Assembly (NCBI GenBank): GCA_015345905.1
Contig: JADDTR010000003.1
Coordinates: forward strand, 930,001 to 994,000
DNA length: 64,000 nucleotides
Direction: 5' to 3'
From: Aotearoamyces nothofagi
Taxonomy: Eukaryota > Ascomycota > Leotiomycetes > Leotiales > Tympanidaceae
Shown: positions 1 to 64,000 of the stretch, one piece after another
Position numbering within the stretch: position 1 is the stretch's first letter
Layout of the letters: each line of letters begins with the position of its first letter
Translations under genes and position numbers: made by a program
Notes under the pieces: generated by a model
The model's input: only the letters and a program-made list of their open reading frames with translations
Database searches by the model: none
What the model was told of the DNA's origin: nothing

Positions 1-981
1 CAGCATACGGCTGTCACTGGGCCGTAGAGCCGCGTGTACAGCAGTACGGAGACTGAACTATGTGTGCTGTGTCATTTTTAGAAGTCTCCGTTTGCTGCAC
101 TATACGTAAAGCGCCCGAGGATCCAGGTGCACTGCACGGTAGTCCTAACGTGAGCGTTGAGGATCGAGGATCGAGAATCAAGACTTGGCAACGCTCACCT
201 TGAGGCTCGAATCTGATTGCAAGCTTCTTACCCCAAGCTCCCACGTACTGTAGCGTACTAGTTTTAGAGTTGGTACGTTGCGTACTCGGGTACTTCGACA
301 TCCCGTCACCAAACAGCAGCAGGCCAGCGCGCCAGACTGCACAACTTGCCACGAGCAGCCTCCTGCCCTCTCAACTGCTCTCTCTGTTGCCACTTACGAG
401 CCGTGCCCGAGGCATTCCAGTCATCAGCCGTCAGTCATCAGTGGTGGCCAGGATAAGAGACGCAAATACGTGTGTCTTGGAGATGCAATGTACTACTGTA
501 CGTACTGTATTCGTACCCAGAAGAGAAAAGCGGAGAAAGCGTCCGTCGCCGATAGAGCCGACGATAGGCTATCTAAACAAGGGGTGGGTTGTTTCGTCCG
601 GGGGGGCCTGTCGTCAGCCTGTCGCTGGTCTCGTTGCTGGTCTCGACCCCACCTTTGCTGTCCCCGATCGCGCGGTGATTGGCCGCCGGTGGGGCCAGCG
701 CAGACGGCAGGGGAGAGGCAGGCACGACAGGGGCGGCAGGGAGCGCACGGGGCATGTAATCTGATGGTCTGCGATGGTGTGCGATGGCCTGCGCGCGCCG
801 ATGTAGAATGACGTAGGGACGTCGAACCCGCAGAAATGCGAGTGGAGGTGACTGGACTGCCCGTCTTCTGCCTCGCTGTGTGCTGTGTCTGTCGCCCGGC
901 GGGTGTGGGTGCACGCACGGCATTGCTGTACGTACTGTACTGTATTTCTATCGAGGTAGCTAGCTTACTGCACAGTACACA

Positions 982-1057
982 CAGTCTGTCTGTCAGTCAG
1001 TCAGTCAGTCTGTCTGTCAGTCAGTCTGTCTGTCTGTCAGTCAGTCTGTCTGTCTGC
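982..1057. repeat. CTGT/CAGT tetranucleotide microsatellite
   Basis: About 76 bases made only of alternating blocks of CTGT and CAGT units. The repeat produces Ser/Val/Gln-rich pseudo-peptides in one frame, which explains the open frame over it. No gene is inferred. Confidence 0.9.
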
Positions 1058-4000
1058 ACATCGTATCCCTCCCTCCCTCCTCCTCCCCGGCTCTGCCTGG
1101 GAAGAACGAGGCCGCAGCCGGTGATGTCAGCGGGGGGTCTGAATGCTGCCGCGCCGACAAGCTGGCACCTCGAGAGGCATTCCGGACATTCCAAGACTGT
1201 GCATGTTGATCCGCGAGGCTAAGTGATCCAAGCTCAGAGCTCCCGAGGGCGCTCAGATGCCGGTCAGATCGACACCGGCAGAGCATCTCTCTCCAGTACC
1301 TTATTCTCTGGTCGCGGCATATCGTATATCGCGAGCTCGTCGGCCACGGCCCTGATTGATTGTGTCGAGTATTCACGTCCAAGAGCGCAGAGGGGACGTA
1401 AGGCACTCACCCGCACCAACGGCGCCGGAGACCGGAGAGGAGGGGCGCGGCTCCAGCGATTAGCATTTGCTTCCGGGAGTCTGTGGCCCTGTGGCCCTGT
1501 GGCCCCAGCATACCTGCGTACAGTACAGTACCTATCGAGTGCAATACACCTTACCTACAGCACACCGTAGTTAGTACCTACCGTACAGTACCTTGGGGAG
1601 GTCCCTGCCCTACCCTACGAGAGCCTGCCACACAGGATTCCGTATCAGAGCCAGCCAAAGACGAAGCTCCGAGGTATAGCCTGTAGTCGAGTCGACCCTA
1701 TCTGTACTGTATGTACTGCCGCACCTTAATTCCGCCTGATACCGTGCAGTACAGCGCGGTACAGTGCAGTCCGTGTCTGTCTACCTTGCCGTAGGTGCCT
1801 GTCTACCTCAGGTGGGTATAGTACGTGCCATTTGCAGTGCCCGCCTTGCTACAGGTACTGTACCTAGCCTAGCCTTGTCTACCTTGCCACCCACCACCAG
1901 GTCCCCTCGCATGCCTGCCGAAATGGGCATCGTCACTATCTACCTACCTTAGCATCAACACTACAGTACTGCTGCACTGCAGTCTACAGTCATCTACTCC
2001 ATCACATACCTATCCTTTCTTTATTTACTGTACCTTGCTACGGCCTGTTGCTGCCTGCCATACCCGCCGCAGGGTGATGGTACAATCTTGGACCGATATT
2101 CGCAATGCCGGGCTACTTCCCTTCATCGCGAGCTGTCGTTCTCGGCGTAGTAGTGACACTGGCAAGATCCGGTGGAGTACGGTAGTACGGTAGTCTGGCA
2201 AGCGCCAGCAGCCGGAGCCCTCAGATTTGCCAATGCGTCTCGTCACCTGGCCGTCGTTGAGCGACGGCCAAGTAATACCGAGTGCAGGACGATACAGTAC
2301 TGATAACCTGAATCACTCCCTCACTACCTTATTCTGCGGCGACGTCCAATTTACCAGCTTTCATTCCTCCGAAAGGAGCTTGTCTGTGCGTACATGTATA
2401 CACATACAACGATCTACACACACCTTGCTACAAGCCGTTAACATGCATACTCTCCCAACGCAGATGCTCTGATGAGCTTCTTTCCAAATAAAAAGAATGC
2501 CGACCGGGAGATTACAGAGTGCTTGGGGAAGAAGAACGCTGCCGCTTCCGCTGCCGCATCTTGTCATCTTTTTACTCGAACTTGGCCGAACAGTCGGAGG
2601 ATGACAGATTGCGCGAATTGATGGCCGCGACATGGGATGTAGAGCAATCCTTGGGAGAGCGGTGAGAGACTCGTACAGAGGCTACTCGCCCTTTACAGAC
2701 AACCTCGATGATAATGCCTGCACACTACTAGTACTGTACATATAGTACAGCGGATACCATCGTCGAATGCCCGATACGAACGCTTGAATCTCTCACCCTC
2801 CCCTCTCGCCTTTTCCCCACAATGGCATCTGCCGACGTGTCAAGGCTCATTGCCCGGGGAGATGGTGCAGGAAACAAAATATTTGCAAACAAGGGTGCAA
2901 AGCAGGCCAAGTAAGCCAGGTCCCAAAAAGAGAAGCCATTTTCAGGACTAAGGACGTAGCTACAGCAGATATGTACAGTATAGTAGGGTAGAGGAGAAGG
3001 GTTTTCAAAGATAACGATTGGCAAGGGCATGGGAGTGGGCCGTCCTTTTTCGAGTCAGTGGAGTCAGTGTATATATTTATATATATCACTGTACTCATGT
3101 CAACTGCTCTCGCCGCCAGCCAGTGGGAGCTCGTCAAAAATGGCAGTGGGCGGTGGCGCATCTCGGAGAGAACGAGGAAGGATTGCTAGTGCATTGACGG
3201 TGCGGATAGCGTTGAATGGCGCATTTGGGCGTGGACAAGCACAACAAGCAACAGAGGCTGCATTGGCAGGTTTGCACCGTCTTCAAGTCGCAGCTGCATC
3301 CATCCTCAGTTCACCCTCGGTTCGTCATTCTGGAGTTTAGGGTGTTTACGCGCGTTTGTGGCCAAAATGACGGCTTAAGCCACTGAACTCCGTGCTCCTA
3401 CAGCGCAAGGACACCCCCAGTGTCACTGCCGCCGTCGCAGTCGCCGTCGCTGCCACTACGAAATCCGATGCTGCGCTTTGCCGTGCCTGTGTCCAAAGCC
3501 ATCCCTACTGGGACAAAGGACAGCCCTGGTTCCTGTAATGTCTTGTCAATTTTGCCCTGCCAATGACCAGTGGTTGCTGAGCACCAGATCCATGCACCCA
3601 GCGTCATCTCTCTCTCTTATTTTCTTTTTTCTTCCTTCCGCGTCTTATAACCTTATAGTACTGTTCTCCAGGAAAACGTCCAAAGGGCAAATAACAAGAC
3701 GTGCTAACAGTAATGCTAATTCTGCCGCTGCTTGGCAACTTGCTGCCCCATTCTTCCCACCGCCCCTCTAAAAAAGGAGTGTCGCAGATGCTTGATTAAG
3801 GTAGGGTTGCGGGCGCATGGTATATTAGCATACAGTGCTATAGCGGTGTCAGCAGCAAGCAGCAAGCAGCATACAGCATACAGCATAAAGGCATGAATAC
3901 AGGACGGTGCTTGCCCTGTACGAGACCTTGTAGTGCCAGTGCGAAATCATTCAGTATGGGAGTATAGTACAGTACATACTGGACAGTACAGCACGCTACA

Positions 4001-4247
4001 GCCAGCCCCGTCGCTGCTGGACTGCCACACCCATAGCGACAGCCCCCCACCAACGTACTGTCCTGTAACTATAATACGCCATCCGCACACGCCTGCGCCC
4101 ACCTGATCGCAGGGCCGCCATGCAGCCACTCACCTGCAAAAGCGCCAGCGAGCTAGCAGTGCTTCAACGAAGGAAGCCAGTGCCAAGTACTGCTTGCTAC
4201 CTTACGGCAAGCAGTTCTGCCTGTACTCGCCGAGTGAGGTATATATC

Positions 4248-4290
4248 CTACTGTATACAGTAGTGTATACAGTAGTATATACTATAGCAG
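4248..4290. repeat. palindromic TACTGTATACAGTA repeat
   Basis: Positions 4248-4263 form a perfect 16-base palindrome centred on GTATAC. It is followed by a second partial copy and by an alternating AT-rich tail. It belongs to the same CAGTA/TACTG word family that is scattered over the spacers. Confidence 0.8.
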
Positions 4291-4460
4291 ACAGGCAAGG
4301 TATCTCTATGTAACCAAGGCCACCTTGGATTCCACCGTCCACAGTCCATCGTATAGTACAGTGCAGTACTTGTACCGTACACGCTACGGAGGACTGTATC
4401 TACCCGGTCCTCTCACGAATCTACCGTGGCTCTCCCACTCCTCGCTCCACCACCCCCCAT

Positions 4461-4511
4461 GTGCCAGTCAGTGCCAGTCAGTGCCAGTCAGTGCCAGTGC
4501 CCCAGTGCCAG
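4461..4511. repeat. 10-base minisatellite GTGCCAGTCA
   Basis: Three exact tandem copies of GTGCCAGTCA followed by degenerate copies (GTGCCAGTGC, CCAGTGCCAG). The same CAGTGCC core recurs in unrelated spacers near 42.0 and 42.2 kb. Confidence 0.9.
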
Positions 4512-5425
4512 TTCCCAAGTCCCAAGTCCCCAGCCCCGTCCTCTTTCGGCCTCTGCTCTTGGCAACTGGCTTCATACGGACGGGCGCACCAGGGCGAGTG
4601 GCACAATCGCACTCCACATATCTCACTACTTACTGCACAGGACAGTCCTGTCCTGTCGCCCCCCGGCCCGCCGCTGCCACTCCCGCGCTACTGTAGCTGC
4701 GCTGTAGCTGAACCGTAAGGTAAGGCTAGGTAGGGCAGTTACAGTGCTGCCGTGCTGCACTGTGCAGCTGTGCAGCACGGCAGCACTCGTACTTTGGAGG
4801 GACAGCCGTGTCGTGTCGCGAGTCTACGGTAATGGTCGAGTCTGAGGGGACAGCTTTGTCATGCAGATTGCCCCCTCCCCTCCCTCCTCCCTCTGCAAGC
4901 CCGGAGGGGGCGAGGCACAGTGACGCCCCGTCGCTCTTGTCGTCGACTTGGGATGACGAGCATGGCGGGCATGGCGGGCATGGCTGGCGTGTGTGTATGC
5001 ACCTACAGCGCAAAGGGCCAAGGCCGCAGAGATAGCGGTCGGCCTTTTTCCCTCTTTCCCGCTGCCCTCTTCCCTGGAGATCCCCGAAGGCTTTCGGTAC
5101 TCCGAGGCCTCCCAGACGACTAGGGCTGCCACAACCCTCTTTCGTGCCCATGCTGCCGTACTGTACTGTACATACTGTACATGCAGCCCGGGGGCAGCTT
5201 GGTGCGTGCAGGTGCAGTGGCAGCGGCAGCAGTGGCAGCAGTGGCAGCTCCATCCAGCCTGCGGTCGAGTCGTCCGCCGGGCGCCCTCCTGTACGGCCTC
5301 CCGCCTCCCGCGCAGAGCGAGCGAGTGTGTGTATGCGCAGTGCGGTGCACGCATCCCCAGCAGCCATGCCTAGCCGTGCCTGGCCGTGTCCTGCGACCTG
5401 AGGACGCTCAGGTAGCACGGGAGTA

Positions 5426-5473
5426 CGGTAGAGCGGTAGAGCGGTAGAGCGGTAGTGCGGTAGTGCGGTAGTG
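5426..5473. repeat. 8-base tandem repeat GGTAGAGC / GGTAGTGC
   Basis: Roughly six copies of an 8-base unit that drifts from GGTAGAGC to GGTAGTGC along the array. It lies just downstream of other GC-rich repeats and creates a long but artefactual minus-strand reading frame. Confidence 0.85.
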
Positions 5474-5680
5474 GTCGCGGTAGCGGTACGTACTGCAGAG
5501 TCGTGCGCGATGCGCGAGAGCGGCAGCCTGAGGTAGCGGACGGTGTGGTATGCCAGGCCTGCCGTGCTGCCGCCCTCGCAGTCGTCGTGCCCAGGCAGGT
5601 ATGGCATGCCGCCATGCTGCTGTACCTCCGGCCGGGAATAACACCGCCCAGCGCAGAAGGAAGCAGCACCGCACGGCAGG

Positions 5681-5813
5681 GCATGGCCTGGCATGGCCTG
5701 GCACGGCAGACCTGGTCGCTCAGGCATGCAGCGCAGTTCAGGCATGCAGCGCAGTTCAGGCATGCGGTTCAGGCATGCACGGTGCAGTGGGTGCAGTGGG
5801 TGCAGTGGGTGCA
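5681..5813. repeat. nested minisatellite cluster
   Basis: Three adjacent arrays: two copies of a 10-base GCATGGCCTG unit, two exact copies plus a partial copy of an 18-base unit beginning CAGGCATGCAGCGC (5721-5769), and three to four copies of the 9-base GTGCAGTGG unit (about 5781-5813). The neighbouring arrays have different unit lengths, which suggests repeated local slippage rather than one expansion. Confidence 0.85.
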
Positions 5814-6059
5814 GGCCCGCTCCGCGCAGGGCGGCCCTGTGCGGTGCCGTAGCTGCCCGCCGTAGGAGCTCGAGCTATCCACGCCGCCGCGGTGCGCTAG
5901 CAGGCACCTACGCCATAGGGTCGCCATCCCTGCCCCGCCCCTGCCCCGCCCCTGCCCGTCCCTGCTCCACCTCCATCATACCGTCAGGCCTGCCATGCTA
6001 GCGGCCCTCTGCGGCCCTCTGCTGCCCTGCCAGGCAGCCCTGACGGCTCCCAGGGCCGC

Positions 6060-6132
6060 CGACGCTTCGACGCTTCGACGCTTCGACGCTGCGGCGTCCT
6101 TCGCCCTGGCCGTCGACCGTCGACCGTCGACC
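6060..6132. repeat. CGACGCTT and CGTCGAC tandem repeats
   Basis: Four copies of CGACGCTT (6060-6090) and three copies of the 7-base CGTCGAC (6111-6132), separated by about 20 bases of unique sequence. Confidence 0.85.
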
Positions 6133-6241
6133 TTCGTCCCGGCGACGCTCCATCTGGCTGCCAGCCTCAGCGGGAGACTTATGTAAAGCTTCATGTCCCC
6201 TCCCCCCCGCCTTGCCCTGCGATCGCCCCGTAGACTTCCCG

Positions 6242-6248
6242 TATAAAA
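6242..6248 (+). promoter_or_regulatory. possible TATA box (TATAAAA)
   Basis: A TATAAAA on the plus strand, about 1.2 kb upstream of the C2H2 factor start codon. If used, the messenger would have a long leader running through three short tandem arrays, possibly with a leader intron. This is inferred from the motif alone. Confidence 0.25.
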
Positions 6249-6410
6249 CACCCGTCTCAGTCCCCCCCCCGAGGCCGCTGGATTTGCATCTCATCTCCTA
6301 CGACCTCTGCTAGACTGCACTATTGCCCGACTCGGCGACCTCAAACACGCTGCTGCTCTGATCATCGCCGCAATCATCCAAGCCGCCCAAAGTGCCGGTC
6401 CTGCTCGCTC

Positions 6411-6538
6411 CATCTTTCCATCTTTCCATCTTGCCATCTTGCCATCTTCACCACGTTCACCACGCTCGCCACGTTCACCACGTTCAATCCTCGGCGCGCG
6501 CCTGTCCAGCACCGCCCAGCACCGCCCAGCACCGCCCA
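6411..6538. repeat. CCATCTT, CCACGTT and CCAGCACCGC arrays
   Basis: Three consecutive arrays: about five copies of CCATCTT-like units (6411-6449), about four CACCACGTT-like units (6449-6486) and three copies of the 10-base CCAGCACCGC (about 6506-6538). Confidence 0.85.
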
Positions 6539-6883
6539 AGACATCGAATCTGCCTCCTCTGCGTGCCTCGCCCGCTCAGGTACTGACTGTACCGTGCCTC
6601 CCGACCAGCCTGCCGGCCGGCCCTGCCTGGCCTTGCTCCCTCGATTCGCTGTGCCGATATCAGGCGATCCGCCCATGAGCTTAATCTCGCCGTCATCTGT
6701 CTCCCCGAGCACCAGCCCATATTTGATTTCGTCAGCCGCGAGTACAGCGTGGCTCGAGGCAGCCTGAGCGAGAGACGGTGTCTTGGATGATCCCTTCTGG
6801 AGACATACTGGCTGCAGCACCCGTCCCATCCCATCCCTTCCCATCCCCACTGCCCGTCTGCTCTCGCGCGCCCTCGCACGCAT

Positions 6884-6936
6884 CCCAGGCCTCCCAGACT
6901 TCCCAGGCTTCCCAGACTTCCCAGACTTCCCAGATC
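6884..6936. repeat. 9-base tandem repeat CCCAGACTT
   Basis: Six copies of a 9-base unit, alternating CCCAGGCTT and CCCAGACTT. Because 9 is a multiple of three, every frame through it stays open, but no conserved protein surrounds it. Confidence 0.9.
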
Positions 6937-7112
6937 CAGAGGGCCTCCGCGCTGGCCAGCGCAGCCAGGCCAAACCCGACCCGGTGCCCTCGGTTCTCCA
7001 GACAGGCGCGCTACTGCCCGGCTCCTCGTCCACCGCCCTCGGGCGAATCACAGGCGCGCAGCCCCCCCCGCCGGCCCTGCCTGCCCTCCTATCAGCCAGC
7101 GTCCAGCATCAG

Positions 7113-7156
7113 AGGCCACTACAGGCCACTACAGGCCACTACAGGCAACCACAGGC
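7113..7156. repeat. 10-base tandem repeat ACAGGCCACT
   Basis: Three to four copies of ACAGGCCACT with a degenerate tail, about 270 bases upstream of the C2H2 factor start codon, so probably in its promoter or leader. Confidence 0.85.
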
Positions 7157-7424
7157 AAGCCAGCCGTCCAGCTAGTCGGTTTGGGCCATCTACCGGCTAC
7201 CAAGACGAGCACATAAAGATCGCTGATCCCATCCGTCAGTGTCTGAAGTGTCTGACAGATCGTCTGGACATTGCCTGCAAAGCCGTCCTTCGCGCCGAAA
7301 CCTGAAACTTTGACGACTGGATCTTGGATTAATCCTCGCTGCTGCTACCTGCGACTACTCCACCGCGCCAGAACACCTCGTCGTCGTCTCGACCGCTGTC
7401 TTTATATCTCTCGTCTTTAAGAAG

Positions 7425-8670
7425 ATGACTATGGCCATTGACTCCCAACAGCGCCAGTTTGGCGGTATGAACTTCGACCACATGCCTTACTCCAACAGCT
7501 CGCCTCACTTCACGAACCCGTGGGCGTCGACCTCGGCGCCGGCCCAGCAGCACAACCTGTATGCGCCCTCGCACGGCATGACTCTCGGTCTGGACGCAAT
7601 TGCGAAGCAGCCGTCATCTCGCATTGGCAACAATGTGTCTCTGCAGTCCTATGCCAGCGTACCCATTGCCGCGGCATCAGCAGGTAGCTCTCTCGGGGAT
7701 GTGTATGGTCAGGACGAATTACTCACAATGTCGCAAGATCTGCTGAGCCCGAGCCGCATGCAGGCTTCTGGTCCAGCCTACGGAAACGAGGTTTCCTACA
7801 CGACCGGAGCTTCGTCGAACCATCCTACATATGTAACGTCGATGCCTTACGAATCTTTAGGATATGCGCCGGCGCCTGTGCGATCGACATACACCCTCCA
7901 GCAGCAGTCACACGCAGATAACTCTCGACGGCTGTCACAACCGTCAGTACCCTCAAACTCTCTCTTCGATGCAGAAGGGCCTCGTCACCAGCGCCAGAAT
8001 TCCCTTATTGACTTCAATGACAGTGGTATGAGCGCCGAATCAACCCGCAGCTTTGGCGACGCGATCGACGCAAGTCGAGGGATGATCGCCATGAGCCAGA
8101 ACACTACTCCCCGAAATATCTACGGACCTGGGGCTCGAACAGGTAGGGGATCGGGCGATTCATACGGCTTCCCTACGACACACTCAACAAGCTCCTCGAT
8201 ATCATCAACTGGCAACTACCCGTCCTACTTTGCCGGCTCTGTCGACTCGTCTGTCAGCGACTATTCCAATGCCGGCTCAGATATCGAATCGGTATCGTCT
8301 CGCACCCTGCCAAGACCCTCCGGACTCCTGAACGGTGGTATTCCACCAGCTCCCCAGTCGATGATGGGGCAGTTCAGCTCAAAGGTCTCGTCCAGTACGC
8401 AAAAGAAGCACAAGTGTAAGGTCTGTGACAAGCGCTTCACGCGCCCCAGTTCTCTTCAGACGCACATGTACAGTCATACTGGCGAGAAGCGTAGGTTCTT
8501 CCACATCCGTTACTCGCTAAGCCATAATTAACTCGGATGTAGCATTCTCTTGCGAAGTTGAAGGCTGCGGCCGGCATTTTTCCGTCGTGTCAAACTTGCG
8601 CAGACACCGCAAAGTCCACAAGGGCGAGGCACGATCCGAAGCCGGATCTGACGACCACTCCGATGAATAA
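7425..8670 (+). CDS. two-finger C2H2 zinc-finger transcription factor
   Basis: Predicted 397-residue nuclear DNA-binding protein. Exons are 7425-8490 and 8543-8670; the intron is 52 bases with GT-AG ends. The first 325 residues are a Ser/Gln/Pro/Asn-rich low-complexity region, as is usual for fungal activators. Finger 1 uses C331, C334, H347 and H351; finger 2 uses C359, C364, H377 and H381. They are joined by a classical TGEKP linker, and the intron falls exactly inside that linker. The protein ends soon after finger 2 with an acidic tail. The paired spacing (C-x2-C then C-x4-C) is common in fungal regulators of development and metabolism, but I cannot assign an orthologue. The ATG at 7425 (MTMAIDS) is preceded by a pyrimidine-rich leader. 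If the intron is retained, the frame stops at 8529-8531 and only one finger is made. Confidence 0.9.
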
Positions 8671-10540
8671 AAGAAAACCTCCGTTGGAGGGATTTGATTT
8701 TACGAATGTCCATATCACTCGTCTCGATGGCATATTTGCGTTTTTAGAAGCCACGAAAAGTCCAAAAGAAAATGACTTTGGAATTTTGTGTTTAATGTCC
8801 CGCTTTTGTTGCTTTCGATATCCCTCAGCGCGGTGTTGATATTCAAGAGATTGGTGGGAACGGAATGTCTTTTAGATACACTTTCCTCTTCGACTACTAT
8901 CGCTGAGAGAGCTCCTGTATGAGTCTAGGGAGGATACCTGGGAGCGCATGGTCTTTGATGACCGTGAGCTTATACACCGGCGTTCGGGAAGGGTAATATT
9001 TTTTTGCACATAATAAGTCTGTCTGTACTACTAGATTTCTTACTCTCGTTATGGTCACCATATACCCCTCGGCTGTCTGGCTTCTTTTTAATGGCGGATA
9101 GGCTGTACACAGTCGCTACGATAGATCCTAATGATATTTACATGATGCATATCCACGGACCAAGAAGAAAGTCTCGATTCTGGAATGATGCGCCTCTCTC
9201 TCTCTCTCTATGCTCGCTCCCCTAGGAGCAAGTGTTCTCCCGAGGGACAAGGACAGCTCACGCACCGAAGCCCCAAGTACTCGGGAGCATGTCACTGCAG
9301 CGCGCTGCTCTATTCATGGCCACAAGGGAATCCCACGAAATTCAATTGCGACTAGTTTGAGGTAGCAAGTATTAGATTAGAGTTGGTGTCGGCCTTAAAA
9401 AAAGACTGGATCGTCAGGGTGCGGCCAGACGTCACCACCCCACCCCGCCTCCACTTGGCAACGGGGCGAGAGATCTGCAGGGACCTTGCCTGCCGGTGCA
9501 CATGAAATCGGCCAGAGGCGTGAGGTGAGGGCATGAGGCACGAACCCAGCCCAAACGTCCGTCTGGACAGACACCGCAGAAACACAGGCTGGCGACGAGG
9601 CGACATGACACAAATGACATGCGCACCCAGGCGAAGCAAACATGCCCCGCGCAAACAGGGCCAAAGACACAAAGACGGGCCACCGGACGCCCTGTCCTGT
9701 GGCCGGAGGAGAAGCGACTGGGCGGCGCAGGGCGGGTCTTCGGGAAAGGCGTCGGTCGGAATAAGCGACGGGGGGAGGGCGCCGTTACGTCGGTGGCGCG
9801 CGATGCGAGACAGGGGTCGGCGTGTGTGCGGAATCTCCTCTCGGCGCCAGGCCGGGCGAAGCGAGAAGGCGGAGTGGGATGGGACGGGGGCATGTGTCGA
9901 TGGCAGGCGGGAAACAACGTCATCGAGGAGGTTCGGCCCTGGAAGACGAAGGCGGCGAGTGGGGAGTGACGAGAGAGAGAGAGAGAGGGCCGGCGGTCTC
10001 GAGGCACGCGCGAGGCTGGAAGGGGGAGGAGAGGAGGACCACGGCAGATAGGGATGTGGGTATGGGATGCGTGACGGGGCGGGAGTGGATGCTTGGATTG
10101 CGCATGTAGATTGTGGATTGTGTGTCCCAAGGCTGGGTCCTCCGGGGCTTGCGCTCCCCAGTGCCGGCTGGGGCTGGGTTTGGGCTTGGGCTTGGGTGTC
10201 GGAGAGGATGCAGGATGGGGGAATTCGGGGCGAGGGAAGGGATGGATGGACAAGATGGATGGACAGCTTGATGATGCGACGGCAGGCGTACGGAGGAGGG
10301 CGGAGGGATCTGTGCCTGTGCGTACTAGCTATGCCTGGCTGGGGAGTGGGAGGTTGGTTGATTCTGGCTTTGGAAGTACGGCGAGGCGAGATAGAGGGCC
10401 TCGGGGGGGTGAAAGAATGATACATACCGTACGTACTGTTCGTGCTGTAGGTGGTGCGCAGACAGTATGTACGTAGGTGCGATGACAGGGCAGGGCAGCT
10501 GCGGATACCGACCAGATGGGTTCGAAACAAGGCAGGCTCC

Positions 10541-10577
10541 ATATATATTTACATATATATATCTATATATTTATATA
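10541..10577. repeat. AT dinucleotide tract
   Basis: About 37 bases of interrupted AT repeat in otherwise GC-rich spacer. Confidence 0.85.
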
Positions 10578-10800
10578 CGTGTGCGACGTACGAAGTACAA
10601 AGTAGGCCAAACCGAACAGTAGCGGTCGTCGTCACGGGCCTTCTCCGCTCGGCAGTTACTCAGTACCGCAGACATAGACAGCAAACAGGAGAGCAAGTAG
10701 GAGACAGAGCACACGGCCCTGTGCCTCAGATGAGCAGAGCAGTCGATGTTCGCACGGGGGGGGGGTTGGAGAGGGCAGTGGAGTACAGGATAGTGCAGTA

Positions 10801-10867
10801 CAATGTAGGCAGCGCAGTTACAATACAGGCAGTGCAGTTACAATATACGAAGCGCAGTTACAATATA
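10801..10867. repeat. 20-base tandem repeat, three copies
   Basis: Three head-to-tail 20-base units start at 10801, 10821 and 10841, each beginning CAAT and ending GCGCAGTTA or GTGCAGTTA, followed by a partial fourth. They lie next to an ATGGATGG/ATAGATGG array at about 10880-10910. Confidence 0.9.
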
Positions 10868-11136
10868 AAACCCAGAAATTCATGGATGGATGGATAGATG
10901 GATAGATGGGATCGATTGCGATCGATGGGCGGGGTCTTGGCTCATTGGCCAAGCACCCGACGGGCACGGAAGCAGTTGCCGGAGTACGGGGGGGGGCTAC
11001 AGCACAGCACAGCAGCAGTCGCACGCGCGGTGGAGGACAAGGAGAGGAGTGGAGGACAAGGAGAGGAGAGGAGGACAAGGACAAGGACTGGAGCAGCACA
11101 GGAGCTGTGCAGGGAGATCCTCTCTCCATCATTAAT

Positions 11137-11179
11137 GTGCTGTGCTGTGCCGTGCTGTGCCGTGCTGTGCCGTGCTGTA
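11137..11179. repeat. 10-base tandem repeat CGTGCTGTGC
   Basis: Four copies of a 10-base unit made of GTGCT/GTGCC words. Confidence 0.85.
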
Positions 11180-11222
11180 CCGCCTCTGTACTGGCCCTGA
11201 GACTGGTATTGCCTGCCTGCTT

Positions 11223-11263
11223 GTACAGTACAGTGCAGTACTGTACTGTACTGTACTGTACAG
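11223..11263. repeat. CAGTA / TACTG array with hairpin potential
   Basis: The array reads as CAGTA-type units on its left side and switches to the reverse complement, TACTG-type units, on its right side. The two halves can pair as a hairpin. It is one of the longest members of the dispersed pentanucleotide family in this window. Confidence 0.9.
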
Positions 11264-11499
11264 CATCAGGCATGGGGGGCTTCCATGCGAGATGTCACCT
11301 TTTTTTAGGGGGGGAGGAGGAGGAGGAGGGTTGCAGCAGCAGAGTGCAGCTCTTCAGCAGTCGGTCGCGCAGGACTCGGAGTACGGAGAGCGCGCATGCC
11401 TGTGTGTCCTGCTCGCCTGTGCGTGCTGTACTACCTTGGCTGTACTGGCGGTGCAACTCGCCACTTCCAATAGGCTCCCCGGGCCAGGCTGGGTATGCT

Positions 11500-11560
11500 G
11501 GGGTGGTGGGTGATGGGTGATGGGTGTTGGGTAATGATGGGTGAGGATGGGTGATGGCTG
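11500..11560. repeat. GGGTGAT tandem repeat
   Basis: About seven imperfect copies of a GGGTGAT/GGGTGTT unit. Confidence 0.8.
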
Positions 11561-11802
11561 CTGGCTGGCTGCGCGAGTGACTCGGAGAGCATCACAAGTC
11601 AGTCATCCATCATCAGCTACCACTACCATGCCCAGGGAAGGCGTAGACAGGCCGGCCGGCATTCAGTCACCCGCAAGAGGTGAACAACGCTGGCTGGCTG
11701 GCTGGATGGGATGGGATGGAGTGCCTCGGGGAGCAAGGACGAGGGAGCGGAGACGGGGACGGGGAAGGGGGCACGCGCGGATGGGGCAGCGCGGGTGTCA
11801 GC

Positions 11803-11839
11803 CAGCATCCAGCATCCAGCATCCAGCATCCAGCATCCA
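11803..11839. repeat. 7-base tandem repeat CAGCATC
   Basis: Five nearly perfect copies of CAGCATC, followed by a CAGTA-type run at about 11850-11862 and ACAGACT repeats at about 11928-11955. Confidence 0.9.
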
Positions 11840-12017
11840 TGAAGCCGTACAGTACAGTACAGATCCGGCATCCAGCATACATGCCACCATGCTGTACTTT
11901 GCTCGCTCAGACTCTACCGTCCGTACAGACTACAGACTACAGACTGCAGACTGCAGTACCGTACGAGTACGTCTGCTTCTTCACAGATCCAGGACAGACC
12001 GGCCTACTTCATTGCTG

Positions 12018-12050
12018 TGCAGTGCAGTACAGTACAGTACAGGGCAGTAC
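12018..12050. repeat. CAGTA pentanucleotide array
   Basis: Four to five CAGTA/CAGTG units in tandem, part of the dispersed pentanucleotide family. Confidence 0.85.
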
Positions 12051-12963
12051 CTGGATCATTCATCCACACCTACATTCCATCCATCTGGATCCATCACTCT
12101 CCTCCGCTTCCATTTCCAGCCAGTGCTGTATTCACTCCCTCCATCTCCCAAGCATCCCATCCCCATCTCATCCCCGTTCCATGCCAGCATTTCATATGGG
12201 CCTGAAGCCTGAGATAGCACGCACAACGCGCACATGATGGGACCCTAAGGATTGAATATTATATCACATCACATGAGGAGAGGGAGAGTCTGGCTTGGCG
12301 ACGTTGCGTAGCCCTGCAGGCTGGAAAGCTGGGGCGCGGGGCGCTATCACCCAGGCCATCTCGGGGCATTTCAGGGCATCGAGCTCGCAGCATCGACGTC
12401 AGTCCGCCCAGCTTAAGCAAGGAAGGCTACCACTACCAGATCTATCGTCATCATCATCATCACCATTACCACCTCATTATTGCCATTATTGCCATCATTA
12501 GGCTTGAGCAAAGTAGGTTTCGCTTCCTTATGTATAGCTAATCTTGATTGATGTTTCGCTATCAACCTGCGTAGAAGCATCATCTACCACCCATGCTCTC
12601 TGATCTATCTATATGCTAGCTACTGTCTATCTATCTCTATCTATCTATATCCAGTCTTCACTCGTTTGCAAGCTCCACTGCATAATTCAGATTACCTCAT
12701 TCATCTCAACAACCTCTCTCATCTTGCTCTGCTCTACCGTCTGTGTCTCTTCCTCCAGGAGTGAGTGCGTCATCGCTCCAAAACCTGAACACTTTCCCCC
12801 ATCGGCGCCCAACAACAATAACGACGACGACGGGCCCTCCTTCCCTGAACCCTACCTAGCCATCTCTCTCTCTCACCCTCTCTATCCTCCCAACCTACCC
12901 TGCTAGCCAGCCTGCCCAATCGAGCCTCGCTGAAGCCCAACCCAACCCAACTCTACCAAGCAA

Positions 12964-13428
12964 ATGGCCTCGGAAGCAGTCGCCAGCCTCTCGGCGTCGG
13001 ACCCCGCAAATGCCTCCAGCGCGAACACCGACCACACAACCCAGGACGGCGAGAAACCCACCACAGCCTTCGCCGTCATCACCGACCCCGACTTCACCCC
13101 AACGCTCGACGACGCTCCCGCCACGCGCAAGGCAGCCTCGTACGCCCTGCTAGTCTCGGGCGTCGTCGGTGGTGTCGTCGGCGCCTGGCTTCTCGGCTTC
13201 GACCTCTTCCAGATAAGTCCCGAGAAGTCGTGGCTGGAGCTGGGCACATCGCTGGCCGTGGTGTCGGCCGTGCTGCTCGGCGCGCTGTTCTGGACGGGCA
13301 CCGGCAAGGTGGATTTCTTTGAGCTGGCGACGGAATACTGGTGGTTCAGCTTCCCCATCGTTGCCGCCGCCGGCCTGGTCTTGGTCATGATGCAGGAGAG
13401 GACCGAGGGCATAGACGAGGTTGAGTAA
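12964..13428 (+). CDS. small three-helix membrane protein, function unknown
   Basis: A single-exon reading frame of 154 residues. The first 55 residues are hydrophilic and rich in Ala, Ser and Asp. Three hydrophobic segments follow at about residues 58-79, 90-110 and 124-143, and the protein ends in an acidic tail (EGIDEVE). There is no cleavable signal peptide, so the N-terminus is probably cytosolic and the first helix acts as anchor. I do not recognise the family; small proteins of this shape are common among fungal endomembrane and mitochondrial hypotheticals. Third positions are strongly G/C, which supports coding status. The ATG follows a CT-rich leader with an AAGCAA context just before it. 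The nearest gene downstream is SF3B1 on the opposite strand, so the two converge. Confidence 0.75.
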   Translation: MASEAVASLSASDPANASSANTDHTTQDGEKPTTAFAVITDPDFTPTLDDAPATRKAASYALLVSGVVGGVVGAWLLGFDLFQISPEKSWLELGTSLAVVSAVLLGALFWTGTGKVDFFELATEYWWFSFPIVAAAGLVLVMMQERTEGIDEVE

Positions 13429-14035
13429 GGGGCAGCGGTCGTAGAAAATATCTGTTGTTGTGCAAGACACATGTATAACGACCCGCAACGACACGCGATG
13501 CGTGAGAGCGTAGATTCCCGGTCCTGGATTCCGACGTCTGCGCGACGGTGAGATGCCATCTATGTCAATATCCTCGTTTACAGAATACATATTCTCCCGG
13601 GGCAGCATGTTACGGCATCTACAGATCAAATAAAATCAAAAGTGATCATTTCCAATATCCATCTGAAATAGCAACCCGACAACAAGCCATCCCCGTGTGA
13701 TGGATCCTCGGACCAGCCATATCCATATATCCCATATATCCCAAACAGCTGCACCCCCCCCCCCCTATCTCTCCGTCCAGGCGTGTCTGGCTTCTTGACA
13801 TCTGGCGACCGTCTCTGCGTACGGCAGATGCATATTTTATCACCGGCGCGCCGGCGCATCGGATGCGGAAGTCGGGCTTCATCTATGTATGTATGGGTCT
13901 GGGTTCGAGCGTAGGCGTTGCTTGTTGCGTGCTTCTGTCATGTCATGGCACCGATCAGCTAGATTGAATTTGAATTTGTTTCATTATATTGAACTATGCT
14001 ACATTAACGACGTGTCGTAGATACAGAGACAACTC
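13429..14035. other. convergent 3' spacer
   Basis: About 600 bases between the stop codons of the small membrane protein and SF3B1. It holds a poly-C run near 13756-13767 and two short repeats of CCATATAT at about 13717-13742. It presumably contains both 3' untranslated regions. No gene was seen. Confidence 0.7.
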
Positions 14036-17000
14036 CTAAATCACAATCGCCAGCTCGGGCCTGTCCATTTTTTCGTCATCTAGGTTGGGATAGTATGGCA
14101 CCATGCCGTCTGCTCCTTGAACGTACGCATCGTTATAAAGTCTCCAGTATGGCTGTCGAACCTTCCGAGCTGGGTGGAAAAGACCGGCCCAGACGTAGTT
14201 CATTGTGAGCCCGCTTCCTACCGCCATACGGATAGCGTCAATAGCTTCGATGATTCGGTCGATGACGTGAGGACTCGTCTCAAACAGGTTGGGATATAGG
14301 AGGTTGAGCAAATGAAGCATTGCATCTTCACACCCCAGACCGACTACTCCTAGTGCAACATGTTTGACGACCGAGGCAGCCGTCTGTCTGTGGACTTGGT
14401 CTCTGTCGATCAAAGCGTCTTCTAGCAATGGCGTTACAGCGTAAACGTAATCCTTGGCCATTTCACCGATATACTCAAAGAGGAATGACAGTGACTTGAG
14501 AACACCATTCTGAACATTCAATTCAGGAACCCGGTATTCGTTCATCAGGGCTGGAAGCACCGTGAACGGGGCACACGTTTCGGCCACAATACCGATAGCG
14601 ACAGCTGTACAAACACGAGACTGACGCTCCTGTACTCGGAGATTGTTGAGTAGGGTGGCAAGAACATCCTGAGGCCCAATAGCCTTTGCGATGAAACCAA
14701 AAGTGTTGTTGGCAGCCCGACGGATACCCTTCTTGTGAGCTTTTAGCATGTCTAGCAATTCAAAGCAGATTCGCATCCATTCTCGAGCATTGACACTCTC
14801 TGGTCCACGATCTGCGATACGTCCGACTAGGTCAATAGTGTTCTCTTGGACCTTTTCGTGCCGATTGCGAAGAATTGGAGTGAGGCGTGGGAGTAAGTCC
14901 CTGATTGGTGGTTGCATTTGGCTGATACCAACTACTGTGACGATTGATCGAAGTGCTCCAAGAATGGATCCCAGCACCTCTGGGTACTCTTCTCCTAGGT
15001 ATTCGTACAGCACGATGCCTAATTTGCCCATTAAGGCGTCTTCTCCACACTGTTTCATCACCATAGCGATACGTGAGATCAAATCTGCAGCTTGCTGACG
15101 AACGGTGGCGGATTTGTTGTTTAGGCGCCAGAGGATCGTACTGACTATTTGAGGTAGGTATGGCTTGCATCGAGTACCAAGAGCGTTCACAACCGTGCCA
15201 AAACCGTTTAACATAACGATATCTTCCACACTTTGCTCTTGGAAAGAGTGAAGAATACCGTCAATCAGACGCTCTTCTAGACGCTCCCCAATATCTGCAG
15301 CACCAAGACTGGCGATAACTTTCTCGATAGTTTCCACAGTCATCTTCCGGTAGGCCTCACTTTCATCTTTGAGATTGTTAACAATTCGCTCTACAATCTC
15401 GCCGACGCCAACCTTCTGCCCCAGGTCGACAGTGGTATCAACAACCTGTCGATAGTTACGCTTATCCAGAGCCATTCGTCGTACCCAGAAGCTCTTGAAA
15501 AACTCATCCAATACATGCTCCTTCAAATATCCTGCTGTCACACCATCTGTACCCGCACATTGTGAGACAACTTTAAGCACGACCTTCTTCATCTCTTCGT
15601 CTGGCGAAGAGAACTCTCGCAGGAGAATCTCCATGATCTGACTTGTGTAGTAGTTGGCATACTCTTCATCCATCAAAGGGATGATATATCCGACGGCCTT
15701 GAGGAAACCAGCAAGACCCTTGCCACGCTGCTTCCTTGCACCGGTCCAAAGAGGGTTCAAGATATCATCAAAACTTTCGATACCATAGGGGTTTGCCGCT
15801 TCTGCTAGTGCTGCAATAGCTAAACTGGTCACAGTCCGTACCTTCGTCTGGTCATCATTGAGATTTCCACCAATACAGTCAACCAAACCTTTGAGATGTG
15901 GTAAGACTGCGCAGCCCATTAGAATGGGGATTTGTTGAACAATTTTGACTCCAGTGTGCCGTGCTTGCCATGACTTCTTGCTTCGACACACAGCGCGGAG
16001 GAAGGGAAGTAGAGCAGGAATGCCCAGAGCTGAAGCAACAACAGCAAACGCTCTCGCGGTAGTGTTTCGGACGTACTCGTCAACGTGGTCAATATCAGGT
16101 CGCATGGTACTAATCATGTGTGCCAGCCCAGCAGCTTTACTGAGGTTAGAAATAATTTCACGACCTTCAACTCTGGCGTAGTAGTCTTGATCAATGAGCA
16201 ATGGTTCGATAACGACCAAAATTTTGTGCACGTATGGCCTTACAAGGTCATCGAGCTTGTAGAGAACACGATCAATGACCTTGACCAGTAAATGTCGTTC
16301 TTGATCTTCCAAGCTCTTTTCCATAAGGAGGGGAAGAATCTGGTTAAAGAGGGGGCCTGCTCCAAATTGCCGCGCATTATCTGTAAGCTGTCGCAGAGCA
16401 GTCTTTCTCATAGGTGGCGTGCCATTTTTGACTTTCAGTAGCAGTCTCATGATCTTCCGCTCTTTCAGCTCTTCCACGCTCATGGTGTTCTCATCGCTCC
16501 CGTCTGTCAGCTTCCCGAAGTACGCCATATCCTCAGCTTTGAAGAACTGTAGTTCGCCTACTCCCGGGATTTCTGTCGGCAGTTGCTTCCCCAGTGCTCT
16601 GCCACTGTCGGGGTCCTGCATCATGAAGCCTCCATTATTCATAGGGGTTGCCATAATCTTCTGAGCTGCTGTTCGAATAGGAGCATATCCCGGTGGCGGG
16701 TCGAGGATCTTGTAGCCCTCAGTTGGGAGCATCATATCTAGTTCCTCGTCCGAGAGTGGCGCATTGCGCATTGAGATATCGGTGCCGAACGCTGTAGGCA
16801 TCATGGCGCCGCCCTGTGATGGATGCATCGGAGTGACAAGACCTTGAGCACCAATAGGTGTCGCAGCAGGCGCTTGATCCCATCTAGAACGCCGTCTTGG
16901 TGTATCTTCGACTGAGGAGGCACCGGGCACGGGAGTTTGATCCCATCTTGAGCGCTTGACCTTAGACTCCGACGGTTGTACGGCGCCACCTTCAGCTGTG

Positions 17001-17707
17001 GAATCAGAAGCGACATCCCAACGCTGCTTCCTCTTTCTTCCTGCATTGACAATCTCCGTTGATCCTGCGTCCTTGTTTTCCTTGTCGCTTGGCGAATTGC
17101 TGCCATCTTTCACAAGAGTCGCATTGTGGTGGACTACCTCGCCGTTCGTCTCCTTTTCTGCGATAGCTCGTTTCACTCGTTCCTCTTCGCGCTCTAGTTC
17201 TCGTCTTTGCATTACTTCTCGATAACTCTCGCCCTCATCTGCGGCGCCTGCCTGCCTGTTTGCTGCAAACGCATCGGCTCTCGTAGGAGTGAGCACGCGA
17301 TCAAGCCTTCGTTTCTGATAGTCAGTCTCACGGTCAGCAATCCGCGCACTCTTCTCTCTCCCGAGCAGAATATCCTCCTCTTCAACCCCGCCCCCACGAG
17401 AGAACTCGTTCATCTGATCTTTTGTAGCCGTGTATTGACCAACAAGCCTCCTACTATTGTCTGTACCCTCCATCTCATCATCTTCGCCATCCTCGGCGAC
17501 GGCAATAGAGGTGTTATAACCTGCAAATTTATCTCCTCCATCGCGCTCGTACAAGGTCGTATCGAAGCTCTCGGTCAAGGAAGCCTTGCTCGAGACATCA
17601 GTGCGCTGACTAGAAGGATCAAAAGTCTTCGACCCCTTCTTACCAGCAGAAACGGCATTCCGCTCAGCCTGAAGCTTCCGGATAGTCTCGAAGGTTTCGT
17701 CAGACAT
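14036..17707 (-). CDS. SF3B1: splicing factor 3B subunit 1 (U2 snRNP)
   Basis: Single-exon 1223-residue orthologue of human SF3B1, yeast Hsh155 and fission yeast Prp10. It is the scaffold of the U2 snRNP SF3b complex that clamps the branch-site helix in the nucleus. The acidic, disordered N-terminus carries three RW-type U2AF ligand motifs (W230, W255, W276; contexts KQRWD, RSRWD, RSRWD). Next comes the conserved p14/SF3B6-binding segment, about residues 319-350 with [19 protein letters not shown] repeats fill residues 430 to the end. The block TKVRTV, equivalent to the human K700 region mutated in leukaemia, keeps its lysine, and the C-terminus ends ELAIVI. Length matches fungal relatives. 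The start at MSDETFETI gives the family's usual N-terminus. U2AF65, its binding partner, lies next upstream on the same strand. Confidence 0.97.
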
Positions 17708-18291
17708 GATGGCGATGGTTGTTGACGTGCTTATGAGTTGAGGCGCGGTTATGAATTTGATATCTTTAGAATTGCCAGAACATGCTATTCCTAATCGGGA
17801 CTAATCCAAACCCAAAAGTCACATGACATCTTGAGCAACACTGTCCTGGAATTTGAATAGACGATGGTAACCTTAGATACATATCCAAAGCATGGAGATG
17901 CACTCTTTGTGCTCTTCATTGTATCTTGTCCGAATGATCGCAGCTGAAGCAGATGTAAAGCACGAAAATGTTATCCACGTCCTGACTGTAATGTTCTCGT
18001 CGGACTGACCACAAAGCATGATAACTATGTTCTGATATTCGATAATGATATATTCACGTGGTCTTAGGGACATAGTGGGTGACTTCAGTTTTATAGATGC
18101 TGATATACAGTGAAAAGTGCAAGCGCTGATCCTTAATTTAGTGCAATTACTTTTCTGCTGAAGTACGCCCTTGAACAGAATATACTAGATTTACATAAAG
18201 GTGAAGTGGATCAAGAATCTCGTTGGGATATATGATTCCTCGATTTTGTGGCGTAGCATGCGCGCAAAATTTCAACGAGGATGACGTGATC
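17708..18291. other. spacer between SF3B1 and U2AF65
   Basis: About 580 bases of fairly AT-rich sequence between the SF3B1 start and the U2AF65 stop, both genes reading on the minus strand. It must hold the SF3B1 promoter and the U2AF65 3' end. No additional reading frame, repeat or RNA gene was recognised. Confidence 0.65.
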
Positions 18292-20328
18292 TTACCATGC
18301 ACCAACTTCAAAATTCTCCTACAGATCGGATATTAGCATATATCTTGAAAAAGGGACGAAAACTTACCTCAGAAAAGTACGTAGTGACGACCGTCCGGTC
18401 TGCAAATTTTCTGCCAGCCAGTGCACGTAAAGCTTTCCCTGCGGATTCGGGCCCGTCAAACTTGACAAAAATCTTGCCTACACCCGCTGATTGCCGACTT
18501 CCACCGCTTGGTCTTGGGACCTTGATCTCCAAAACCTTGCCGTACTTCTCGCATTCCTCTTTGACATCTTCGCAGATTTCTAAAATTAACGTTAGCCTAC
18601 AAACCTCATCAACAGTATTCTCATTCAATCTTACCTTCATAATCTTCATTATCAATGAGCTCTTCAGCTGTCACCATATTGAGGAGTTGCAAAACTCGTC
18701 CTTCCTCAAGACCTTGGGAAGTAGTACCAGCAAGCATTGACATGGCATTCACTCCCATTTCCACACCAGAAACTTGAGTGAGGCCAATACTTGCCCGTTG
18801 CACCTTGAGATGCTTATCACCAAGTTCCATGCCATTGAGACCCTCTACTGCAATGTCGGTTGCTGTAGGGTCGACGTACTCGCAGAATGCAATGCCCTTT
18901 AAGTAATTGTTAATAACCTGTCAATGAACTTCTCTGACAATACTTTTGACCAGAGAAGCACCTAGAAAATAGAAAATAGTCACGTACCCGAGATTCTTCG
19001 GTTCCATTATCCTTGACCAGCACGAAAGCTTTGAGTTCACCAAAAGATACTAACAGCTCAGTAACCTGCTCGTCCGTCAAATATAGGGGAACATTTGAGA
19101 CGCTAATCTTGTTCTGAGTATCCACCACAACGTTCGTAACTACTCCAGGCTCGTAGACCGTATCATCGGTGATGGCGGGTACGATATAATCCTTCGGTCT
19201 TCGAATCGAGAGACCTTGGGTATCGCCATGAGCTGCGCCATTTTCAGTGGCCATGCTATTGTCCTCCATCGTAATCCCATCGAGTGCCAAAGCTACAGTC
19301 GCATCAGATGCGGTCTTGAACTCGAGCAAGGCAAAAGATTTATCTTTCGATATTTGGGCGGTAATACACGGGTCTGAACCTTCAATGACATTGAGTCCAT
19401 TGAGCTGTAGGTTAAAGAAGTTGACAACGGTCTCCTCGGTGACAGAAGAGGGAAGGTTGTGGACCAAGAGACGTTTGGACTGTCGGGAATTTGAGGGCTT
19501 GAGTGCTGCGTTTGTCACTGAACCGCTTGGCTGCGACATGAAGGCTTGAAGCTTGCTAGGATCCATAGGTTGCTGTCTGGGTGCTCCTGGTAAGGGAAAC
19601 ATGCCTGACAACTTGGCTTGTTCTGCTGTGACATTTTCGTATCCCGGAGGTTTAATATCCCATTGAGTCAGACGTCTCTTTCTCTCCAGAATTGGTACAA
19701 TATCTGTCAAATCTGGCGTTGGCTCCTTCTTCTTAGGTGGAGGAGAAGCGCTCTTCTTCCTTTCGCGCCCAGGACCACCACCAAATCCATCCCGATCACC
19801 GCGGTCTCCTCTTCGGCCTCCAGCAGCACCTCCACGTCGGTCATCAAACAGATCTCTGTCTCTTCGTGGTGGCCTTTCGTCATCGTCCCGCCGCGCATCA
19901 CGCCTCGATGAAACACGGTCTCTATCCCAATCTCTATCTCCACCACCTCGACGGTCCCTACCTGAGTATCTATCCTCACGCTCTCGCTCTCTATAATCTC
20001 TGCTGGAAGAGTAAGAGTCTACATCGCCTTCCCGACGGGATGGTCTGGAGCCTCGGTGCCCCGGTGACCGAGACCGTCTTCGATCACTGCCTCTGTCACG
20101 GTCACCGCGTCGGTCATCGCGATCAGGTCTCGAGGACTACTAGCTGTTAGTGCCCTGTGCTTTTTAATTGAGGGAGAAGGAGATATTATGACTAACGTAT
20201 TGATCTCGCGATGAAGAGTGTCGACCAGCATCTGTTGAGGCTTGGATGTCAGTAGTAGCTCCGTTGTTGTTTTTGGGTTTTGTCAAATTGGGTGGCATGC
20301 CTCTTGAGGAGTAGCTGTCGCCGTTCAT
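18292..20328 (-). CDS. U2AF2: U2 snRNP auxiliary factor large subunit (U2AF65)
   Basis: Predicted 593-residue nuclear splicing factor that binds the polypyrimidine tract and recruits U2 snRNP. Five exons, read from high to low: 20328-20197, 20136-18988, 18896-18635, 18579-18368 and 18318-18292. Introns are 60, 91, 55 and 49 bases. An Arg/Ser/Asp-rich domain covers about residues 45-180. The U2AF35-binding ligand motif follows at ERKRRLTQWD (W203). Two RRMs lie at about 266-345 and 386-470, then a C-terminal UHM-type RRM at about 487-590 that ends in the family signature ENFEVGAW. That signature is encoded by a last exon of only 27 bases including the stop. Splice sites were chosen from phase and family similarity. 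OGG1 starts 273 bases away on the other strand, implying a shared promoter region. Confidence 0.94.
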
Positions 20329-20484
20329 GATGGCAGTTCAAAGTGAACAATACAGCTGAGATGTATTATGTTGATGTGAAATGTGGTCAAGATATTAGCA
20401 CATCCTATTGTGATAACCCTTGGCCAGATAAATTAACGATTTTGCGACTTTGATGTAGGCTTTAGTTTCTGATGCCTCAGCAGA

Positions 20485-20504
20485 ATGCCTTATATAAAAG
20501 GCAT
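20485..20504 (+). promoter_or_regulatory. TATA element inside a 20-base inverted repeat
   Basis: TATATAAA at 20491-20498 sits inside perfect 7-base inverted arms, ATGCCTT at 20485-20491 and AAGGCAT at 20498-20504. It is about 100 bases upstream of the OGG1 start codon and 157 bases upstream of the U2AF65 start, within their shared promoter. Use as a TATA box is inferred from position and motif. Confidence 0.5.
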
Positions 20505-20601
20505 AAATAACTAGCCACTTAACGCGACCTCCGTCGCGAACCTCGCCGAAAGCGCGTCTTTAAAGGGGATCAACCTCGTAGTAGCCTAAGTATTAACGAC
20601 A

Positions 20602-22009
20602 ATGGGAAATATTCGAGTTTCAGAATGGCGCAAGCTACCTGTGAGTCTTGCGGAGCTGTGTATAGATACGACTTTACGCTGTGGGCAATCCTTTAGATGG
20701 AAGAAGCTCGGAGATGAGAATATCTGGTATTGACCTGAATTCTAGTTTTACAGGCATGGCTAATCATTAGTAGGTCTTGTGCTATTCATGGTCGCATACT
20801 GTCTTTGAAGCAAGATGCAACTCACCTCCACTATCGAGCAACCTGGCCAGAGAGCAAATTCACTCCATTGACGCCCCCCAACTCAACCAAATCTAGCTCC
20901 ACGACCACTTCAGAAGACGACGAAGAGGATACTGAATCGCTTATACGCCATTACTTCAACCTTGCTCCAAATCTGACTGAGCTATATGAACAGTGGTCTC
21001 TGGCAGATTCAAATTTCAAAAAGAGAGCACCGAAGTTCACTGGTGTTCGAATCTTAAAACAGGATGCGTGGGAAACGCTTGTTGGGTTTATATGCAGTAG
21101 TAATAATAATATCGCTAGGATATCTCAGATGGTATGTGAAATTCTGACAAGTGATCATCGCATATTTCGTTACTACCAAATTCTTGTCAAGCCATCTCTC
21201 CTATGCGTAGGTAGGAGGTACTTCAAGGAATGATAGCTGAGCAGCTCCTCTAGGTAAACAACCTTTGTCTCCATTACGGACCGTTGATAGGCCATATAGG
21301 CTCTGAGACTTTCCATGATTTCCCATCTTCAGAAGCCTTAACTGGCCCAAGTATCGAGTCACAGCTCAGAGCACTAGGATTTGGTTACCGAGCAAAATAT
21401 CTTGCCCGAACAGCCACTATTGTTTCCAACGAAAGAACTGCCGGGTGGCTGGAGAATCTTGCCAATTTGGAAAGTTTTGACGGCGGAGAACTGGGGAAGC
21501 TTGAAGAAAATGGTAGGCCAGGCTATAGGAAAGCTCACGAAGAACTCCTTGAGTTACAAGGTGTAGGACCAAAGGTTGCAGATTGTATCTGCCTAATGGG
21601 ACTAGGCTGGGGAGAAGCCGTTCCAGTAGATACACATGTTTGGCAAATCGCCCAGAGAGACTACAAATTTGGCAAGGGAAAACACAAAAGTCTGACAAAA
21701 GCTACATACGATGCTGTAGGTGATCATTTTCGAAATCTCTGGGGGAAGGAAGCTGGTTGGGCGCATTCTGTCCTATTTGCCGCAGATTTAAGGACTTTTG
21801 CTGTCAGATTGGCAACAAAGACGGAAGCCAGTGACGAGGAAATCTTGATCAAACAAGAAGATGGAAGCATCCAACAAGAAGTGGTTTCCACGAAGAGAGA
21901 GCTTGCAATTGAGGAAATGGTCAAGGAAGAGCCCCTAGATAACGACACAAATGTCCTGAGCGGGACGTTACAGAGAAAGCGAGCGAGGAAATCGAGGCAG
22001 TCGAAATAA
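20602..22009 (+). CDS. OGG1: 8-oxoguanine DNA glycosylase/lyase
   Basis: Predicted 412-residue base-excision repair enzyme that removes 8-oxoguanine opposite cytosine and nicks the abasic site. Three exons: 20602-20726, 20774-21131 and 21254-22009; introns are 47 and 122 bases. The N-terminal OGG domain contains the CGQSFRW block and GRILSLKQD. The helix-hairpin-helix with the GVD-type loop gives LQGVGPKVADC; catalytic lysine is K268 and the activating aspartate is D287 in VPVDTHVW. Their 19-residue spacing equals that of human K249 and D268. The AQRDY block follows. The tail (about 360-412) is charged and ends in a basic run (KRARKSRQSK), a likely nuclear targeting signal. The first exon-exon junction splits the codon of a conserved Trp (W42). 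It shares a 273-base promoter region with U2AF65. Confidence 0.95.
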
Positions 22010-23885
22010 TCCAAATCTGCATCAAACCCTTCCATACAGCTCTGGGTATATTGATACCACAAAGGTTCTTCTTATCAGTGATCGACCAATGCCCGAAGAC
22101 CATCACAACCCTATTATTTAGCTTAAGCAAGGGCTACCGGTTCTCGGCGAAGCATTGTTTCAACACTCGATCGTGCCAACTAGGCGGAAGGATCCCAAGA
22201 TTTGAAAAAATTCGCTGATCACACTAACACGCCCATCAAAACCCGATGGCCGTAAGGAGGCACGAGCTCTCCCATGTTTCAACTCCCACTCCTAGACAGC
22301 CTAGTAAAACGAGCCACTGTTGACCGGCCAATCTTGCACAATCTAGTACTTAGTCCCAGGAGCTCATTCGTGGGACTCAGCGTACGGTCCATTACAAACC
22401 ATAGCCAGCGAGCTGGATGGGGTTCAGGGAAGGAACGAGCCCAGACGTTGCCCAAAGCATAGGTCGTAACCCTGATGTGATAAGTAAACGAGGCTATGGT
22501 CGGTAGGAATCTATCAGGCAAGATTTCCTTCAAGCGGTATCTGTTAGATGGATATCGCTCTCAGTATCGGTCAGTGCAGTGATAGGTGGGAAAGAGTCAA
22601 CAAAGACAAGCACGCGGCAGGCACGAACTAAGCTATAATACTGTAGCACACCGTCGCTTCATAGGGAGAAGCTAGCGGCAGCCGGGTGGTTCCTAATATC
22701 CATTTTTAATAACCGTCGTGAACCCAGACGCTCTATCCATCTCTAGGTGCCTGTACTGCACTGTACTGCAACGGGTTAAATTCAGTTGACATGCATCAAA
22801 TGAGCTCTACAGAATTCCATAGGTCTGGGTGTTGGGGCACCACATAGATACCAAATTTCACTAGAGTGACCACTGTCCACACCCAGACGCAATCGAGAGG
22901 AGGCCACATAGAGCGAGACACAAACGAGACGGACGGGATTTGCGAGCACACGTTGATCCATGCAGAAATGGCCATCACGGGCCTTGGATCCAATGGCCAG
23001 AACGAACGCACACACAGCCGTGTAACCAGAACCGCTTCATGGCGCTGCCCTTCGAATCTGCAACCCGGCCTGCCATGTCCGTAGGGGAGATGGCCGATGC
23101 AACTTAGCTCTCGCGCAGCGACAGAGTTCTACAGCGCGGGTCCCAATCCAACGGAGCCAGACGCGAGCCGAGTGTCGATACGACAGTGTGGATGGTGTGG
23201 CGCGTCTACTGTTTCTAGCGAGTGAGCTTCCAGAAGCGGCTTTCGTCGATCTAACAGGCCCTCGAACGCGCGAAGAGCCGCCAATTAATGGCCGCCGTGG
23301 GGGAGCCCTTGTGCCTCTCTCTGCTGGAACTGCTGGAACCGCTTGCAGAGCTGTATTGGATATGTTGGGGTGTTTAGATGATTTGGTGGCTCTGCAATGC
23401 CATTAATCATTTCTGACAGCCCCGATGGCTTTTCATTGCTCCCGATGCCAATCTTCTCAGCCGTCTGGGCTTGCTCACTCGCTACGCTTACTGTAGGAGT
23501 CGTGGCTCGGCACGCTGATACTCCATACACTCAATTGGCGATAGCGGCATAACTGCGGATCCGTCCTCATCTCATCGCCGTGCTGGGCTTGGACTCGACA
23601 AGACAACCAGCAAGGCCCTCCTCCTGGCTCTGCCTCTGCTCTGCTCTGGCGAGCCGGAAGAAGCGATCCGGCGGGTAAAGGTGTGGTCCGCGATTGACCG
23701 TCACCCCATAAATCTTGCAACCGCAAGCAAGATTAGTCAAACGATGGGAATTGTTGAACTCCAAGGTAGTACAGCATACGCCTAGTCGAGGCAGAGCGGG
23801 TGCATGGACGGACAAGTTAACAAAGAGGCAAAGCCTCGTGGATCTAAAATCCCATGCTTTGGAAGACCGGCCCCGGCTGCCTCTG

Positions 23886-23918
23886 CAGTACCGTACAGTA
23901 CAGTACAGTACAGTACTT
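23886..23918. repeat. CAGTA pentanucleotide array
   Basis: Five to six tandem CAGTA units, nearly perfect, preceded by CAGTACCGTA. Member of the dispersed family. Confidence 0.9.
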
Positions 23919-24320
23919 GAGAGTGCCAGGCGTGTGTGGGCTTGATCACCCTGCAGAGGACAAGGCAGGACCGGCCAGGACATAGCAAGGAGACAAGGCC
24001 TCTGTGGCGCCAAAGCGCCATATCAGGTCTGCGTGTGCGCGCCGCTCGACGAGACCGCATCACCCGTCTCGTCTCGAGAGGCCTCAAGCGTCCTTCTCCG
24101 TGTCGCTGTGCAGCGGCTTCGCACCTCCGCTACCTGGCGATGTCCAGGGCCTGCGTTCTGTAAGTGGCAGTCTGTGGCCAGCCGGTGCCGCTTTTACGGG
24201 CCCCGGACGCGGGCTCTCCCAATACTTGCTGTGCTGTGCGGTACGACGGGGTATCGGCCGCAGGGTGCAGCTCATGCAGAGGCGCGTCTGGCAGGCACAC
24301 TTGACAGCTGACAGGCACTG

Positions 24321-24390
24321 CCAGGCCCCGGCTGGCCCCGGCTGGCCCTGAGTGGCCCTGAGTGGCCCTGAGTGGCCCTGACTGGCCGTG
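24321..24390. repeat. 10-base minisatellite AGTGGCCCTG
   Basis: Seven consecutive 10-base units in register. The left copies read GCTGGCCCCG and the right copies AGTGGCCCTG, showing a variant gradient along the array. Confidence 0.9.
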
Positions 24391-25100
24391 TGCGACGGCT
24401 AGTTCAGGGGCACGAGGGGCACGTCCGTAGCCACTGCGCTACCGTATCCAACCGAGCCGACTGTGTACGGCACACTGTAGTGCGGCAGGCGCAGTAGCCT
24501 CGCCGCTTAAGCGTGCCCCAGCCCTGAGCCGCTGCGGACCTCAACGGTTGGCGGCTTCCAGGCGTCCTGAGGACTGAGGACGTGCGGTGACGAGCAGGCC
24601 CGGGTGCAAGCTGTGGGCCTGTGGCATGCCTCTCTGGCGGGCCAGCTTCTGGGGGGCCCTCAGGGACCTCTACGGGCCTCTCTGGCCAGCACGCGTCCGC
24701 CCTCTTCCCGCCGTCGCCCGCCATGCTCGTGGGCGCAGGCTGCAGCTTCCACAGCCAGGGACAGACCAGGCAGGCAGGCAGCCAAGCACCGTGACTGCAC
24801 GGTGTTGCTTCCTGTCCCACTGGAGTACTCCATATGGCCGCTCGAAGTCTGTATCCGGGCCGCTCTGTTCTCGTCGTCTCCCGCGTACAGCCAGCGTCCT
24901 CCGCAGATGGCTGGCAGGGACGCGTACCGTACAATCCATGGCACGGAATCTCGACTCTTGCAGGCACCTCCTCGACCGCGATGGCTGTGCTCTGTCGCGT
25001 TGCAGGATCGGCCCCAGGAGCCGGTGGGCGTGTGCACTCTTAGAACGGCTCTGAGCGTCGCCACGGATGGCGGCGTCCTGTGCTGTGTCCGTCGGTCGAT

Positions 25101-25138
25101 GGGCCATGGGCCATGGGCCATGGGCAATGCGCAATGGG
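25101..25138. repeat. 7-base tandem repeat GGGCCAT
   Basis: Three exact GGGCCAT copies followed by diverged GGGCAAT/GCGCAAT copies. Confidence 0.85.
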
Positions 25139-25204
25139 CTTGCCATGGCTCCAGACCGTGCTGCGGAACGATGCTACCCATGCCCGCGTACGGCATGTTA
25201 TTAT

Positions 25205-25294
25205 GCCCCCTCTGGCCCCCTCAGGCCCCGTCAGGCCCTACCGCACCTCAGGCCCCTCTGGCCCCTCTGGCCCCTCAGGCCCCTCGGCCCCCGG
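25205..25294. repeat. 9-base minisatellite GGCCCCTCT/A
   Basis: About nine imperfect copies of a 9-base unit (GGCCCCTCT or GGCCCCTCA), with one irregular interruption near 25240. Confidence 0.85.
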
Positions 25295-25674
25295 TCGCCG
25301 CCGCCGCCCCAGACAGCAGGGATCACCTCGTTCCATTCATGCTGCTTCTCTCCCGGGTCGTGTCTTCTCTCGTCTCTTGTCAGCCCTAGTCTTCCCAGTC
25401 ACCTTCCACTCGACCTTCCCGAAAGGCAACCAAATCACAATATGCTTTCCATAGCCTCCCCTAGTCGTCCTGACTGGACCGTTGCGGTGGATCGTCGGAA
25501 CCATATACTGTAATACTTATGCCTCTGTAGCGTGCCCTTCCCCGGCAAGTTCTACTTTTATCCTCTTCTATACCCCCATCCTGTCTTTTTGAGTCCTCTG
25601 CAAAACTGTGCATCCGTATGCCTTCACCGTACGCACGAGAACAAGAGTCTGGAGGTACTCTGCTGTTGCTCGCC

Positions 25675-25685
25675 TTTTTATAAAT
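25675..25685 (+). promoter_or_regulatory. possible TATA box of the receptor gene
   Basis: A TTTTTATAAAT element about 155 bases upstream of the proposed receptor start codon. Function is inferred from motif and position only. Confidence 0.35.
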
Positions 25686-25838
25686 CGCCTGCAGACCGGC
25701 TACAACACGCTCGCTCCCCTATAGGACAAGTCGCGTCACATACAAAGACTGGTCTCCATAGCGCATAGAGAATAAATAAGCTTGGCTCGAAGAGCCCATC
25801 GCCGTGATCTTCAACATATTTTTGGGAACTGAGTGGGC

Positions 25839-27545
25839 ATGGCGAACACTACTGCTGAGCAAGGCCTCTGCCCCTCTCCGTTTCTTCAGGCGGAGCTCTT
25901 CACAAACACCACCGGCCGTACGTTTTGGAAAGCCCAGGCTCGCTGAAAGAGATATATGCTGATTTGACTGTACTTCAGATATCGCTGGCCGATTTTGTTC
26001 ACCGGTTACAGACACGGTTCACTGTTGCCTACCATGTCCGCAGACAGACTGGCTCTACCCGGACAATTTTAACACGGTGACCGAAGCTGCGAGTTGGGTC
26101 AATGTGGTAGGTTTGGCGTGTACGGTGTTTTTACTGTTATCATACGGGATACTACCTAGAGAGAAGACTCATCGCCACTACCTCAGCATATGCCTGTCTA
26201 TTGCAGTACTTTTCATGCAGCTGGGATTTATTGTCCCTCTGGCAGCAAAGCCTTCTCAATGCGTCAATGCCATCACGCCTCATGATATGCACAGCAGCCC
26301 GACCTGTGGTGTCTCTGGGTCCTTTTTGCTGGCTGGAGGCTGGTCCGGGGTGATGTGGGTATTTATACGGGCACTGGCGTTGCACTTGCAGATATGTTGG
26401 CAGGTGGTGATGGGAAAGACTTGTACGTCACACCTGTACAAAACGCTGGTGGATGAAAACTAATATGCTTCTTCTTCAGTCATGTTTAGCGCATTCGCTG
26501 TTGGTTGGGGCATACCGGCTATTGGCCTGACTCTCGCACTTGTCTTCAGCGGAGTTTCGTTCCGATTTGGAGGTGAGACACCTCTCCCCTCAATATTGGA
26601 GAGTCATACTAATTCACTGAAAGATACTTGCCACATTAATTACCAGAACAGCCTGGCAGATTTCTGGATTCCTCTATTAGCATTTGCAGGGCTTACAGTG
26701 ATTATTCAATTCGCTACCTTCGGATACTGCATCAAGGTCTATCTCGCATCATTATCAGACGACAGTACCACTACCAACAGCTCTGGTCTCCCGTCTTACA
26801 CAAACAGTGTTCGGACTGTTTCACCAAAGCAGGCTTACCGTCGAGTCCGTCGTGTCATTGAACTGCAGTGGAGGGGAATTGCGATAGTCCTTTTGATCAT
26901 TGGCGACGTTATATTCTTCGCCATCATCTTTGTCTTCATGGATAACACTGAGGAAGCAGTTTTGAAGGACATGACTATTGCAACAGCATGGATAGAGTGT
27001 CTTGTCTTAAACGGAGGAGATAAGAATCAATGCCTTAGTCTTGCAGATCCATTAGTTGTGAACGAACCTACAGTAACGGCAGTCTTGATTCTTTTATCAG
27101 TAAGTATCCATTCGGTGGTTCCCCTTTTGGCAGCAGACTGACCTTTGCTTAGTGTAATGGCGTCTGGCTTCTTCTATTCTTGGGACGCCCCTCCATGTTC
27201 ACCGGATGGTATGAGCTATTCAAAGGCGTCGTAAAGCCCAATAGAGAGTTTGTCAGTGCAGATGCTGCGCGCCACGCCAGGGATCCTCGACCATACGAGA
27301 TACTGAGCAAGGACGCCCCTTTGAAGACCCCCGACGTACTTCTCGCATCTCTTTCTCCAGTAGCGGGACAGACTGGCAGGGAGACACCGGATTATTTTGG
27401 CCGAGAAGCCAAATACCACAATCCTGCAACATCATTTTCATCACCCAAACCTCCACAAGGAGCCAGAGGGCGTGACTGGGACCCGAATTCTACAATGGCG
27501 GCACCAAGTCACCGTATTGATCCTCTAAGCATGAACAAAATCTAG
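25839..27545 (+). CDS. seven-transmembrane receptor (fungal cAR/Frizzled-like GPCR)
   Basis: Predicted 494-residue plasma-membrane receptor. Five exons: 25839-25917, 25979-26422, 26480-26572, 26624-27099 and 27153-27545; introns are 51-61 bases. The extracellular N-terminus begins MANTTAEQGLC and has a cluster of cysteines (C33, C42, C43, C46) before the first helix at about residue 64. Hydrophobic segments follow in the order expected for seven helices, including ACTVFLLLSYGILP, THRHYLSICLSIAVLF, GGWSGVMWVF and WRGIAIVLLIIGDVIFF. The last helix contains CNGVWLLLFLG. The C-terminal 100 residues are a Ser/Pro-rich cytosolic tail. The overall pattern matches the fungal receptors usually annotated as Frizzled/Smoothened-like or cAMP-receptor-like. 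The ligand is unknown, and no G-protein gene lies nearby. The first exon rests on frame and similarity and is less certain than the rest. Confidence 0.85.
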
Positions 27546-28382
27546 TTAATCAATTGTTGTATTTACGTCTTCAGACCAGATTCCTTTGTACATTTCCTAG
27601 GGCTTACTATATGGGGCAAGGCGCGTGGTGTACTGGGGCTTAATGGGGCATTCTACGGAATATTGGATGAATAGGCTCATGCCAGGTCTGAGCATTTGTA
27701 GCGAATTAGCGGGGACAATGTGTATTTCACAGAATGAATCGACTTTCAAAGTTCAAAATTTAAAAGCATATTCCTCAATCCTCGCCATTTCTCCTGAGAT
27801 CATGGCAAGATAACTGGCGTTGAGTTAGAAGTACATACTAGTCCCTGACAGGAACTGGCTCTGGACCATTCTCACCCCGTTCTCTCCAATCCAAATCTGA
27901 TTCCAACCATATAGATAGCGGGGAAATCCATCGCCCTTTTACTTCCATATCGAGCGTCTACCTGGCATCCCACGGCCTACGCAAAAGGCATGAATCTCCC
28001 CACGCCTCCAACCCAGCAGCGAGCCAGCCCCCTCCCCCCCATCGATCATGCATGACGACGCAATCAATGCGATCCTCAAGATGCGTGTGCCCACCACAAC
28101 ACGACCGGCTGAAATGGGCACGCCTGCTCGGAGATACTGTACTGTACGCTGCATGGCGTCTCCCGCACGCCACCAGCGCGGGAGAACACAGGACAGACGA
28201 ATGCAGCTCCCGGCCCGCGTCGGGGCTGGCAGATACGGTATGTATTGTATCGTTACTTGTACATAGACACGGCCCGCCCGCCTACCTGCGGGCTTTCGCG
28301 CCCTGGTGAGAAGATCGGTCGCGATGCCAGCACGCGTAGCCTCGGCCGCACGCGAGAAGCGCGTGGCATTGGATGGCGCGGC

Positions 28383-28409
28383 GGCTGGGCTGGGCTGGGC
28401 TGGGCTGGA
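28383..28409. repeat. pentanucleotide repeat GGGCT
   Basis: Five tandem GGGCT units in GC-rich spacer. Confidence 0.85.
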
Positions 28410-28644
28410 GGGATCTCATCGACGGCTCCTACGGCTCCTGTCCTCTTCTCCCTCCTCGCATCGTGCGCCGGCGACCTCCTCGGTGCGGCGTGTCGGGCTC
28501 GCGGGCTGGGAGAGCTGAACGATGCGCAGCGCCATGCTGGGGCCACGAGCCCACTTGACCCCGTCTGTCTCCCCGGCACGGTATGGCATCGCCCGTACTG
28601 CGCACAGAAGGGATCCAGGCACAGCAGGACAGAGGAGCGCTGTG

Positions 28645-28684
28645 CCTACCTGCCTGCCAGCCTGCCTGCCTGCCTGCCTGCCTC
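28645..28684. repeat. CCTG tetranucleotide repeat
   Basis: Nine or so CCTG units with one CCAG interruption. Confidence 0.85.
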
Positions 28685-30443
28685 CAGTACCGTGCCGCGG
28701 AGCGTCGAGCATAAATCACAGACCCAAAAATTCTCCAAGGCGCAGCCACGCACGACAGGGAGCCCCCGAATGGATTTTCCCAGATCGCCAATCAGGATTG
28801 CCGATTCCGGCATGACGGAAGGGCGCCTTCGAAGGTCTGTCCTGTAAGTAATGTCAGGTCTGTCACTGTCAGCCCCTTCGGAATCCGTCGCTGTGTCTGG
28901 GGTGCAGAGGAAACCCCCCCCCGGGGAATTTAACTACAGTACAGGGCCACAGAGCGCACAGTTGCGACGATCAGCGACACTGGGAGATTGATTGACCACA
29001 ATACAGCAGTGCTGTTTAGAGCATGAATATTCTTCTGTCTGATGGACGTGACAGAGGGCTTGGTGTAGGCATAGTACTAAGTATAGATGCGTAGGCATGG
29101 CAGGTACTGCGGCAGTGATGAAGCGGGTAGGCGGCATGATGGTAGCAAGCAATATAAAGCCCGATCAAGACACCGCGTAGACAGTGTATCATACAGATAA
29201 GAACGACCCTTGGAACACACGACACCCGTACTCTAGATAAGGCACGATCGCAGTTTGAGATCCACGGCAACGCGCCACGTTCCGTCTCGGGGGTGGGCAT
29301 GCAGTAAGTATCATCTCATCCGCTTCTGTTCGGGAATCTTCCAAGCTGCGCTCCCCTCGCCCACTACACGGAAATATATTTCATACATGCAAGGGCACAT
29401 ACGCAAGTACAAAACTCTACAGACGCACGAGGCACTCGCTATCCGAGCCAATCTCCGTTGCCAGCAGGCACCATCGTATCGTGCCGTGTCGTTGACGGTA
29501 GCTATCTGGGGCGCCTTTGCAGCACTCGACCCTTGTTCCGCGCCTCTGCAACGTCACAGAGATTTCCCCTCGAGTGTTCCTGCATTTGCGTGTGGGCTGC
29601 CACTTTGGCGGATAGAGACCGAACGAGATCTGCTGAGGTGAGCCAACCTTCACATACATTTCCCTCCCCAATCTCCGCTCTTCACCAATCTCTCCGTCTC
29701 TCTAGTTCGAGTTGTGAGACGGGCGTACAGAGACCATGAAGCAAGTACACTGCCATCTGAAGACAGTCCTACGGAGAACTCGGCTTGGTACTACTATATG
29801 CTACGAGCCATAGAGCCATCTAACTCATTACCCATCGTCGCCGCGCCCCTATACTGTCCCAAGCTCCCTGCAGAGAAGCCGGCACCCGACAGCACCTACA
29901 AGGTACCGTTCTGGCAACGGATATCCTCCTGTGTCCCAACAAACAACTCTCTAGATCCAGAACCGATGTGTTGAGTAGCCAGCATGCCTTCTAGTTCTTC
30001 TAGAAGGAAGCAGAAATGCGGGGGGGGGATCGTGGTCCTACCGAGGACCTCTCCCTCGTCGAAAAGCTGCTGTTTTTTTGTTTGGCGTGTAGAAGCCCGT
30101 GTGAAACGCGGCTAAGAGTTGTACTGTATATCGTAGTTGCAGATTACCTTAGCACCTACAGAGTTAGTACGCACTTACTGTACAGTACTTGTACCGTACC
30201 CAGCGGTCCCTACAGGCCAGGACCCATGCGCCCTGGACTGCTGCACGGAAGCCGCGCCGTCGCGTGAGGTCCTTCCTCCCTTGCCTGTGACCTGCTGCAA
30301 AGGAGGCTTTGGAGGGCCTGGGGGGCTTGGGATTCCGGCCTGGGTCGGGGGCCGTGAAAGCAGCGAGGGTCAGGGGGGTTGCCCATGGGCCGGTTCTGCA
30401 TCGGGAAGTCGTTGCCCGTGCGGATCATCTGGTGATTATTTAT

Positions 30444-30482
30444 TACAGTACAGCACTGTACAGTACGCACAGTGCTGTCCTG
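30444..30482. repeat. CAGTA-type inverted cluster
   Basis: Alternating TACAGTA and CACTGTA words with GTAC at the centre, able to pair with themselves. A second cluster of the same words lies at 30590-30620. Confidence 0.75.
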
Positions 30483-31086
30483 TGTTATACGAAGACAGGC
30501 CCCCGACGGAAGAATTGGGACGGAGGGCCAGGGGCTGTGCGGAGACCTAGTCCTCGCTCCTGACCTCACTCCTGGCCGAGTGGGAGCCAACTGTACAGTA
30601 CAGTACTGTATACAGTATAGAATTCTTCGCGCCAGGATCTGGGTTTCTTTCTTAGAAGGGGACAGTACGACTAAGCAGGCCATCTCCTCTCCCACGCCTC
30701 CAGATGCAGCATCGAGCCCTCTCCATGCCCTGAACATTAAGTATCTATGCCGTCGACCCCTCCTCTCGACACCGGACCCCTTTTCCTCTATCCGCATCGA
30801 GCCATTCCAGAAAGCTCTCGACACCCTCCCGTGCCAGCAAAGCAAAATCACCCAGAATCACATCATTCTCAACACACACCCGCATCTGCACCCGTACCAA
30901 CGAAAAATACAGCCCATCCCGTCCCATCCCGTCCTATCCCATCTCTCGTCTCAACCCACGATATCCGTGACGTGCAGAGACGGGCTTGATCGTCTCGACA
31001 TCGTACGAGCAGCTCCATCACAGCCCCCCGCCCGCGCCGTTGCAGATCCACAACGTGTGCGATGTCGAATGCAGGGGGGGGGGAGC

Positions 31087-31088
<2 letters not shown>

Positions 31089-31138
<50 letters not shown>
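31089..31138. repeat. CT dinucleotide microsatellite
   Basis: About 25 uninterrupted CT units, preceded by a run of nine G. This is the longest perfect dinucleotide array in the window. Confidence 0.95.
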
Positions 31139-31139
<1 letters not shown>

Positions 31140-31450
31140 GGACCCGAACGTTTCAGACCGCCACGGCTGCATGTGGCGCCGGCCGCGTCCCCAGTATACT
31201 GTACAGCAGCGGATGTCTCTCATTGGCTCGTGCGGATATGCATGCGCGGGCTCTCCTGTACCTCACCTCGCCTAGCCGAGAGGTGTTTCAGGTCCACGTA
31301 CGGAAGACGGGTTTTTGGCTAAAGTCGTGGGCTCGCTGTGCTTATGTTATTCATGTATCTCATCAACCAATAGATGAACTGACTTGAAATCATCTTGTAG
31401 GGCCGCTCTCATCCTTGGCGACCTGATCGCTCTAGAACTCTGAAGAAGTG

Positions 31451-31460
31451 TATATAAAAA
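31451..31460 (+). promoter_or_regulatory. possible TATA box (TATATAAAAA)
   Basis: A strong TATATAAAAA in an AT-rich island of about 450 bases within otherwise GC-rich spacer. The next ATG in good context is at 31615 and opens 44 codons. I see no known gene for it to drive. Confidence 0.3.
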
Positions 31461-31812
31461 GACTGTATACCCAAGTTGGAAGTATTTATTCAATATAATA
31501 CTTTTGCGATCAAGGATAGATAACAATTTTCAGAAGCAGCAAACTACTGATCGATAGGCTTCACGCTGAGCATTTGATATCTTTCCATATCTACTGCTTC
31601 TGAATCTTTCTAGCATGTCGACCAAAGCGCTGCTTGAGCCATTCTATACTATTAGACCGAGGTATATCGACCGACCTCCTTTGTTGCTGTATACTACAAC
31701 TGCTCAGTACTTCCTACCAAGGTACAAAACCTGGATTTCTTTGGAGTAGACTGCTCTCTACAAGCACAAGCTGTAATTTAAGTATTTTCAATCAAAGATC
31801 TATTCTGCTATC

Positions 31813-31836
31813 TATATATATATATATATATATATA
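31813..31836. repeat. TA dinucleotide microsatellite
   Basis: Twelve TA units. Confidence 0.9.
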
Positions 31837-32107
31837 CACATTGTAGATGGATTTCTCACACCGACTTTTTAGCGATCCGTGACTTTCGCAAACCCCCTTC
31901 CGTACAGGACTTGGCTGTATGGATGTGCGGTGCCCGCCTCGCTGCCCAGACGTACAGAAGTAAGTAGGTTCTAGCACGCAACATCTACGGCTGTGCTGTC
32001 TTCTGTGCACAGCTAGCGTCTCGGGAGGCTGGGCGGGATATTCTGAGAGGCTTGGGATTGATGCTCTCTAGTAATCCCAGAGCAGAGCAGCAAGAGCCGG
32101 AACAGAC

Positions 32108-34742
32108 TTATTCTCTCTTGACCAGCACTTCTCTCGCGACGGCGCTGCACAGTTCCACCGCGATGCCCGCCCCTGTCAGCACGTGAATCCACAGTCGCTG
32201 GGTGTCGCTCAACCTATCATTCTCCGACTTGACCTCGGAGAACATGACCGCTCGCTGCTCCGGATGCCACAGGAAGAGATCTGGCATGCCGCCCTGGCGC
32301 TGGCGATATTCCTGCGCCATCACTCTGCAGACTGCGGCCAGCGCGGCGCCGTCAAAGCACGACGCTATCTCGACCAGATCTGCCAGTTGGAAGTCCCAAT
32401 CGAGGCCCACCACGCAGGTCTTGAGCTCTCGCTCTCGGCCGTCGACTTCCCTGATCAGGCGCTCCGAACCGCCGTTGGCGATCTCGACTAGGCGGTGGTT
32501 GATCTCGGATGCGCGCGACGGGTAGAATGCGTCGGTGTGCAGATCGAGCGGACATGTCTGGTATGGCGTCTGGAAGACGTTGGGGATGTAGACGAACAGG
32601 ACGTCGTAGAAGAGGTAGGCGAACAGTGTCCGGATGATTCCACCCTCGGCGTGATACCCTTTCCATCCAGCAGAGCGATACCAGGAAAGGCACATGGCTT
32701 CAACACTGCACTCTCCGCTACCCTCTCTCTCGTCTACCCAGACCGTCTTCGTACTGACACGCAGTTCTTCAACTTGGCTGGGCCTCCGACGAACAAGCGG
32801 CTCCTTCTGTATCCTGATCCCCTCCACAGTCCTCTCGGCTGGCTTGCTGAGACTCACATGACCGAAATCGTGCTGTTCTCGTTTCGCCACTTTCATACCC
32901 TTCTCCAATTTCCGTATACGCTTCTGTAGGTCGTAGTGGTAGATCATATGGCAGTCTCTATCCTGCAGCCCCTCCTCACAGGTCTTCAGGGCGATTTTCT
33001 TCCACTGCCGTTTCTGCTGGTCTAGATCCGCGCCGCCAGAAATTGGGAGCAGAGGTTCAAGAGCTGCCATGTAGTGTTCCTCGAGTAGTGCCTTGCGCTG
33101 ATACCACGCGCCTCGCCTTGCCGCGTGAAAGAGCCTCTGATCGAGAAGCTCCGCAAGAACATCGTGTTCCCGAACGTGCATCTTGAACCTTCCAAGCACA
33201 TAAGTTGCCTTGTGTACAATCCGTGTATATACCCACGCAGGCGAGAAACGGCGCAGGTAAGCTCCTTCGCCACTCTCGTAAACGCGATCTTCCTTCCTCT
33301 GCTCTTCTTCCAAGAGGGCCTTCCATCGGGGATAGATGTCATCAAAGATGCCCAGCACCTCTTCCAACCCTTCCTTCCCCGGGTTCCCGTTGAATTCCAG
33401 GATATTGTCAATGCGGAACTGTGTCCGCAGCGACGCTTCGAATTCCAACAAGCCCGATCTGGAGGCGAAAATGTTCGCGGATCGCGAGACGACGTACTGC
33501 GGGAAATTTCTCCGCGAGATTCTGGCGAGAATAATGGTGGTCAATGACTTGTCCGTCCATTCCGTCGATCTGTAGAAAACCAAATGTACTCTCTCGAATA
33601 GCTTCAGCGCTGAAAGGGATAGCCGTATGCATGGCCCTGTGCTTGCGAGTATCTTGCCCACGAAATGCTGGTCCCTGTTCACATCATTGAAAGTCCCTCC
33701 ATCTCGACCTTCTCCAGAGCTATTCGAAGCAACAGTCTGTTCACTGTCCGACCTTCTCAAGCCAACCCAGCCCAGCCCGCTCTGTCGTTGACTCATCCGC
33801 CGCAGAGCCTTCACAAGCCCCGCCTTATTCTTCCCCTGAACCTTCGCCTCCTTAGCCATTGCCCTTAGCTCTTCCAAGTTCAGCAACGACGATGCCTCTT
33901 CGAGGGTCGTGATCTCCGTCTCCGACGCATCCGCAAAGGTGAAGCCCTTCCCGAGACTGTATCCTTCGGGAGGAGCCAGCTCGCCGGGGTTCGCCTGCGG
34001 CGCAGCGGCGGAGCCTGGCAGCTCTCTCACGGCTCGCAGAGCTGCAGCTGCGGCCGGCATATCCGAGACGTCGCCGTGATATCCAAGCCTCGATATCCTG
34101 TGCCACGCCGCGGTTTTGCGCAGGAACAGTCGGACATATCTATCCCGTCAGTAACGCAACAACTCGCCTCACAAGAACCGGAAACATTACTCACAGGTAC
34201 TGCGCCTCGTACTCCAGTTCCCGCCAATATCTGAACACGGCTGTCTCGGCCTCATCAAAGAGGTGTCCTTCGTCTTCTAGGACCGTGTTGAGAGCCAGGT
34301 TGAACGCGTCCACATAAATCGAACTCTTCCCCCTCGTCCACTTCCTCAAGCTCAAGCGATCTCGGATCTCCGAAGGGACGTCCTGCTCTTCCGCAGCTCG
34401 CATGGCCTCGTAGTCCGCAATGGCCTCCTTGTCCGTCTTGACAGGTGCCAGGGTGCTTTCGAGTTCTGTGATCTGGCGAACCGCGGGCCTCGCGCCATCG
34501 CCATCATCGTCATCATCCTTCCCTTCCTCTTCCGAGTCGGGGATCTCGTCTCGATACAGCTTCGGCGTCTCCGCTGCCGCCGCCTCTGAAGTATCCCCCG
34601 ATAAGCTCCCACTGCTCCCTTCGCTCGGAAGGGTCTTCAGCCGTTTCGCGGGCGGCGGCACGTCCTGCCCACTTCCCTCGTCCCAATGAGTCGATGCGGG
34701 GTGCTCCACGCGTCGTCCCACCATGGCATTATCCATCATCAT
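32108..34742 (-). CDS. FAN1: Fanconi-associated structure-specific nuclease
   Basis: Predicted 859-residue nuclear nuclease that acts in repair of interstrand cross-links by cutting 5' flaps and branched DNA. Two exons: 34742-34195 and 34139-32108, with a 54-base intron. The N-terminus is disordered and acidic (DSEEEGKDDDDDGDG). The SAP/TPR-like middle starts with IYVDAFNLALNTVLEDEGHLFDE. The C-terminal VRR-NUC domain shows D803 in PDLFLW, then E818 and K820 in SEVKS; the spacings of 15 and 2 match human D960, E975 and K977. Family blocks WVDEREGSGE and AEGGIIRTLFAYLFYD are present. Overall length is shorter than human FAN1 (1017) because the N-terminal UBZ finger is absent, as is usual in fungi. 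Three consecutive ATGs at 34742-34734 make the exact start uncertain. SDC1 diverges 312 bases upstream. Confidence 0.93.
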
Positions 34743-35054
34743 CAACACCAAGATCGCCGCACCATTCCCATGCAAGTAGAAAGCCAAGCCAAGCCAAGCC
34801 AAGCCAAAGAAAAGAAAAAGAAGCAAATCCTCGAAAACCCAAGCCGTCTTGCCCACCTTCCCGATCCGGGTCTTCCCAAGTTCCCCCCCGCCCCGAGATC
34901 CCAGCGCGGGCACGCGTGATTCCCGACGCGAGATCACGTGCCCGCGTGCTCGGAACTCACAACTCCTCCCCTCTGCGTTCCATCCTGATCTCGCACTCAA
35001 CCAGCGACACGCAAAACCCCCCGCGCGCCGCCACCACAGCGAATCGAGCAGAAA
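34743..35054. promoter_or_regulatory. divergent promoter region of FAN1 and SDC1
   Basis: About 312 bases separate the two start codons, so the messengers probably share regulatory sequence. It contains five tandem AAGCC units at 34781-34807 and a CACGTG-like core (TCACGTGCC at about 34935), a possible E-box. No TATA box is evident. Shared control is inferred from the geometry only. Confidence 0.5.
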
Positions 35055-35779
35055 ATGCCGGCCCCGGAACAGGCCGACGTGACGATGGGCGACTCGCCCG
35101 CCGCCACGAGCATCAGCGCCGCCGCGCACGCCTACCAGCTGGCCATGTCACAGCAGCAGCAGCAGCAGCTCGCGGCCGCCGCGACGCCCACGATCGAGGG
35201 CGCCGACGAGGCCCCACCGCAGCCCGCCGAGCCCGCCCAGGACACCGTGATGGGCGAGCACGGTGCCGACATCCCAGGCGTAAAGAGCCCCCCTCCCCCC
35301 CTCCCCCCCTCTCTCGTCGAAGCCATCCCAGCCAGCTAACAGACTCCCGCCCCCCCCCTTCAGTCCCCGGCTGCAACCCCGAGCGCGCCGAGCCCCGCGC
35401 CGCCGCCGCGGACGGGCACGCCCGTGCAGAGGGTCAACGGGAACGAGGCGTCCAGCCGTGCGCCGAGCCAGCAGCCCGAGAGGAGCCAGGCCATGCCGGC
35501 CGAGGCGCCGCCGCACGGCGCCCCGACGAGACAGTATCTGAACGCCAAGGTTACGGTGGTGCTGCTGGAGGGCATGAAGCAGCTGGCTAAGGAGCAGTAA
35601 GTCTTTTTTTTTTTTCTCTCTCTTCCCATTTTTAGGATTTGGGCCCCGGGGAACTGAGGGCTTGGGGCTGGCTGTGCTTGGGCTGTTGAGGCTGACTTTT
35701 TGGTAGACCTAAAGATCCGCTGAGAGTCCTGGGGGAGTTTTTGATACGGCGTTCGAAAGAGGTTGAGGGAACGACGTGA
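35055..35779 (+). CDS. SDC1: COMPASS complex subunit SDC1 (DPY30 family)
   Basis: Predicted 176-residue subunit of the Set1/COMPASS histone H3 lysine-4 methyltransferase in the nucleus. Three exons: 35055-35279, 35364-35596 and 35707-35779; introns are 84 and 110 bases. The N-terminal 120 residues are Ala/Pro/Gln-rich and include a six-Gln run encoded by CAG repeats at about 35151-35168. The conserved Dpy-30 motif occupies about residues 132-174: TRQYLNAKVTVVLLEGMKQL, then PKDPLRVLGEFLIRRSKE. The second intron splits the glutamine codon just before PKDPL, inside the helical hairpin that binds the Bre2/ASH2L subunit. Third positions are very G/C-rich. It diverges from FAN1. Confidence 0.92.
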
Positions 35780-36085
35780 GGGATTATGGGGAATGATCCA
35801 AGTAGGGGCTGCATTGTATGATTTGAAAGATACATCCGGCTGTTAGGCGTTAGAGCTAGGTTCCTGTGCATAGGAGGATCACGGCGTAGCGATTAAGCAT
35901 ATTCACAGCAAAGGCAAAATCACATTCAGAACATTAAGAGGAATACTGGCGGGATGGCGCATGCGATGTGAATTTCTTCCCGCAATACGTAAGCTATCTT
36001 AGACTGCTTGAGCAGTTCTGACAATAATGCATGCTAACCCATCCCAACTCCTGTTCAAAGAACAACCATTTCCTACACGGCACAT
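35780..36085. other. convergent 3' spacer between SDC1 and RPS13
   Basis: About 306 bases holding the two 3' untranslated regions. No repeat or gene was seen. Confidence 0.7.
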
Positions 36086-36827
36086 CTATGAGACCATAGT
36101 GCTAGCAGTGGCGCTCTCGTATCTCCAGGTAGGTGGTAGAACACCGACGGTCTTGTAGTAACGGGAGAGACGGTGGATACGGGACTCGATCAGAATAAGA
36201 CGGAACTTGGAGTCCTTGTCCTTTCGGTTGCGCTCGAGGTGCTTGCGGACGGCGACAGCCTAGGGTTACATTAGCATTGGTACAAGAGTGAAGAGGATGT
36301 GCTAGTTTCTTACCTTCTTGATCAGCATGTACAGATCCTCTGGGATTTCTGGTGCGAGGCCTATATTTCACTCCGTCAGTCAAAGACCAAACAGAGGCAG
36401 TATTGAAAACGGTCTGGTGTCCGAGTTCTATGCAGGAGTGTGGATGGGAGACGGGCTCGAGAGCTCGTGCGGTGCAGGTTTTTTTCTTTCTTTCTTCATA
36501 TCGGCGGAACCGTACCATTTGACTTGAGGATTCTGAGAATCTTGTTTCCTGCGGGAGAGAGAGAAAGTCAGCGAGAGGGATTCTCCACGACCCGACGTGG
36601 GCGGCGGGTTTGAGGAGGCACGTACCGGTCACAACCTTGACCTGGGCAACGCCGTGCGAGTCGCGAAGGACGACACCGATCTGGGAAGGGGTGGCACCCT
36701 TCTTCGCGAGCTTGCAGATCTGGTCGACGACCTGCTCCGGGGTGGTCTTGAGCCACGCTGGGGCGGTGCGCGAGTACGGGATGGCGGAGGCCGATATGCC
36801 CTTTCCGTTGCTGTGAAGTCTTCCCAT
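36086..36827 (-). CDS. RPS13: 40S ribosomal protein S13 (uS15 family)
   Basis: Predicted 151-residue cytosolic small-subunit ribosomal protein; length equals that of yeast and fission yeast S13. Four exons, high to low: 36827-36626, 36548-36516, 36360-36314 and 36259-36086. Two internal exons are tiny (33 and 47 bases). The family sequence is intact: [10 protein letters not shown] start, [58 protein letters not shown] and the C-terminal [12 protein letters not shown]. Intron positions were set by matching these conserved blocks. The density of introns in a short, highly expressed gene is normal for ribosomal proteins in moulds. It converges on SDC1. Confidence 0.96.
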
Positions 36828-37961
36828 GTTGGCGGTCTGGTCGATAAGTTTCTGGACGAGCGGCTTGTCGATGGCTGCTTTGGCTTCTTCTCGGGTCGGA
36901 GAGGTCGTCGCCAGGAGGGTCGTCGCGAGAAATTCTGATGTGCGGCTCGCTTAGCCTAGGGCAGACTAACGAGGAACGGAGCTAGGCCCGCTCTGGACGC
37001 CCGCGTCTAAAAGAAACCACCTCGCGAATTTCCGAGACCTGCCAAACTTCCTCATTACTATTATTTCTTTTGCACCCTCGCTCTGAATGATCCGGAGGCT
37101 CTTGTCGGGTTCTGGCGAGAGCGGTAGACGCTTCTATGCTCTTGCTTCGTAGTCTGCTGGCTCGCAGGCGTGTTGGATTGGCAGCCAGTGCCAGTCCCTT
37201 CACCTAGCAGCTCACCAGTATCCGACAGAAGCCTCCTCCTCATCAGCGACCGGTTCTCGCCCGACAGGCCGGTGGTGCTGATGATATACCTCCGCAACGA
37301 TTTTATCTAGACCACTGCCCTCGGCGGCCGAGGCGACTGAGGCGACTGCTCGTTCATTGACGACCGGTCGCCAACAAAGCCCGCTCATCTCCGTAAGCCC
37401 CCCCTCTTTTATTCCATGCCAGGTCAGGTCGAAGCATAAAATGATGATACTCCAATTTAACTATTTTTCTGGTACCTCTTATGTCAGGCGCCCTAACGGG
37501 CCCGATGATCTAAACGGACTTCTGAACTTAATTTCGACCTGCACCTTTATTTTCTGCTCATCGTTTACTTGATTGTGGATGGCTGGCTAATATTGTGCTT
37601 AGATTCTACATGCCTTGGTGCCTGTGCAAGCTCTTGGGGTCGTACTTTGGGAGATATATATATATATATATATATATATCATGTCCGGACTTTTTACATT
37701 GGCTTGCTACTATAGTAGTGCGTTGAAGTGGAATCCCCTGTGGACTTTTGATAATGCTTGCTGCCACTATTATTAGATGATTGAAAGACCTGATCCATCG
37801 TATCTCATTATTGCGTTGAAATATCGTCATCCGTCATGCCCTGATTACCTGATTTCTGATTACCTGATTTCAGGAACGCCGTGCACATCCCATCAGACCC
37901 AAAGCCCGAATTCCTCCAAATCCGACGCCATATAATTCCCCAAACCCCCGGCCGGACCCCC
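36828..37961. other. spacer between RPS13 and BUB2
   Basis: About 1.1 kb. The first 130 bases likely hold the RPS13 leader. The rest includes a perfect AT array at 37653-37680 and a 19-base sequence at 37729-37747 that recurs exactly at 40840-40858. No coding gene was recognised. Confidence 0.6.
37653..37680. repeat. AT dinucleotide microsatellite
   Basis: Fourteen uninterrupted AT units. Confidence 0.95.
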
Positions 37962-39453
37962 CTACTTCGCATGCATCACGATCTCCGCATACACGTCATC
38001 CGGGATCTTCTTGATCAGGGTAAGCGTGACCTCCTTGATCGTCTCGGCCTGGAGGGGGGGGAAGGATCGCAGGATCTTTGTAGGGCTGTATGGAGTTAGG
38101 GGCATATCACGGTAGGTAAAGAGAGAGAGAGAGAGAGAACTGGCCTTGGAGAGCTCAAGATGGAGGTGCGCAGCATGACGAGCTGGGCGACGATGCAGAG
38201 GATGTTCAGGTGGGCACCGTAGGCGAAGAGGAAGTCCCACAGCCGCAAGACCTCGGGGAGAGGGGGCGTGCAGGCGCAGAGGGTGAGCACAGATGGGAAG
38301 GCGTAGAGTTCCGCGTGCATGCCTTTGCCGATCAGGTAGAGACTGAGCTTTGGATCCACGATGGCCAGGACCTTATCGACCAGCGCAAGGCCTTTGTGGA
38401 CGCCATCCATGGCGCCACGGACGTAGCCCGGGCACTCGTTGGTAATGAAGCGGTGGAAAGCCACGAAAGCTTCCGCCTCGCTCCGGGCGGCATAGAGGAA
38501 TGGCGCGGCGAGGACGTTCATGCCTTGGACATAGGTGCCCGGCTCCGAGGTTCCAGCATCGGATCCTTCCGTCGTCAGCGTCAGGGCTCGAGCGCGGGAT
38601 TTCATGATCGGCGTGACGGAATGGAGTTCCGGGCTGCCGTCTGAGTTGGCGCCGTACGTGACTTTACTGCCGTTGATGCTTGCGCCGTCGACACGCTCCT
38701 CTTTCGCATCGTGCAGCTTCCAAGCCACAGCATTCAATAGACGGATCAGGCTCGCTTCGCTGACACGGCGACGGAAAAGAGGATCGGTGGCTAGGGTTCG
38801 GAAAGTATCGTTACGGATCTTCGAATATGCGGGCGAAGCACCGCGATGGATGAGCGAGAGGTAGGTATCAGTTTCCAGCAATGGCGCATTAAGAAGGATG
38901 AGCCAGACGTAGATTCGTAAAGAGGACTGGGGAAGTTAGTAGAGCACTTCTGTTGGCAACAACAAGAACTCACCATCCCATCACTATCACTCTTGATACC
39001 TTGGGCTAGGATCTTCAATCTCATGCTTTCCAGGCCCCCCACAATGTCTACATCTGGAGGCCCATCCCTTATGAGGCGGTCGAGCGACATGGCGTCGTTG
39101 ATTATGGTCTTCTTACCCTGTCTCTTGCCAGCAGATCCCGGGTCGGAGGGATTTAATTGGGGATGTGGTGCATCGCTTTTCGAGCGACTTCGTTGAGTTA
39201 AAGTTGTAGTGCGCGTAGGAGACTGTGCACTGGGTTTTGGCTGCTGCTGCTGCTGCTGCTGTTCTTGTTCGTGCTGCAGTTGTCGCTGCTGCGAGATCAG
39301 AGATGGCTGTGCGATCAATCGGCCATTGTCTGGACGCAAGGTTTGCACGGATTTTAACCTGCGCAGGTCGCGATGTGTCCGTGGTGAGGGCGGAGGGGCA
39401 AGAAGCGTAGAAGGTGGAGCGAACGTGCTCTCTTTGGTTGGTGAGATGGACAT
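37962..39453 (-). CDS. BUB2: mitotic checkpoint TBC-domain GAP (Bub2/Cdc16)
   Basis: Predicted 461-residue GTPase-activating subunit that, with Bfa1/Byr4, restrains the Tem1/Spg1 GTPase at the spindle pole and so delays mitotic exit and septation. Three exons, high to low: 39453-38974, 38926-38145 and 38085-37962. The first 150 residues are disordered with a poly-Gln run from CTG/CAG repeats. The TBC domain follows with both catalytic fingers: I197-x-x-D200-x-x-R203 (arginine finger) and Y292-V-Q294 (glutamine finger). A variable insert lies at about 235-288. The C-terminus has KILRSFPPLQAE and ends EIVMHAK. The first intron is GT-AG (47 bases). The second (59 bases) fits the family only if it starts with GC, see findings. 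Confidence 0.92.
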
Positions 39454-41512
39454 TTGGGGTAATTTGTAGTTTTGTGACCTAATTACATCATAAATGGGCA
39501 GATGGGTATAATATATGGCATGGAATAGAGCTCGATTCGGAGGTTCATAGATAAGCCGAGGCCATATTCAAATGTAAAGGTGCATCTCCAAGATTTCCTG
39601 TCGCGTGCGGTTCGCGTGGCTGTCGCGTCAGTTCAGCCGTCAGCCGCAGCAGTTTAGCAGCCTCCTTCTTGGCTTTATGTCCCTGGTGCTCGAAAAGAGC
39701 CAGTTAGTAGCAGCCCACTATCAACTTGTCCGCCATATCAATCGCCATCTGACATCCTACACTCTATACTCAGGTACAAACCAAGTGGCAGAAATAGCCA
39801 TGCACGACAGTTGCGCAAGGGGTTGCATGCGAGGTTCGTTTAAAGCGCAGCCTCGCTGAAGGGAAACAGTCACGTGCTCGCGATACCTTCCCGGAGCAAG
39901 CGTTGGCTCGAGGGCACAGAGAGATCGCAAATCCATCCTCAATGCACCGCAGCGCACCAGATTGCTCCCGGACAAGGTACAGGAATACCCCATAGCCACA
40001 GTAACGAGGCCTAGACTCTGCCATGAAGACGTGCCTTAGGCATGGGGTTCAGAGGCAGGCCTTTCTGTAATGGCTTACACGAATAGGTCCTCAGACACGA
40101 GGGACCCTTCTAGTTGCAGCTCCCAAGATCGATCTATGAGGCGGGCCCAGTAAATAAAGTTACCTTTGCATGCCTCGTACAAGCACGCTCCAGGGAGCAG
40201 AAGCCGCCATTTCGACACTGCGTCTACCGCCTCTGGGGTTTCAAGAGCGTCTTCAGTGCCAAAGCACAACGATACTGCTTGCACGGCGGTACCAGCAGCG
40301 CACCCGCGGAGTTACGTAGCAGCGAAATGCCAGCTGACTGTGGCCCCTCGGAGGCGTGCTTGGGCACGACGCAGGCTGACAGACAGTGGCTTGTCCGTTT
40401 CCTCGGTCGTGCGATGCCACGAGGCATGAGCGATGAGCAGCGATGAGCACACGAGTGAGGGTGTCTCGGATTCCACATCCCAGGACTCACGGACGACGTA
40501 TGTACAGTACAGGACAGGACAGGACGGCGGAAGCAGGCACTGGAGCTGCGTGCAGGGATCTGGCCGCGGCGCGCCTGTGGCTGGGATGGAGCGTGGGGAG
40601 GCAGCATCGCATCATTGCAAGGCTTTTGAGGCTATCATTGCGCCTTCTGCAGGACTACCGATTGGCCAGATCCGGGGTGAGGGGGCCTCTGCACGCAAGG
40701 CAGCGCGGCGAAACAAGCGAGGCCTCGCCAACGCTCACTCGGCCTTGGCGCGCCACGGGACAAGAACGCTACAGGCAATTCAAGCATTTCAAGCACTTTA
40801 AGCACGACAGGTACGGCAGGCAAGCTTTAAGGAATACCCTGGAATCCCCTGTGGACTTGGCATCCGGGCGTGGAGAGGCACTCAAAGGCCCTGGCGGAAT
40901 GGGATCCGGTGGTGTTTGGCTACGCCACTGTCTCGCCGTCCCCTCTTCCTCTTCCTCCGAGGCGTACTGAGAGAGTAGCCTGAGGGCTCGCGCGAGGACA
41001 TCGTACGAAGCGGCATCAGGCCGGCAACAGCATATATGCTTGGGCGTGACTTGGCGCTTTGCTGCCTTATTTCCGTGCCCGGGACAGGACCGCAAGTAAG
41101 TCCGCGAGCACCCGCAAAGTCCTGTGCACCTGGGTATGCCCGGGCTGACTGTATCGTATACGGCACGGGCAGCATCCCGGAGAGAGACTGGTATCGGCGT
41201 CCGTCTCCCACCTCTCTCGCGTGCTCTGGCGCTTCGTTGCTGGAGGATCACAGAGGCGGCAGTGGAAGCGTGTGCCTACCGGTCCAGGCCTGGCTGACTT
41301 GACTGACTGGGCACGCAATGAGCGACTGTGGTGTGGTGGCTGTGGTGACTGACGGATGCCTCTCTAGCTATCTGCTATCTGCTATCCGCTATCCGCTATC
41401 TACAATCAAGCGTCAAGCGTCAAGGTAGGTCCCATCTGCCCTCTGGAAGAGCACCCACTCGGTGCGCATGGAGTGCTTTGCGGGATGCCACGCTCCTCGT
41501 TTATTATTACTA

Positions 41513-41590
41513 CATCATCATCATCATCATCATCATCATGGATGGGAGACTGGTCATGCATGCACGCCATGCCATGCCATGCCATGCCAT
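41513..41590. repeat. CAT trinucleotide and GCCAT arrays
   Basis: Nine CAT units (41513-41539), then five GCCAT units (about 41566-41590), separated by unique sequence. The CAT array makes poly-His or poly-Asp pseudo-peptides in overlapping frames. Confidence 0.9.
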
Positions 41591-41999
41591 ATAGGGCGGA
41601 GACAGAGGGCGCAGTGCGCAGCCCGCACAGCACGAGTACACGGAGCAAGAGCTGCGTTGACTCGACGGAGAGACTCCAGGCGTAATGGCCATTGGATGCT
41701 GCCATCGCCAGCTCCAGCTCCAGCTGAAGCTCGAGCTGAAGACACAAGACACAGGACACCAGACACCAGACAGACAGAAGTGCCGGCGAGCACGCCTTGG
41801 CCGTGCTGTCCGTGTCGTCTCGCACGCAATCGGCTTGCGCCTTGGTGGCCGCGGCGAGGAGCGCGGCTAGCTGGCTTCGGCTTACGGCGGATGTCGTGAT
41901 TGCGCCGAAGCTGGCTAGCACACCCGGCCCCCGCTGCGCCGGCGGGCGGGACTGGCCATCTGCGGGACATCGCTGGAGCCCCCGATCCCAACGTCCAAT

Positions 42000-42036
42000 C
42001 AGTGCCCAGTGCCCAGTGCCCAGTGCCCAGTGCCCA
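42000..42036. repeat. 7-base tandem repeat CAGTGCC
   Basis: Five copies of CAGTGCC. A related 6-base CAGTGC array lies at 42232-42262, and the same core forms the array at 4461-4511. Confidence 0.9.
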
Positions 42037-42231
42037 CCCAGTGCGCCTACTGCCAGCCGGGCTGTCCTGGCCGTCCTGGTCCTGGCCGTCCGTCCTGGTC
42101 CTGACTACGCGCAACTGTCACCCTCTCTCCCTCCCTCTCCCTCTCCCTCTCTCTCTCTCTGTGCAAGCAAACGGCAGCCACATGAACGCCATCATCTCGG
42201 GCTGATGCGACGCTGGCCCTTGCTGCCCGCG

Positions 42232-42262
42232 CCAGTGCCAGTGCCAGTGCCAGTGCCAGTGC
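42232..42262. repeat. 6-base tandem repeat CAGTGC
   Basis: Five copies of CAGTGC. Confidence 0.9.
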
Positions 42263-42464
42263 TGGAGATGGGCGGGATGGTGCCTTCGTAGTGGAGGAGC
42301 CTCCCTGACTCCCTGTCCCCTCCCGCCCGTCTCACTGGGCACGACTCGCTACCTCGCTACTGACTGTGCGCCTGAAGACGGTCCAGTACGGTACACTACA
42401 GTACAGTACGCACTGTAGGCCCACCGTGCACTGCTCGCCCTCGTCTCTCATCTCTCATCTCTCG

Positions 42465-42467
<3 letters not shown>

Positions 42468-42497
<30 letters not shown>
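42468..42497. repeat. CT dinucleotide microsatellite
   Basis: About 14 CT units in a wider CT-rich stretch. Confidence 0.9.
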
Positions 42498-42499
<2 letters not shown>

Positions 42500-43365
42500 C
42501 CTTCCCTCCCTCCACCCAGCTGCGACGTCGGGACACCTCTCACGCCTTTGGAGCATTATCGTCCGTTTTTGGGATCAGGCAGTTGGCTGTCGCCGTGCCG
42601 AGTACGCCATAGTGTACCACATTTACGAATACATGCTAAGCAGAAGTCTTTGTGCCTGCTCTGTGCTACTCGTTCCCCGTCCCTCGAGTCGAGGAGCATC
42701 CTTCTGTGGCGTTGTGCATCTCGCGCCAGTTCCTCGATCCAGCCGTCCGTCGCAAATCCCATCTCACGTCCAGCGCCCAATCCAACCCCGCTGCCACATC
42801 CACCATACCGGAGCTTTCGAGGGCGCCAGCCATACGACGTACGCCGCAGTGCACTCGTAGCTCGCCAGAGCTAGCAGAGACAGACGCCTCACCCCGTCCA
42901 CCATACATCTGGGCAGAGGTCCAGGCTGCTTTGGGCGACGTCTGATTCCACTTCTCTCTCCAGACCCAGCACGCCTTACGAGAATCTTTCCTTTCTGCTC
43001 GACATTACCACTGTCTTCCTCGCCGGTCCCGAGCCAGCAGCAGCTGCCGTTCTTTAGCACCCCCTTGTGGCAGCTACGCCCGTTCTCTACACGGCTGGCA
43101 GTTCCCCCGGGCTCATACCTGTTGTACATCAACCCTTGTCCGTTTCTGTTCTGCGCCGCTGCACCCCTACAGGCCCCCTGCCCAGCAAGATCCCAGCAGA
43201 CTAGGCGCCATAACAACTTTAGCTACTGCATAGTTACACCAACCCTTCGTCGCAGGCTTCCAGAAGCTCGTCGTTAATTGGCCCTATCGTCGGCCTTTTA
43301 TTACCACACTTCAATTACCTACCGCCGTCAACCCCATTCCCAGGCCGGCACCTGGCCTGTCGCCT

Positions 43366-43377
43366 GAGTATATATCC
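43366..43377 (+). promoter_or_regulatory. possible TATA box of the sulfate permease
   Basis: A TATATAT element about 195 bases upstream of the proposed start codon at 43569. The intervening leader is CT-rich, a common feature of fungal promoters. Inferred from motif and position. Confidence 0.4.
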
Positions 43378-43568
43378 TCCAGCGCATCCCCATTTATCCT
43401 TTATCCTGAAGCTTGATCAACAGCAGGCACCCTTCCTCCCTGCCTGCAAAGCGACCTCCGAGACAACTTCGCCCTCACCAGCGCGACTATTGTTGTTGCT
43501 GGATTCCTGCCGGACAAGAGGAACTCGCATTTTCCCTCGCCGCCGACGCTTACACCCCGGCAGCCACG

Positions 43569-46133
43569 ATGGCGACTGCTTCGGCCAAGACGGGCCACTT
43601 CCTGGCCAAGATCCTCGGCATACAGCTCGATCCGTACCATATACCTCACGAGGAGATGAAAAGAGGAGAGTCGGTTTTCTCACTTGAGACAGCCGACTCC
43701 TTCATCGAGGAGGAGCCGACGAGCTTGGGATGGGTTCGAGAGACCCTCCCAAGTCCGCAGGATCTTCTTGCCTACACCAGATCTCTATTCCCCTTCACTT
43801 ACTGGATTGGTCGATATAACCTCCAATGGTTTGGAGGAGACATGGTTGCAGGTATCACCATCGGCGCTGTTGTCGTTCCTCAAGGAATGGCATATGCAGC
43901 ACTCGCCGAACTAAAGCCTCAGTTCGGTCTGTACACCTCCTTCATGGGTGTACTCATCTACTGGTTCTTTGCCACCTCCAAGGACATCACCATCGGTCCT
44001 GTCGCTGTCATGTCAACTATCGTTGGAAACATTGTCGACAAGACCGCAAAGACCAATCCTGATATCGAGGGTCATGTTATTGCATCCGCATTAGCACTGA
44101 TATCCGGATGCATAATTTTAGCCATTGGCCTCGCCCGTTGTGGATGGATTGTCGAGTTGATCTCTCTCACAGCAATTTCAGCGTTCATGACGGGATCTGC
44201 CCTCAACATTGCAGTCGGTCAACTTCAAACCCTGTTGGGCCAGAGCTCCAAGCTATACAACTCACGAGGCGCGACTTATATGGTCTTCATCCACACCCTC
44301 AAATTTCTCCCCAAGGCAAAGGGGCCAGACGCTGCAATGGGTGTTTCGGCACTGGCAATGCTGTACATCATCAGGTCAGCGTGTAAATACGCTGCAAAGA
44401 AGAACCCTTCCCGCAAGAAGACATATTTCTTCATCTCGACGCTTAGGACCGTGTTTGTAATCTTGCTGTACACGTTGATTAGCTGGCTCGTCAACAGGAA
44501 CCACCGATCAAGCCCGATCTTTTCCATTCTTTCCACAGTTCCCCGAGGTAAGGAGTCTCCGACCGTTATGATTGGTCACGAGCTGGCCGCTAACAATCCA
44601 TGAATAGGCTTCAAAAATGCTGCAGCTCCGGAGATCAACACAACCATTATCAAGGCTTTCGCTAGTGACTTGCCGGCTACAGTCATTGTTCTTTTGATTG
44701 AGCATATCGCAATTTCGAAATCCTTCGGTCGAGTCAACAACTATATCATCAATCCGTCCCAAGAATTGGTTGCCATTGGAGTCACCAACATCCTGGGCCC
44801 TTTCCTCGGCGCCTATCCAGCCACGGGATCCTTCTCTCGTACCGCTATCAAATCCAAGGCTGGCGTCCGCACTCCGCTTGCAGGTGTCATAACCGCGGTT
44901 GTAGTGCTCCTTGCCATCTACGCTCTCCCTGCCGTCTTCTTCTATATTCCCAAAGCAAGCTTGGCAGGCGTTATCATCCACGCCGTGGGAGATCTTATCA
45001 CGCCCCCCAACACCGTTTACCGATTCTGGCGAATCTCTCCCTTGGAAGTTCTTATTTTCTTCGTCGGAGTCTTTGTAACGATCTTCTCGTCCATCGAGAA
45101 TGGCATTTACTGCACAATCTCTATCTCGGCCGCGGTCCTCTTCTTCCGCATCTTGAAAGCCAAGGGTCGCTTCCTCGGCCAGGTCAAGGTGCACTCCGTA
45201 GTAGGAGATCATGTCATTGGTGACGCACCTAAGGAACCCGGCCGGACTGGCTTCGAAGACAAAGAGGATCCCTCGGCCACAGCCGTCCGCACAATCTTCC
45301 TACCCATCGACCACGGAGACGGCTCCAACCCCGATGTTCAAGTGAATCAGCCTTACCCAGGAGTATTCATCTACCGCTTCTCAGAAGGCTTTAACTACCC
45401 CAATGCCAACCATTACCTCGACCAGCTCACCCACTACATTTTCGCCAACACCCGCCGCACAGACCCTCACACCTGGGGCAAGCCGGGAGACCGCCCATGG
45501 AACAATCCCGGGCCCCGGCGTGGTCACGAAGCCGACGACGTCTCTGATCGCCCAACCCTCAAAGCCGTCATCCTTGACTTTAGCTCTGTCAATAATGTCG
45601 ATATCACCTCGGTCCAGCAACTTATCGACGTCCGTAACCAGCTCGACAACTACACTTCCCCCGAAATCGTCAACTGGCATATCGCCTCCATCAACAACCG
45701 CTGGACCAAGCGTGCCCTGGCCTCTGCCGGCTTCGGCTATCCCAGCCCATCGGGCGAGACACGGAGCCGCTGGAAGCCCATCTTCAGCGTCGCCGAGCTC
45801 GGCGGATCCGATTCCGCCGCCAACGTCGCTGCAGCCAAGTCCGAGAAGGGTGTCGAAAGCCAACGCTCCGGCGCTCGTCCATCGCCGACCAGCGACGGCA
45901 TCCAGCTCCACATTTCCGACTCCGCTAGCGCCTCGAGCGACGAGGCTCTCAAGCGCCAGCCCACTGCGGTGCAGACTCGCCACGAGCCTCGCAGGGCTGC
46001 CGTGGTCCAGGGCCTGAACCTCCCACTGTTCCACGTCGACCTCGTCAGCGCCCTCGAGAGCGCAGTCGCGAACATCGAGACCAGGGAGGCCTACGAGGCC
46101 AAGGGGGGACCTGGTATCGGCCAGGAGCCGTGA
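43569..46133 (+). CDS. sulfate permease, SulP/SLC26 family
   Basis: Predicted 834-residue plasma-membrane sulfate transporter, similar in layout to Neurospora CYS-14 and yeast Sul1/Sul2. Two exons: 43569-44547 and 44608-46133; the intron is 60 bases. A hydrophilic N-terminus is followed by the SulP signature (AGITIGAVVVPQGMAYAALA, then KPQFGLYTSF) and 10-12 membrane segments, including the conserved GPFLGAYPATGSFSRTAI. The C-terminal STAS domain covers about residues 575-705 with the DITSVQQL loop (D658). A Ser-rich tail follows. Start choice: an upstream in-frame ATG at 43413 adds 52 residues unlike the family; MATASAKTGHFLAKILGIQL matches the expected N-terminus. In other moulds such genes are induced by sulfur starvation through CYS3/MetR, but I found no clear binding site by eye. 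Confidence 0.93.
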
Positions 46134-46469
46134 TGCGATCATCGCGTCGCGCTGCCTGGCGTCTCTCTATTTTCATCGCCTCCTCGTCCTTTTTTCTTCC
46201 CATTTTTTGACTTTTCTTTTTGAGCGGATCTGTAGAAGGAAAAAGAAATCATGATACCTCCCTGGCCCCCGGATACGGGGCGTGTGTAAAAAAAGCGGTG
46301 TAGGCGTAGAGAAGCTGGCATGGCATGGTCACGGCGGGTGTCGGCCCCCAGTTCTTTTTTAGTAAATTTTATATTAATTCTCACGAGACATGAATTCCAG
46401 TACTCTCTCCCTCCCTCCCTCCCCCCTCCCGAACCAAGTCCTCCTTGCCACCACCCGTGCCGAGAGTAG

Positions 46470-46513
46470 CAGAAAGCAGAAAGCAGAAAGCAGAAAGCCG
46501 AAAGCAGAAAGCA
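46470..46513. repeat. 7-base tandem repeat AGAAAGC
   Basis: Six copies of AGAAAGC, one with a CCG variant. Confidence 0.9.
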
Positions 46514-46590
46514 CACGCGCACGCCTCTTTTTTAGGAAATCCAGACTCTGGAGGAGGGCAAGATTTCCCGAGAGAGAGAGGAGTGTGTGT

Positions 46591-46608
46591 GGGGGGGGGG
46601 GGGGGGGG
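46591..46608. repeat. poly-G run
   Basis: Eighteen consecutive G, preceded by a GT run. It could form a G-quadruplex or be a sequencing weak point. Confidence 0.85.
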
Positions 46609-46825
46609 AACCCCGACCAGGATAGGATATTCCTATATGCAATACGATACAATAACAATTACGGCCCTTTGTGAATATTTTCTCTCTCTCTCTCGGCGGA
46701 CTATACGGAATCTAGGTAGGTAGGTTACCTAGGTAGCCTGTGCCTGTTGCCTTCCCTCCCCCCCTCTTTCTCTCTTTTCCTTTTCCCTTCCTCTTCTCTC
46801 CTCTTTTCCTCTCTCTGCCTTTTTC

Positions 46826-46826
46826 C

Positions 46827-46866
<40 letters not shown>

Positions 46867-46880
46867 GCAACAGCAACAGC
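46826..46880. repeat. CAA/CAG trinucleotide array
   Basis: About 13 CAA units followed by alternating CAG/CAA units. Overlapping frames give poly-Asn, poly-Thr or poly-Gln, but no flanking protein supports a gene. Confidence 0.95.
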
Positions 46881-46900
46881 TCCCCCAGCCAGAGCGCGCG

Positions 46901-46930
46901 ACCAGGACCAGGACCAGGACCAGGACCAGA
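46901..46930. repeat. 6-base tandem repeat CCAGGA
   Basis: Four CCAGGA units. Confidence 0.9.
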
Positions 46931-47080
46931 CCCAGTAAACCCGCCTCCTTCCTCTCTTCCCCTCCCTTTCTTCTCTCTGGGAAGGATCCAAATATTTGTA
47001 TCCCCCCCCCCATCCCCCAACCCCGCATGCCCGCAAAAAAAAGTCACAGCTCTGGCCGGCCCGTACCGTAAAAGGAAGGG

Positions 47081-47112
47081 CCCCCCCCCTTTTTTTTTTT
47101 GTTTTTTTTTTG
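47081..47112. repeat. C then T homopolymer tract
   Basis: Nine C, then eleven T, a single G, then ten T. It is close to the predicted 3' end of MEX67, read there as poly-A then poly-G. Confidence 0.9.
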
Positions 47113-47282
47113 ATCTCTCCCCTCGCCCGACGAGCAGAGAGGAGGGAGAGAGAAGAAAAAAAAAAGACATAGAGACGGGAACCGCACGCGTGCGGGAACG
47201 CATGCAATGCTTTCCTTCTGGAGCTCGCGAGCTCGCTCGCTCGGGGATACGCGGCGCGGCGCGGCGGGGTCGGCGGGTCTCC

Positions 47283-49524
47283 TTATATGCCCTGGACCGG
47301 CACGGCGAAGGCGTCGGGTGGTAGGTTCGCCTGTTGGGGGCCTTTGTTAGCAGGGGGTGGTGTGTGGGGTTTGGTATGAAACAAGAGGGGGGGGGGGAGA
47401 AGACGGACTCTATTATTGTTAAACGTGACAACTGCGCGCTCGAGGTCCCATTCGCTCTGCTCCAGGCACAGGGACGAGTACTGCGGCGTCATGCGCGTCC
47501 GCGCCGCGAGCTGGGCCACCAGCTCCTGCTTCGTGGCCAGCTCGGCCGCCGACGGCCGTGGTGCGGCGGCCGGGAGGGGCGCGTTTGGGTCGGCGAGCGA
47601 GGATGTGAGGGGGCTCCAGGCGCGGAGGACGACGACGTCGCTGACGACGCGGATGGCGGGGCCGCTGGGGGTCCCGGGCCCGAGGACAAAGGTGCGGGAG
47701 AAGCTGCGTAGGACGGGCTCCGCGAGGGGGCTTTCGCGCTCTTCGAACTCGCCGTGCATCATCAGCATTAGGCCGTCGACCCCGGCGCGGCTTTGCCCGC
47801 TGGGGTCATGTAGTCCTGGCACCGGATGGCAATCGATGATATATTTAGCCATCTCCGTCTCCAAGTTGGGGTGTTTTGTGGATGGCAGCTCGGCCCAAAG
47901 AGCCTTGATTGCTTCGACGCCTCTGTAGGTTCGTGCCATGCGTGTCGGGAGGTTGGTGATCTTCACAAGGTTCCGGGAATGTGTTAGATACGCCGCCCAA
48001 GATTGTGTTGTGTGGGGGTGGTTTGGTGATAGAGGAGCGATTGTATTGACTGAGAGTGAGTGTCTCGACTGCGCGTCGTAAAAAGTCGAAGCCAGGGCGC
48101 TACGGTCCGTGTCATAGAGGGACAAGAACTGTATGACAAATCTTTCTCCTATTTGGTTGACATCGCGAAAGTCCGGACCGTTGATGGGAATGGGAGGTAT
48201 GTGAGCTTCTTGACGGGCCTTGTCCATAGCCGCCAATACAGCTGCAACCTCTTCTTTTGATCTGACGACAGTCTGATTCAGAATTTCAAGTGTTGGAAAC
48301 CACTTTACTAGTTCCTGGGCGTAGTCAGGCGTTGTAGTTAGAAGAGGGTTATCGCAAATCTGCAGATTCTGTAGTTTGCGAAACTTCCAGCGCCAGCCTT
48401 CCAGTGCTTTGAGGGTTCCAAAGTTATTTCGGGAAAGATCCAGGTTGATTACGTCCGGGAAAGTCTGAGCCATGGTTGTGACAGCTGAGACGCTGTCAAG
48501 TTCATTCCCGCTCAGCATAATGCTAGTGACGGCTTCTCGTCTAGCATGTGCAGTCGGCCACACCTGCTCACAAATCGCCATCAGCACCGGAAAGAGCTTC
48601 GTGACTCTTTTTTGTGCATCAAACATGCCCATCTCCACGAGACCCTGATCTTGGCCTAAAGCGGACAAATCGAGCAACTTGTCGTCCGGCCTGTAGCGGG
48701 TGCTAAGAATGCCCATGATTTTTGATTTCGTGCTTTGGGCATCCTCAGATAGAACCCCTCCATCTTTGCTATGCTGAGCTGTAGTCGGTTTGCCGACTTT
48801 CTCAATAGCAAGAGTTGCCGCGGCAAAACCGAATCCGTTTAACCGCATTATGAGTGCCATATCCTCCGGGCTAGCCGTGATGATAACGTCGTCGCCTTCC
48901 ATATAGTGCTATTCGATGTTAGCAAGGCATATCAACCTTGTTATCGATCGCGGGTCACGGGAAGGCGGAGATCTCAAATGGTCGAATCATCCTCGCCGAG
49001 TTCTTGCTTGGCTGTGGAACAAGACAGGAGCCATGGCAACATCGCGATGTCATCCCGTGCGCGATCTTGACAGTAGAACATACCTTCTTAACAACCACCT
49101 TTTTCTTGCCTCTTTCCGAGGCTTTGCGTTCCAGAAAGTCCAGTAGACTTTTCACGCCTCTGTCGGGGTTCGTCGCCGCTTTACTCTTGTCGAGGCCGCG
49201 AACTCGTAGATGATCGCCATGCTTGACAGTCCCGTTGTGTGAGGTAAGTGACTCTACGATGTTCACATGCTTCGAGCCTAATCCTCGCAGTATGGCTTGC
49301 TGCGCTTGTTGTGAATCGAGCCTGCTACGCCCTGCGCGACCTGGTCCTCGGCCTCTAGTCGAGCCACCACGGCCTCTGCCCCTCGAGTCGCTTCCCCCAG
49401 CAGCGTCCATGTCCAAATCTCCATCCCTATCTACCCTTGTCCGTTTTTGGATTCCGCCTCGGCCGCGCGTACTGGGAGAGCCATGTCGGGGCCCTCTTGG
49501 CGGTGTGGAATTACGAGGAGGCAT
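47283..49524 (-). CDS. MEX67: mRNA export receptor Mex67 (NXF1/TAP family)
   Basis: Predicted 662-residue nuclear export receptor that carries spliced mRNA through the nuclear pore with Mtr2. Three exons, high to low: 49524-49084, 48908-47409 and 47330-47283. The N-terminus is Arg/Gly-rich (RGRGRGG repeats). An RNA-binding psi-RRM-like region follows, then leucine-rich repeats (IMLSGNELDSV, VINLDLSRNNF, LQNLQICDNPL). The NTF2-like domain starts at about RFVIQFLSLYD and contains YRGVEAIKALWAELPST. A UBA/TAP-C domain ends the protein (MTPQYSSLCLEQSEWDLERA, then LPPDAFAV). The 175-base first intron is GT-AG. The 78-base last intron has an excellent branch site (TGCTAAC) 17 bases before its end, though its donor GTCCGT is weak. 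Third positions become much more G/C-rich in the last 450 bases. Confidence 0.93.
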
Positions 49525-51320
49525 CGTGAGGCTGTCGAGGTTTGGGTATGGTGGGGTGCGGCGAACTCGATCAGGAACTTGTCAGAGTGACAGAACCATG
49601 AGTGAAGCTGTCCGCCGGTAGAAGGAGTGGATGTGCTATCTGATGCGGGACAATGAAGCTCTTTGTCGAGGGGATTTGTGCTTCTTTGCGAGTTTGGCGG
49701 AGGTTGAAAGGTAACAAAAGAACTGCGTCAGAGAACAAGGTACCTTAACCGGCAAAATTTAAGCTTCTTAAGCGACAATCACGAGGCTGACAACTTACTG
49801 TAATGCAATGAATAGGAAGTGTCGCACTGGCACACCTGTATATTCTTCTTTAAAAAATGTGGGATCAGATATAAACCCTTATACTTAGAGAGCGTCTACC
49901 GTCCCTGTTTTGCTGTCCATTAACCCGAGTCTCTTGTATATTGGATCAGAGGCCGGCCTTCAAGGTAGAACAAGTATAAAATACATAGCCTTACAACATG
50001 CCGTGCCTGAAATATAAGGGCACAACGACATCGAGTCCATCGAGTATCCTGCAAGGGGGCGCTTCGAGAAGCAGATTAAGTTTTATTTATGATCTGCTGC
50101 TATGATGATGTAGGCATCTGACTGCGTCCTCTTATGATGTGGCGATTATAGCTACGTATTGTGCAGACAACAGATTACAAGTTCAGTGATGCTGGAGGTC
50201 TATCGCAGCAGATAATCTAGCGGTTAGTAAGGGTTCTGTTCAGTCCACAAATGGGTAATTCTTCGACGTCTAGAGGCTGCGGCGGCACCTCCTGGAGCAA
50301 TACGTAGGTGCTCAAGACCTCTGCCGAGACAGTTCTGGCAGCAGCGGCCCGTGCGATGGGATATGCCAGAACCAACGGTCCTTCGAGTATGTAGGCCTCG
50401 TTCAATTCCGACGGGATATTTCGCGCTCGCAATAGAGGACTTCCTATACCTCCAGATGAAGCTAGCCATGACCGCGCTGTGGGAACACCGGATGCCAGTC
50501 TCCTACGTGACCTTGAGCATAGATAGCCTCATGTCGGATAACGTAACCATGGGCGGAGTGTCGTGCTCCGACGACGAAGCAATTCTAGCAGCTACTCGGC
50601 TGAAACCAGTGCTTCATGTGCAGCATGGAATGCTCAGGATCTGAACAGCAGCCGCAGTAGTAAGAGAAGGTCGAGGATCCGCAGAAGAATCTCAGGCCTC
50701 GTTGCGCGGACGAATCATGGTGGCTCGGCAGAGAGACGGGCCTCCGAGGAGGACGGGCTAGGGCCAAAGTAATGCCGAGGCAGCGGGGAGTAGCAGCACT
50801 GCATTGCGCTGTGAAATGCTTCAAAAAACCCCTTTGCAGGACACGGAATGCGCGCGGGGCTCGTCCGCCTTAGTCGGCAACAACAAAGCCAGACGCTGCA
50901 CGTGAGGAATTCGACGCGCCTCACTGGGGCACTCCACGCGGCTCAACTCGGTCGTTGCCACTGCCGCTGACTGCTGCAGCGAGTGTGTCGCGCACCGCCG
51001 ACGACGCCTGAGCCTGAGCCTGAAGCTGGGCAGACGGGCGCAGTGGCGGCAGCGGCAGCGGCCTCAGGGGCGGCAGACGGGTGGCAGACTGTCGCTATAC
51101 GAGAACCCGAGTTCTGCAACGGCGCGGGCACCACGGGGCACAAAGGCCTGAAGTGCAAAGCCACACTCGGGTCCCGAGATGATTTAAGCGTAATTGCGGC
51201 GAGGCGGCGGTGCGGAGACGCTGGGGGGCGCTGGACGCCCGCTGGCCGCCGGTCTCTGGGCTTGTCTGGTTGTGATCTTAGGCGGGAGCCACGCTGTAAG
51301 TTGATCGTGGTGTGCTGTGA

Positions 51321-51383
51321 GATGCCCTGGGATGTCCTGAGATGCCCTGTAATGCCCAGTGAGATGCCCTGAGATGCCCTGCA
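51321..51383. repeat. 10-base tandem repeat GATGCCCTGA
   Basis: Six imperfect copies of a GATGCCCTGA-like unit. Confidence 0.85.
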
Positions 51384-51489
51384 ACTAAGGCCCTGCGCGG
51401 CACCATCCTCCGTCCGCATAAGCGCTGCAGCCACTCGCTTCGCCGGCGTCTCTGGTGGCCGAGTTGGCAGCGATTGGAGATGAGATGGC

Positions 51490-51529
51490 ATGATTCTGTA
51501 CATGATTCTGTACATGATTCTGTACGTGA
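51490..51529. repeat. 12-base tandem repeat ATGATTCTGTAC
   Basis: Three copies of ATGATTCTGTAC, the last with an A to G change, then a partial copy. The unit ends in the TGTAC word of the dispersed family. Confidence 0.9.
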
Positions 51530-52255
51530 TTACATTTGCGTCCCTACCACGCCTCCCTACCGTGAACCGACGCACTGGCAGCCCCCCCCAGCGCGGCAGA
51601 ACCATTCCCCTTTGGGCCCTGCCACTGAGACCGCCATCCGTCGCTGCACCGCTGAATGCCCTGCCGCCTACCCTCCAGCGTCAAACTCTTCCCGTCCGCT
51701 GACTGGCAGCAAAAGCCGCACGGGCACCGCAATCGCCAGCCAGGGCAGCAGGATGGATGGCGCCCTGTACTGCAGTGTAGTGCCGGTAGTGTAGTGCCTG
51801 CACTGTACTCTATGGCCCGTGGCAGGTGACTTGCTCTCTGCCACGGCACATGTGCTGTACAGAGACTGCCACTACTATGTATATCTATCAATATATCTAT
51901 CAGGACCTCCATCGCCTGCGGCTCAGGTGCACCTGGCAGCGCCCGTGAGTAGCCCCGGCGTGCCAAGCCACCGCTCCCGCTCCTCCCGCTCCTCCCGCTC
52001 CTCCTCCTCCTCCCCGCCCAGCTCCACCCGCCGTCTCGCCTCAGCTCATTTCCGCCCGCTGACGCCTATCGTGCCTGTCTTGGGCCAAGTTCGCCTGCCT
52101 ACCGCGAGTGCATGAACCCTCCGTCGTCCCGATCTGGCCTCGCGCCCTACGCGCCCTCTCTCTCTCTTGCCCAGTCCCGTCCGGCGCCCGTCTTCCCTCA
52201 TCTCTCTCGCTCTCTCTCTCTCTCTCAGTCATGTCGGGCGACGATGCAGCCCTGT

Positions 52256-52323
52256 CGCGTAGTGTCCTGTAGTGCCCTGTAGTGCTTTATAGTGCCCTAT
52301 AGTGCCCTACAGTGCCCTGTAGT
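52256..52323. repeat. 10-base tandem repeat AGTGCCCTGT
   Basis: Seven 10-base units in register (AGTGCCCTGT, AGTGCTTTAT, AGTGCCCTAT, AGTGCCCTAC and similar), followed directly by a TCTCG-rich tract to about 52375. Confidence 0.9.
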
Positions 52324-52667
52324 CTCGTCTCGTCTCGCCTCGTCTCATCTCTCGTCTCGTCTCTCATCTCTCGTCCAGTCCAGCCACAGGTCATGCCTTT
52401 GGGCCTGGGTGGGCCCCCCTGAAGTCCCGTCCCCGCTCCATCTATCCCAATTTCCAGCGCGTTGCGTTGCTCTCTGGCTGCTTGTGACTCCAGATCGAGG
52501 CTAGGTGCCGTGCGCTCGTGAGTCGTGTGAGTTCTTCTTAATCTCCAGCTTCCCGTTCTCGTCTCGTCGTCTGTCACAGCAAGCACCACCGTCCACCTCT
52601 TCCAAGCTGCGCAACTGTCTTTTCCAGTATCTTCGGATACCTTACACTCATTAAACCCCCCTCAACC

Positions 52668-53453
52668 ATGCAGTTCTCTTTCGTTAAGGTGTGCCTTTTG
52701 GCCCTCGCAAGCAGCACCAGTGTTCTTGCGCAGACGGCCAGCTTTGACGTGCTGACCTCGCCGACCTCGGGCGAGGTCGTCGCGGCCGGCTCGAACTTTA
52801 CCGTCACATGGACTCCATCCTCACCATCTGGTGCCATCACTCTCACCCTCCTCCAGGGCAGCTCGAATACCACGCTTCAGAACGGCTCCGTTATTGCAGG
52901 TGAGTAGCAGTGCCGAGCAGTGCAGTGCTGCACCTTGGAAAGAGCCAAATGCTGATTCAGTATAGCTGCAATTGATAGCACAACAGGCACTTATGACTGG
53001 GCTGTCTCCACCTCCATCCCATCCTACGCCGTGTACGGTATCTTGCTCTCTCTGGATTCCGATCCAACTACTTTTCAATACTCCTACCCATTTGCCATCA
53101 GTGGTTTATCCGGAGCTTCGTTGACGGCTACTCCCAGCGCTACGGTGACAATCAGGGTCTCCCAGGTCTCGACTCTGGTGTCTTCCACCACTGCGTCTGC
53201 CAATTCGTCGTCCGTGGTCACCTCAACTAGGTCAAGCACGACTTTGGCTTCTACTTCTGCAGCATTCGCCAACACGACGGTAGTAACGACAACCAAGGCT
53301 ACTGCAACAACGGCAACTGCAGCGACTGGCGCCTCGTCAGTGACATCCGCAAGCGCTGCAGCCAGCTCTAGCGGTGCAGCAACGAGCACCACTGTCATCT
53401 CTACCACTGGTCTGATGGGAGCGCTGATGTTCGCTATGAGCATGCTGTTGTAG
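52668..53453 (+). CDS. secreted Ser/Thr-rich GPI-type wall protein (Kre9/Knh1-like domain)
   Basis: Predicted 239-residue precursor. Exons are 52668-52899 and 52966-53453, with a 66-base intron. A signal peptide occupies about residues 1-21, with cleavage likely after VLAQ or nearby. The next 100 residues resemble the beta-sandwich of the fungal Ser-Thr-rich GPI-anchored (Kre9/Knh1-type) family, with FDVLTSPTSGEVVAAGSNFTVTW and TYDWAVSTSIPSYAVYGILL. A Ser/Thr/Ala-rich stalk of about 100 residues follows, expected to be heavily O-mannosylated. The C-terminus is a hydrophobic tail (GLMGALMFAMSMLL) preceded by small residues, consistent with GPI attachment. Likely site of action is the plasma membrane or cell wall. 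Related genes are numerous in moulds and their functions mostly unknown. The acceptor was chosen because the nearer CAG, at 52958-52960, leads straight to a stop. Confidence 0.85.
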
Positions 53454-55307
53454 ATTCCGGAAATCCACTCGAGGACATGTCTATAGGGGGTTCACCGGAT
53501 TGTATGCCGCATGTGCTAATGAGGACAACGTTTGAACGGCGCATTGTTGGCGGCCACCAAAGGAGTCGATTCGATATCTTCCTCTATACCCGGATATTAT
53601 GTTTATTTTGTGTCGGATGGACTCACGGCCGCATAGATTAACATTGGTTGGAAGTCCACCGTTTTGGATTCACAAATATACTTCGCATCTACCACTTTAT
53701 ATTTCTTCTGCACATACGCATACATACCCCTCTACTTCATTTCTCATGTACAATATTTATACACAGCCATGTCCTCACTTTCTTTCAGTTCCTACCATGC
53801 CACGGTTCGATCCACTGTTCCACTCCATCTTCTCGGACATGCTTCCCAAGATCTAATATCCCTTCTCGCCAATCATTCGTCCCGCTTGAAAACCTCCCCG
53901 CTAGTTCGGCTGTCGGCTCCCTAGTTCTACAGCACTCTATGATATATGAATTGACTTACATGATGAATCTAGTCGACTTAGGGGCCGCTTTGGGAAGGTC
54001 GAGCGGCATGGTATTAGAGCTGGCCTCGGCCTCGAGAGTCTTGTCTGTTTTGTGCTTTCTGTCCATTCTCGCTGGTTGTTTTCCTCGGGTTGTCTAGATG
54101 GCTTCTGGCATGGCCTTTCTAAGCTTTAAACTAAGTGTTAGGTTCGTCTTATGCTACGAAGAAGAAATGCGACAGGTTTATGACGTGTGAGGAGTTATTA
54201 CCATAGCTTAATAATTGAAGTGCGCTATATGTGGAGTGTGATGGCCGTGGTGATATAAGGCCTCCGGCCCGAGCTTCAGGCGCCTTCGTAACTATAATGT
54301 GCCACGGCGAAGCTATGAAGGTGCACGGCCTTTCGGGGACTGGGAGCTGGGGTGCTTGTTGACGTTAAAATAGCATTCCTATAACCGCTGGAGGCTGTGG
54401 AAACAGGAGGCTGTCACCTGCAAGGTTCAGTGACGTGAATACGAAGGGCACGGGATAAACCTGGGGAAGCCGAGGACTAGCTGACGGGTCTCGATGCCTA
54501 TCGTTATCGCCGACAGAGACAGCCGCCCACGCTCCCGTGCTAGCGTCCGGGGACTGGACCGCTGCAATTGGCATCGCTGAGGTCTCGGATTCCAGCATAC
54601 TGTATATACAATACATGAAATGCATGAAATACACGAGATTCGTGAAATGGCATGCCGCCTGCCTCTGGGTCTCGGAGGCATGTTTCCCCGTGACGGAGCT
54701 GCACGATGCCACTCGCCCTGCTCGCCTGCTCGCTCGCTACGGTGCCAGCTCCCCCCAACAGCACCGCAGCTTACGCTCTGTGGTGCAGGCGGCAGCTGCA
54801 GCCCCGTCAACCACTCACAGCCATCCACGCCGGCTCAGCCCTGGGGGGTCTGCCACGCGCTGCCACACCCGCATCACGCGAGCGGCCACAGCCTGTAAGC
54901 TTATTGGCATGGTGGCTCTTGCTTCTTGCTATACCTGCCTTCCTGCACGGACGCTCTCTGCTTGCCTCCCGCCGTGATCTGCGCCCATCTGAGACAGACA
55001 GACGTTCTCATCGACATCAATATCAATATCAATCATCCCGTCGGGCCGGCGCTCAGGACACACATTTGATCGTCAAGGCTGTGCTGTGCTCGGCCGACAA
55101 CTCGTTCGCCGTCGCCGCTGTCGCTGCAGGCTCGGCGAGCAACAGAGCCTGTGGCCAGAGGGAGTGGTGAGCCGAAGGCTGGTGGCACGAAAGGGTGGCA
55201 GCCTGGAGCCTTGTTTCCATCTTGCAGGAGCGCCGCATATATCTCCTCCGCCACGGCAGGAATCCCTCTGTGAATCAAAGCAAACATCGGGAACCGATTG
55301 AACGAAG
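53454..55307. other. 1.9 kb spacer, no supported gene
   Basis: Mixed composition, no tandem array of note apart from a short ATCAAT repeat near 55016-55034. A plus-strand open frame at 53648-54097 has a hydrophobic start but no recognisable family and no coding-like composition. The last few hundred bases should contain the BTB gene promoter. Confidence 0.6.
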
Positions 55308-56891
55308 ATGGCAGGCCCGAGCACTGCAGACCCGGGACAGGGAAGCGGCAGCGCGGGAAATGGACGCTCCCTTGACGATGTCATGAGAGAGCCTTCGACG
55401 TCAGTGCCGGATGTCGTGGTGTTGGATGTGGTTGATGTGGAGGAGAAACCCAAGGTGATATATGATCCCAGGAAGGATCTCTGGCTCTCAACTGTGGATG
55501 GGTAAGCTCATTGGCTCCTTGAGGCATCGTGGTTTCGCTCTGCGAGTCTGTGTTGTCTATGGCTACCTGACGCCTTGTTTTCAAATACTTGCCGCAAATG
55601 CAATTGGTTAAAGATTATCTATATTGATAGGCACACGCTAACCTTCGTCTCTATAGCCGCCACCAGTCCCCCATAATCCCAATCAGAATCGGACAGGATG
55701 TCGAGACTTTCTACGTCCACCGCGATATCCTTACAAGGGCAGAATACTTCAAAAGGGCTCTAACAGGAGAGTTCAGAGAGGCAGACGACCAGGCAATTGA
55801 TCTCCCTGAAGAAGACCCTGCTATATTCAGCTTCGTGGTGGCATATCTGTACGAGGAGTCATACAATCCAATCAAACCAGTTGCGGATGTCCTAGTGCCC
55901 GATCCTGATAAAGGCAAAGGCAAAGAAGGGGAAGAAGATGGAAGCCAATCAGGAAGCGATAGCCTAACAGACAGTGGCAGCGCAAGTGACGACAGTGCTC
56001 GAAGTCGTCGAAGACAAGAGAATCGCCGTCGTCGCCAGCAACGCGTGTTGGATTTGCAGAACCGCAAAGAGCCGGATAGGCATCGACCGGACTGTAGATG
56101 CACTGTATGTGTGACCGAAGTGCGTGGTCCACCGTGCTGGAACTGTGGGGCGCCTCGAAACAGGCCACCTCCACCAAGACATCAGCGTTGGTATGCCAAT
56201 GGTATTCCTCCGCCGCCACCACCAGATAGAGTCATGGTTGGCGGGAATAGAATAGCTATTCGACCACACGACAGGAATCGCCGACGAGGTTCACGGACCC
56301 GACACACAGACGGATTCGTTCCCGAGGCACGGATGACAGCCGAGGACTTGCGGACCTGGATCATGGCTTATGAACTCAGCGTTGACGTCTATGTCTGCGC
56401 CGAGAAGTATCTCATGAACGATTTCAAGACGCACATCGCCGAGTATATCGTTCATGGCTTCGAGACAGCTGGTGTGGATGCAGCGCAACCTCAGGTCCTG
56501 GCATGCTGCAAGAAGCTCCACACTGGAGTCAGCGCTAACGATGCTTTGCTCAAGAAAGTATTTGCACGAGTGGGGTTTATGCTTGCCCGTCTCTGGAAGA
56601 ATTTCCCTGATGAGACGCATAGCTTCTGGATGGACAATCCAGATGTTGGAGGCTTGATCATGAAAGAGACTATGGAACGGCGAGAGGAAGAAGCTGGAGA
56701 TCATTTACCGGCAATGGATCGAGCGGCTTCGATGTCGCCGGCGAGGGAAGACATCGTTCTTCACGGTAAGTAGTAATTTCATGGTTCAGGCTGCTTTCGC
56801 TGATTTCTGCAGAACACAGAGCGTTTCGCTAAATGGCGCACCAGATGATCTCGCTGACGATTGGGATGACTTTACAGACGACGGTCTTTGA
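55308..56891 (+). CDS. BTB/POZ-domain protein with Cys-rich insert
   Basis: Predicted 449-residue protein. Exons: 55308-55501, 55657-56765 and 56845-56891. The first intron has a textbook branch site (GCTAAC) shortly before its AG. The BTB/POZ fold occupies about residues 65-135 (IPIRIGQDVETFYVHRDIL, then YFKRALTGEFREADDQAIDL, then VVAYLYEESYNPI). An Arg-rich segment (RSRRRQENRRRRQQRV) and a Cys-rich patch (CRCTVC, CWNC) sit in the middle. A BACK-like helical region follows with MAYELSVDVYVCAEKYLMNDFKTHI. BTB proteins usually dimerise and serve as Cullin-3 adaptors or nuclear regulators; no specific partner can be named. The third exon is uncertain: an alternative acceptor at 56811-56812 would end the protein at 56832. 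The chosen one adds an acidic tail (DDLADDWDDFTDDGL). Confidence 0.82.
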
Positions 56892-57761
56892 GACCTGAGT
56901 CTTTTATGATGTAGCATTGGACCTTCTTTTAGCGGTTATGAATTACGAAGAGCGATGAAAAAGGCGTTGGGTCTCTATCCCGCCGTCGGGACAACAAAGA
57001 TCAGCGATTCAGCGGTATGCAGATGTGGCACGGAAAGCTTGTTTTCTTCTTCTTTTTTCTTCCCCCATTCTCTTAAAGTGTATGGCTAAAAATATTTATT
57101 CCAAAATGATCGGGTGGTTTCGAGGCGGAAGCTCAATCCATTTCATTCCCCCCCCCCCCCCTCTTCTCAAGCACTCTTGTACGAGATGCAAATGCGAACG
57201 GAAAAATTCACGCTTCGGGGAAATTGAATACCGAGCGAGGAGAAATCCATGCTTGTCCTGGGGGGGGGGTTGAAGATCTGCATTCCCCACCCCCAGACCC
57301 CATGCCGATATGTGATTGTGGACCTTTTTTCTTACCTTCCTTCCTATTGGCCGGTCCCTGATCCTGATCCTTGGCCCTTGGGATTGTTTTATATTTTTTT
57401 TTATTTTTATGTCCTGGTCATGGGATACGGAGTATGCCCGGCAGCCCCGCGTTTTATGTGATGTGGGGGCGGAGGGGCGGATGTCGTCACGCGCTGTGGT
57501 ATGGCATGGTATGGTATGGTATACTGGCCTCGATAAAGGCTGGAGTGCAGAATACAGGTGCAGGTGCATATGCAGATGTGCTATATGCTATATAGCCGGT
57601 TTAGCGGTTGGGAGACTTGAGATGGGATGGGATGGTTTTCTTATACCGCTTCGTTGCTCTGTGCTCTTTTTCTCTCGTTAGCCTGTCGCTTTACTGCTAT
57701 CATCCTTCTTGCTGTCGTCGTCGTTTCTTCTTCTTTGCTATCATTGTCATTCCTCCGGATC
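56892..57761. other. spacer between the BTB gene and the carboxylesterase
   Basis: About 870 bases with a poly-C run near 57151-57162, poly-G near 57260, and a short GGTAT/GGCAT repeat at about 57499-57522. The last 100 bases stay open in the esterase frame, but the likely start codon is at 57762. No other gene was seen. Confidence 0.65.
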
Positions 57762-59405
57762 ATGCATCTCAAGACTCTTCTTCTCCCACCTCCCCTCTCC
57801 ACCCTCTCCGTCACCCTCCTAGCCTCCCTCTCCCTCCTCCTCCTCCTCCCCAGCACCGCCGCCGCCCCAACCCTCGTCGCCGAACTCGACTACGGCACCT
57901 TCCAGGGCGCCTACTCGGCGCGGTACAACATCAGCTACTGGACCCGGATCCCCTTCGCCGCGCCGCCGGTCGGGGAGAACAGGTTCCGCGCGCCGCAGCC
58001 GCCGGCGAGCGTCGCCAACGGCACGTACGACTCGAGCCGCAGTTTCGATTCCTGCCCGCAGAGGACGGTGAATGGCTCGGAGGACTGTCTGTATCTCGGC
58101 CTCTACGGCCGGCCCTGGGACGCGTCGCGGCCGCTCCGGCCCGTCGTGGTGGTGTTCTTCGGCGGCGCCTTCATCGAGGGCGGCGGCTCCTTCACCATCC
58201 CGCCGCCCGGCTACCCCGTGCTGAACGTCTCGGCGTCCAACGACTTCGTCTTCGTCTACCCAAACTACCGCGTCAACGCCTTCGGCTTCCTGCCCGGCCG
58301 CCAGGTCCACAGCTCGCCGACGTCAGACCTCAACGCCGGGCTGCTCGACCAGCAGGCCGCCCTGCGGTGGACGCACAGGTACATTGGCGCCTTCGGCGGC
58401 GATGCCGCCAGCGTCACCATCTGGGGCCAGTCCGCCGGCGGCGGCAGCGTCGTCGCGCAGGTCATCGCGAACGGCGGCCGCACGCAGCCCCGGCTGTTCA
58501 GCAGGGCCCTGGCGAGCAGCCCCTTCTGGCCCAAGACGTACCGCTACGACGCCCCCGAGGCACAGGACGTCTACGACGCGCTGGCCCGGCTGGCGGGCTG
58601 CGCGGGGCCGGACTCGCTGCGCTGCCTCAAGAGGGCCGACGTGCAGGCGCTGCGCGCCGCCAGCCTCGTCGTCGCGGCGAGCCACACGTACACGACCAGC
58701 TCGTACACCTGGGCGCCCGTAACGGGCGACGCGTTGCTGCCGCTCGGCCTCGTCGACGCCACGTCTGCCGGGCGCGTCAACAGCCTGCGCGGGTGGGGCA
58801 TGTACAACGAGCTCGAGGGCGAGAACTTCATCCCCGCGGGCCTCGCCTCGCCCGCGTCGACGGGCGCGCCGGCCTTCAACTCCAGCGCCGCCTCGTTCGA
58901 CGCCTGGCTCGCCGGCTTCCTCCCGCGCCTCTCGGCCGCGCGCCTCGGCGCGGCCCGGGCCCTGTACCCGGACCCCGGCACCGCGGAGGTGCTGGCGGCG
59001 TACGGCGGCAGCTACGCGCGCGCGCAGCTCGTCTACCGCGACGTCGTGCTCGCGTGCCCGGCGTACTGGAGCGCGCGGGCGGCGCGGGCGGCGGGCTACG
59101 TGGGCGAGTACGCCATCGCCCCCGCGACGCACGCCAGCGACACGCAGTGGTGGAACCGCGTGTCGGCGGCGCAGGCGGCGGCGCCGCTGACGTACGAGGG
59201 CTTCGCCGGCGCCCTCGCCTCGTTCTTCCAGACGGGCGACCCGGACGCGCGCAAGCTGACGGGCGAGGGCGTGGACGGCGTGCCGCGGGCCGAGACGGGG
59301 CGGGAGTGGGTGGTGCTGGAGGGCGGGTTCGGGCAGGTGGCCATGACGGAGCTGGAGGCGAGGTGTGCGTTTTGGAAGGGGGTGGCGGGGGAGATACCGA
59401 TCTGA
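57762..59405 (+). CDS. secreted type-B carboxylesterase/lipase
   Basis: Predicted 547-residue single-exon alpha/beta-hydrolase of the carboxylesterase-B family. A signal peptide of about 35 residues (Leu-rich core, STAAA before the mature APTLVAEL) directs secretion. Family blocks: GTFQGAYS, IPFAAPPVGENRFRAP, SEDCLYL, oxyanion motif FFGGAFIEGG, and the nucleophile elbow WGQSAGGG with S224. The likely acid is E352 (N-x-x-E-G at 349-353) and the likely base H457 in THASDTQWW. Cysteines fit the family's disulfide pattern. Substrate is unknown; relatives hydrolyse lipid, feruloyl or xenobiotic esters. Third positions are almost all G or C, much more than in neighbouring genes. An upstream ATG at 57627 is in frame but would bury the signal peptide, so 57762 was preferred. 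Confidence 0.92.
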   Translation: MHLKTLLLPPPLSTLSVTLLASLSLLLLLPSTAAAPTLVAELDYGTFQGAYSARYNISYWTRIPFAAPPVGENRFRAPQPPASVANGTYDSSRSFDSCPQRTVNGSEDCLYLGLYGRPWDASRPLRPVVVVFFGGAFIEGGGSFTIPPPGYPVLNVSASNDFVFVYPNYRVNAFGFLPGRQVHSSPTSDLNAGLLDQQAALRWTHRYIGAFGGDAASVTIWGQSAGGGSVVAQVIANGGRTQPRLFSRALASSPFWPKTYRYDAPEAQDVYDALARLAGCAGPDSLRCLKRADVQALRAASLVVAASHTYTTSSYTWAPVTGDALLPLGLVDATSAGRVNSLRGWGMYNELEGENFIPAGLASPASTGAPAFNSSAASFDAWLAGFLPRLSAARLGAARALYPDPGTAEVLAAYGGSYARAQLVYRDVVLACPAYWSARAARAAGYVGEYAIAPATHASDTQWWNRVSAAQAAAPLTYEGFAGALASFFQTGDPDARKLTGEGVDGVPRAETGREWVVLEGGFGQVAMTELEARCAFWKGVAGEIPI

Positions 59406-59796
59406 AGGCTTGGCGGGGGTGGTGCCGTAGCTGGGGTTATCAAAGGCATCATATGATATATATTTATGGAGCTTCCGTCACATCAAGCGAGGATTGAGGC
59501 TCTCTTCTTTCCCTCAGAGGCCAAGGAGGACATGGCCTCGACCATACACGTAAGGGGGGCTGCGAGCTGGCTAGAATGACAAGAGACATGGCTCTATTAA
59601 CCTAACCCATTCCTACAGTTTTTCAAAGACGTGAAGCCCGTCTTGTCTGCTGCCGGCCGCAGCTGCTCTCGATTAACTATTATATTCCGACTCGTCAGGG
59701 TATCGTGTGGCAGATGGAACGAGGCCACCATAATAACTCCAGGCCCTCTTGTGAGCCTCCGATCCAGGACATATCCCAACACACACGTCGCCGGTG
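59406..59796. other. convergent 3' spacer
   Basis: About 390 bases between the stop codons of the carboxylesterase and the F-box/propeller gene. No repeat or gene was seen. Confidence 0.7.
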
Positions 59797-62700
59797 TTAC
59801 ATGACAGCACATTTGTCTCCTTTTTCCTTCTCCGCTGCCCCCGAGGTATCTCTGGATGCATCGGTCCAGCCTGCGCTACTGGCTCCACCCGTGTCGCTCT
59901 TACTCTTCTTGCTCTTCTTCCTTCTCATCGTCCCACGCCAGCCTCTCCGCTTTACTTCTTTGATATTAATCGCCGCATTTCTTCCTGCTCGGCTTGTCTG
60001 CCGTGATATGCCGGGACTCCGCACGTATGCCTGAGGCAGAATTTCACACTGTGATGCTATGCTCTGAATGGTTTCTAAGCGTGCCATCCTTGGACGGAAA
60101 CTTAGTGTAGATGATGATTGTTGTCTGGAATGACCTCGAAGTTGTGTCTGCACTAATGCACGAGAATCTCTTCTTGAAGGATCGCTGAGTCCGTGAGGTC
60201 GTCCAGAGCGACTGTTAAGCCTCGCCATCTGAGCAGCACTGGGTGAAATAAGGTCTGGTGCTGACTGGTCGATATTGGTTTCTAACGATAATGCCGCCGG
60301 CAAGGTCTCGACTGGCGGCAGTGAAGGTTTAGGTTGCTCGTTCATGGACTCGATGCCACTCTTCATTGGCTCTATTGGTGTCATTGGAGGCAGCCCAGTC
60401 AGGTGATGGTCATGATTTGGCCGTTCGGGTGTTGCTGCATCCAATCTCATCCGGGTCAATGATGTCGCCCCAGATGAAGTGGGCCGTGTGGCTTGATTAA
60501 GCGATAAACGTAAGTCCGAGCCAACCGTATCCTCCCATTGCTCTGGAATATTGCTGGTAACTCGGCCAGGAGGGTTTGACTGCGAGACGGGCGACGCGGG
60601 TTGGAATAAAGTTGCACTCACATCCAACGGCGGTGAGGGGGTTTGAGCTGCAGAAGAAGCTATAGGCCGACGTTGTATTTGATTAACGGGGGCCGGTACA
60701 GCCGGAGACGCTTGGACCGGCACTGGCGTTCTCGGTGGAGAAACATCATATAAATCATTAAAATCTGCAGCTTCGGTTCGGCCCGTTCGTCCATAATCTC
60801 CGTCGGAAGAATCGTTGCTTAAGACAGTCTCAGTAGGGTCGCTGACAATCTGCTGGGGTTCACGTTGGGGTTCGGGCCGAGCTGGTCGACTGCCTGGCGC
60901 GAATGTCGTCCGCGAACGTTGCAGAGTCGAAAGTATATCTGCTTCCGCAGAGCCACTGCTTCTTTGAGTGCTTGATCTATGTAAAGAATTTGGTGCGATA
61001 GTAACGCCCGCCTGAATGGCATTCCGAAGATGCTCAGGCAGTGGTGGAACAGGGTCTTTGCTATAGGGGGGCGGAGGAGGAACCCAGTTATCAGCATCAC
61101 TTTCATGTGGATGTTCTTCTCGGCCATCGGCGCGACGGAACTGAACGTGCTCTTGAGTAGCAACACGCGGCGGATGTAGCCGACGATTGATAGCCGCAGC
61201 GGTTGCAGCACGGCGTAGTGTAGTTCCTGAACGGGGGCTCCCGTGAGCATATGGAGCATCAAGTGCTTCTTGATCCTCATCGATTGATGCAGTTTCGGAA
61301 CTCTCTGTAGTAGGCAGCCTCGTAGTAGGCGCAACAACTGGCAAGTCAGGAGGGCCGTCCCGTCTGCTAGTGCTTTGACTGACCGCAGCATTTGAACGTA
61401 CGGCTGCAGTAGATGATAGCAGAACCGTGGGTACGCTACTTTTGCGTTGCGCTATAGTTCTTCTCCGAACAATTGCAACTTCCGCTTCCAAATCTCTGTA
61501 TTCTTCTTCCAACACTTCTGGTTCCTTCTCGCCAAGTTCTATTGTTATAATCCTCTTTTCGCCATTAATGGTTCGATAGTCGAAATCTAAAATTAACAGC
61601 CTTCCTCCGTCTATAGGAGCTATACCGTCTTCTTCGCCCTCGAAGAGCTGAGTACATGCGTGACCAATCCCTCCAGGTGCAGTCGCAATAAGACGCTCAG
61701 TATATAATGAGTCTGGTTTCGCCCTAACCCATTTAAGGGCACTGACACCTTCGAGGTTGGCAACGTTGCAACCTTTAATGAAAGTGTTTCGTGATTTGTC
61801 CGAAAGCAGCTGCCACTGCGGAACCCTAGAGATGTTCGTATCACGTGGCCATGTATGAGAACGGAGAGAGCCACTGTTTGCTCGAGATAATGCGCCTGGC
61901 AGTGTTGCCGTACCAACCTCTCCATTAATATTAGTGATTTGACTAGACTCATATGAAGACTCAAGGTCCTCTGGAACCCCATAGACCCATATCTCCTTGC
62001 CCTGGAAGCCAGCCGCTACTAGATCTCCAGAGCCAGTGGCCGCAGGTAACGTACTTGGCAACAATCTTATCAAGGAGTCCAAGTCTGCAGTAGGGCCAGT
62101 AAAATATGTAGTCCCATTACGGAGATCATCAATTCGGACGGCTCGAAAGGTTTCGAATACTCGATCATAGGTGAATATCCAGTTCAACGCATAGTCCAAT
62201 GAACTTGGTAGTAATACTGCATGACTACAGTCACGACTGCTGTTAGGAAATAATATTGAGGTAGCCCATAATTGACTAATGGTATCATCTGGAGAGTGGT
62301 CCCCAGGGTTGAAATATGGAGCCGTAAGAATAACGGTGCTTGGATTTTTCGAATGTAAAGTTGTTCCAAGGAGCTGCGTCCCATCCTGAGAGAATGACAG
62401 TGAGTCGGCAGCATCACACTTTACGCCCCTTCTATCTGTAGGCAGAGCCGATGCTGCAAGTGAATACACTTCAACTCCGCCATCATATGCTGCTGCCAAC
62501 ACAGATCCTTCCGGGGATAGAGCGATAGTTCGAGGAGGATGGTCGAGCGCAAGGGCTCGGATATGCTTTGGATGTCCTCCGGCAAGATCGTATAGGTCGA
62601 CTTGATGGCCGGTGGATAGAACAGCCAGTAAGGATCCATCGTCGAGGATGGTTACAGATGCTGGTCGCCGCAATATCTTAAGCTCTCTCTTGACCGCTAT

Positions 62701-63263
62701 GTCTGACTCCACCACATGTATAACATATATTCTCGAAGTACTATAGGCCAAGACATAGTGACCATTCGGGGAGAATGAGAAATGAAACGCCTCACCTCCC
62801 GGGAAGGCTGCTGAAGAGCTTATGGAAGTTGAAACTAGTTTGATGATGGTCTCATGAGGCCTTGAATATGCCTCGAATAGATTGCGCTTGGCCTCCTGAG
62901 CGAGAGCCTTGCGTAGCTTAGGTAGCTGGTCCTCAGTCACAGTCCCCCCAGTAGTATGGTGGCTGGCTGAATATGGTCGGCATCGAGAGAGATGGTATCC
63001 ATATAGATACGCTTGCTGTGATACTCGTCGCCAGTTTCGATTTAGAAGAACAAGTGAGGCAAAACAATTCGGATCGCAGGTCCGAAGGATGCTAGAGAAA
63101 GTCAGCTCAACATGATTCGGTCGTGGAAGTACACTTGCGGGACTTACAGCGCAATGATTTCATCAGGAAGCCTCCCAAATGAAGATGGCAATGTCAAAGG
63201 CCTTTGCTTGCACACTTTGCCATCATGAACAACCCCACCTGAAGGTTGGGTGGAGACCTCCAT
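59797..63263 (-). CDS. F-box/beta-propeller-like protein with C-terminal CaaX motif
   Basis: Predicted 1136-residue protein. Two exons: 63263-63148 and 63091-59797; the intron is 54 bases. An F-box-like motif lies at about residues 25-70 (LPSSFGRLPDEIIALILRTC, then LVLLNRNWRRVSQQAYLYG), expected to bind Skp1 of an SCF ubiquitin ligase. Residues 90-500 read as WD40-type blades (FHFSFSPNGHYVLAYS, RTIALSPEGSVLAAAYDGGV, SLSFSQDGTQLLGTTL), like fungal proteins carrying an uncharacterised propeller domain. Residues 540-1060 are disordered and Ser/Pro/Thr-rich. The C-terminus has a polybasic run (RRKKSKKSKS) and ends CAVM, a CaaX box with C1133. Membrane tethering by farnesylation is inferred. The ATG at 63263 gives MEVSTQPSGG; the second exon alone lacks a start. 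Target proteins are unknown. Confidence 0.85.
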
Positions 63264-64000
63264 TTCTTATCGTACCGGTTTAGCACATCAGCGCTTAGTT
63301 GAATCAGGAAAGAAACTAGGCAGTTGCCATTATTCTGGTAGACGTATTGATGTATGCAGAAATGAAATATCTAGTAACATCAATACTGAGTATAGATGTT
63401 TAAGATAAGGTACTACCGGCCGTCCGGTTTGCGTTTGCGTTGACGCGTATAGGTACGTATGCACGAGTCGGGCGGGACAGTTGTGTGGAGAAGCGAATAG
63501 GGTGGATATGGGTATCAAAGGTCTGGCTGTCTCCTTGGAGCTCCAACCTATGTCTATGTGCAGCTTGAGCTCATAGCTAGTATGTGAGATGAATGGACCC
63601 AACAAGATCCGTTCTTCCTTTCGACTGTCCAGAGCTCACAGCATAAATGCATGCATGTCTGAATGCTGGCCGTTTTAAAAATGGATTACGGCGGGAGTGA
63701 CGGTAAGCTCGCTTGCCAGGTGCTCGCTATCTAAGAGTGCAGCTACGTACGTACAATGTGCTCTTCGCCCCAATCTGATATTCGAGTAGAAATTACGTTG
63801 CGGAGAAACGTCTTTGTCGTCGTTATAAAACTAATCAATTTTCTAAGGGGGGAAGACTTACAGCCACTGAAAGGACTTTATGGAAGGTTAGGACTAGATT
63901 TACCTTGCTTCATTCAGGATCCTGGGTGTGATAAAAACATCACGTGTAGATTGGCGCTTTGTCAGAAATTCCCACCAGCCATGCGTGCCACGCTAATTTC
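63264..64000. other. upstream region of the F-box/propeller gene
   Basis: About 740 bases of balanced composition, presumably promoter and leader. A possible start of a further gene lies outside the window. Nothing else was recognised. Confidence 0.6.

Follow-up and report, generated by a model that had tools for sequence, protein, structure and literature searches.

A candidate prenylated F-box protein with a DUF7165 propeller-type domain in a filamentous ascomycete

Does a filamentous fungus place an F-box protein on its membranes by means of a lipid attached to the C-terminus? The question is raised by a gene on the minus strand of the 64,000-nucleotide stretch of DNA analysed here (the window), the product of which begins with an F-box, continues with a propeller-type domain and ends, beyond a basic run, in a CaaX box. 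A preliminary description of the locus had pointed out this order of elements, and as a whole that observation is confirmed.

Gene structure and surroundings

The gene extends from 63263 to 59797 on the minus strand and contains a single intron, giving a product of 1136 residues with CAVM at its C-terminus. It is composed of the following parts.

63148..63263, minus strand: exon 1 (116 nt), comprising the ATG, residues 1–38 and two bases of codon 39; contains the beginning of the F-box
63092..63147, minus strand: intron (56 nt) with GTAAGT, a branch-like CTGAC and TAG; lies within the F-box
59797..63091, minus strand: exon 2, comprising the last base of codon 39, residues 40–1136 and the stop codon TAA

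The intron at 63147–63092 is required by the gene because the unspliced frame from the ATG at 63263 runs into a stop inside the F-box; its removal restores the reading frame. A scan for fungal-type introns over 63400–59400 returned five candidates, and a perfect GTAAGT donor is found in this one only. Two of the others start from one and the same GTACGT donor at 61401, and two lie entirely downstream of the stop. The predicted spliced model, 63263–59797, is thereby shown to be supported by sequence signals. The final codons TGT GCT GTC ATG, which encode CAVM, are followed by the TAA at 59799–59797 (minus strand), so that the CaaX cysteine is Cys1133 and the protein ends in ...SGAAEKEKGDKCAVM. 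The coordinates 59797–63263 and the CAVM end had been given exactly in the preliminary description, in which the intron was left unspelled.

A carboxylesterase family gene (PF00135, E 6.2e-55) occupies 57621–59405 on the plus strand and is convergent with the F-box gene. The GC content is 64–73% in the carboxylesterase DNA versus 47–54% over the F-box gene, a sharp step between the two neighbours. Elsewhere in the window, Pfam identified six conserved eukaryotic genes.

14036–17800, minus strand: SF3b1
32108–34147, minus strand: FAN1-type VRR nuclease
36102–36950, minus strand: ribosomal S13/S15 N-terminal domain
38096–38935, minus strand: TBC RabGAP
43410–46133, plus strand: sulfate permease
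47283–48908, minus strand: NXF/Mex67-type export factor

The sulfate permease domain is split over two adjacent ORFs in the same frame with a stop codon between them; by eye, this stop falls inside an ordinary 60-nt intron at 44548–44607 on the plus strand (GTAAGG, CTAAC, TAG).

The F-box and the DUF7165 domain

Two domains were recognized in the N-terminal half of the protein.

63016..63173, minus strand: F-box (Pfam PF00646), residues 31–64, split by the intron
61501..62859, minus strand: DUF7165 (PF23749), residues 117–569; the first part is WD40/beta-propeller-like

Against the whole protein, PF00646 scores 19.1 bits (E 0.0012), slightly below its curated cutoff of 20.5, and against a 68-residue segment alone it scores 25.0 bits (E 1.7e-5), above that cutoff. 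The F-box-like N-terminus that had been proposed is thus borne out. A PDB sequence search with the same 68-residue segment returned no match at E<=10.

The DUF7165 match spans the complete profile (1–442 of 442) with an E of 9.4e-199 and 661.2 bits (cutoff 26.7). A PDB sequence search also found similarity of the domain to the WD40 repeats of PkwA, with a whole-sequence E of 1.5e-10 to which three stretches contribute singly at 0.011 to 0.084, and similarity of the DUF7165 domain to UTP4 (E 4.9e-5). These matches, together with Pfam propeller matches below cutoff, all lie in the domain's initial ~165 residues, and no PDB sequence match was found for the later part. The propeller-type blades of the preliminary description have accordingly gained WD40-type similarity and a full-length family match, although the similarity is confined to that first portion. 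Nine Pfam rows were obtained for the whole protein up to E 10, namely the F-box, DUF7165, DUF7099 and propeller models; no leucine-rich repeat family was among them. Matches in an NCBIfam search were all far under cutoff. An AlphaFold model of residues 40–575, computed from the single sequence without an alignment, has a mean pLDDT of 34.8 and a pTM of 0.21, and the identification of the DUF7165 domain as a probable propeller rests on sequence. The Pfam family is a model to which no function has been assigned. It stops short of the tail and is therefore silent on the CaaX box. Neither DUF7165 nor PF23749 was found as a name in the open-licence literature searched.

No relatives of the F-box/DUF7165 protein were detected in the viral_contigs, genome_contigs or plasmids collections (the last by tblastn). 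Since these collections cover prokaryotes, viruses and plasmids, and a single sequence supplied the patterns used, the negatives are weak and silent on distribution among fungi. A degenerate pattern for one motif of the protein had no match in viral_contigs. The pattern for another motif had one match, in the viral contig L002, where the surrounding 501 bases look unrelated by eye. The Pfam DUF7165 model had no match in the L002 record or in 14 control genomes, in a search of a kind that does not show absence.

The tail and its CaaX box

Beyond the DUF7165 domain the protein continues for 567 residues, in which the following elements were found.

59800..61500, minus strand: low-complexity tail, residues 570–1136, with no Pfam family
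61063..61074, minus strand: PPPY motif, residues 712–715, inside DNWVPPPPPYSKDPVPPLP; the sole PPxY of the protein
59896..59952, minus strand: basic cluster, residues 1086–1104, KRRGWRGTMRRKKSKKSKS
59800..59811, minus strand: CaaX box CAVM, residues 1133–1136, matching a strict farnesyltransferase-type pattern

A Pfam scan of residues 576–1136 gave 0 families at E<=1. In the tail, S, P, A, R and T are abundant; P/S/T/G/A/Q/R make up 62% of its residues and aromatic ones 2.6%. Charge and hydropathy indicate disorder for the tail as a whole and for two of the four sub-stretches into which it was divided, and marginal folding for the other two; residues 570–1136 are probably flexible. Only two of the ten cysteines in the protein are located here (1054 and 1133). 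PPxY motifs are ligands of the WW domains in Rsp5/Nedd4-type ligases, and the PPPY at 712–715 is a possible ligand of this kind, judging by the motif and by such general knowledge.

The basic cluster comprises two groups, KRR and RRKKSKK, six residues apart. The run RRKKSKKSKS, which had been noted earlier near the C-terminus, is present at residues 1095–1104. By a net-charge measure that was picked after the run had been noticed, shuffled tails equalled the cluster within their last 60 residues 16 times in 20,000, and at any position 13 times in 2,000. The suggestion that it acts as a Ras-like second membrane signal is weak, given that 28 residues separate the run from Cys1133 and that the 11 residues preceding this cysteine, SGAAEKEKGDK, are of mixed charge (three K versus two E and one D). 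In K-Ras, the lysines directly adjoin the CaaX cysteine. At such a distance, RRKKSKKSKS could equally be a nuclear localization signal.

The strict CaaX pattern was defined as C, an a1 other than D/E/K/R/P/W/H, an a2 of V/I/L/M, and an X of M/S/Q/C/A. Its probability of arising by chance is 1.15e-4 from the composition of the tail and 3.1e-4 from that of the whole protein. In the entire window, the F-box gene is the one ORF out of 547 to end in the pattern, and cysteine occurs at position -4 in 16 of the 547; these ORFs run from stop to stop over at least 60 codons and are mostly not genes. The farnesyltransferase consensus has an uncharged a1, an aliphatic a2 and Met as X. CAVM fits this consensus and is also consistent with the rules available in PMC10320760, Table 3 of which lists the close motif CVIM as observed to be prenylated (100%). 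The authors of PrePS describe a hydrophilic, small or flexible linker of 11 residues before the prenylated cysteine (PMC1175975), which SGAAEKEKGDK resembles by eye. The assignment of the terminus as a CaaX box of farnesyl type with Met in last place thus agrees with what had been proposed, and farnesylation at Cys1133 is predicted as likely.

Codon use supports coding as far as the CAVM stop. A codon model was derived from codon use in six further stretches of the window (stop-to-stop ORFs, which may include some non-coding DNA). It gives the 60 codons before the stop +5.0 in their own frame, -11.6 and -12.3 in the other forward frames and 0.4, -24.7 and -3.8 in the reverse frames; the 60 codons past the stop in the same frame score -22.4 and contain 4 stops. 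When the model is built instead from codons 1–900 of the gene itself, the terminal 60 codons have a score of -7.2, compared with -10.9 and -15.4 for the other forward frames. These terminal codons are atypical for the gene, yet theirs is the best forward frame. A +1 frame overlapping the tail (61451–60822, minus strand) is stop-free for 210 codons. When the order of the codons in the tail was shuffled 2,000 times, an opening of this length arose in 5 cases, and in 2,000 synonymous shuffles it arose in 66; the open frame may be due to chance or be a vestige of an alternative product. Were an intron at 61401–61338 or 61401–61305 to lead into this frame from the GTACGT donor (with CTGAC and CAG), the 3' part of the gene model would be wrong and the protein would end at 60819 with no CaaX box. 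The rarity of so long an opening among shuffles favours such splicing, as do the scores of the gene-trained model over residues 601–780, which are higher in the +1 frame than in the main frame (1.7 versus 0.2, 6.1 versus 2.0 and 0.3 versus -5.0). The same model, however, prefers the main frame in the scoring window at 541, in all six from 781 onwards (781, 841, 901, 961, 1021 and 1081) and in the overlapping window of the last 60 codons. Moreover, the +1 translation matches none of the Pfam families at E values up to 10, and the main frame is open across all 567 residues to the end, so we consider this alternative highly improbable.

Two further explanations accept the CAVM terminus and differ on what it does. 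The protein could be nuclear or located at the nuclear rim, with the cluster 1086–1104 serving as its localization signal and the CaaX box, if used, making it a prenylated nuclear protein in the manner of lamins or Nap1. The two basic groups and their end 28 residues ahead of the cysteine are compatible with this proposal, as are the farnesylation of nuclear lamins (PMC9141697) and the CKQQ motif of a Nap1-like protein, which is retained in fungi (PMC1175975). A flexible linker might still allow the basic cluster to bind acidic membranes, however, and we regard a nuclear protein as unlikely, though a serious rival. Much the same low probability is given to the CaaX box being a chance or species-specific terminus of an ordinary soluble F-box/DUF7165 protein. 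The low complexity of the tail speaks for a chance origin, and the false positives of PrePS for farnesyltransferase amount to 6.3% of CXXX ends, or 0.11% when all sequences are counted (PMC1175975). Yet the chance probability per protein given above corresponds to about 1–3 such ends if a proteome of 10,000 is assumed. The yeast counts available in PMC9231725 are 89 proteins ending in CXXX, 41 of them predicted to be prenylated and 32 of these canonical, from which we infer that most strict CaaX matches in a proteome are real. With the F-box, propeller-type domain, basic cluster and CaaX box all present and a chance CaaX box unlikely, the designation as a candidate prenylated F-box protein stands.

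A membrane-held receptor and known F-box proteins

In the reading that we prefer, the F-box protein would bind Skp1, the DUF7165 propeller would be the domain that binds a partner or substrate, and the long, probably flexible tail would be farnesylated at Cys1133, holding the Skp1-bound receptor on a membrane. Taken as a whole, this reading is about evenly poised between being right and wrong, and its parts differ in strength. Predicted binding to Skp1 has a high likelihood, residence at a membrane is reasonably probable, and a role as receptor of an SCF ubiquitin ligase is slightly favoured over an Rcy1-like, non-SCF complex with Skp1. Recruitment of degradation machinery to a membrane is possible, a role hinted at by yeast Rcy1, a protein of similar plan that needs its CAAX box for localization. 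Of the membrane-anchored SCF adaptor built on a propeller that was originally envisaged, the F-box, the propeller-type domain and the CaaX box are retained, while the SCF becomes one option and the analogy with Ras is weak.

The middle of Rcy1 and of Pof6 is a Sec10/exocyst-like region; of the nine Pfam rows obtained for the protein described here (up to E 10), none is exocyst-like. Rcy1p of S. cerevisiae carries an F box at its N-terminus, binds Skp1 and requires its C-terminal CAAX box to localize to regions of polar growth; its homologues include Sls2 of Y. lipolytica and Pof6 of S. pombe (PMC2241642). In a table that lists the F-box proteins of fission yeast, Pof6 appears with the motif 'CAAX', the homologue Rcy1 and the remark 'non-SCF' (PMC2910015), and the title of a reference cited in PMC2241642 likewise calls the Skp1-Rcy1 complex non-SCF. 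The statement in the preliminary description that no characterized fungal example is known was therefore wrong, as Rcy1 and Pof6 both carry an F-box and a CAAX box (PMC2241642, PMC2910015), and since these proteins of similar plan are described as non-SCF, an SCF adaptor is only one option here. Their likeness to the present protein, as fungal F-box proteins with a C-terminal CAAX box, is one of described features, and they differ in that no propeller is named for them in the available text of PMC2241642 and PMC2910015.

Human FBXL2 was correctly invoked from the outset as a CaaX-bearing F-box protein of membranes: it combines an F-box with a C-terminal CaaX box (CVIL) that governs its membrane localization, and it is geranylgeranylated by GGTase-III via an interface between its leucine-rich repeats and PTAR1 (PMC9141697, PMC7729025). 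FBXL2 has leucine-rich repeats and Leu as X, whereas the F-box/DUF7165 protein has a propeller-type domain, no leucine-rich repeats and Met as X (farnesyl type). Given Rcy1, Pof6 and FBXL2, prenylated F-box proteins are therefore already a known kind.

An F-box followed by a WD40 propeller is the usual plan of SCF substrate receptors. Cdc4, Met30, Fbw7 and the fission yeast Pop1 and Pof1 likewise have an F-box and then a WD40-type propeller (names from PMC2910015). They differ from the present protein, the propeller-type domain of which is DUF7165, and F-box/WD40 receptors were absent from the PDB chains listed for it. In the fission yeast table as available in PMC2910015, the CAAX mark is absent from all five WD40 rows.

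The Neurospora protein CSR-3, which ends in CVVM, resembles the F-box/DUF7165 protein in being a large CaaX protein of a filamentous ascomycete that is not a GTPase, and sets a precedent for a CaaX box of importance in such a protein. A change of its CaaX cysteine leads to less accumulation at fusion points and to more lysis at low calcium, and the CaaX box is not required for localization on normal medium (PMC12561907). CSR-3 differs in being a chitin synthase regulator with Sel1-like repeats, and an F-box is nowhere mentioned in the available text of PMC12561907.

Among the matches listed in the open-licence literature on prenylated or fungal F-box proteins, none combined an F-box, a propeller and a CaaX box, and it is plausible that the combination with a DUF7165 propeller is a new arrangement. 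A set of fbx deletions in Aspergillus nidulans covers 74 genes and may include an orthologue (PMC6016232). If the tail is used, a receptor of ubiquitin-ligase type would be put on a membrane by the lipid switch that fungi also use for Ras, which, if true, would connect farnesyltransferase in filamentous fungi with membrane traffic or the turnover of proteins. It is a more speculative and rather doubtful proposal that F-box-DUF7165 proteins with a conserved farnesylation tail are a lineage of their own in filamentous fungi, lipid-anchored Skp1 receptors based on a propeller and independent of both Rcy1/Pof6 and FBXL2, in which the PPPY motif would also provide coupling to a ligase of Rsp5 type on that membrane. 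The protein described here could nevertheless prove to represent a further lineage of prenylated F-box proteins, the independence of which we infer, beside Rcy1/Pof6 and FBXL2.
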